Shown piece after piece: positions 1 to 31,877 of a stretch of 31,877 nt of DNA. The stretch comes from a virus: positions 1 to 31,877 of the IMG/VR virus record IMGVR_UViG_3300035458_000089; one strand, 5' to 3'. The notes below the pieces were generated by a model that made no database searches, was not told the origin of the DNA, and was given only the letters and a program-made list of their open reading frames with translations. Within the stretch, counting starts at the first letter, position 1; each line of letters opens with the position of its first letter. The position numbers were made by a program, and so were the translations under genes.

Positions 1-2191
1 ATATGGAACTATTTGTCGCATCATTTCCTATGTTTATAGGGCCTGTTCCGGCATTAACGGTCATTACACCATTGGTACTGGTTATATTTAAATTGCCACT
101 ACCAGCCTGAATCGTCGTTGGTGATGTACTGTTAGTACTACCTACAGTAACCGTTTTAACGCCAGCACCAGTACCAATATTTACTGTACTTGTAGTTGCA
201 TCAGTTGCTAATGATACCGTTCCACCATTGGCAGTAATTCCAGCAAATGTTGTAGTAATTGTATTAGCCGATCCACCAAATGATAATCCAGTCGTACCAC
301 CTGTAAATGTGATTGCTGGACCTGTTTGTGCGCCTCCAGTATTACCGGTAATTGAAGTTATAACACCACTGAAAGTACCGACTGTACCAAGTTGACCATT
401 TGATCCAATAAACACAGGAATACCATCAGCGCTTGCTGGGGTAATTCCACGTATACCATGAATGAATGATTGATTGAGTTGTTGAGTTCCTGTACCTGTT
501 CCAGCACCAATTACTAATGTATTTGATTGTCCTGATGGTGCTGTACCATTATCATTTATTGCTATATTACTGCTTTCATTTGATCCATAACCAGTTCCTG
601 CATTAGTTCCAATAACGACATTCTCTTGTCCAGTCGCTAGTGAATTTGCTGCATTTAAACCAAACAGAACGTTATGATTTGCATTACCTAATGAAACACC
701 TGCACTTGGACCAATGATAACATTATTAGCTGCACCGCCAGATAAAGAAGATGCTGCATTATTACCGATTAAAATATTACCATTACCTGATTGTGAACCT
801 CCTGAACCTCCACCAATCATAATGTTTCCGGTACCACCACTGAATGAAACACCTGCACCATTACCTAGACAAACATTATTATTGGCACCAGTCATTGAAG
901 CACCTGCACCTGTACCAATAAGAGTATTGCCAGTAGAATTGGTTATCGATGCCCCTGATCCATTACCAACCATCACGTTATTCTGACCGGCATTCAAGGA
1001 AGTTCCTGCACTTGAACCTACAACAACATTACCATTACCTGAGAATGCTGTTGTAGCAGAATTATTACCTAAAACAGTATTATTAGAACCAGATATTGAA
1101 GCATTTCCTGAATTTAAACCAATAATGGTATTACCACTAGCATCAGTGACGTTCAATTGAACTATGTCAGAAGCTCCAGGAGCACTAAATGATACTGTTG
1201 ATCCCGAATTTAATGTTGCAGTATTAGCTATGATATTGAGAGTTCCACCACTTTGCGTTGCAGTACCATTATCAGTAGGGAATGATGAAGCGCCACCACC
1301 ACCACCGCTTGCAGCAATAGTAATAATATTAGCACCAGGAGTAATAGTTATACCACTACCGGCAGTAATCACAGCAGTTCCAAGTTGATTACTAGCTTCA
1401 GTTACTACTCTAGCAACAGATCCTACGTTTACACCATCAATACCACAAATAAACGCTTTTGCTAATTCTTGTGTACCTGTACCGGTTGCTGATCCTATCC
1501 TCAATACATTTGATTCAGCTACTGTTCCTAATGAGCCAATAATTATATTGCTACTTTCGCTCGAGAGATAATTACTTCCCCCTAAAGAACCAACAATTAT
1601 ATTATTAGATCCAGTTGTTAACAATACACCTGAGTCACGACCAACAAAAACATTATCTGCACCTGTACTAAGATTCTCGCCACTCAATGTACCTACTATA
1701 GTATTATTATCTCCAGTAAGAAGGGGTCCACACCCTTGTCCTACTATAGTATTATTTGATCCTAATTGTGGTACGCTTCCTGAATTAGCACCCAAAATAG
1801 TATTGTCATTAATATCAGTAAAATCTAAAAGAAGTTCATTTCCACCATTATGAATGAATTGAACCGTTGATCCACAATTTCTGAATGGAGAAACACCTGC
1901 TCTAATAATGATATTACCTGCACTGGGGAATATAGGATCCCCATCATCGCCAGTAATAGTAGTGACGGCACCATCCGCAGAAACATTCTCGAACGTTGGT
2001 AGTACTCCAATACCATTTGACGTTAATACTTGTCCAGCAGTTCCGGGATCTTGAATCACTTCAAGAGGACTTGTACTAAATTGTCCCGCTAAAATAACAC
2101 CAAACCCTTGTTTACCAATTGCCATTTCAAATAATTGGGTTCCCGTACCACCTTCAACAATTGGTAAGGGAGATCTTTGTTTATATGACAT
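1..2191 (-). CDS. Large repeat-built tail fibre, N-terminal 730 codons (runs off the left edge)
   Basis: Open frame from ATG at 2191 (AGGAG about 7 bases upstream) to base 1 with no stop; I read every triplet. The first 70 residues contain PLPIVEGGTGTQLFE and PGTAGQVLTSNG, typical of phage fibre N-termini. Two long blocks of NTxxGxxxGxxLxxGxxN repeats follow, resembling YadA-head/Hep_Hag beta-roll repeats. Each ends in a module of the type ESSNIxIG...LxIGxGTGTGxQxLxxxFIxGIxG. Near the left edge the repeats change to NIGTGAGxKTVTVGS units. The frame very probably continues in the one entering at 31877 and ending at 31275, giving a fibre of about 940 residues with a self-cleaving chaperone tail. 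It sits between fibre 2201-2863 and fibre 29785-31278, so it is probably part of the receptor-binding apparatus. Which receptor it binds is not visible. Confidence 0.85.
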   Translation of the reverse strand, partial: MSYKQRSPLPIVEGGTGTQLFEMAIGKQGFGVILAGQFSTSPLEVIQDPGTAGQVLTSNGIGVLPTFENVSADGAVTTITGDDGDPIFPSAGNIIIRAGVSPFRNCGSTVQFIHNGGNELLLDFTDINDNTILGANSGSVPQLGSNNTIVGQGCGPLLTGDNNTIVGTLSGENLSTGADNVFVGRDSGVLLTTGSNNIIVGSLGGSNYLSSESSNIIIGSLGTVAESNVLRIGSATGTGTQELAKAFICGIDGVNVGSVARVVTEASNQLGTAVITAGSGITITPGANIITIAASGGGGGASSFPTDNGTATQSGGTLNIIANTATLNSGSTVSFSAPGASDIVQLNVTDASGNTIIGLNSGNASISGSNNTVLGNNSATTAFSGNGNVVVGSSAGTSLNAGQNNVMVGNGSGASITNSTGNTLIGTGAGASMTGANNNVCLGNGAGVSFSGGTGNIMIGGGSGGSQSGNGNILIGNNAASSLSGGAANNVIIGPSAGVSLGNANHNVLFGLNAANSLATGQENVVIGTNAGTGYGSNESSNIAINDNGTAPSGQSNTLVIGAGTGTGTQQLNQSFIHGIRGITPASADGIPVFIGSNGQLGTVGTFSGVITSITGNTGGAQTGPAITFTGGTTGLSFGGSANTITTTFAGITANGGTVSLATDATTSTVNIGTGAGVKTVTVGSTNSTSPTTIQAGSGNLNITSTNGVMTVNAGTGPINIGNDATNSSI

Positions 2192-2200
2192 AGTAGTCTC

Positions 2201-2863
2201 CTAATATAATTCGTAAGTTGTTCCATTTCCTAGGACGGAAGTAGCTTGAAAATCATTATCCATTACAAATGTAGTTGCACCATCAATGTCGACTGCACCG
2301 CCAACTGTTGTAACAGTAATATTATGAACCGAAGCGTTTCCAGTTCTATCTTTTATAACATATGGTTCACCAAGAAGTGCACTATTAGGTAATTGAATTG
2401 TTATAGGAATGGTAGAAGTATCAACACTGAGATACAAATCTGTAGTAAGGACCACATATGGGGAAGTAGTTACATTAACATATTGATAAAATACACCAGT
2501 ACTTATCACTGTTACTGTATTTCCAGCACCAGTTGTAGTCATTCCTTGACCACCGAGAATATTAAGAACACCTCCTGCAGGAATTGCATTTCCCGCATCA
2601 GTTGTGAATGTATCTACAGGAGTAAAACCACTATCTTCTAGTTTAACCCACGTAGCAAGTGCACCTTTAGATGTAGGATTACCTGCAAGTGACACGAGTA
2701 CCCATAATGTTTGACTCGTCTGATTCAGCCATAGATCACCAAGTGACACATCATTTTTATCATTTTGATTTGGGTCTCTATCACCGAAAGTATAATTTGG
2801 TGGTTGATTCGCATTAGTTCCGACATATGCGGTTCCTTGTTTACCGCCTAATCTATTACTCAT
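2201..2863 (-). CDS. Short tail fibre with shared docking domain
   Basis: 220 residues, ATG preceded by AAGGAG. Residues 1 to about 75 (starting MSNRLGGKQGTAYVGTNANQ) are nearly the same as the start of the fibre at 29785-31278, also at DNA level, and share the pattern RDPxxxD...GxxWxNQxSQ with the fibre at 4212-5630. The C-terminal half differs: about residues 125-220 have VDTSTIPITIQLP, then IKDRTG and VDIDG, a beta-strand pattern common in phage fibre tips (known from the family, not proven here). I infer that the N-terminus docks on the virion and the C-terminus is an exchangeable tip. The stop lies 9 bases before the start of the large fibre at 2191, so both are probably translated from one message. 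Confidence 0.8.
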   Translation of the reverse strand: MSNRLGGKQGTAYVGTNANQPPNYTFGDRDPNQNDKNDVSLGDLWLNQTSQTLWVLVSLAGNPTSKGALATWVKLEDSGFTPVDTFTTDAGNAIPAGGVLNILGGQGMTTTGAGNTVTVISTGVFYQYVNVTTSPYVVLTTDLYLSVDTSTIPITIQLPNSALLGEPYVIKDRTGNASVHNITVTTVGGAVDIDGATTFVMDNDFQATSVLGNGTTYELY

Positions 2864-2872
2864 TCGCTCTCC

Positions 2873-3199
2873 TTATACATAATAACCAGAAAGATAAATA
2901 TTACCTGTTCCAGCCGTTCCTTTAACATAAACTACTGTACCCTTAGGAAATAAAGCCATATGCGCATTTGGTTGAGAATTTGTTTGCGTAGGTAATTCTA
3001 AAATGCCACCTAATGAAATATATTCATGATCATTAACACCATCATAACTGACAGTTATTGCTTGATTACTCGCATTATTAATACGAATAAAAAATGGTGA
3101 CTGGATAAACCCAGAACTATTAAGAGCTGTATAACTCCCTGTAACTGTAGAGGAAGCTTTACTACTCAAGAGAAATGGTTTTACTGAATTTTGAGCCAT
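2873..3199 (-). CDS. Small beta-rich tail-associated protein
   Basis: 108 residues, ATG with AAGGAG 8 bases upstream. I do not recognise a named family. The sequence is dense in short beta strands (ITVSYDGVNDHEYISLGG, TVVYVKG, NIYLSGYYV) with no charged helices, membrane segment or catalytic motif, which fits a small structural beta-sandwich. It lies between a 74-residue protein and the fibre at 2201-2863, 9 bases from the latter, so a virion role in the fibre region is likely by context. Small proteins of this look occur beside fibre genes in many uncultured podoviruses, where they carry no assigned function. Confidence 0.7.
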   Translation of the reverse strand: MAQNSVKPFLLSSKASSTVTGSYTALNSSGFIQSPFFIRINNASNQAITVSYDGVNDHEYISLGGILELPTQTNSQPNAHMALFPKGTVVYVKGTAGTGNIYLSGYYV

Positions 3200-3201
3200 T
3201 T

Positions 3202-3426
3202 CTATTCTCCTTGTACGACCATCACAGGGTCAGCATTTATGTCTACTAACGGTGCTGGATTAGGATTTGCCGCTTGAATTGATTGTAGAGATAATTCGTT
3301 TAATTTTTGTAATACATCAAATCCCGCATCAATTGCATTTCCCCAACTTGCCCCACTTGGCATTTGGAAAACAAAATTAAAATCATTCTTTTGAACTTCA
3401 ATCGTTATATACTGTTTCATTTCCAT
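3202..3426 (-). CDS. Small hypothetical protein of the fibre module
   Basis: 74 residues. An in-frame ATG exists at 3468, but AAAGGAG lies just before the ATG at 3426 (MEMKQYITIEVQ), so I chose that. The N-terminal third is beta-like (YITIEVQKNDFNFVFQMP), followed by a short helix (AIDAGFDVLQKLNELSLQSIQAA) and a proline- and aspartate-rich tail. No known domain is recognised. Two bases separate its stop from the start of the next gene at 3199, so the two are probably co-translated. It begins just after a long hairpin (3459-3509) that separates it from the homing endonuclease. A small chaperone or assembly factor would fit its size and place, but nothing in the sequence shows this. Confidence 0.65.
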   Translation of the reverse strand: MEMKQYITIEVQKNDFNFVFQMPSGASWGNAIDAGFDVLQKLNELSLQSIQAANPNPAPLVDINADPVMVVQGE

Positions 3427-3458
3427 GAAATCTCCTTTAAAATTATATATTTTACTGA

Positions 3459-3509
3459 TTCCAAGCATAGCTTCCCAGTATTATAAATACCAGAAATCTA
3501 TGCTTGGAA
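3459..3509. repeat. Perfect 12-bp inverted repeat (hairpin) after the HNH gene
   Basis: Arms TTCCAAGCATAG (3459-3470) and CTATGCTTGGAA (3498-3509) are perfect complements. The 27-base loop contains a second small stem (GTATT/AATAC). It lies 27 bases past the HNH stop codon on the minus strand and overlaps no gene, since the start at 3468 was rejected. No clear T-run follows, so it may be an RNA-processing or boundary element rather than a classical terminator. Confidence 0.7.
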
Positions 3510-3535
3510 GTAATGAAGCGCTAGTTAATTAATTA

Positions 3536-4138
3536 TCATGATGCTGCTTTTTTCCATGTTATTCCATGTTTTATATTGTGTATAGCAACATCAGAAACAT
3601 TATATTTTTTTGCTAACCTGACCGATGTAACACCTAAATTTAACAAGTTTTTTATTTCAAAAACTTGTTCCAAAGTTAATTTACATCTTACACTAGTTCT
3701 ATGTTTAGAAGCCATATCGCGCATATTATCAGTATGATTGCCTAAAAATAAATGATTGGGATTTGTACAGTGTCGAACGTCACATTTATGTAATACAAAC
3801 ATAAATGATGGTATAGATCCATAATGAATCATCCAACTTGCGCGATGTGCTTTCATTATTTTTCCTCTATGACTAAAATTAGCATAACCGTGAACTTTAG
3901 ATCCTGACCATTCCCAACAATCATTTTCATTTTTAACAACAAACTTTTCATAATGACTTTTTAACCAATCAAGTTTTTGTTTTTCAGTTTCGTTAAGTAA
4001 ATATTGTTCTCTTTTTTTAAGTTGTTCTTTTCTAAGAACTTTTCTATTACATAAGCTTGAACAAAATCTTCCAACTTGATTTTTATCACGCAATTTAAAA
4101 ACTTGATTGCAATACTCACAACTTCTTTCAATTTTCAT
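3536..4138 (-). CDS. HNH homing endonuclease with zinc finger and C-terminal HTH
   Basis: 200 residues, ATG with AAAGGA upstream. Residues 1-35 carry a treble-clef style zinc finger (C7, C10, C26, C30). Residues about 70-145 form an HNH_3 domain: H97 in AHRASW, then H116 and C118, C123 with NPNH (125-128), and N133/H134 with NMRDMASKH. Residues about 155-195 are a DNA-binding helix-turn-helix (LTLEQVFEIKNLLNLGVTS, then VSDVAIHNI) like those at the ends of mobile HNH enzymes. Such free-standing enzymes cut a cognate intron-less or gene-less site and spread by repair. It interrupts the fibre module and is flanked by a hairpin downstream and a possible promoter upstream, as expected for a mobile insertion. 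It could serve packaging instead, but the separate terminase and the position speak against that. Confidence 0.9.
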   Translation of the reverse strand: MKIERSCEYCNQVFKLRDKNQVGRFCSSLCNRKVLRKEQLKKREQYLLNETEKQKLDWLKSHYEKFVVKNENDCWEWSGSKVHGYANFSHRGKIMKAHRASWMIHYGSIPSFMFVLHKCDVRHCTNPNHLFLGNHTDNMRDMASKHRTSVRCKLTLEQVFEIKNLLNLGVTSVRLAKKYNVSDVAIHNIKHGITWKKAAS

Positions 4139-4169
4139 AATGATCCTTTCTGATTAACATACTCAGACC

Positions 4170-4198
4170 ATTATATATCATATATAGAATACTGTTAG
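4170..4198 (-). promoter_or_regulatory. Possible promoter for the HNH gene
   Basis: Read on the minus strand: CTAACA (4198-4193), a 17-base spacer, then a perfect TATAAT (4175-4170), 31 bases before the HNH start codon. The -35 box matches 4 of 6 consensus bases. It would give the homing endonuclease its own transcript. AT-rich context makes chance matches likely. Confidence 0.4.
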
Positions 4199-4211
4199 AG
4201 AATATTACTAT

Positions 4212-5630
4212 TCAGGCAGCACATGTAATATTAGTCCATGTTGTACCTGCATTAGTATTAATAAATGCACGTGTAACTGCAGAAGCTGCAGTTGAATTTA
4301 GATATAATGATCCTATAGGGGCTGTTACTGATCCATTAGGATCTCCAGCGCCAGAAATTACAAGCAATCCACCAGGCAAACTTACTCCACGACCAGCAAC
4401 TGTTACACTCAATCCATTAGCTGCAGCTACGTTTGTTCCTGTAGGAGTATTAAGTACTAATGTAGATCCTGCAGTTGTAGAACCAATAGCAGTAGGATGA
4501 GCATTTGCACTTGTTCCTAAATTCAATCCTACTGTACCACAATTAATTGCCACTGCAGTTGTACTCGTAGCATTACCTATAGTAATAGCTCTTGCTGCTG
4601 CGCCGGTACCTATATTGATATTTTGTGCTACAGCATTATTACCAATGTTAATTACACCAGCAGAAGATTCTATTCCAATAATTCCTACTGCGGCTACAGC
4701 AAATCCACCGCCAGCAGCAAAATTGATAAAACCTGTACTTGTTCCTACAATACCCCCAGTACCTGATTGAATGGCAACCGATGTAGCACCAATTACATTA
4801 CCAATGGTTATAGCTTTAGCAAAAGCATCGGCACCGATATTTAATGCACCAGTTCCTGTTGTAACTGTTAATGGTCCATTAGCTGATTCTAGTTCAATAC
4901 CGCCTGTTCCTGCAGTAAGTACTATGCCACCTGCCGCATTCGATGACGCTATGGTGACATCACTACCAGTCGCAGATCCTGCGTTCAAACTTATACCACC
5001 AACAACTGAAGATAATTCTATAGAGTCAGCAGATGTACCTTGAGTAGCAGTCAATACTATAGTTTCTAATACACCGCCATTAGCAGTAAAACTTATTGCT
5101 GGATTAGTATTTGAAGTTGTAGTGAAACTAAGCGCAGCAGCAGAAGTTAAATCGAAATCGCCACTAACGGTCACATTACCAGTAACATCAAGATTACCGT
5201 CAAGGTCAGTATTGCCAAGAACTTCCACGGTTGAACCAAAGATAGCTGCTCCCGTTACATTAAGCGTTGAGCCAAGTACAGTAACCCCTGCACTCAATGA
5301 ACCTAATGCAGCTGAGCTACCTGGAGCCATATTAAGATTACCAGCTGTTATATCTACATCACCAGCTGTTACTGTTATATCACCAGGATTAACTGTTAAA
5401 GATGTAAGTGTGGTAGCGCCCCCCGTGGTGCTTTGCCAAACATTATTTCCACCAATCGCAGAACATAAAATAAAATATGATTGAGAAACTTGGTTAACCC
5501 AAATTGTTCCAATTTCCGCACTATCTGCGGATAAAGGATCTCTATTAGCAACGATTGGTTCTTGTTGAAGACCTGCTTGCGGGGAAGGATAGCCATAAAT
5601 TGAATTACGACGATTAACTTGTGTAGACAT
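4212..5630 (-). CDS. Tail fibre built of glycine/threonine beta repeats
   Basis: 472 residues from the ATG at 5630, chosen because AAGGAG stands 7 bases upstream; the ATG at 5636 is too close to it. The N-terminus has the shared fibre motif (NRDPLSADSAEIGTIWVNQ then SQSYFILCS), like the fibres at 2201-2863 and 29785-31278. Residues 70-420 are low-complexity G/A/T/I repeats such as NINIGTGAAARAITIGN, probably a triple beta-helix shaft. The end (GDPNGSVTAPIGSLYLNS...TTWTNI) is a motif common at fibre C-termini in many phages. It is the first fibre gene after the internal protein genes, where P22 keeps its tailspike gene, with a probable promoter of its own (5667-5695). No enzyme motif is seen. 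Confidence 0.85.
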   Translation of the reverse strand: MSTQVNRRNSIYGYPSPQAGLQQEPIVANRDPLSADSAEIGTIWVNQVSQSYFILCSAIGGNNVWQSTTGGATTLTSLTVNPGDITVTAGDVDITAGNLNMAPGSSAALGSLSAGVTVLGSTLNVTGAAIFGSTVEVLGNTDLDGNLDVTGNVTVSGDFDLTSAAALSFTTTSNTNPAISFTANGGVLETIVLTATQGTSADSIELSSVVGGISLNAGSATGSDVTIASSNAAGGIVLTAGTGGIELESANGPLTVTTGTGALNIGADAFAKAITIGNVIGATSVAIQSGTGGIVGTSTGFINFAAGGGFAVAAVGIIGIESSAGVINIGNNAVAQNINIGTGAAARAITIGNATSTTAVAINCGTVGLNLGTSANAHPTAIGSTTAGSTLVLNTPTGTNVAAANGLSVTVAGRGVSLPGGLLVISGAGDPNGSVTAPIGSLYLNSTAASAVTRAFINTNAGTTWTNITCAA

Positions 5631-5666
5631 TATCATCTCCTTAGAAATCTAAAAAATCTTTACTTA

Positions 5667-5695
5667 ATTAAATGATATCTACTTCCAACAATCAA
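5667..5695 (-). promoter_or_regulatory. Probable promoter for the fibre operon
   Basis: Minus strand: TTGATT (5695-5690), 17-base spacer, TTTAAT (5672-5667), about 37 bases upstream of the fibre start. Its -35 box is only five bases from the -35 box of the divergent regulator promoter (5701-5729), so one bound protein could control both. Confidence 0.45.
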
Positions 5696-5700
5696 TAAGC

Positions 5701-5729
5701 TTGACTAAATTCCACTAATTTGTTAACAT
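5701..5729 (+). promoter_or_regulatory. Probable promoter for the RHH regulator
   Basis: TTGACT (5701-5706), 17-base spacer, TAACAT (5724-5729), 23 bases before the ATG at 5752. Five of six -35 and four of six -10 bases match consensus. It stands back to back with the fibre promoter. Confidence 0.5.
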
Positions 5730-5751
5730 TAATAAAAGAAAGGTAAACAAT

Positions 5752-5943
5752 ATGACAGATAAAAAGAAACGATTCCAAATGGCTTTCGATGTGAGCAAAG
5801 AAATACATACACAAGTTAAAGTATTAGCAGCTTTAAGAAATATTTCAATAAATAACTGGATGGCAAGGGCAATTAATGATCGTATAGCAAAAGAAACTAA
5901 ATATGATGAAAAAACAAAGGAACTATATGATAGCAATGGTTAA
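5752..5943 (+). CDS. Arc/CopG-type ribbon-helix-helix regulator
   Basis: 63 residues, ATG with GAAAGG 9 bases upstream. Residues about 6-45 (KRFQMAFDVSKEIHTQVK, then ALRNISINNWMARAINDRI) fit the ribbon-helix-helix fold: a short beta strand FQMAFDV followed by two helices, as in phage Arc and Mnt. Such proteins bind operators as dimers of dimers. It is one of few plus-strand genes, lies between an internal-protein gene and the first fibre gene, and is divergent from the fibre. In P22 the Arc and Mnt repressors lie at the same place (immI). The likely target is the 5.64-5.75 kb intergenic region. An antitoxin role is the alternative, given the small membrane peptide encoded just downstream. Confidence 0.8.
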   Translation: MTDKKKRFQMAFDVSKEIHTQVKVLAALRNISINNWMARAINDRIAKETKYDEKTKELYDSNG

Positions 5944-6115
5944 TTTCTGCTACAAAGCAATATTAAAAGGGATAGAGATATTTATAAAAATACATATTTC
6001 TATGATATTACTATGTATATTACTAAGTATAACTATCCTCTTTTTAATGAGTTTATATTATCTTTCAATGAATTTTTTTGCTACTTTATCAAGCTTACTA
6101 CCAATCTTATCTTGA
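5927..6115 (+). CDS. Possible small membrane peptide co-translated with the RHH gene
   Basis: 62 residues from ATG 5927, which has AAAGGA 5 bases upstream inside the RHH coding sequence; the stop of the RHH gene lies 17 bases into it. Residues about 15-50 (GIEIFIKIHISMILLCILL, then SITILFLMSLYYL) form one long or two short hydrophobic helices. The last 58 bases overlap, antisense, the 3' end of the internal-protein gene at 6058-7068. No homologue is recognised. A holin-like or toxin-like peptide would fit its size, but so would chance reading of AT-rich DNA, since hydrophobic codons are favoured there. Confidence 0.4.
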   Translation: MIAMVNFCYKAILKGIEIFIKIHISMILLCILLSITILFLMSLYYLSMNFFATLSSLLPILS

Positions 6116-7068
6116 ACTTGTTGCTCAATATTTCTTGGAGGAATACCATTATTTGCTTTAATAATAGATCTAGCAGTCTTTGCTTCAATTTCTGTTAACT
6201 CATTCAAAGACCGTATATTTTCAATTAATTTCTTTTTACCAGCATCTGTCGCCATAAGTGTGGGTATCGTTTGCATGAAAAGTTGAACTTCCTGCTGTGT
6301 GATCCTTGGTCCAAAGTACTGTTTTGCATTCTTAACAAACTCAGTAGAGAGCTTCTCAAATTCTTCAATATCAGCAGCATTTCCTGATTTCCATTTTACT
6401 GCACCTTTGAGCAATTCTGCAAACGGTGCAGTAAGTCCACTGATAAAAGGAGCATGCTCTAATTTTGATAATGCTGACCAGAGAGCAGCATTAGGAAGAT
6501 TACCTTTATCTATAAGAGTTTCCATTCTTCTAAGTCGTAAGTTTCCTTCCTTAGAAGCTTTTTCTTTATCTTTCAGTGTATCAACATATGTCTTCGTTTC
6601 TTTGATAAGTGATTCTCTTTCCTTAAGTCCTGCTTGTCTTTTAGCAAGCTCAAGTTTTTCTCTTTCTCGTCTTTCCTGTGGAGAAGTAAATACATCCTCA
6701 AGTAACTTAGCTCTTTCAGGAGTTAATTGTTGTGTTTGCTCCTCTTTTTGAGCTTGTTCTTGGGGTTGTTGTCCTGGTTGTAAAGCCCTGAGTGCTGGTT
6801 GTTGTTGGCCAGGTTGTTGATTGAGTTGCATCAAAGAACTGAGATTCTGTAACGCATATTTTCGTTCATCTGGTCCAAGATTACTCAAAAAGTTAGCTGT
6901 ATCTTGTCCTAATAGTGGAACTAATCCTTGAGCAAATTGATTACGTTCTGATTGTGCTTCATATTGTTTTGATAATTGCGCTAATTTATGTTGTGCTAAT
7001 TGGTTTAGACCAGTACCCAGTACTTCACCAAGTCGACCACCTGCATTTGTACCTTGTATTACTTGCAT
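6058..7068 (-). CDS. Internal virion (DNA ejection) protein candidate, coiled coil
   Basis: 336 residues, ATG with AAGGAG 6 bases upstream. Residues 1-30 are small and glycine-rich, residues about 30-80 helical (QLSKQYEAQSERNQFAQGL), and 80-110 rich in glutamine and proline. Residues 115-180 form a strongly charged coiled coil (ERREREKLELAKRQAGLKER), and the rest is helical to the basic end KVAKKFIER. No enzymatic motif is visible. It directly follows a glycine-rich protein of similar character (10-base gap) and precedes the fibre genes. That is the place of gp20 and gp16 in P22, proteins injected with the DNA to form a channel. The assignment rests on position and composition. Confidence 0.6.
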   Translation of the reverse strand: MQVIQGTNAGGRLGEVLGTGLNQLAQHKLAQLSKQYEAQSERNQFAQGLVPLLGQDTANFLSNLGPDERKYALQNLSSLMQLNQQPGQQQPALRALQPGQQPQEQAQKEEQTQQLTPERAKLLEDVFTSPQERREREKLELAKRQAGLKERESLIKETKTYVDTLKDKEKASKEGNLRLRRMETLIDKGNLPNAALWSALSKLEHAPFISGLTAPFAELLKGAVKWKSGNAADIEEFEKLSTEFVKNAKQYFGPRITQQEVQLFMQTIPTLMATDAGKKKLIENIRSLNELTEIEAKTARSIIKANNGIPPRNIEQQVQDKIGSKLDKVAKKFIER

Positions 7069-7077
7069 TGTATCTCC

Positions 7078-7695
7078 TTAACTTTGCAATTTTTTATTGA
7101 GTAAGAAAGATTGATAGAAAGATGGGGCAGCTTGTGCAGCGCCTTGTAGTAGATTCTCTCCAAAACCAGGCTGATGTTGTTGATAGATGTTTTGAAATGA
7201 AGGACTTAAGCCCAAAGCAAGTTGTTGTAACGCATTTTGTCTATTTTGTTGGCCGTATTGCGATTGCATTGCAGCGAGGTTTTCACTTAATCCTGCTCCA
7301 GCTTGTCCCAATTGAGCAGCAAATGCTGGCGAACTAGTAGAATTTTGACCCATACTCGCAAAACGTTCAGCAAGTGAAGGAACTGTTTGCTGACTAAATT
7401 GACTTCTTGCTTGTTGTGCAATTGGTTCAAAACCAGAATAAGGATTTTGTAATCCTTCATGACCTTGTTGTAAAAGAAATTGTAATACACTTGCCTGTTC
7501 AGGACTTATTATTGGAACTTGTTCCACTCCACCTTCTTTTCCACCACCACTTAATAAACTTGTAAGGAAACCAAGTATTCCTCCTCCTGCTGCACCAACA
7601 GCTGCACCAACCCCAGGAACTACTGCATTTCCTATTCCCGCTCCACCGCCTGCTCCACCTAATGCCGCTTTTAAAGCATCAATCCAATTTGCCAT
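7078..7695 (-). CDS. Glycine-rich internal virion protein candidate
   Basis: 205 residues, ATG with TAGGAG upstream. Residues 8-50 are a hydrophobic glycine/alanine stretch (LGGAGGGAGIGNAVVPGVG and GAAVGAAGGGILGFLTSLL) able to enter a membrane. Residues 60-205 are a glutamine-rich helical part (FSQQTVPSLAERFASMGQNS, then QYGQQNRQNALQQLALGL). Proteins with a glycine-zipper head and Q-rich tail occur at this position in many P22-like phages as ejection proteins that make a pore in the host envelope (family knowledge; function here inferred). It is translated just ahead of the 336-residue internal protein and shares its Q-rich character. Confidence 0.6.
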   Translation of the reverse strand: MANWIDALKAALGGAGGGAGIGNAVVPGVGAAVGAAGGGILGFLTSLLSGGGKEGGVEQVPIISPEQASVLQFLLQQGHEGLQNPYSGFEPIAQQARSQFSQQTVPSLAERFASMGQNSTSSPAFAAQLGQAGAGLSENLAAMQSQYGQQNRQNALQQLALGLSPSFQNIYQQHQPGFGENLLQGAAQAAPSFYQSFLLNKKLQS

Positions 7696-7731
7696 GCTAT
7701 CTCCTATAATTTTTTATTGAACTAGTGATAA

Positions 7732-8265
7732 CTAAAATTTACAATATTCGAGAGTTATTTGCGAGTCTGTAAAAGTAACACCTGAATTATTGTTTATAAT
7801 AACTTGAGTTGCGGTAACTCTCACTTCAATGTTATTACCGGCTGCTCCAGCAAATGGTAAAGGATATCCTACAAGAGTTCCAGTATTAGTAGCTGCACCT
7901 GAAATAAACATCCATTTAAATGTATTAGTAACAGCAATATTATGATTAATTGCCGTAATACCAGCACCTAAAGCACCCGTATTAACTGACATTATAAAAC
8001 CAGGACGCAATTGAAGAGGATCGTTTGGATTAGCATTAGGATTAAAAAACAGCTTACCGCTTACAAATTCTTGATTAATGTAATAGCCAGTACATTTAGT
8101 ATTTAAAGCAACAGCAATATTATTAACATTCTGGTAGAGACGAACTAAAAGTTCTTTAAACTCTGGGCTATTAACTTCTACTTCATACAGTCGGGAGACA
8201 TCCCACACATTCGTAGTTGGAACATATGAACCAGTATTGATCTGTTGATTTGGTATATATGCCAT
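7732..8265 (-). CDS. Conserved tail-associated structural protein
   Basis: 177 residues. The ATG at 8265 overlaps the previous stop as TAATG, so translation is probably coupled. N-terminal part: YVPTTNVWDVSRLYEVEV and SPEFKELLVRLYQNVNNIA, helical. The C-terminal half (about 70-177) is beta-rich (GAGITAINHNIAVTNTFKWM, then NNIEVRVTATQVIINNN). I recall proteins with this layout next to tail genes in uncultured podoviruses, where they are unassigned. A tail accessory or stub-fibre role is likely from its place between the nozzle gene and the internal proteins. Confidence 0.65.
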   Translation of the reverse strand: MAYIPNQQINTGSYVPTTNVWDVSRLYEVEVNSPEFKELLVRLYQNVNNIAVALNTKCTGYYINQEFVSGKLFFNPNANPNDPLQLRPGFIMSVNTGALGAGITAINHNIAVTNTFKWMFISGAATNTGTLVGYPLPFAGAAGNNIEVRVTATQVIINNNSGVTFTDSQITLEYCKF

Positions 8266-8447
8266 TATAATCTCTCAATATGAATAATGTCTTTCAGTGT
8301 TTTTTTAATCTCATAATCAACATAAGGAATAATCACATTAATATCCATTTCGCTTTCAGGATATAGTTCGAATAAACAAGGAAGATTATCATTAAACTTC
8401 AATAATATGTTAACTAAATCTATCATTTCTTGTGTCGTTCTATCCAT
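8265..8447 (-). CDS. Small acidic hypothetical protein
   Basis: 60 residues from ATG 8447, preceded by AAGGA; an in-frame ATG at 8510 lies inside the nozzle gene and has no ribosome site. The protein (MDRTTQEMIDLVNILLKFND, later PESEMDINVIIPYVDYEIKK) is mostly helical and acidic, with no known motif. It starts 7 bases after the nozzle stop and its TAA overlaps the next ATG, so it sits in a translationally coupled chain. A tail assembly helper is possible but unproven. Confidence 0.65.
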   Translation of the reverse strand: MDRTTQEMIDLVNILLKFNDNLPCLFELYPESEMDINVIIPYVDYEIKKTLKDIIHIERL

Positions 8448-8454
8448 TATTTCC

Positions 8455-10680
8455 TTATTGGAATCGATAACTTGTAGGTTGAGCGTATATACACATTGCA
8501 TGGAGAGCAAACCCGGATTGCATCACATTTATATCTCTCATTTGAGCATCATTCATAATTAATTGAAGCTGAACAACTTCACCATCAGCTTGGAAGTATA
8601 CAGGATGCCATAAACGAACTGAATCTGATTCAAAAGGTATCTCAGGATAGGCAAAGGTATCCAATGTTCCTGTGCCTAATAGAACACCATTACCTAAACT
8701 ATCTTGTAATAGCGGTGTAACTGAAGTTGATACATAAAAATCGACTTGAATTTGTCCTGCAGGAGTGTTATCAACCATGAAGTCTACTTTAGAGACATAG
8801 TTATTTCTACCTTGTTTTGCATAGAAATTATATTCTTTTGTTGTGATAGATATTTGACTAACGCGGGCTATTAAACCACCACCAATATATGTTCCGGTAA
8901 ATAATGCAACGGGTCCTATTTCAAATGTATTAGCATCTAAAACGTTTGTTACTTGGAATATTTGATTATTTAGACCATTTGAGGTATCTGACCATGTAGA
9001 ACCTTCAATAAATATATAATCTTCATCTCTAAGATTATGCTCTATAACAGTTAATGTAGTTATTACGCCTGTTAAGAAAACATTGGTTATTTGCAACACA
9101 GGAGCATTAGTAGGATCATCAGCATCGCAAATAAATGTATAACCTTCCTGATTACCTGCAATAACTTGTCTAAATTTTGCTTGAACTGAACCGCTATCCC
9201 AGGTAACTGTATCATCCCAAGTGATTGTTGTAGAAGTCCATAAAATTCCATTAACAGGTTGAAAATATCCAAAACAGGTAATTGAGTCATCATTAAATGC
9301 CCATGTACCAGTTTTATAGTTAAAGATTAAAACTCTGTTAGGATAAGGAAAATCATCAGAAGCCTGAGTGTCAGGGAAAGTCCAATAAACCATCTCTACA
9401 TAAAAATCTCTAATTCCATAAACTCTAAATACACCTTGACCATCATTATGGATATCAAAAACTGTATCTGGAATTTTTTCATCTATACGTTCTACATTGG
9501 CACCATTACAAGCATGAATACCAACATTTCCTACACCGATACATATTTTATCAAATGGTACAATAGAGAATGTAGATTCTGCACCAAGTTCAGTATTGAT
9601 TTGTTGCCAGTTAAATGGATATGCCTGGTTACCCGTATATACAAGTTCCCATGTAGATCGTTCAAAGAAAACTATAAGACGATCTTTAACAAATTCTACT
9701 GTAATAATTGCTTCAGTTGTTGATGCATCAATTGCATTTCCACGCCCAGGAATATCCTGACGCCATGCTGAAGCATCTAAAGGTGACCCTACTTGTGAAT
9801 AGCGACATCTATTACTGAAATTAGTTCCTGGTAATGCATTTGCAGGACCTTCCCATGTATTAAACATCACTAATCTATTCTTAAACGGAACAATGATTCG
9901 TGCAGAATTAAGAAAATTTGGTGTTGCATCTATTTGAGGATTGAAGTTATTCCACTGCGTTCCATCATAGTAACGCATAAAATTAGGCTCATTCTCATTA
10001 AAGTTTGTCACAAAGAATATTTTAGCCGATGCATCTGCCCCAGTCCACGTTGTTGCCCAAAAAAACTGAGAGTTATCACCAGTCCAGACTGCAGCTCCAG
10101 GTGTAGCTTCAGCTGAAATTCTATTCCATGCACCCATAACAAATGTATATGCATAACGAGTATCAAATCCAACTACAAATTCATCGTTGATACTAATTTG
10201 TTCATAGGTCAGTAATCCCATAACAGGAAGATTGGGATAAAATATTACGGGAGTTGCGTCAGGTAAGGCAACGCCAGTAATATTAAAAGCTGATGTTGTA
10301 AGATTATATGTCGCTGGTGCGAGAGAATTATCTGTACGCAGCATTTGCTGTGCACCTGGTGCCGGATTATATACCGTAAATACTATTGTACCTATGCTAA
10401 ATGCCTGACCTATACTTGTCGGTAATCCAGCATCTGCTAAAATAGTTCTAACATTACTATTTAAAGTTCCGCCTGTTATTGTTCCTATATTAATACCTAA
10501 ACGAGTACCTAAAGGACTATCGCCAAGCCATCGTGATCCAAAACGTTTTCTTACGCGTCCTCTAAAAACATAAGCATTATTAAGTTCAGAAAATGCCTCA
10601 TCTGGTATCAACCATGGTTTAACATTGGTTTGAAGACCACTATTTTGATCATAAGGAGCGATAAAAAAACGATCTGCCAT
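8455..10680 (-). CDS. Tail hub/nozzle protein (P22 gp10-like stabilisation protein)
   Basis: 741 residues. It starts MADRFFIAPYDQNSGLQTNV and soon has EAFSELNNAYVFRGRVRKRFG, the typical opening of large podoviral tail nozzle or DNA-stabilisation proteins, where a propeller of repeated beta blades closes the tail tube. Blade-like repeats with aromatic residues run through residues 150-480 (FKNRLVMFNTWEG, VKDRLIVFFERSTWELVY). At about 525-610 lies an inserted beta domain (VIEHNLRDEDYIFIEG, then LNNQIFQVTNV, TFEIGP) resembling the FCCH-type domain found in other phage structural proteins. P22 gp10 has 472 residues, so this one is longer. Its position after the adaptor gene and before internal proteins matches P22 order. 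Confidence 0.75.
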   Translation of the reverse strand: MADRFFIAPYDQNSGLQTNVKPWLIPDEAFSELNNAYVFRGRVRKRFGSRWLGDSPLGTRLGINIGTITGGTLNSNVRTILADAGLPTSIGQAFSIGTIVFTVYNPAPGAQQMLRTDNSLAPATYNLTTSAFNITGVALPDATPVIFYPNLPVMGLLTYEQISINDEFVVGFDTRYAYTFVMGAWNRISAEATPGAAVWTGDNSQFFWATTWTGADASAKIFFVTNFNENEPNFMRYYDGTQWNNFNPQIDATPNFLNSARIIVPFKNRLVMFNTWEGPANALPGTNFSNRCRYSQVGSPLDASAWRQDIPGRGNAIDASTTEAIITVEFVKDRLIVFFERSTWELVYTGNQAYPFNWQQINTELGAESTFSIVPFDKICIGVGNVGIHACNGANVERIDEKIPDTVFDIHNDGQGVFRVYGIRDFYVEMVYWTFPDTQASDDFPYPNRVLIFNYKTGTWAFNDDSITCFGYFQPVNGILWTSTTITWDDTVTWDSGSVQAKFRQVIAGNQEGYTFICDADDPTNAPVLQITNVFLTGVITTLTVIEHNLRDEDYIFIEGSTWSDTSNGLNNQIFQVTNVLDANTFEIGPVALFTGTYIGGGLIARVSQISITTKEYNFYAKQGRNNYVSKVDFMVDNTPAGQIQVDFYVSTSVTPLLQDSLGNGVLLGTGTLDTFAYPEIPFESDSVRLWHPVYFQADGEVVQLQLIMNDAQMRDINVMQSGFALHAMCIYAQPTSYRFQ

Positions 10681-10681
10681 A

Positions 10682-11284
10682 TTAATACCCTATCGCTAAA
10701 TAAGCTACCGTTACCGATCCTGGCGGATTAGCTCCTCCAAATTTACTAAAGGTAACATTAGGGAATGCAATAACGCTAATACTGATAACATTATTATAAG
10801 AGTGACTACTATCAAGTGTTGTTGATTGGACGGTGAGTAAAGCTGCAAAAGGAGGTGAGCCAGGCACATCAGTATTAACATTTATAGTTACTGATCCTCC
10901 ACCACCGAAACCTATTCCCGAATGCCACTTAAGAAGTATACCTGAAGGTAAGCGTGTCCATCCTGGGTTAGTCCATCCCGCGGAAGTAAATTCTACAATT
11001 TGGGCAGCTAATGGTGCTGTTGAACCTGCTTGATGAGTAAACACCAATTCAGGTTGACCTGTTAAAGTAGATACTTGGGAATATAATTGAACAATACCTG
11101 CTTGTGGAACAGGGACTGGATTCTGGGTAGGGAAGGAAACCCTATTATGCATTCCTTCATTAATAGTATTATATGATACATGATCTACAGAGAAATCTGC
11201 ATCAATAACAGCAAAATTCTGATTAATAGGGACTCGAGTTACGCCTAAAGTTTGTCCCGCTAATGGCACATTATTTAACGCCAT
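10682..11284 (-). CDS. Tail fibre-like protein with gp53-type C-terminal domain
   Basis: 200 residues, ATG with AAGGA upstream. Residues 1-45 (GVTRVPINQNFAVIDADFSV and DHVSYNTINEGMHNRVSF) look like the helical or stalk start of a short fibre. Residues 95-200 (WTRLPSGILLKWHSG, then VNVNTDVPGSPPFAALLTVQ, ending VAYLAIGY) resemble the gp53-like C-terminal receptor-binding domain of many phage fibres, where a beta-sandwich trimer forms the tip. It lies between the adaptor (11316-12374) and the nozzle (8455-10680), one base from the latter's start, so it may be a stub fibre attached to the tail machine. Confidence 0.65.
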   Translation of the reverse strand: MALNNVPLAGQTLGVTRVPINQNFAVIDADFSVDHVSYNTINEGMHNRVSFPTQNPVPVPQAGIVQLYSQVSTLTGQPELVFTHQAGSTAPLAAQIVEFTSAGWTNPGWTRLPSGILLKWHSGIGFGGGGSVTINVNTDVPGSPPFAALLTVQSTTLDSSHSYNNVISISVIAFPNVTFSKFGGANPPGSVTVAYLAIGY

Positions 11285-11315
11285 GATTTATCCTTATAAA
11301 AGTATCAATTTTACG

Positions 11316-12374
11316 CTAATATGGCCAACCTCCACCACCAAACCAGCCAAATCCATAGTTCTTGCCCTGCGTATAAATAGTAACTGTTCTCTCATTAGCC
11401 TGCTGCGTTAATGTTGTTCTTAACACTAAACGTTCTTGCTGTTTAAATTCAGGCATAATTAGTTGAACAGAATCTAAATCCATACGATCTTCGAATATCT
11501 TTTTACTCGCACCATATGCTATATACTGCCACCATTGTTCTAATTGTGGCACATCGGTAGAATTTATTAATTCTGTAGGTCTTACATCAACTTCAATCTG
11601 AACACTATATGTTTTATCGGGTACTGGTCGAATAGTAAACTGATTATCGTAATACAATATACCCAATGGCTTACCAGGTTGATAGAGAACCCCTTCAAAC
11701 CAAATAGTAGCCATATTTTGTGTATTGGATGGAAACGTAATTGCAAATTCTCCGGTAACATAATTAATAAAGTTATTTGGATTTTGTATTGTATCAAACG
11801 GTGGCACTAATGGAACATTTGCCTGGGTAAGGTTTCCTATTGTGTTACTAATAGGTACATCTACCATAACCATTGATGTTCCATCAGTGTTCAAGCAGTT
11901 AAAATTAACACTCTCTTGTAAAATAAATGGTAATGCATTTATTAAAGGAGCTGCTGGCGGGGGGGGAATTAACTGACTTATAAAAGGTCCCGAAGAATTA
12001 TTACCCCTTAAAAGTGTATCAGAAATTGTAGCAAATTGGGGCCACATTCCATAAAATACTTCTCGCCATTGTGTATAAAAGCATTGTACACCTGCTATAA
12101 AAAGAGGAGGATGGACAGCTACATATTTATTTTGAAAGTTGAATAAAGGATCAGTAGGAACTGTAGTGTTAGTCTTATAAACATCTACACCCGGCTGTGT
12201 ATAAAAGGTAAGTAATGTTCTTAAGGAGAATAAACGTAAATGCTCAGGAAAATCATACAAAATAAACGTATTTATATACTCATCCAATTGACTATCACTT
12301 ATTTGAGATAGAGATGGACTTCGTGTTATTCTACGTACTTTTGTACGAATAGCTTGTAAAGTTGAATTTGCCAT
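11316..12374 (-). CDS. Head-to-tail adaptor protein candidate
   Basis: 352 residues, ATG with AAGGA 9 bases upstream. The N-terminus (STLQAIRTKVRRITRSPSLS, then QISDSQLDEYINTFILYDFP) is a helical, basic segment typical of podoviral adaptor or tail-tube-A type proteins (P22 gp4 place). The rest is beta-rich with a proline-rich loop around 140-150 and a conserved-looking YQPGKPLGILYYDNQFTIRP segment, then a helix EQWWQYIAYGASKKIFEDR and a glycine/tryptophan tail. Gene order (coat, head protein, this gene, fibre, nozzle) supports a connector role. No enzymatic motif such as the gp4 lysozyme site is seen. Function is inferred from position. Confidence 0.55.
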   Translation of the reverse strand: MANSTLQAIRTKVRRITRSPSLSQISDSQLDEYINTFILYDFPEHLRLFSLRTLLTFYTQPGVDVYKTNTTVPTDPLFNFQNKYVAVHPPLFIAGVQCFYTQWREVFYGMWPQFATISDTLLRGNNSSGPFISQLIPPPPAAPLINALPFILQESVNFNCLNTDGTSMVMVDVPISNTIGNLTQANVPLVPPFDTIQNPNNFINYVTGEFAITFPSNTQNMATIWFEGVLYQPGKPLGILYYDNQFTIRPVPDKTYSVQIEVDVRPTELINSTDVPQLEQWWQYIAYGASKKIFEDRMDLDSVQLIMPEFKQQERLVLRTTLTQQANERTVTIYTQGKNYGFGWFGGGGWPY

Positions 12375-12418
12375 TACCCAGTTCCTTATTATTTATAATC
12401 AAATTATTCTAACAGTTC

Positions 12419-12826
12419 TTATGGAGAGGGTATAGTGTTTAAAATGTTTTGTGTAGCTTCAGTTAAGATATCATTTACTTCACCAACAGGTACAACAGTA
12501 GCCGGTGTTCCAAATGCACCTGGTTGAAATGCAGGAACAACGAAAGCATCAAAATTAGTTGTATCGATTGGTAAAGTAAACTGAGTACTATTAACTACAG
12601 TGATTGGCCCTGATAATCCATTTACCTGTACCATTCCAAACCCATTAGGCACATTCAGACGAACAATTAATCCAGTCAAATATTGATGGTTGCCAGGATT
12701 AATTCCATCAAATGTAGTAGTTACCAATGCATTTTCATCTTGTGTAATAGAAAGAATATTTCTCATTGCACGCTGAAATGATGGAAATGGAACTGCATAA
12801 TAATTCGGAGTATTTGGTATAGGCAT
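12419..12826 (-). CDS. Small virion protein with FCCH-like beta domain
   Basis: 135 residues, ATG with AAAGGTG upstream. Residues 30-105 carry the pattern TTTFDGINPGN, then GLIVRLNVPNGFGMVQVNG, then FTLPIDTTNFDAFVVP, ending VVPVGEVND. The large protein at 13401-14414 has the same order of elements near its C-terminus (GQTVRLIIP, FGMTELDG, DTTGFSAFAFP, VVPMGEN), so the two share a domain. This type of domain is often labelled ubiquitin-activating E1 FCCH-like in phage proteins; it is a beta fold and implies no ubiquitin chemistry. It lies between the coat-region genes and the adaptor. A head-tail joining or decoration role is possible. Confidence 0.65.
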   Translation of the reverse strand: MPIPNTPNYYAVPFPSFQRAMRNILSITQDENALVTTTFDGINPGNHQYLTGLIVRLNVPNGFGMVQVNGLSGPITVVNSTQFTLPIDTTNFDAFVVPAFQPGAFGTPATVVPVGEVNDILTEATQNILNTIPSP

Positions 12827-12835
12827 TTGTCACCT

Positions 12836-13327
12836 TTACGGAGAAACTGTTACTTCTACTAAATTAGATGGATACATATCAACATCATCATCCATATATT
12901 CTAATGAGTGGAATGCATAACGATGGACTTTTCTAGCCATTTGGAATGTATTAGATTGTAATCTTCCATCAGTACTAATACCACCACGAACACCACTAAT
13001 TCCTTTTTCACCAGGAAGATGCTGATATTCTCTATAAAAACAATTATTATTTAAGTGACGAGCAACGCCTCTTGGAAGCGTATATCGTTCACCATCGTAT
13101 AATTCGTATATTGCATTCTCATCCCCATGATAATACTTATAACTAAAAACAACAGAACCCCTACCGCCATTAGTTGCAGGATTTTCCAGGTTTTTAAATA
13201 TCCCCGTAACCATTTCAGCATCACGATCACGGAGCTTTTTAATTTGCTTTGAAAGTTCCTCACGAGTGACCTTCTTAGGCGCATCTGTATGAGTAGCCGT
13301 AGCTGACTTAACTTCTGGTTTATTCAT
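12836..13327 (-). CDS. Conserved head-region protein of unknown function
   Basis: 163 residues from ATG 13327, chosen because AGGAGG precedes it; an upstream in-frame ATG at 13351 has no such site. An N-terminal charged helix (VTREELSKQIKKLRDRDAEM) is followed by VTGIFKNLENP, then a beta region SVVFSYKYYHGDENAIYELY with YTLPRGVARHLNNNCFYREY, and a C-terminal RKVHRYAFHSLEYMDDD. I recognise this arrangement from genes beside the coat gene in uncultured podoviruses; the function there is unassigned. Its place between the decoration candidate and the FCCH-like protein suggests a capsid or connector component. Confidence 0.65.
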   Translation of the reverse strand: MNKPEVKSATATHTDAPKKVTREELSKQIKKLRDRDAEMVTGIFKNLENPATNGGRGSVVFSYKYYHGDENAIYELYDGERYTLPRGVARHLNNNCFYREYQHLPGEKGISGVRGGISTDGRLQSNTFQMARKVHRYAFHSLEYMDDDVDMYPSNLVEVTVSP

Positions 13328-13400
13328 AATTTTCCTCCTATTACGAACCATGAAATGGAAAGAGTACTACCACGGAGAATACTCTTTCCATTAATTTATC

Positions 13401-14414
13401 TTATTCGTTGTCTACTGAGAACGATTTACCAGCGACCCAATAAATAACGTCACTCGCAACACCAGCTGGCGAAGCTGCTCCTGCTTGTAGTTGAATACCT
13501 ACGTATCCTACGTTATTTGTCGAATCACCAAGAATATTCGCGCCCGCATTAAGCGCTTCAGCAGTATTTTCACCCATCGGAACAACTTGAGCTGGAGTAA
13601 ATCCAGGGTCAGTCGTGAGAGGGAATGCAAATGCTGAGAATCCTGTAGTATCTTGATCAATTGTGATTGTGTTTGTAACACCATCATTATCAGCTTGATC
13701 AATTGCAACGATAGTAGCTTGCACACCATCTAATTCTGTCATACCAAATGCCAAAGAGCTGACGGTAGGAATAATTAATCTAACAGTTTGACCAACAGTA
13801 AACTGGTGGGTAACTGATAAAGTAACAATTGCTTGTGTAGCTTGTGTAATTTTAGTGATGAATCGTATAGGTGGATAATACAGAGGATTAAATGGAATAC
13901 GACGGAATGTTCCAGCACCCGGGTTTGCAGATGCTATTTGAGCCATATATGCGAGAGTAAAACTTACTCCTGCACTTATAGCACCAATAGTAAAGTCTAA
14001 ACCACGTAGCTGTAAGGCACCAACTGTAAAGAAAATACGTACTGTATCGCCATTGTTTAATGATGACGTATTAGACGTAAGTACTACAGGAGGATTTCCG
14101 GCAGTAATACCAGTAAGCGCCAATGAAGGTCCTGGGATATTTACTGAACTATCTACCAAAAAGAAACCTGCGTTAGCAGCGATTTGAGCTATAGCAAGAG
14201 CACTTGTTACAGCGGTCTTCGTATAAATCGTACCGCGACCTTGCGTCATTCCTAGTTGCCAGTAGTATTCGACACCCTGACCTGCACCAGCAGCATATGA
14301 TTGCGTAATATTCTTGACCCATATCCAATCTATACCACTAGTAAGTTGAATAGTTACTGCGCCACCAGCAGAGGTGAAGCGGCCTTGATTAGTTCCTGAA
14401 AAAATAACTGACAT
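13401..14414 (-). CDS. Head decoration/structural protein candidate
   Basis: 337 residues, ATG with AAGGAG 6 bases upstream, 10 bases after the coat gene. The protein is almost wholly beta, with aromatic-rich start (GIDWIWVKNITQSYAAGAGQ and GVEYYWQLGMTQGRGTIYTK). A middle IPFNPLYYPPIRFITKIT segment precedes an FCCH-like domain (VTHQFTVGQTVRLIIP ... VVPMGEN), related to the small protein at 12419-12826. The C-terminus NVGYVGIQLQAG...VIYWVAGKS may return to the N-terminal fold. No catalytic motif. Being directly after the coat gene, it may coat the capsid or form head fibres. This is inference from position and fold. Confidence 0.6.
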   Translation of the reverse strand: MSVIFSGTNQGRFTSAGGAVTIQLTSGIDWIWVKNITQSYAAGAGQGVEYYWQLGMTQGRGTIYTKTAVTSALAIAQIAANAGFFLVDSSVNIPGPSLALTGITAGNPPVVLTSNTSSLNNGDTVRIFFTVGALQLRGLDFTIGAISAGVSFTLAYMAQIASANPGAGTFRRIPFNPLYYPPIRFITKITQATQAIVTLSVTHQFTVGQTVRLIIPTVSSLAFGMTELDGVQATIVAIDQADNDGVTNTITIDQDTTGFSAFAFPLTTDPGFTPAQVVPMGENTAEALNAGANILGDSTNNVGYVGIQLQAGAASPAGVASDVIYWVAGKSFSVDNE

Positions 14415-14424
14415 AGCATTCTCC

Positions 14425-15369
14425 TTATCGTAATGTACAACGCATGTTAGTTATCCAGAGATCATTAAGGATACGCGGAACTTCAGCAAAAACATAACCA
14501 ATGGTTACATTTTGGAAGAGCGGATCCGAGAACACTGGTGGTCTATACAAGAAACGAGCGGAATAGTTATCTTGTTCTACGCAAGCTAATGCTTCCATTC
14601 CTTGTACGAACACGTTGTAAACATTGTTACCCAATGCTGAAGCATTTGGAGAAACAGATGCTACTGAAGAAAGCATGAAGCGAACGTTATTCACGCTTCC
14701 CCACTCACTTCTTAACACACGATTATCATTTGGATAATTCCATTTAGAGATGAACCCATTAATATTGTTCAAATCTTTGGATAATTGAGTATGACCCAAA
14801 GCCAAGTACGCATCACGTACTGGACCTGTACCAAATTTATCTTCACCACCGATAGTATCTAAAATCATCCAGGCATCGTTAGTTAACAATGTTGAAGTGA
14901 CTTCATCAATATCAGAAAGAGATAAATCTGATGGAAGATCACCGTTACTACCACCAGTACAGTTATATATGGAAGCAGTTGATGCCAACATATCACGTGT
15001 TAATTGATCTTCGGTCATACGTAAACTGAGGCCCAAAAGCTCTGCAGTTTCGTTAAGAACCGGATCTTGGTTTTGTAAGGTTACTTGCTGGTTAATAGCT
15101 ACATAAAGTCCATAGAATGACATAGTAGCATCAATATCAACACGATTTAATGGAGTCGCTGGAGGAGTTGCCCCGCTCGGTCCCAATGGAACTGGAGCTG
15201 TTGGCAATCTATCATAGCGCGCCATACGTAAAGTTCTTCCACCCTTAGCCGGCAAACGTTTTGAAAGTGCACCTAATTTCATAATAAGGTTCGGTGTTCT
15301 TACCGATAAAAGCACATCATCAAATGTTTGCTGTACTGGAGCAGGAAGCGTTCCTGTAGTAGTTATCAT
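14425..15369 (-). CDS. Major capsid protein, N4-gp56 family
   Basis: 314 residues from ATG 15369 (TAGGAG 8 bases upstream); an in-frame ATG at 15396 lacks a site. Family-typical segments: GGRTLRMARYDRLPTAPVPL (about 44-63), DATMSFYGLYVAINQQVTLQ and NQDPVLNETAELLGLSLRMT, EDQLTRDML, later KWNYPNDNRVLRSEWGSV, and the C-terminal FQNVTIGYVFAEVPRILNDL. These match the HK97-fold coat proteins of the N4-gp56 group. It builds the icosahedral shell around the scaffold encoded just upstream. A 403-base spacer with hairpins and a possible promoter separates it from the scaffold gene, which suggests its own, stronger expression. Length is within the range for this family. Confidence 0.9.
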   Translation of the reverse strand: MITTTGTLPAPVQQTFDDVLLSVRTPNLIMKLGALSKRLPAKGGRTLRMARYDRLPTAPVPLGPSGATPPATPLNRVDIDATMSFYGLYVAINQQVTLQNQDPVLNETAELLGLSLRMTEDQLTRDMLASTASIYNCTGGSNGDLPSDLSLSDIDEVTSTLLTNDAWMILDTIGGEDKFGTGPVRDAYLALGHTQLSKDLNNINGFISKWNYPNDNRVLRSEWGSVNNVRFMLSSVASVSPNASALGNNVYNVFVQGMEALACVEQDNYSARFLYRPPVFSDPLFQNVTIGYVFAEVPRILNDLWITNMRCTLR

Positions 15370-15564
15370 ACGCACTCCTAAAGTACAAACGTACATAGAT
15401 TAAGCTGTTTTTGTTTTTACTATGAGTTGGATGACTACTCATTACATCCATGAAGTGGCGAGCTTCATTACGCCAGCAGAAAAGAGGTTGACGAGACCTA
15501 GTAGAAAAATACGTCAGTAATTAGCGAGATTACATTACGCTAATTGATAGTATAGTAGGACTTA

Positions 15565-15666
15565 ATGGAAAAATACAACAAATGTGATGATAGGTTCATT
15601 TGGTCGAAAAAGACGGTTAATTTTGTATCATTTTGGTTGAAAAAGACGGAACCTTGTAAATTATAA
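15565..15666 (+). CDS. Possible 33-residue plus-strand peptide
   Basis: ATG 15565 with AGGA 6 bases upstream, stop TAA at 15664-15666. Sequence starts MEKYNKCDDRFIWSKKT; the motif WxKKT occurs twice because the direct repeats lie inside. It is antisense to the main transcription and no promoter is clear, so it may be chance. Confidence 0.2.
   Translation: MEKYNKCDDRFIWSKKTVNFVSFWLKKTEPCKL
15596..15649. repeat. Direct repeat pair in the coat leader
   Basis: Copies at 15596-15616 and 15628-15649 share TCATTTGGT, then GAAAAAGACGG, differing by one inserted T and one C/T change. Spacing is 32 bases, about three helical turns. On the minus strand each reads CCGTCTTTTT. They may bind a regulator of coat transcription. 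Confidence 0.6.
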
Positions 15667-15686
15667 ATACGACTGCCAAATTACAA
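15660..15686 (-). promoter_or_regulatory. Possible coat-gene promoter
   Basis: Minus strand: TTGTAA (15686-15681), 15-base spacer, perfect TATAAT (15665-15660). The spacer is short and the -35 box matches 4 of 6, so this is tentative. It follows the twin hairpins and would leave a leader of about 285 bases before the coat start. Confidence 0.3.
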
Positions 15687-15689
15687 TAA

Positions 15690-15725
15690 TAGGATCCAGA
15701 GTGATGAAGCTAACGCTGGATCCTA
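15690..15725. terminator. Hairpin 2 after the scaffold gene
   Basis: Arms TAGGATCCAG (15690-15699) and CTGGATCCTA (15716-15725) are perfect complements around a 16-base loop, and the stem can extend by GT/AC past one mismatch. On the minus strand it is followed by TTATTGTAATTT, not a clean T-run, so it may be a weak terminator or processing site. Confidence 0.5.
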
Positions 15726-15731
15726 TCAAAC

Positions 15732-15767
15732 GAATTAACAGGGAAGTAGTAGAAAAACTGTTAATTC
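15732..15767. terminator. Hairpin 1 after the scaffold gene
   Basis: Arms GAATTAACAG (15732-15741) and CTGTTAATTC (15758-15767), perfect, loop 16 bases, the same geometry as the neighbour at 15690-15725. It begins 5 bases after the scaffold stop codon on the minus strand and may protect the message end or end transcription partly. Confidence 0.5.
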
Positions 15768-15772
15768 ATATT

Positions 15773-16513
15773 TTATTGTTTATAACGCTTAGCTTCATCT
15801 ACTTGTTTACGGAGTTGATCTTTCCGTTCTTCAGTAAGCACACGTCGATCATAATCTCCAACGCGAGCTAATGGAGTATCACCAGATTGTGGTGCAGCAT
15901 TAGCGGCAGAACGAGGCTTAGCTCTATTCTCTTCAACTTTCTTATCCAAATTCTGGTAATGGTCTGAAAGAATACCACTGTGCTTGATCAATTCATATGC
16001 AGCATATCCCTTATCATATATATCAGTATTTGCTAATATAGTTCTATATAATACAGGTTTTTGTTGCTGTAATCTTTCTAAGTTTTCTTTACTTACAACA
16101 CTTTCAAAATCATTAAACTGATTCTTAAGTCTCATCTCAGCATTGGTAATAGCATTCTGTTGATTATATTCTTCGAACTGTTTCTTAGTGTTTTTAAGTT
16201 CTTGTTTAAGGTTTTTTACATATTTCTTGAGATGTTTCCCTTCAACATAGGTATCATCACCCATATCAAAATCATCATCGTCATTGTCAGCAAGATGAAT
16301 TTTATTATTATTTTGATTTTGCTGTGACATATTCATTTGAACCATACGCTCTAATTCAAGAGATCTTCGTTCAGCAGTTTCAGCTCGTTCTCTTAAAATA
16401 CGCATATTAACTTCTTTTTGATCAGGCATAACATTTTGCTGCGGCTTTTCAGCTACTTGTTCTTGTTCAGTTGGAAACAAATGTTCTGCCGCTGGATTTA
16501 GTTCATCAAACAT
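15773..16513 (-). CDS. Scaffolding protein
   Basis: 246 residues, ATG with AGAGGAG upstream, overlapping the previous gene by 16 bases. The whole protein is charged and helical: a coiled coil at about 36-65 (MRILRERAETAERRSLELER), an acidic patch NDDDDFDMGDD at about 77-87, a second coil HLKKYVKNLKQELKNTKKQF at 94-130, and a basic helical C-terminus (RKDQLRKQVDEAKRYK). Acidic middle, coiled coil and basic coat-binding tail, placed directly before the coat gene, are classic for phage scaffolds that guide shell assembly and are then lost. No protease domain is seen. Confidence 0.8.
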   Translation of the reverse strand: MFDELNPAAEHLFPTEQEQVAEKPQQNVMPDQKEVNMRILRERAETAERRSLELERMVQMNMSQQNQNNNKIHLADNDDDDFDMGDDTYVEGKHLKKYVKNLKQELKNTKKQFEEYNQQNAITNAEMRLKNQFNDFESVVSKENLERLQQQKPVLYRTILANTDIYDKGYAAYELIKHSGILSDHYQNLDKKVEENRAKPRSAANAAPQSGDTPLARVGDYDRRVLTEERKDQLRKQVDEAKRYKQ

Positions 16514-17019
16514 GGAATCTCCTCTTTCTCAATCTTAATAACTGCATCGATCTTTTCACCATTCTCTTTTTTAACCCACTGAAGTAACTCACCGTTCTCC
16601 ATCAAAATAACAAACTTAGCCAATTCAGCAGTTTCTTTATCATTAACATATTTTAATTGGTTTCTCAGTATATGATAATACAATATCGCATCCGGTATAG
16701 ACCATAGAAACTCAAGTCGTCCAGATTCAGTTCTATATTTCCATACTGATTGTTTATAAACAGGGGTTGGACATGATTTTCTTGCCAAAGTTATTATTTT
16801 AGGCTGCCTCAAAACACGATCCGCTACTGTAATAAGAACTACATAAAAATCTTTATTACAATAACCTTCTTGGTGTTTAGTTTTTTCGACGGTGTTATTA
16901 AGGCGCATCATTATATCAGGCTCCATAGCCTGACGATATTCTATAAGATCTGCCTCAAAATCTAATGCTAAACTATCATGTTCATGAATTACCTGACCGG
17001 CTAATTTTTTTTGCTTCAT
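16498..17019 (-). CDS. Conserved pre-scaffold protein of unknown function
   Basis: 173 residues from ATG 17019 (TAGGAAAAGT upstream); an in-frame ATG at 17067 lacks a site. The middle has DFYVVLITVADRVLRQPKII, then LARKSCPTPVYKQSVWKYRT and FLWSIPDAILYYHILRNQ, and the end is charged (VKKENGEKIDAVIKIEKEE). I recall genes with the RQPK...ARKSCPTP and WxIPD pattern upstream of scaffolds in uncultured podoviruses; their role is unassigned. It is the first minus-strand gene after the inserted plus-strand cassette, so a promoter for the head genes probably lies in 17020-17180, where an inverted repeat (17058-17097) is seen. Confidence 0.65.
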   Translation of the reverse strand: MKQKKLAGQVIHEHDSLALDFEADLIEYRQAMEPDIMMRLNNTVEKTKHQEGYCNKDFYVVLITVADRVLRQPKIITLARKSCPTPVYKQSVWKYRTESGRLEFLWSIPDAILYYHILRNQLKYVNDKETAELAKFVILMENGELLQWVKKENGEKIDAVIKIEKEEIPCLMN

Positions 17020-17057
17020 ACTTTTCCTAAAAGTAGTGCGATTTATTGCACCATGTG

Positions 17058-17097
17058 TTTGTTGCACGAATGGTAGTTTAAGACATTATGCAACAAA
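17058..17097. repeat. Inverted repeat in divergent intergenic region
   Basis: Arms TTTGTTGCA (17058-17066) and TGCAACAAA (17089-17097), perfect 9 bp, 22 bases between. A further TTGTTGC occurs near 17130. It lies in the 328-base region between the divergent start at 17019 and the secreted-protein gene at 17348 and may be an operator for head-gene transcription. Confidence 0.5.
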
Positions 17098-17206
17098 AAT
17101 GATAAAAAGCCTTTATTTTTCATAAAAAACAATTGTTGCTTTGTAGCGTAATCATAGTAAAAAAACAAAACTATATCAAAAATTGAGTTTAAAAAACTAT
17201 TTATTC

Positions 17207-17235
17207 TTTACACACTGCATAATATATGTTATTAT
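17207..17235 (+). promoter_or_regulatory. Promoter of the secreted-protein cassette
   Basis: TTTACA (17207-17212), exactly 17 bases, TATTAT (17230-17235). Both boxes match 5 of 6 consensus bases. The leader to the ATG at 17348 is about 105 bases and contains a three-codon reading frame with a perfect ribosome site (17267-17292). Confidence 0.6.
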
Positions 17236-17266
17236 TTTTCCAAGTAGTTACATAACAGAATTATTT

Positions 17267-17292
17267 AGGAGGCGTTTACTATGTTCGAATAA
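17267..17292 (+). promoter_or_regulatory. Perfect ribosome site before a three-codon leader frame
   Basis: AGGAGG (17267-17272), 8 bases, then ATG TTC GAA TAA (17281-17292). This is the best ribosome site of the cassette, yet the frame encodes only Met-Phe-Glu. It stands 55 bases before the real start at 17348, so it may be a regulatory leader or the relic of a lost gene start. Confidence 0.5.
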
Positions 17293-17347
17293 CCACACAT
17301 CTCTTTTCGTATGTCGTTATATATTAATTTCACTAAACAGGATTTAT

Positions 17348-18109
17348 ATGAAAAAAGCACTAATATTATTATCATTTATGTCAGCAACTATGTTTTCTAT
17401 GGAATTAGATCGCGTTAGTTATGCTGATAATAAGAACAAAATGTACATTGAACCATTCTCAGTAAAGGTTCCAGAACGATTAGGATCATTAGATCTTTAT
17501 CATAGTAAAAAAGGTTTCTATGTTCGCCAAGACGATAAGAAACAAGCTATTAAGAAATACTTCACCGATCCTATGTTGCGAGACATAACAAAACCACAGT
17601 TAAAAGCTTTCTTAGCGAACGGATACCTTACTGTCAACCAAATGGAAGATGGTGAGTATTCACTTAAAGCTAAAGGACGTATGGTCGGCGGTGGACCTAT
17701 CTTTGGTACAATTGCTTATTGGGTAACTAAATCATTGTGTTACGGAACAGCAGTTGGTGCTATAGGAGCAACAGTTGTTGCAACAGGTGGGGCCGTTGGT
17801 GGGGCTGTCGGTGGAGGAGCATTTCTTGCTGGAAATGCAGTCATAGGTACCGCCGCAGCAACAACTGCAACAACTGCTATAGCTACAACAACTGGTATTG
17901 TAACAGGTACAGTGGTAACTGGAGCAACCGTAGCAACTGGAGCTGGCCTTGTAGGAGCAACAATTACTGGTGCAGGTTTGGCTGGAACAGCAGCAACGAC
18001 TACTGCCGCAGTTGTTACCAGTGCCGGTGGAATTGGAGCAACAATAGCGGGAGTTGAAGCATTATCGGTAGCAGTTGGAACATTCTTTGGAATGTTACCT
18101 ACTCCATAA
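17348..18109 (+). CDS. Secreted protein with long Gly/Ala/Thr zipper tail (GTIAYW motif)
   Basis: 253 residues from ATG 17348 (AGGA 6 bases upstream); reading further upstream to 17183 needs a non-ATG start and no site. Residues 1-17 (MKKALILLSFMSATMFS) are a signal peptide. Residues 18-115 are charged and soluble (YIEPFSVKVPERLGSLDLYH, YFTDPMLRDITKPQLKAFLA). At about 118-137 comes GTIAYWVTKSLCYGTAVG, then some 115 residues almost only of Gly, Ala, Thr and Val (GATVVATGGAVGGAVGGG...), a glycine-zipper able to insert in or span a membrane. The third gene of the cassette has the same signal/GTIAYW design. No homologue is recognised. Envelope modification, superinfection exclusion or host interaction would fit; I cannot decide. 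Confidence 0.75.
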   Translation: MKKALILLSFMSATMFSMELDRVSYADNKNKMYIEPFSVKVPERLGSLDLYHSKKGFYVRQDDKKQAIKKYFTDPMLRDITKPQLKAFLANGYLTVNQMEDGEYSLKAKGRMVGGGPIFGTIAYWVTKSLCYGTAVGAIGATVVATGGAVGGAVGGGAFLAGNAVIGTAAATTATTAIATTTGIVTGTVVTGATVATGAGLVGATITGAGLAGTAATTTAAVVTSAGGIGATIAGVEALSVAVGTFFGMLPTP

Positions 18110-18122
18110 GGTATAAAATAAA

Positions 18123-18326
18123 ATGAACTATATTTATTATGTCAAACAACAAGTAAAAATGTATACACTAGGCGCTATCGCTATGAGCACAGCCTATACA
18201 ATTACACGTTATTTTGAATGGAGAGAAGTAACTACTTTAACTCCAGCATACATTATATCATTTTCATTAACATATATTTTTCTTGGTGCGCTTTTTAAAC
18301 AATATTTCGATTCATTAAAACAATAA
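18123..18326 (+). CDS. Two-helix small membrane protein
   Basis: 67 residues, ATG with AAGG 11 bases upstream, 13 bases after the preceding stop. Two hydrophobic segments at about 13-29 (MYTLGAIAMSTAYTITR) and 40-60 (LTPAYIISFSLTYIFLGALF), separated by a charged turn FEWREVTT, with a charged end. No family recognised. Size and topology would fit a holin or a membrane partner of the two flanking secreted proteins. Since the phage shows no recognisable endolysin, the holin idea is open. Confidence 0.6.
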   Translation: MNYIYYVKQQVKMYTLGAIAMSTAYTITRYFEWREVTTLTPAYIISFSLTYIFLGALFKQYFDSLKQ

Positions 18327-18344
18327 ATTAATTTAGGGATCTCT

Positions 18345-18710
18345 ATGAAAAAGATTTTATTATTATCATTACTTTCATCATCAGTAGTTGCTATGCAACC
18401 GAAGCGAATAGAAGAAATAAAGTCAGAAGATAAATCATTGAAATATGATCTGGCAAAAAATGAACTTTCTCCGATTGCTCAGACAAATGACAGCGATTTC
18501 TCACGCAATGCTAAAAAATATGCATTCGCTATCGGTACTATCGCTTATTGGTTGAGCAAGACTGTGTGTACTGGATCAGTAGTTGGTTCATGTTTTGAAA
18601 CAATAGTCGCACCAGAACTCTCATCAAGAAAAGCAATTGGATCGTTCGCTTTATTCGCTGCAGAAAAAGCTTTTACTACAACTGTTATTCAAAAGCGTGA
18701 TCACGAATAA
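18345..18710 (+). CDS. Secreted protein sharing the GTIAYW motif
   Basis: 121 residues, ATG with TAGGGA 6 bases upstream. Residues 1-16 (MKKILLLSLLSSSVVA) are a signal peptide with a VVA cleavage site. Residues 17-60 are charged, and at about 64-85 stands IGTIAYWLSKTVCTGSVVG, nearly the same as in the 253-residue protein at 17348-18109, with the single Cys conserved. The long Gly/Ala tail is missing and replaced by CFETIVAPELSSRKAIGSFA and a short basic end. The two are thus paralogues with a common core. Unknown function; last gene of the cassette, followed by a strong terminator. Confidence 0.7.
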   Translation: MKKILLLSLLSSSVVAMQPKRIEEIKSEDKSLKYDLAKNELSPIAQTNDSDFSRNAKKYAFAIGTIAYWLSKTVCTGSVVGSCFETIVAPELSSRKAIGSFALFAAEKAFTTTVIQKRDHE

Positions 18711-18727
18711 ATAAACTATCTATAAAA

Positions 18728-18759
18728 CAATATCCCCCTAATTTTCTAGGGGGATATTG
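18728..18759. terminator. Strong bidirectional terminator hairpin
   Basis: Arms CAATATCCCCCTA (18728-18740) and TAGGGGGATATTG (18747-18759) give a perfect 13-bp stem with a 6-base loop. It lies between the converging plus-strand cassette (ends 18710) and the minus-strand packaging operon (ends 18793). On the minus strand TTTTAT follows at once; on the plus strand there is no T-run. Confidence 0.8.
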
Positions 18760-18792
18760 AAAAGTCTTAAAATAGGAGGAGTTGTGGGGGTT

Positions 18793-19005
18793 CTATTTCT
18801 TCGACTTCTTTTTCTTTACACTACGAGCTTCAGAAAGAGCTATCGCAATTGCTTGTTTAGGATTACGAACGATTGGGCCCTTTTTTGACCCCATGTGTAG
18901 TTCATGTTCCTTAAATTCGTGCATAACTTTTTTTACTTTAGCTTTCATCTTAGGCGTTTCTTTATGCTTTTTGTGTGAAGCTTCACATTTATAACACTTT
19001 TTCAT
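18793..19005 (-). CDS. Small basic protein, DUF6496-like
   Basis: 70 residues, ATG with AAAGG upstream. N-terminal CYKCEASHKKHKE may bind a metal (two Cys, two His). The rest, KVKKVMHEFKEHELHMGSKK, GPIVRNPKQAIAIALSEAR and a lysine tail, fits the DUF6496 pattern seen in phages and bacteria, which is of unknown function. Rich in Lys and His, it may bind nucleic acid. Last gene before the terminator of the packaging operon, 10 bases after the 102-residue basic protein. Confidence 0.75.
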   Translation of the reverse strand: MKKCYKCEASHKKHKETPKMKAKVKKVMHEFKEHELHMGSKKGPIVRNPKQAIAIALSEARSVKKKKSKK

Positions 19006-19015
19006 ACTAAACCTT

Positions 19016-19324
19016 TTATCTTATAACAGCGTGTTCACGTTCTTGTTTTCTCTTTTTTAATGCTGGGTATTTTTTATATACCGCAGCTTTTATTCCAGCT
19101 GGATTTGCAGCAAAATGCGCTCTTGCTAATGCATTTCTAGCTCGTGCCATTGTGTTGATCGGAAAAGAATATTTAGATGCACCACCAGATGCTCCGGCAA
19201 AGTCTTTAACTTTGACAGTTTTATACTTGCCTGCACTTGATGATCCGCGTTTATCACGCATTTTTTCTTCTTCGCCACGTGCTACTTTAACGCCTTTGGC
19301 AACGACAATCTTTTTCTTAGCCAT
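19016..19324 (-). CDS. Small basic phage protein with FPINTxxRARNALAR motif
   Basis: 102 residues, ATG with TAGGAAA upstream. Basic N-terminus, then KYSFPINTMARARNALARAH and FAANPAGIKAAVYKKYPALK, the pattern of a small domain (DUF6582-like) found repeatedly in phage head or prohead-protease regions. The fold is probably a short helical DNA- or protein-binding unit. Its neighbours are also small, charged proteins downstream of the portal. A role in head assembly is suggested by context only. Confidence 0.7.
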   Translation of the reverse strand: MAKKKIVVAKGVKVARGEEEKMRDKRGSSSAGKYKTVKVKDFAGASGGASKYSFPINTMARARNALARAHFAANPAGIKAAVYKKYPALKKRKQEREHAVIR

Positions 19325-19380
19325 AATATTTCCTAAAAAAGGGGAAACCGTGACATAATGTCACAACTTCCCCAATTAAA

Positions 19381-19530
19381 TTACTGTGCTGTTGAAGAAT
19401 CGCGGAACCATTCCTTAACTCTCTTTGCAGATGGTTTCTTTTGATTATCTTGCTGTTTATCTTTTGGAGTTTTAAGAATTTTATATACTATCTTCATGCA
19501 TTTTTCATTGGGACGAGGAGCTTGAGCCAT
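19381..19530 (-). CDS. 49-residue basic protein
   Basis: ATG 19530 with GGAGAG about 6 bases upstream, stop TAA at 19381. I translated it by hand: it starts MAQAPRPNEKCMKIVYKILK and ends VKEWFRDSSTAQ. It is highly charged (many Lys) with no known motif. Size, ribosome site and perfect fit between its neighbours support a real gene in the chain of small basic proteins after the portal. Confidence 0.6.
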   Translation of the reverse strand: MAQAPRPNEKCMKIVYKILKTPKDKQQDNQKKPSAKRVKEWFRDSSTAQ

Positions 19531-19575
19531 GTTTACTCTCCATCAAATATTTGATAGTAATGTACTCAATTATCT

Positions 19576-19965
19576 CTAATATTTTCCAGGCTTTTCTTCA
19601 CGTTTAAGATCTGCATAATCTTCATGCATTTGTTTTTGTGCGCCATAGAATAAATCATCCACATAGCCCATGTCATAGCGAGGTGCTCTAGCCCAGTACT
19701 CATCGATCACTTGACGAGGAAGAAGTGCAGGAGCTGAGAAATCTTCTCTGATCATAGCTCCGTCACGTGCCATCATTCTGCGGCTTTCTTTGTAACCGGA
19801 ATATGCTTCACGTCTTTCAAGTCCACTTACTGTATTTGGAACTGGATCACTGTTATCATAACGGCGTTTCATTTCTTCAGCGCGACTTCCATGTCCCATC
19901 TCATCATGCATACGACGTGCAACAACCATACCGTCTTTCTTGGAATGGTGATGTCTTTTTGCCAT
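19576..19965 (-). CDS. Charged hypothetical protein after the portal
   Basis: 129 residues from ATG 19965, chosen for AAAGGAG upstream; an in-frame start at 20001 has no site. The N-terminus MAKRHHHSKKDGMVVARRMH is very basic and histidine-rich; the middle (GSRAEEMKRRYDNSDPVPNT) and the end (YDMGYVDDLFYGAQKQMHED and YADLKREEKPG) are charged and likely helical. No named family, no catalytic pattern. It follows the portal by 47 bases. A head-assembly or DNA-binding accessory is likely from context. Confidence 0.65.
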   Translation of the reverse strand: MAKRHHHSKKDGMVVARRMHDEMGHGSRAEEMKRRYDNSDPVPNTVSGLERREAYSGYKESRRMMARDGAMIREDFSAPALLPRQVIDEYWARAPRYDMGYVDDLFYGAQKQMHEDYADLKREEKPGKY

Positions 19966-20012
19966 AGTGGCTCCTTTGTTAGAAACTGCGATTTCTCGCA
20001 AGGTGTCACCCT

Positions 20013-22058
20013 CTATCTAGTCAATTCAGAACCATTCTGAAAAGGCTGAGGATTACTTATATCGTTTTCTTTTGTTGACTCATACTGCTTAAGCATCTTT
20101 TGTAATGATATTATTTTTTCCAGATGAGTAATATCAATAGTCTCTATTTCTTTCATCGCTTTTGCAAAGTTTAGTAGAGCCATTTGATCATCTTTTACTG
20201 CAGCCGCACGACGCTCGTCTGCAAGCGCTCTGTTCTCATCTATACGACTGAATCTTTCTGCTCCAAGTCCTTGGTCCGCCATTGTACGTGCTTGAGCTAA
20301 TTGTGTACGAGCTTGGGATTCTTGCATAGTAGATTGCATTTGCATCTGTTGCACTTGTTGCGCCTGCTGTTGCTGTTGCTCCATTTGCTGAATAATCTTA
20401 TCTTTGTTTTGTATAGTTGCCGCTTCAATCAGGCTTGAATCAGGAATAGGAACGCCTAATTGTTTAAGTTGTATAAGCTGAGCAAACTGCATCTGCTTTT
20501 GGGATTCAGTATTATATCCAAGCTCAACCATGCAATGGTATTTACCAAATGATTTGTTATAAAACAATGGTGCAGGTTCTTCTCCTTCGAGAAGGTTCTT
20601 GATCTTACCCGGTGTATAGTTATTTTGAATAACTTTCATCACCAACTCACCGAGTAAGTTTTGTGAGTAATCAAGTCTATCAAATAACGGTTGTAAGGTT
20701 GTTAAACCAGCTCCTTGACGAAGAGCAGACAATATGCCCGCTTTATCATCAAGTGCAGAACCCATAAGTTCTTCATTAATGCCAGATACTAAGTTCATCT
20801 CTTTCGAGAATGTATCCTGTAACTGAAAGAAATATTGAGGAATTGCTGGTGGTGATATCTGTTGGATATCAGTCATTGCAGCTTCTTCCTTTAATGGAAT
20901 TATACGTCCTTGTCCTGTCTGGAATAAATGTTTAACATCAACAGGTGCATTTTCCTTAAATATCCACCCACTATTAACCACCGATTCCGCGGCATCAGCT
21001 GACAGAATTACCCGGCGGTTAAATAGTATTTGGGGGTCACGCAGGGAACGGCAAATACCCTGTATGCGACTATAGTAATAAGGCATCATTGGATTGTAAT
21101 ATCCAAGAACTGGCACAAAAGGATAAACATCAATGTTCAAACTATTTGGGCCGTCATAGAACACCTTATCTTGAATCATTATTGCCATGCGAACAGTTGG
21201 GATGTCTTGTTCAACAAGCGTAACTTGTGGATAGTGAGATAGAAATGTTTTAATATCAAGTGAATCTTGATTAGTTACCTCAAAAGTCTCACCAGTCATC
21301 TTATCGACTAATAATTTTTGTTTTCTGTAATCACGATAATAATACTCATCATATGAAACTCTATTTTGCTGAGTTTGGCCAAAGCTTTCAGGCATATATT
21401 GGAACCGACCGTCTCTTCCCGTGCCTGTTGGGTTGCCTGGAAGAGCCATTATTTCTTCATAACGATCCGGCATTAAAGCAGCCGCAGCGCTGTGCGATAA
21501 ATAAGATCTTCTCCAAACAAAAGAACAATCAGAGAGATCTGGTTTACGGAAGTACGGATCAATGAAGAAACTATTATAAGCACAATTATCAACCTTTAAA
21601 TCACCTGATACTGGATCATTACGGAAATCCATATACACATGAAGTAAATTCATACCAGCAATACAACCACCTTGATGGAATGCTTCTGATATAGTTTCAT
21701 AAACGCCTTCACGCTTATAAATATTAAGAACGATTTTGGTTAATTGATCGGCGGTATGTTGATCTCCATTTTCCAATGGAACCATGACGGTAGATTTTCT
21801 GTTGCGACGTTGATAACCAGAAACCATATTACATAAAGGACGAACACGATTAAAATACCATGATCCCCTATTATTATTGGGTAATGATTGGTTTAGTTCC
21901 GCCATTAAAGATGTATCACCCGCTTCAAGACGGGTATCAAGTGTAGCTTCGGTCCAATAGATCTGCCAGATTGATTGATTAGCAGTATAATCGGCATCTA
22001 TTTTCTTTTTTATAGCACCGTAATTATCGGATATCGATTCGGGTTGCCGCATTAACAT
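20013..22058 (-). CDS. Portal protein, P22-like
   Basis: 681 residues (P22 gp1 has 725). ATG at 22058 with GAGGAA upstream. Family-like segments: NRGSWYFNRVRPLCNMVSGY and QRRNRKSTVMVPLENGD at about 63-100, HQGGCIAGMNLLHVYMDF at 131-148, YNSFFIDPYFRKPDLSDCSF, then PFVPVLGYYNPMMPYYYSRI and GICRSLRDPQILFNRRVILS. The C-terminus (about 560-640) has a glutamine-rich helical barrel (QQMEQQQQQAQQVQQMQMQ). The dodecameric portal sits at one capsid vertex, drives head assembly with scaffold, and is the channel through which the terminase pumps DNA. It lies downstream of the large terminase with two small genes between. Confidence 0.85.
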   Translation of the reverse strand: MLMRQPESISDNYGAIKKKIDADYTANQSIWQIYWTEATLDTRLEAGDTSLMAELNQSLPNNNRGSWYFNRVRPLCNMVSGYQRRNRKSTVMVPLENGDQHTADQLTKIVLNIYKREGVYETISEAFHQGGCIAGMNLLHVYMDFRNDPVSGDLKVDNCAYNSFFIDPYFRKPDLSDCSFVWRRSYLSHSAAAALMPDRYEEIMALPGNPTGTGRDGRFQYMPESFGQTQQNRVSYDEYYYRDYRKQKLLVDKMTGETFEVTNQDSLDIKTFLSHYPQVTLVEQDIPTVRMAIMIQDKVFYDGPNSLNIDVYPFVPVLGYYNPMMPYYYSRIQGICRSLRDPQILFNRRVILSADAAESVVNSGWIFKENAPVDVKHLFQTGQGRIIPLKEEAAMTDIQQISPPAIPQYFFQLQDTFSKEMNLVSGINEELMGSALDDKAGILSALRQGAGLTTLQPLFDRLDYSQNLLGELVMKVIQNNYTPGKIKNLLEGEEPAPLFYNKSFGKYHCMVELGYNTESQKQMQFAQLIQLKQLGVPIPDSSLIEAATIQNKDKIIQQMEQQQQQAQQVQQMQMQSTMQESQARTQLAQARTMADQGLGAERFSRIDENRALADERRAAAVKDDQMALLNFAKAMKEIETIDITHLEKIISLQKMLKQYESTKENDISNPQPFQNGSELTR

Positions 22059-22073
22059 ATTTAATTCCTCTCT

Positions 22074-22433
22074 CTAACATTGATCAGATAGAAAAAAAGC
22101 ATCCATCATACTCTTAAAACTACTATAACTGAAAGTATCGTTGCAAGCATTAAATTCTATTTCACACTCGTTAGTTTTTCTATTTAACTGTAAAGTAAAA
22201 GAACAGTCACGATTGTAAGCTAAAAACTTTACACCAATATGAGATCTAACTTCTCTAAAAGTATAAGCAACATACTTTGCTGAAACAGAAGCACAAATGA
22301 GTATCATTTGAATATGTGCATCGTCATCCATATGAAAATGTGCAGGTAAATTATGATACACATACTTTTCATGTTGTTTAGCTCTAAGGCTAGTCATTGT
22401 AAGAAAAAATAGAAAGATTAATTTTTTGCTCAT
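22074..22433 (-). CDS. Small secreted protein between terminase and portal
   Basis: 119 residues; ATG 22433 overlaps the preceding stop as TAATG. Residues 1-18 (MSKKLIFLFFLTMTSLRA) are a signal peptide with a plausible LRA cleavage site. The mature part (YVYHNLPAHFHMDDDAHIQM, ILICASVSAKYVAYTFREVR, FTLQLNRKTNECEIEFNACN) is mixed alpha/beta with several cysteines (about 47, 77, 89, 97, 119), which could form disulphides in the periplasm. No family recognised. A secreted protein in the packaging operon is odd; it may act on the host envelope. The two secreted proteins at 17.3-18.7 kb have similar signal peptides. Confidence 0.65.
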   Translation of the reverse strand: MSKKLIFLFFLTMTSLRAKQHEKYVYHNLPAHFHMDDDAHIQMILICASVSAKYVAYTFREVRSHIGVKFLAYNRDCSFTLQLNRKTNECEIEFNACNDTFSYSSFKSMMDAFFLSDQC

Positions 22434-22507
22434 TACATACCTACTAATATTAAAAGTATCGTTACAGCCGTGATTAACGCTATAAAATAAAAATCATATA
22501 AATTCAT
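22433..22507 (-). CDS. 24-residue membrane peptide
   Basis: ATG 22507, three bases after the large terminase stop; its own stop overlaps the next ATG (TAATG). Residues 2-22 (NLYDFYFIALITAVTILLIL) form a single transmembrane helix. The tight coupling on both sides argues that it is translated. It may be a holin-like or anchor peptide for the secreted protein after it. The ribosome site is weak (AGG 13 bases upstream), so reinitiation from the terminase is likely. Confidence 0.5.
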   Translation of the reverse strand: MNLYDFYFIALITAVTILLILVGM

Positions 22508-22510
22508 AAC

Positions 22511-23881
22511 TTATTTATACCTATCATAGCGGGGATCTGATTGAAAAAAGCGTGGTAAATCTCCTTGATTTCCATACAATGCTTGAGCTTTCTTTCGATC
22601 AAAATCTTCCGGTGACATACCACGTTTAGTTTTATGAAGAGACATACATAAATACCGCAAAGCATCTGCAAAATGACTCGCCCATGATTTAACTGGTCTC
22701 GGTAAATACATTTGTTTTGCCTCATCCCATTCTTTACGATAATTTTCTAAAGCATTAATAAGTGATCGACACTTTTCGGCGTCAATCCAAAACTTATTAA
22801 AGTGAGTCCATACATTTTCGATCCCATCTATAATACCAACTTGATCAACAAGGGTAAAATCTATTCCAAGTTGCCGTGCCTTCTCATAACGCGTTACTGC
22901 TCCACCGCCCCATTCACGTACCTTAATATCATGAGGAGCAAAATGCTTACCATATGCATAAGGCTTGTCTTGTAATATCTTTACATAATGATCTAATCCG
23001 AGATTATTATTAGAATAACAATCAATAATACGAATAACGCTACCATCGCCAACAACATTAAAGAAGATGATTGTAGTAGCATCATTAACCCCAATATCCC
23101 AGACCGTATAAGTAAGAAGCCCTGGCTCCCATGGAACATGTCCTATCTGTCCTCTTAGTTTAAGTGCATCCAAATATGAACCATAAAAACTTCCAGAAAT
23201 TCCACGCTCAAATGAACATTCATATTCTTGCAGGTACAAACCTTCATCAAGCTGTGCTCGCTCTTGAGCCAATACTTCATGAGGGATGTGCTGTACTTCT
23301 GAAGCTTTGTGAACAAATATTTTCCATTCAGGTAGTTCTTGAGCAACTTTCCATAACTGCCAAAGATGATTCTTACCACGAGGAGTTCCAACGATTGCAC
23401 ACCATCCTCCATTCGCTGCTAAAATTGGCCGTATGAATGAGAAAATATCAGGTGGCATTAAAGAATATTCCGAAAGAATTACTGCGTAAGGATTGGTTCC
23501 TACAAGTGAATTATCATACGTATCACCACCAATGATTTGTAGAATAGAACCATTCTTAAAACGTATCTTCATTTCAGACTGGTTTACACCTTCAACAAGC
23601 ATAGAAGGAAGGTAATCAAGAAACTTAGTTCCATCAATCGCAATCGCATCAAATATGGCTTTACGACCTTGGCCATAGGTGGGCAACACATAAAATACAA
23701 GACACGTCTTCTTTATACACTGACGAATAGCAAGATTCCAAAAAAGGATATCCTTACCTGCCCGACGACTGGCAATATAAAGAATCCGCTTTGATTTTTG
23801 TTCTTCAACAGTATCCCAAATTTCGGACTGATACCACCTTAATGCGAACTTATCCAATGATACTTGTACTTCTACGCTCAT
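22511..23881 (-). CDS. terL: Terminase large subunit (ATPase and nuclease)
   Basis: 456 residues. It starts at ATG 23881, overlapping the previous stop by 4 bases (ATGA). ATPase domain: Walker A-like ASRRAGKD (36-43), Walker B VILSEYS (133-139) with E137 (Ser stands where Asp is usual), and coupling motif GTPRGKNH (164-171). RNase H-type nuclease: D261 in VWDIGVNDATT, D317 in HFAPHDIKV, and D405 in SHFADALRYL. These are the motor and cutting parts of the DNA-packaging enzyme, which docks on the portal encoded downstream. Length is usual for the family. It is followed by a three-base gap and the 24-residue membrane peptide. Confidence 0.93.
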   Translation of the reverse strand: MSVEVQVSLDKFALRWYQSEIWDTVEEQKSKRILYIASRRAGKDILFWNLAIRQCIKKTCLVFYVLPTYGQGRKAIFDAIAIDGTKFLDYLPSMLVEGVNQSEMKIRFKNGSILQIIGGDTYDNSLVGTNPYAVILSEYSLMPPDIFSFIRPILAANGGWCAIVGTPRGKNHLWQLWKVAQELPEWKIFVHKASEVQHIPHEVLAQERAQLDEGLYLQEYECSFERGISGSFYGSYLDALKLRGQIGHVPWEPGLLTYTVWDIGVNDATTIIFFNVVGDGSVIRIIDCYSNNNLGLDHYVKILQDKPYAYGKHFAPHDIKVREWGGGAVTRYEKARQLGIDFTLVDQVGIIDGIENVWTHFNKFWIDAEKCRSLINALENYRKEWDEAKQMYLPRPVKSWASHFADALRYLCMSLHKTKRGMSPEDFDRKKAQALYGNQGDLPRFFQSDPRYDRYK

Positions 23882-24090
23882 TCTGGTTGTCTACTTATCT
23901 CTTCATACCCAATAACACAACGTTTACACTGCTGGCCAAATTCAGACTCAGTACATGCAAAGCATGAATTCTCTTTCATATCACAAAGGGTAATGAATTG
24001 AATATGGAAAAAGTCTTTGTATGTTTCATTGATTGGCTGTAAAACAGCACGCAGTTCATTTACTAATTGTTTTTCAAGCTGATCATTCAT
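23878..24090 (-). CDS. Small cysteine-rich protein before the large terminase
   Basis: 70 residues, ATG with AAGGAAA upstream, end overlapping the terminase start. The N-terminus MNDQLEKQLVNELRAVLQ is helical; the C-terminal half has five Cys (CDMKENSCFACTESEFG, then QCKRC) that could bind zinc. The first 27 bases are almost identical to the start of the gene at 24099-24329 (MTDQLEQQL), pointing to a duplicated gene start. No family assigned. Being translationally coupled to the terminase suggests a packaging accessory. Confidence 0.65.
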   Translation of the reverse strand: MNDQLEKQLVNELRAVLQPINETYKDFFHIQFITLCDMKENSCFACTESEFGQQCKRCVIGYEEISRQPE

Positions 24091-24098
24091 TATTTTCC

Positions 24099-24329
24099 TT
24101 ACACTAAACCTTTTTTAAGTTGCTCGATCGTAATAGTTCTATTTGATTCATTTACACGAGATGTTAACTCAATGGGCGATATAATGGCATTATCATACTG
24201 TTCTTCTGTAAACTGATCAGTAGAACAGTAACGTTTTCTCCATGCACGTTCACCATGAGTGTATCTATAAAGCTCTTTTTCAAGATCAGAAATCTTTTGA
24301 CGTAATTGTTGCTCAAGCTGATCAGTCAT
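24099..24329 (-). CDS. Small helical protein, duplicated start
   Basis: 76 residues, ATG 24329, overlapping the previous gene's end (24322) by 8 bases. An N-terminal coiled coil (MTDQLEQQLRQKISDLEKEL) is followed by a basic stretch GERAWRKRYCSTDQF and a C-terminal NRTITIEQLKKGLV. The start is near-identical at DNA level to that of the neighbour at 24090, but the rest differs. Unknown function; a small coiled-coil protein within the terminase operon. Confidence 0.6.
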   Translation of the reverse strand: MTDQLEQQLRQKISDLEKELYRYTHGERAWRKRYCSTDQFTEEQYDNAIISPIELTSRVNESNRTITIEQLKKGLV

Positions 24330-24492
24330 TATCGTCTCTATTAATAGATGAAGGTGTATTCACCGTAATATTCACATAATAATTCTTATGCTTAGAAGAA
24401 ATCTCTATAGAATTTTCTCTTTCCCAACCATTAGCTTTAAGATATTGATCAACTTTTTCAATAACTTCAACAAGCCCAATTATAGTTAACAT
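24322..24492 (-). CDS. 56-residue hypothetical protein
   Basis: ATG 24492, inside the last codons of the upstream gene (7-base overlap), stop TGA at 24322 overlapping the next start. I translated it by hand: it begins MLTIIGLVEVIEKVDQYLKA, continues NGWERENSIEISSKHKNYYV and ends INRDDND. The pattern helix, then two beta strands, is compact. No known family. Coupling on both sides and the filled gap make it likely to be real, although the ribosome site (AGAAAGATGA) is weak. Confidence 0.55.
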   Translation of the reverse strand: MLTIIGLVEVIEKVDQYLKANGWERENSIEISSKHKNYYVNITVNTPSSINRDDND

Positions 24493-24722
24493 GTTTCATC
24501 TTTCTGGTTAGAGTTATCTTTTAATAAAGTATTTTCTGCTATAAGCGCAGCAATTTTGTTTTCAAGATCGAAAGTTTGGTAATGATTAACCGCTTTAAGC
24601 TCTTGTATCTGATTGATATGTTTTATTATTTCTTTTTCGAGAGATTCTATTTTCTCTCGGTAATTGATTCCTGATTCACTACAATCAAATGTCTTTAAAT
24701 ATTCGCATAATTTTTTTATCAT
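24486..24722 (-). CDS. Coiled-coil hypothetical protein
   Basis: 78 residues, ATG with AGAGGT upstream, overlapping the small terminase gene by 4 bases (ATGA). The heptad-like stretch YREKIESLEKEIIKHINQIQ and FDLENKIAALIAENTLLKDN predicts one long coiled coil with a short cysteine-containing head (MIKKLCEYLKTFDCSES). No DNA-binding motif or membrane segment. May form dimers; unknown role in the packaging operon. Confidence 0.65.
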   Translation of the reverse strand: MIKKLCEYLKTFDCSESGINYREKIESLEKEIIKHINQIQELKAVNHYQTFDLENKIAALIAENTLLKDNSNQKDETC

Positions 24723-25234
24723 ACTGATACCTCTTCAGATAATTCTTCTTTAGTTACAATACGAGGCTTCATGTCATTAATGATAAATGTATGAGCTTGT
24801 TTCTCTTCTTCTTTCTTGAGATCAGAATGATACTTATTAACATCATGCCATTCAGGATCGTAGCAATGCATATCTCTATAAGCGTATGCACCATCTAATC
24901 TCTTATTCATACTTCCCACTCTTCTGTGACATGCAATCATGAGTTTCATAAAAGCATAAGCCTTACGAACATCTTCGTATTTCTTATCCCATTCTCTCAA
25001 AGTGGTATAAGGGATTTTATACTCCATACAGAATTGCATGATCTCTAGAGAAGTATCTTTTTCAGCCCATTTGAGCATTGTATGTATAAGTCTATTTCGC
25101 CAATCATCTCGTCCTGGATATATATTTAATGTCTCTTGGTCAAGAAAATCAATCCAGTTACGTGAATTCGACACTTCTTTGTCACGGCTGCTAGACTGTT
25201 CGGATTTTGCTACTACTTTTTCTTTTTTATTCAC
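24719..25234 (-). CDS. Probable terminase small subunit
   Basis: 171 residues with a GTG start at 25234 and GAGGTGGAG just upstream; no ATG fits better. Residues about 26-115 (NWIDFLDQETLNIYPGRDDW, then HTMLKWAEKDTSLEIMQFCM, EYKIPYTTLREWDKKY) form a helix-turn-helix with a long following helix, as in small terminase DNA-recognition domains. The C-terminal part is charged (YHSDLKKEEEKQAH). It lies upstream of the large terminase with four small genes between. The family binds the packaging site on DNA and hands it to the large subunit. The assignment rests on fold pattern and position, since these subunits are poorly conserved. Confidence 0.65.
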   Translation of the reverse strand: MNKKEKVVAKSEQSSSRDKEVSNSRNWIDFLDQETLNIYPGRDDWRNRLIHTMLKWAEKDTSLEIMQFCMEYKIPYTTLREWDKKYEDVRKAYAFMKLMIACHRRVGSMNKRLDGAYAYRDMHCYDPEWHDVNKYHSDLKKEEEKQAHTFIINDMKPRIVTKEELSEEVSV

Positions 25235-25235
25235 G

Positions 25236-25607
25236 TCACTCCACCTCTGTAATTATTAACTCCGTCCTAGGCTCTTTATCATACACTTTTTTTGCTGACA
25301 ATGAACAGATTATACGATCATCTATGATTAATATTTCTTTAATTGCGTCAAGAAGAAACTTACATAAATTATCAATATCCGGCGCAATAGAGTGATGTGT
25401 CTTAGGAACTTTAGGGATAGGCATATAGAATATGATATCTACTTGAATAGCTTTATCGAAGAGTGGTTCATCATTGTGCTGTTGATTAATATATAATCCG
25501 AAATTAACTTTGTCCCTCGTTTGAGAATCGTAAATTCTGTCTCCATTACGCGCAGGTCGCTTCCATGAAACAGGTATCACCTTGACGCAGTATGCTTTGC
25601 TTCTCAT
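25236..25607 (-). CDS. rusA: RusA-family Holliday junction resolvase
   Basis: 123 residues from ATG 25607, with AGAGGTGG upstream (a GTG two codons earlier sits inside that site). Key region PDIDNLCKFLLDAIKEI (76-92) with D77, D79 and K83, and IIDDRII with D96/D97, matches the RusA metal site, where three Asp and one Lys are needed (E. coli D70, D72, K76, D91). The protein forms a dimer that cuts Holliday junctions symmetrically. In phages it clears recombination intermediates and branched DNA before packaging. It stands next to the probable small terminase and works naturally with the ERF annealing protein encoded upstream. Confidence 0.9.
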   Translation of the reverse strand: MRSKAYCVKVIPVSWKRPARNGDRIYDSQTRDKVNFGLYINQQHNDEPLFDKAIQVDIIFYMPIPKVPKTHHSIAPDIDNLCKFLLDAIKEILIIDDRIICSLSAKKVYDKEPRTELIITEVE

Positions 25608-25621
25608 TACCACCTCTTTTA

Positions 25622-25927
25622 CTATCTAAGTTTAATTAAAATCTCTGGGTCAGTCCATGCTGTTGCCAAATCAGTCATATGAACCCATTCGTCTGAACTA
25701 ATATTTCGTGAATAATCTGCTTTTTTCTCTTTTATCACGGCTTCAAATAAATTCATATTCCTTCCATTGGCAACAAGCGAAGAAAACATATGTACGAAAG
25801 GACATCTTTCATATTTATCACATGCATATCCACTAAGAAAATTCTTTGTTACACGCTCTCGTTCTTCTGACAAAACAGTGAGTTTAAATTGCTTGAACCA
25901 ATTAACAAGATGCTGATGTAAAGTCAC
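25622..25927 (-). CDS. Hypothetical protein with cysteine pair
   Basis: 101 residues, GTG start at 25927 (GGAAA 7 bases upstream), overlapping the initiator gene by 26 bases. No better ATG is near. It has an N-terminal helix (LHQHLVNWFKQFKLTVL), a SGYACDKYERCPFVHMF segment with two Cys and one His that could bind metal, then ISSDEWVHMTDLATAWTDPE. No family recognised. It sits between the initiator and RusA, so a replication or recombination accessory is possible. Confidence 0.6.
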   Translation of the reverse strand: MTLHQHLVNWFKQFKLTVLSEERERVTKNFLSGYACDKYERCPFVHMFSSLVANGRNMNLFEAVIKEKKADYSRNISSDEWVHMTDLATAWTDPEILIKLR

Positions 25928-26792
25928 GCCGTATTTCCAATTCTTTTAAAGTCTGTTGAGCTATGCATAGAAAATTTTTTGTTGCGCTTATTTTTACTGA
26001 AAATAAAAATTCTCGAGGATCCCAATAAGCTGTAGGATCTTCCAGTTGTTTTTCAAAACCAGCAATAGATAACTTAATCGCTTTAATTTCTTCTTCAATT
26101 GATATCTCAGGTTTACGCACCATTGGTGAATGACCAGTGTCATTTATCAATTTTCTTTTAGGTTTTATAATAGTTGTTAGCTGCTTTTGAAAAAAGTTCA
26201 TACTACTTCCCTTTTTATGGTCGTCTTTTATTTTTTTAAAAATTCGTGAGTCTCTCGCGCGCAAGCGCGAAGAAGGACTAAGATTTATAAATAAATTATC
26301 TAAGATAAGATTAATACTCTTATTCTGTGGGACATTTCCATACGTAAAGATAACATTATTTTTGTCGCCTATTCTTATACAATGTGAACTGTAAAGATCT
26401 TGGTTTTGTGATGAGAGAGAATTGAGCCAAGAAGTGAATGAACGCTTACCTTTTTTAATCTTTTCATTAAAAGTGTAATAGTTGGGCGCATACGGATTTT
26501 CTTGATGTTTGGTTATAAAACCATCACGGTGAAACTTATTCGTAGCACGAGTAACCGTCTTAGTTGAACAGTTAATAAGTTTAGCTACATATTCATTGGT
26601 AAGTTTTGTAAAGGGAAGATAACGGAATCTTAAAAAGAGATGGGCAATCTTCTGTTCAGATAATGTACCACCTGCTATATAGCGTTCTATATCAGCTTGA
26701 TAGTCGGCTATTTGTAAATCTTTTGAAGCAAACCTTGTAATCGTAAGGTTTTTATCAAATAATGCTTGATTTCTTTTTTCAGTATGGTACAT
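25902..26792 (-). CDS. Winged-helix protein, probable replication initiator
   Basis: 296 residues from ATG 26792; AAGGAT is about 10 bases upstream, too close to the other ATG at 26801. Residues about 55-110 are a winged helix-turn-helix (LTNEYVAKLINCSTKTVTRA, TNKFHRDGFITK, then YAPNYYTF), closely related to the 91-residue protein at 27240-27515. The C-terminal part has a basic linker (FFQKQLTTIIKPKRKL) and a charged coiled coil (EISIEEEIKAIKLSIAGFEK). Its start abuts an array of iteron-like repeats (26801-26926). A phage of this size without polymerase or helicase needs an initiator, like lambda O. A plain regulator is the alternative. Confidence 0.65.
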   Translation of the reverse strand: MYHTEKRNQALFDKNLTITRFASKDLQIADYQADIERYIAGGTLSEQKIAHLFLRFRYLPFTKLTNEYVAKLINCSTKTVTRATNKFHRDGFITKHQENPYAPNYYTFNEKIKKGKRSFTSWLNSLSSQNQDLYSSHCIRIGDKNNVIFTYGNVPQNKSINLILDNLFINLSPSSRLRARDSRIFKKIKDDHKKGSSMNFFQKQLTTIIKPKRKLINDTGHSPMVRKPEISIEEEIKAIKLSIAGFEKQLEDPTAYWDPREFLFSVKISATKNFLCIAQQTLKELEIRRDFTSASC

Positions 26793-26800
26793 TATTAACA

Positions 26801-26926
26801 TATCCTTCGTAAGGAAATAATCATTTTATTATCTTTCGTAAGTAATTGATAAAATTATCTTTCGTAAGTAAACGATCATTTAATTATCCTTCGTATGTAT
26901 ACTTCGTGATAATCTCTTCGTATGTA
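26801..26926. repeat. Iteron-like direct repeats (possible replication origin)
   Basis: Five copies of about TTATCYTTCGTAWGTA. The core TTCGTA starts at 26806, 26835, 26861, 26890 and 26917, so spacing is 29, 26, 29 and 27 bases; a degenerate TTCGTG lies at 26903. They lie directly before the winged-helix gene in very AT-rich DNA. This fits an initiator-binding origin or an autoregulatory operator array. Confidence 0.65.
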
Positions 26927-26987
26927 TATGTGATAATCTGTGATATTTGATTACGATACATTTTTTGTGAATTAATTTGTGTATCTC

Positions 26988-27000
26988 CGTAAGGCTTACG
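26988..27000. repeat. Palindrome sharing the iteron core
   Basis: CGTAAGGCTTACG is a perfect 6-bp inverted repeat around a G; CGTAAG is the same core as in the neighbouring iteron-like repeats, now in opposed orientation, which could give a dimer-binding operator. The rest of 26930-27120 is AT-rich with no gene. Confidence 0.5.
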
Positions 27001-27123
27001 TAGGGTGACTTTTTCTTCATTTGTACGTGGAAAAATGTTTTTTTATTCAGCATATTCTTTCACTTTCTTCTTTTTTAATAATGATATATTTTTAAGAGGT
27101 TTGTGTTTGTATTTGCGAAATAT

Positions 27124-27166
27124 AAAGAAAAAGGGATGGGTTTAAAACACCTGTCCTTTTTTCTTT
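27124..27166 (-). terminator. Possible terminator of the regulator/ERF operon
   Basis: AAAGAAAAAGG (27124-27134) and CCTTTTTTCTTT (27155-27166) pair with one bulge around 20 bases that can pair a little further. On the minus strand it lies 74 bases after the 91-residue gene and ends in a pyrimidine run. The remaining 27001-27239 region shows no gene. Confidence 0.45.
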
Positions 27167-27239
27167 GTGTCAAAGCAAACAACAACATGTAAGCCTAAAG
27201 ACATATCAAACTATAGCTTATCATGCTTTTAGAAGTAGT

Positions 27240-27515
27240 CTAGAAAAATGTATCATTAAAGTGATATATATTGGGAAGACAATAAGGAGATTGTACAATT
27301 TTAGTTATAAGACCATCTTCATGGAATTTTTTAGTTGCACGTAAAACTGTTTTAGTTGTAAATCCGACAGCATGAGCTATCTCTTTATTATAAAAACTTA
27401 TCTCGTTAGAAGCATTACGATGCTTTAATAGAAAGTGAAGAATTTTTCTTTGTGCCAGTGAACATTTTATTAAATAACCAGCTAAAGCGATGTTATTATA
27501 ACCAATCAAACTCAT
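27240..27515 (-). CDS. Small winged-helix DNA-binding protein
   Basis: 91 residues, ATG with AAGGAA upstream, two bases after the ERF stop. Residues about 20-85 (LAQRKILHFLLKHRNASNEI, SFYNKEIAHAVGFTTKTVLR, ATKKFHEDGLITK, then YCLPNIYHF) are a winged helix clearly related to the initiator candidate (shared STKTVTRA/TTKTVLRA, KFHxDGxITK, NxYxFN). It consists almost only of that domain, so it could compete for the same repeats and act as a copy-number or expression control. Function inferred. Confidence 0.75.
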   Translation of the reverse strand: MSLIGYNNIALAGYLIKCSLAQRKILHFLLKHRNASNEISFYNKEIAHAVGFTTKTVLRATKKFHEDGLITKIVQSPYCLPNIYHFNDTFF

Positions 27516-27516
27516 A

Positions 27517-28131
27517 TTATTCCTTATGATTTATTATATACGATTTAATCGCTTCATAACGTGAAAATGGAAGATCACTAAAAGAACGTATATTATTATC
27601 TGCGAGTATATTTTCATATAACTTCTTACCATTTTTGCATAATTTCAGTTGAGTATGCAAAAAAGTAACCTCATCCTGAACCAATAAATCTGGTTTATTA
27701 TTGATATGTTTTTCTTCTTCTTGCCCATCATCATCTTCAGCAGAAATGGCACACAATGACAATACTGCATATTTCTTCATATAGGTATTAGCAGCACCTT
27801 TAGCCTGATTACCAGGTTTTTCACTCTCAACAACACGACAATCTTCTATGAATTGACCGGTAAGAGTATGTATCAATCGAGTGTAAAGATATTCCATACC
27901 GCTATCATTGGGACGAGCGAAGTGCCAGATAATAATATTTTGTTTAGACAATGCACCTTTAACAGATTTATAAATAGCCCCTATTTTAGCATATTTATAC
28001 TTCTGGAATGAATTATCACCGTCAAGGCCAGTAAATGAGAAGTCATTCTGAGCAAGTAGAAATGCAGATGCCAAAGCACGTACATCATCCGACATTGCAG
28101 GACTATAATTCTTAACGGTTAGTTGTTCCAT
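27517..28131 (-). CDS. erf: ERF-family single-strand annealing protein
   Basis: 204 residues, ATG with AAGGA upstream. Residues 18-70 (LASAFLLAQNDF, then KYKYAKIGAIYKSVKGALSK, QNIIIWHF) are the ERF start. Residues 107-135 (GNQAKGAANTYMKKYAVLSL, then CAISAEDDDG) match the core motif of the family (GSALTYARRYAL, EDDDG). The C-terminal 45 residues end NNIRSFSDLPFSRYEAIKSY. ERF proteins form rings that anneal single strands, as in P22, for recombination and genome circularisation. It stands in an operon with a regulator before it and the small winged-helix protein after it. Its C-terminal motif recurs in the plus-strand protein at 29129-29578. Confidence 0.85.
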   Translation of the reverse strand: MEQLTVKNYSPAMSDDVRALASAFLLAQNDFSFTGLDGDNSFQKYKYAKIGAIYKSVKGALSKQNIIIWHFARPNDSGMEYLYTRLIHTLTGQFIEDCRVVESEKPGNQAKGAANTYMKKYAVLSLCAISAEDDDGQEEEKHINNKPDLLVQDEVTFLHTQLKLCKNGKKLYENILADNNIRSFSDLPFSRYEAIKSYIINHKE

Positions 28132-28138
28132 GAAATCC

Positions 28139-28348
28139 TTAGTGTATTACGCTCATATTTTTAGATTCATATGCATCAACATACTTTTTTATTTTTCTCA
28201 TCGTCTTCATTGAACATGTTTCTGGAAATTTTCTAAGTCTCATGAGAGTGATGTAAGATATGTTTAAATCACGCACTAATTCAGTCATTGAGAGGAATTC
28301 AGTCGTACGAATTTCTTCAAGTTTCTTCAGGTATTCTAGTAATAACAT
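28139..28348 (-). CDS. Small helix-turn-helix regulator
   Basis: 69 residues, ATG with AAGGAA 7 bases upstream. Helix-turn-helix at about 20-42 (SMTELVRDLNISYITLMRLR), followed by FPETCSMKTMRKIKKYVDAY, a typical recognition and dimer helix of small phage repressors or Cro-like proteins. It is divergent from the plus-strand early operon, and the space between contains a palindrome covering both -35 boxes (28397-28413) and further repeats (28453-28503), its likely binding sites. First gene of the regulator/ERF operon. Confidence 0.75.
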   Translation of the reverse strand: MLLLEYLKKLEEIRTTEFLSMTELVRDLNISYITLMRLRKFPETCSMKTMRKIKKYVDAYESKNMSVIH

Positions 28349-28375
28349 TATATTCCTTATATATATTAATCATTG

Positions 28376-28403
28376 TATATAGATTAGTTTATAGTGTTGA
28401 CAA
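28376..28403 (-). promoter_or_regulatory. Probable promoter of the regulator/ERF operon
   Basis: Minus strand: TTGTCA (28403-28398), 16-base spacer, TATATA (28381-28376), 28 bases before the start codon at 28348. Its -35 box overlaps that of the plus-strand promoter almost fully. Confidence 0.45.
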
Positions 28404-28413
28404 TAAATGTCAA
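28397..28413. promoter_or_regulatory. Palindromic operator over both divergent promoters
   Basis: TTGACA ATAAA TGTCAA is a perfect 6-bp inverted repeat with a 5-base centre. It contains the -35 boxes of both divergent promoters, so occupation would shut both off. The likely ligand is the helix-turn-helix protein encoded at 28139-28348. Confidence 0.55.
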
Positions 28414-28424
28414 TAATATATACT
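28397..28424 (+). promoter_or_regulatory. Promoter of the plus-strand early operon
   Basis: Perfect -35 TTGACA (28397-28402), 16-base spacer, TATACT (28419-28424). Start of transcription would fall near 28431, leaving a leader of about 90 bases that contains the repeats at 28453-28503. Confidence 0.65.
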
Positions 28425-28452
28425 ATCGTTATAAAATATTGATAAATAATTG

Positions 28453-28503
28453 AGACGTCGACAGTTTTTAAACAACTGAAACGTAGACAAACTGTCGACA
28501 GTT
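28453..28503. promoter_or_regulatory. Repeat cluster in the early leader
   Basis: AACTGTCGACAGTT (28490-28503) is a perfect 14-bp palindrome. GTCGACAGTT occurs again at 28457-28466, and GARACGTMGACA is present at 28453 and 28478, 25 bases apart. These are likely secondary operators downstream of the start site, or an RNA hairpin just before the ribosome site. Confidence 0.5.
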
Positions 28504-28523
28504 GGAAGTGTAGAGAGGGAAGT

Positions 28524-28805
28524 GTGAAAACAGTAAGCGGAGTTGTACCAGAAATGACAATAGCAGAACTATCATCGCTTTTGCAAAAACGAATCGATAT
28601 TCGTTTGAAATCATTTAATGAGCACTATGATAAGTTAAAAATAATTAATACTGAGATTGAAGAATTAGAAAAAAAAATGGCTGAAGTCATTATAGAACTG
28701 GAACCAGTTCAATCTTTAATCTATAATCAAAATCCACATTTAGAAAAAATATTTGAATCACTCAAACGTATTTATGGAAAGGTAGACAATGAAAACAGTG
28801 AATGA
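28524..28805 (+). CDS. Coiled-coil early protein 1
   Basis: 93 residues, GTG start at 28524 with AGAGAGGGA upstream. It begins MKTVSGVVPEMT; residues 13-70 are a coiled coil (LQKRIDIRLKSFNEHYDKLK, IINTEIEELEKKMAEVIIEL). The start resembles the next gene (MKTVNEVSSLIEK), also at DNA level (TGAAAACAGT). No known family. As the first product of an early plus-strand operon opposite the ERF gene it may be a host-takeover or anti-defence protein, but nothing in it shows that. Confidence 0.7.
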   Translation: MKTVSGVVPEMTIAELSSLLQKRIDIRLKSFNEHYDKLKIINTEIEELEKKMAEVIIELEPVQSLIYNQNPHLEKIFESLKRIYGKVDNENSE

Positions 28806-29142
28806 AGTTTCATCATTGATAGAGAAATTAACTAATGAATTAGATACTGAAATTAATCGTGTATGGACTGAGTATACAGATCTTCATGAACAACTTAATA
28901 CTCATCGTGGTGTACCAATAGATGATAGCAATGTTGATGAAGTTAATAGGATACTTAAAGAAATTCAAGAGAAGTTTGCTTCATTGTATCCAGCGTATCA
29001 TTTTATTGCATTGAGACATCAATATGCATCAAATGCAGTTACTTTCTATAATGAGTTCATTGAGACACTTAAAAAATCTGGTGCTAAACAAGATGAAGTT
29101 GATGGCATTATTACCGGTGAAATAGAAAATGGAAGAGCATAA
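28789..29142 (+). CDS. Coiled-coil early protein 2
   Basis: 117 residues, ATG with AAAGGTAG upstream, overlapping the previous gene by 17 bases. Helical and acidic: SSLIEKLTNELDTEINRVWT, then LHEQLNTHRGVP, EVNRILKEIQEKFASLYPAY and FIETLKKSGAKQDEVDG. Its start looks like that of the preceding gene, so the two may be diverged duplicates. Unknown function; overlapping genes indicate coupled translation and perhaps a complex. Confidence 0.7.
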   Translation: MKTVNEVSSLIEKLTNELDTEINRVWTEYTDLHEQLNTHRGVPIDDSNVDEVNRILKEIQEKFASLYPAYHFIALRHQYASNAVTFYNEFIETLKKSGAKQDEVDGIITGEIENGRA

Positions 29143-29578
29143 CATCTATCGCTCTCTTGAAATTAATGAAATTATGGGAACCCTGGAAAAGGCACAAAGT
29201 AGTTATAATATACTCATTGCAAACCAGGATGCCCCAGGCGGAAGGTTAGTTAATGTTAAATATATTTTAGAAGCTGTGAGTGAATCATTGTCAGAGAATG
29301 GTTTAGGATTCTTCCAGTTCATTGAATTATTAGATATTAAATTGAGAAAACTAAACTCACCTAAAAAAGAAGAGATTGATCTGAATGCTGTTATCAATAA
29401 AACACAGTACGCTGAGTTACTTTTTGAATTGGATGGATTTGATAGCATTGCCAAAGATATAATGGACGTATATGACATTCGGACACTTGCAGATCTTCCT
29501 GCTTGTGAATATTATAAGGCACGATCAAAAATATTAAAGATCAAAAGAACTCAAGAAGAATATCTCAGAAAAAAGTAA
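29129..29578 (+). CDS. Shortened ERF-like protein
   Basis: 149 residues, ATG overlapping the previous gene by 14 bases. The N-terminal part (IMGTLEKAQSSYNILIANQD, then VKYILEAVSESLSENGLGFF) fits the start of ERF proteins. The C-terminus (VYDIRTLADLPACEYYKARS, KILKIK) resembles the end of the ERF protein at 27517-28131 (NNIRSFSDLPFSRYEAIKSY). The central annealing core with its TYxxxYAL and EDDDG motifs is absent. It may therefore modulate or compete with the full protein, or be a degenerate copy. The match is by eye and moderate. Confidence 0.6.
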   Translation: MEEHNIYRSLEINEIMGTLEKAQSSYNILIANQDAPGGRLVNVKYILEAVSESLSENGLGFFQFIELLDIKLRKLNSPKKEEIDLNAVINKTQYAELLFELDGFDSIAKDIMDVYDIRTLADLPACEYYKARSKILKIKRTQEEYLRKK

Positions 29579-29586
29579 CACACTGT

Positions 29587-29659
29587 ACTTATGAGGATGT
29601 GATTAGACTCCTCACCTCATAAGTAACTCCCATGGTTCGGGTTAGGATCCATGGGAGTT
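29587..29659. terminator. Twin hairpins at the end of the early plus-strand operon
   Basis: Hairpin 1: ACTTATGAGG (29587-29596) with CCTCATAAGT (29615-29624). Hairpin 2: AACTCCCATGG (29625-29635) with CCATGGGAGTT (29649-29659). Both are perfect and directly adjacent, 8 bases after the last stop. No T-run follows, so they may end transcription with a factor or protect the message. The rest to 29784 shows no gene, only a small TAGTTA/TAACTA repeat. Confidence 0.6.
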
Positions 29660-29784
29660 GTTGTTGGGAAAAAGCAAGCTTATAAAAAGTGCATCAAATA
29701 GGTGTTTTAGTCAATAAAAAAGCAAACCCCATAGTTAGTTAGGTAACTACAGGGAAGGTAGGGATCAGAAAACCCCTTAATTAA

Positions 29785-31278
29785 TTATATCAGTGAACCA
29801 CTAAAGAAGTTAACTATTCCTGTTACTGGTGAATCTGCAGATCCTGCAATTCCATCGAGGTTAATATTTGTACCTCCAGTATTATTAGTAACAGTTACAA
29901 AAGCGGTATCTCCTGCAACCATGAAAGTATAAAAATTACTATTAAATTGACCATATCTTGCCCTCTGCAATGTTGATCCAGTTAAAAAACCTACACCTAC
30001 TATCATTGCAAAAGTTCGAGTGCTTGTAACAAGATTTGCATACACAGGTTGTTGAACTTGATATGTTCCACATTCACATAATATACCTACAGAAAAATTA
30101 TATACCCCAGTAGTAGGAGCAGTAAATATACCAGTTCCTATATTATAGTTACCACCTATATTATCTACAATAGTATCATATAAAATTGTATAAACTTCAC
30201 CACTACCTGTTACATTAGTAACTGTATCAAACATATATACAAAGAATGATGGTACTGCAATTATACCAGTTGCTGAAATGGTAATTGTATTTGCACCAGC
30301 AGTCACAGCTATACCACCACCTGCGGTGATAACAGCGGTTCCAAGTTGATTATTAGCTTCAGTAACTACAGTAGCAGTAGATCCTACATTAACTCCATCA
30401 ATACCAGATATAAAGGCTTGATGAAGCTGACCGCCTCCAACTCCAGTACCTGCACCAATTCTTAAGGTATTTGTTTCGGCAATAACTCCTACTACATTTG
30501 TACCTATAAGTATATTACTACTTTCACTTCCTGTATAAGATTGTCCTGTAAGTGAACCGATTAAAACATTTGTAGATCCAGTTAATAACGATTTGCCTAC
30601 ACGATTTCCAAGCATAACATTACCATTACCTGATGTAAGCGATACTGCACAATCAAATCCTAATACAGTATTCGATTGTCCTGATATTGTAGCATTTCCT
30701 GATCCATTACCAATAATAGTATTATCATTAGTATCTGTAACATTAAATAATACCGTATCAGTTGCGCCAAAGAATGCTACACTAGATCCTGCATTTTGTG
30801 CTACTGTATCTGCTATTAAATTTATTACACCAAGTACAGGTGCTGCAGTCCCATCATCGGTGACTATTGTTTGAACAACATCACCGCTACCACCAGTTGA
30901 ATTAAGTGTAATGGTATTAGTTCCTGGATTACCATCAAAAGTAAAACCTACAATACCGGATACCAGATTAATATTGGAGTTAATATCAGGGTCAATAGCC
31001 CCACCGGTATCACCGGTGAGGGTATCTAATATTCCTGTACCGCCAGCATTATCTATCTTAGTCCACGTTGCTAACGAACCTTTGGACATCATATCTCCCG
31101 CAAGAGATACGAGTACCCAAACATTTTGATTTGTCTCATTAAGCCATAAGTCACCTAATGAGACATTTTGTGTATCAAATTGGTTTGGATCTCTCATGTT
31201 AAATGTCCAATTGGGTGGTTGATTAGCATTGGTTCCGGTATAAGCGGTTCCTTGTTTTCCACCCAATCTATTACTCAT
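29785..31278 (-). CDS. Tail fibre with C-terminal C1q/TNF-like domain
   Basis: 497 residues. ATG 31278 with GGAGG 8 bases upstream overlaps the preceding stop (ATGA). Residues 1-75 are the docking domain shared with the fibre at 2201-2863 (MSNRLGGKQGTAYTGTNANQ). Residues about 185-345 are NTxxGxxxG repeats and the ESSNILIG...FISGIDGVNVGS module, matching the large fibre. Residues about 345-497 (YTILYDTIVDNIGGNYNIGT, GIFTAPTTGVYNFSV, later FMVAGDTAFVTVTNN and VNFFSGSLI) fit the C1q/TNF jelly-roll, including FTAPxxGxYxF and AGDxxxV. Such trimeric heads bind proteins or glycans. Probably an alternative receptor-binding fibre. It is the last gene of the fibre module. Confidence 0.85.
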   Translation of the reverse strand: MSNRLGGKQGTAYTGTNANQPPNWTFNMRDPNQFDTQNVSLGDLWLNETNQNVWVLVSLAGDMMSKGSLATWTKIDNAGGTGILDTLTGDTGGAIDPDINSNINLVSGIVGFTFDGNPGTNTITLNSTGGSGDVVQTIVTDDGTAAPVLGVINLIADTVAQNAGSSVAFFGATDTVLFNVTDTNDNTIIGNGSGNATISGQSNTVLGFDCAVSLTSGNGNVMLGNRVGKSLLTGSTNVLIGSLTGQSYTGSESSNILIGTNVVGVIAETNTLRIGAGTGVGGGQLHQAFISGIDGVNVGSTATVVTEANNQLGTAVITAGGGIAVTAGANTITISATGIIAVPSFFVYMFDTVTNVTGSGEVYTILYDTIVDNIGGNYNIGTGIFTAPTTGVYNFSVGILCECGTYQVQQPVYANLVTSTRTFAMIVGVGFLTGSTLQRARYGQFNSNFYTFMVAGDTAFVTVTNNTGGTNINLDGIAGSADSPVTGIVNFFSGSLI

Positions 31279-31877
31279 TGTTTTGCCTCCAAAGCAATGA
31301 TACGCGCATTAAGCTTTTTAATTTCATTTAACAGTAATACTGGCAAATCATGATATTTAACAGTATAAGGATTCCCTTCTTCATCTTTTACAGCGAGATC
31401 AGGAAAGACTTCATATACTTCTTCAGCGATTAAACCGTACTGTTTTGTTTCAGTTGGATCTGAATTATAAGCAAAGGTAACTGGATTAAGTTGGTAAATA
31501 TTATCAGAATCAGTTTCCATAGGATTAATGTTATGTTTGAATCGTCTTGATGAAACAACAGTACCAAGTAAACCAGTATTATCGACAACAACAGGCAAAC
31601 CGCTCACTCCAACAGTTGTCCCAAATACACCAGCAGTAGTAATACCTCCAGATCCAGATTGAAGTATTAAACTTGACGTCGTATTAACACTTCCCACTGT
31701 TACTGTTTTTGCGCCAGCACCTGTACCTATAACTATACCTGTTGCTGTAGCATCATTCGATATCGCTATAAGTCCTGTACCAGAATTAATAGTAATAAGA
31801 CCATTGGTAGAGATTGCAGTTATAGCACCACTTCCAGAATGTAAAGATAGATTCGATGTACTAGTGGTACTTCCTAC
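31275..31877 (-). CDS. Large tail fibre, C-terminal part with S74 chaperone domain (enters from the right edge)
   Basis: 200 residues of an open frame entering from the right edge. The first part (VGSTTSTSNLSLHSGSG, then NDATATGIVIGTGAGAKTVT) has the same repeat unit as the left-edge fibre. The last 100 residues are a peptidase S74 intramolecular chaperone: SSRRFKHNI with the Ser and the Lys five residues later that make the self-cleaving dyad, YQLNPVTFAYNSD, KQYGLIAEEVYEVFPDL, and KYHDLPVLLLNEIKKLNARI ending in a coiled coil. This domain folds fibre trimers and then cuts itself off. It is almost surely the C-terminus of the gene that starts at 2191. The stop overlaps the start of the C1q fibre. 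Confidence 0.88.
   Translation of the reverse strand, partial: VGSTTSTSNLSLHSGSGAITAISTNGLITINSGTGLIAISNDATATGIVIGTGAGAKTVTVGSVNTTSSLILQSGSGGITTAGVFGTTVGVSGLPVVVDNTGLLGTVVSSRRFKHNINPMETDSDNIYQLNPVTFAYNSDPTETKQYGLIAEEVYEVFPDLAVKDEEGNPYTVKYHDLPVLLLNEIKKLNARIIALEAKQ

What the first reader, a model, noticed from the sequence alone, without database searches (positions are those of the whole stretch)
17207..18759. Self-contained plus-strand cassette of secreted proteins sharing a new GTIAYW motif
Inside the minus-strand head module lies a unit with its own promoter, three genes and a strong terminator. Two of the genes encode signal-peptide proteins that share GTIAYWxxKxxCxGxxVG but little else; one adds a 115-residue Gly/Ala/Thr/Val tail. 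A two-helix membrane protein lies between them. This looks like a moron operon that changes the host envelope (exclusion, lysis or interaction with a eukaryotic host of the bacterium). I know no described family with this motif.
Basis: partly seen in the sequence, partly recalled or inferred. Interest (0 to 1): 0.75.

Follow-up and report, generated by a model that had tools for sequence, protein, structure and literature searches.

The report
Phage envelope cassette with swappable tails
A group of unstudied P22-like phages carries a small accessory gene set that exports a protein with a conserved front part and an exchangeable membrane-inserting tail, always next to a matching tiny membrane protein; it probably alters the infected cell's envelope, perhaps to keep other phages out, but its function is untested.

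Summary
Three plus-strand genes (17348-18109, 18123-18326, 18345-18710) with a conserved promoter sit in a minus-strand P22-like head module. The GTIAYW motif shared by genes 1 and 3 is statistically real. The "terminator" hairpin carries its U-tract on the minus strand, so it ends the opposite operon.

Homologues occur only in related uncultured phages: 18 intact loci across two clades and one relocated copy. Gene 1 is a Sec-exported protein with a conserved ~80-aa domain and one of two unrelated hydrophobic tails. The small membrane gene directly downstream always matches the tail: tail A with a two-helix 60-93 aa protein, tail B with one-helix 31-53 aa protein(s). The window and its closest relative are ~90% identical across the front domain, but tail plus membrane gene are replaced as one block. 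Tail type follows neither front-domain phylogeny nor any core gene. The cassette is missing from 7 of 19 long genomes. A tiny SD-ATG-x-stop minigene is conserved in its leader.

Best reading: an accessory envelope module, most likely superinfection exclusion; a polymorphic toxin-immunity pair is the main rival. Lysis is less likely. No known family matched. No host was found and nothing was tested functionally.

The parts
17068..17347 (.). Divergent intergenic and leader region; conserved GCAACA / TGTTGC sites at about 17060 (just outside), 17090 and 17134
   Evidence: Conserved in 11 relatives; positions
17207..17235 (+). Sigma-70-like promoter with extended -10 (TTTACA-17-TGTTATTAT)
17267..17292 (+). 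Leader minigene: AGGAGG, then ATG TTC GAA TAA at 17281-17292
   Evidence: SD-ATG-1 to 2 codons-stop present in 11 of 11 aligned relatives against 2.4% of shuffles; also in 3 further loci
17348..18109 (+). Gene 1, 253 aa: signal peptide, conserved N-domain, tail A
17459..17695 (+). Conserved N-domain of gene 1 (strands and one helix; dN/dS 0.06 against L005)
17696..18106 (+). Tail A of gene 1, low-complexity G/A/T/V with conserved ends
   Evidence: replaced by tail B in L005
17705..17758 (+). GTIAYWVTKSLCYGTAVG motif at the start of tail A
18123..18326 (+). Gene 2, 67 aa membrane protein, the partner that goes with tail A
18345..18710 (+). Gene 3, 121 aa exported protein with a copy of the tail-A start motif; optional
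18534..18587 (+). GTIAYWLSKTVCTGSVVG motif in gene 3
18728..18759 (-). Intrinsic-terminator-like hairpin with its U-tract on the minus strand, ending the DUF6496 operon

Best explanation
This is an accessory envelope module (moron) of P22-like phages. Gene 1 is exported by Sec. Its conserved ~80-aa domain would sit in the periplasm, and its hydrophobic tail would insert into the inner membrane, where it pairs with the small membrane protein encoded directly downstream. Tail and partner form one exchangeable unit of two types; gene 3 is an optional secreted derivative of the tail-A start. The most likely purpose is superinfection exclusion: the membrane complex would disturb the DNA-ejection conduit of a second incoming phage, as SieA does in P22. 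Shown by sequence: accessory status, signal peptides, module exchange, constant pairing, purifying selection, conserved promoter and minigene. Inferred: membrane insertion, physical pairing, exclusion.
For: The module is carried by P22-like phages (portal E 6e-65), lies in a variable slot, and is absent from 7 of 19 long genomes. The tail is always followed by a short hydrophobic gene of the matching kind in 18 of 18 loci (for L026 the partner is 8420-8617), including a relocated copy beside tail-fibre-like genes (L075) and a distant clade (L126-L129). DNA identity between window and L005 falls from about 90% to about 50% over tail plus gene 2. Tail type is scattered over the N-domain tree, 7 changes against 6.4 in shuffles, and follows no core gene. 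Tail B is predicted as two long helices at pLDDT of about 80. P22 SieA is an inner-membrane block to DNA injection that also exists in three sequence types (PMC10883804).
Against: No sequence relation to SieA or any exclusion or defence family was found. Tail type does not track the ejection-protein-like genes, although SieA types also show no difference in target. Tail and partner are adjacent, so joint exchange could be simple linkage; only 2 independent exchanges sit on well-supported branches, 6 on the best tree. No integrase was found, so lysogenic expression is not shown. Exclusion itself is untested.
Confidence: 0.38

Rival explanations
1. Polymorphic toxin-immunity pair: the N-domain handles export or delivery, the exchangeable tail is a membrane-depolarising domain, and the small membrane protein is its cognate immunity protein. 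It would damage competitors, or the infected cell under some trigger.
For: Architecture matches: conserved N part, variable C part, matching membrane gene directly downstream. Gly/Ala-rich hydrophobic tails resemble EsxX and TelE, whose glycine zippers are needed for membrane damage and which are neutralised by immunity proteins (PMC12744356, PMC10434224). Gene 2 diverges fast, dN/dS 0.28-0.46 against 0.06-0.28 for the N-domain. A two-codon minigene controls toxin translation in axe-txe (PMC8708949).
Against: No delivery machinery and no known delivery domain. Zipper periodicity is only weakly above composition. L014 has two tandem N-domain genes with no partner between them. The benefit to a phage is unclear.
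Confidence: 0.28
2. Lysis or egress module: gene 2 is a holin-like protein and gene 1 an exported membrane disruptor for a host with an unusual envelope.
For: No endolysin, holin or spanin was recognised in the window; small membrane proteins plus an exported membrane-active protein fit loosely.
Against: Related phages lack the cassette. It has its own promoter on the strand opposite the late operon and no enzyme in it.
Confidence: 0.1
3. Secreted effector that helps the bacterial host in its environment, for example inside a protist; relatives carry other secreted cargo near the same place, such as a peptidase A4 family protein.
For: Cargo in and beside the same slot includes exported peptidase A4-like proteins, DapF-like, PhzF-like and TauD-like proteins.
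Against: The constant pairing with a membrane protein and the hydrophobic tail suggest the producer's own envelope. No host is known; two genome-collection scans found nothing.
Confidence: 0.12
4. Selfish or drifting accessory genes without a strong function, kept together by linkage only.
For: Tail and partner are adjacent, so joint exchange needs no functional link; genes 2 and 3 evolve fast.
Against: The N-domain is under strong purifying selection (dN/dS 0.06, close to the neighbouring 189-aa gene at 0.05), and promoter and minigene are conserved.
Confidence: 0.05

Closest known systems
P22 SieA superinfection exclusion (PMC10883804)
   Same: Accessory membrane-acting function of a P22-like phage; several divergent sequence types
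   Different: SieA is one protein of 162-164 aa with three predicted membrane helices and no signal sequence; here an exported protein with an exchangeable tail plus a separate small membrane partner, and no sequence match
Glycine-zipper polymorphic toxins EsxX and TelE with ExiAB / TipE (PMC12744356, PMC10434224)
   Same: Conserved N part, Gly-rich hydrophobic C part, immunity gene nearby
   Different: Those are LXG substrates of type VII secretion in Firmicutes; here a Sec signal peptide, a phage location, an unrelated N-domain and weak zipper periodicity
T4 Imm and Sp exclusion proteins (from general knowledge, not tested here)
   Same: Small membrane protein and a periplasmic protein used by a phage against superinfection
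   Different: Encoded separately, no exchangeable tail; no sequence relation was looked for beyond PHROGs
axe-txe minigene-controlled toxin-antitoxin operon (PMC8708949)
   Same: Two-codon ATG-x-TAA minigene with a Shine-Dalgarno in the leader of the regulated gene
   Different: In axe-txe it ends 15 nt before the toxin start and raises its translation; here it lies about 55-90 nt upstream and its effect is unknown

Membership tests
Phage moron | Extra gene(s) between conserved phage genes, absent from relatives | tested here: met
   Slot empty or with other cargo in relatives
Phage moron | Own promoter | tested here: met
   Promoter-like site conserved among relatives; activity not measured
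Phage moron | Own terminator | tested here: not met
   Hairpin present but U-tract on the minus strand
SieA exclusion family | Sequence homology to known SieA-type proteins | tested here: not met
   No PHROGs, Pfam, NCBIfam or PADLOC match and no hit in 50,697 phage records
SieA exclusion family | Blocks DNA injection by related phages | not testable with these tools
   Needs phage and host
Polymorphic toxin-immunity system | Conserved N part, exchangeable C part, matching small gene directly downstream | tested here: met
Polymorphic toxin-immunity system | Known delivery domain (LXG, Rhs, CdiA and others) | tested here: not met
   No family match
Polymorphic toxin-immunity system | C part toxic, neutralised by the downstream protein | not testable with these tools
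   Needs expression
Glycine-zipper membrane toxins | Extended (G/A/S)xxxGxxx(G/S/T) zipper beyond composition | tested here: inconclusive
   Window p = 0.0065, several relatives not significant
Phage lysis cassette | Present in all members of the phage group, with an endolysin | tested here: not met
   Absent from 7 of 19 genomes; no lysis enzyme recognised in it or in the window

The most novel reading that the evidence does not exclude
A phage-borne polymorphic membrane weapon or exclusion system: an exported carrier domain presents interchangeable membrane-inserting tails, each neutralised or positioned by its own tiny membrane protein, with expression set by an unusual start-stop minigene in the leader.
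Probability: 0.3. Interest if true: 0.75.

Novelty: new variant of a known kind. Interest (0 to 1): 0.5.

Why it matters
Cognate, exchangeable tail-partner units are well known in bacterial competition but unusual in phage exclusion or moron genes. If confirmed, the system would link polymorphic-toxin logic to phage superinfection control, give two swappable types for a direct specificity test, and add a phage case of start-stop minigene control.

Tried and rejected
Family searches of the three proteins and relatives in Pfam, PHROGs, NCBIfam, PADLOC, Rfam and PDB sequences gave nothing usable. Foldseek of both models against PDB, and of the tail-A model against viral structures, gave no significant match; weak likeness of the tail-B hairpin to ATP synthase c subunits and the AhlB pore is shape only (E above 1). 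tblastn against phages and plasmids: none. Genome-collection scans with gene 1 and with the portal found no relative, so no host could be named; these scans look for short peptide patterns and can miss distant relatives. A guess at Dependentiae from the signal-peptide style could not be tested and is not claimed. I tested whether tail type tracks the ejection-protein-like or other core genes: it does not. Leader RNA structure: RNAalifold found none. Joining the two contig ends gives stop codons, so simple circularity was not shown.

Full report
Observation. The window is a 31.9-kb virus record of a P22-like phage: portal (PF16510, E 6e-65), terminase and major head protein are recognised. In the minus-strand head module three plus-strand genes lie at 17348-18109, 18123-18326 and 18345-18710. 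Genes 1 and 3 begin with signal-peptide-like sequences and share the GTIAYW motif. A profile of the tail-A start built from relatives scores gene 3 at 23.0 bits, against a maximum of 9.4 in 4000 shuffles, so the shared motif is homology, not chance. The promoter at 17207 is conserved in 11 aligned loci. The hairpin at 18728-18759 is conserved, but its T-run is on the minus strand; it ends the convergent portal-DUF6496 operon.

Relatives. Scans of IMG/VR with gene 1, its domains and the portal gave homologues only in related uncultured phages. In the main clade the cassette always sits between the 189-aa gene and the DUF6496 gene. A distant clade (L126-L129) has it in the matching place. In L075 the same gene 1-partner unit lies beside tail-fibre-like genes. 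The slot is empty in several portal relatives and filled by other cargo in others; 7 of 19 long genomes lack the N-domain altogether.

Architecture. Gene 1 consists of a signal peptide, a conserved domain of about 80 residues ending in GGG, and one of two tails. Tail A starts with GTIAYWxTKxxCYG, continues as variable-length G/A/T/V-rich sequence and ends in VGxFFxxLPxxP. Tail B is 71 residues (GAxIGAFLGKAAVYVVGHGAI...ALGVATGPV). AlphaFold2 gives the N-domain strands and one helix at pLDDT about 70-86 in both models, tail B as two long helices at about 80, and tail A without confidence. Nothing in PDB or the viral library matches significantly.

Pairing and exchange. Directly downstream of gene 1 all 18 intact loci have a short hydrophobic gene: 60-93 aa and mostly two-helix after tail A (11 loci), 31-53 aa and essentially one-helix after tail B (7 loci), with an ATGA overlap in six of the seven type-B loci (L026 partner read). 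Between window and L005 the DNA is about 90% identical through promoter and N-domain, falls to about 50% over tail and gene 2, and recovers at the start of gene 3. On an N-domain tree tail type needs 7 changes, against a shuffled mean of 6.4; near neighbours such as window/L005 and L004/L007 differ in type. No core gene follows tail type. Caution: tail and partner are contiguous, so co-exchange alone does not prove interaction, and only 2 independent exchanges rest on strong branches (6 on the best tree).

Selection. dN/dS of the N-domain is 0.06 (window-L005), like the neighbouring 189-aa gene (0.05), and up to 0.28 in more distant pairs; tails are at 0.12-0.30, gene 2 at 0.28-0.46 and gene 3 at 0.34-0.39. 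The cassette is maintained, with the membrane partner and gene 3 changing fastest.

Leader. Upstream of gene 1 there are conserved GCAACA/TGTTGC sites and a Shine-Dalgarno followed by ATG, one or two codons and a stop, then usually AACCAC. This minigene is present in 11 of 11 aligned loci against 2.4% of shuffles and in three further main-clade loci. In a scan of 19 long genomes the SD-minigene followed by AACCAC was found only upstream of gene 1. Its sense codons vary while the early stop is kept. Its function is unknown; a two-codon minigene raises toxin translation in axe-txe (PMC8708949).

Interpretation. The sequence supports an accessory envelope module whose tail and small membrane protein form one exchangeable unit. 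Exclusion of superinfecting phages is the best single function because the carrier is a P22-like phage, P22 itself uses an inner-membrane exclusion protein with several sequence types (PMC10883804), and the cassette is dispensable. A toxin-immunity pair fits the architecture almost as well (EsxX, TelE). Lysis is less likely because relatives lack the cassette. No host was found, and nothing was tested experimentally.

Noticed in passing
window 17267-17292; same place in 13 related loci: Conserved start-stop minigene (SD, ATG, 1-2 codons, stop, usually AACCAC) in the leader of gene 1; L017 and L026 appear to have two in tandem.
   Followed up: partly
window 17060, 17090, 17134: Conserved GCAACA / TGTTGC sites between the divergent promoters, possible operators.
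   Followed up: partly
L031:8893-9732, L047:12608-13489, L060:12161-13000, L087:16344-17186: Exported peptidase A4-like proteins near the DUF6496 gene (PF01828 E 5e-25 for the L031 copy; the others by eye).
   Followed up: partly
L032:9459-10325, L047:14359-15417, L047:15467-16420: DapF-like, TauD-like and PhzF-like genes as alternative cargo in the same slot.
   Followed up: partly
L014:3331-4580, L026:9770-10075: Tandem N-domain genes without a partner between them, and an N-domain-only exported protein.
   Followed up: no
window, whole: No recognisable endolysin, holin or spanin, and no integrase, in the proteins searched with PHROGs; how this phage lyses its host is unknown.
   Followed up: partly
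window 5752-5943: Weakly Arc-like or HicB-like small gene on the plus strand beside the ejection-protein-like genes, reminiscent of the P22 immI position.
   Followed up: no
window 7078-7695: Virion-region protein with a very Gly/Ala-rich hydrophobic N-terminus, poorly conserved between relatives.
   Followed up: no
L047 (IMGVR_UViG_2651869533_000065): The only portal relative whose record number is not of the 3300 metagenome series; it may give the host.
   Followed up: partly
window ends, 1-2191 and 31275-31877: A tail-fibre-like gene runs off both ends, but the direct join of the ends is out of frame.
   Followed up: partly
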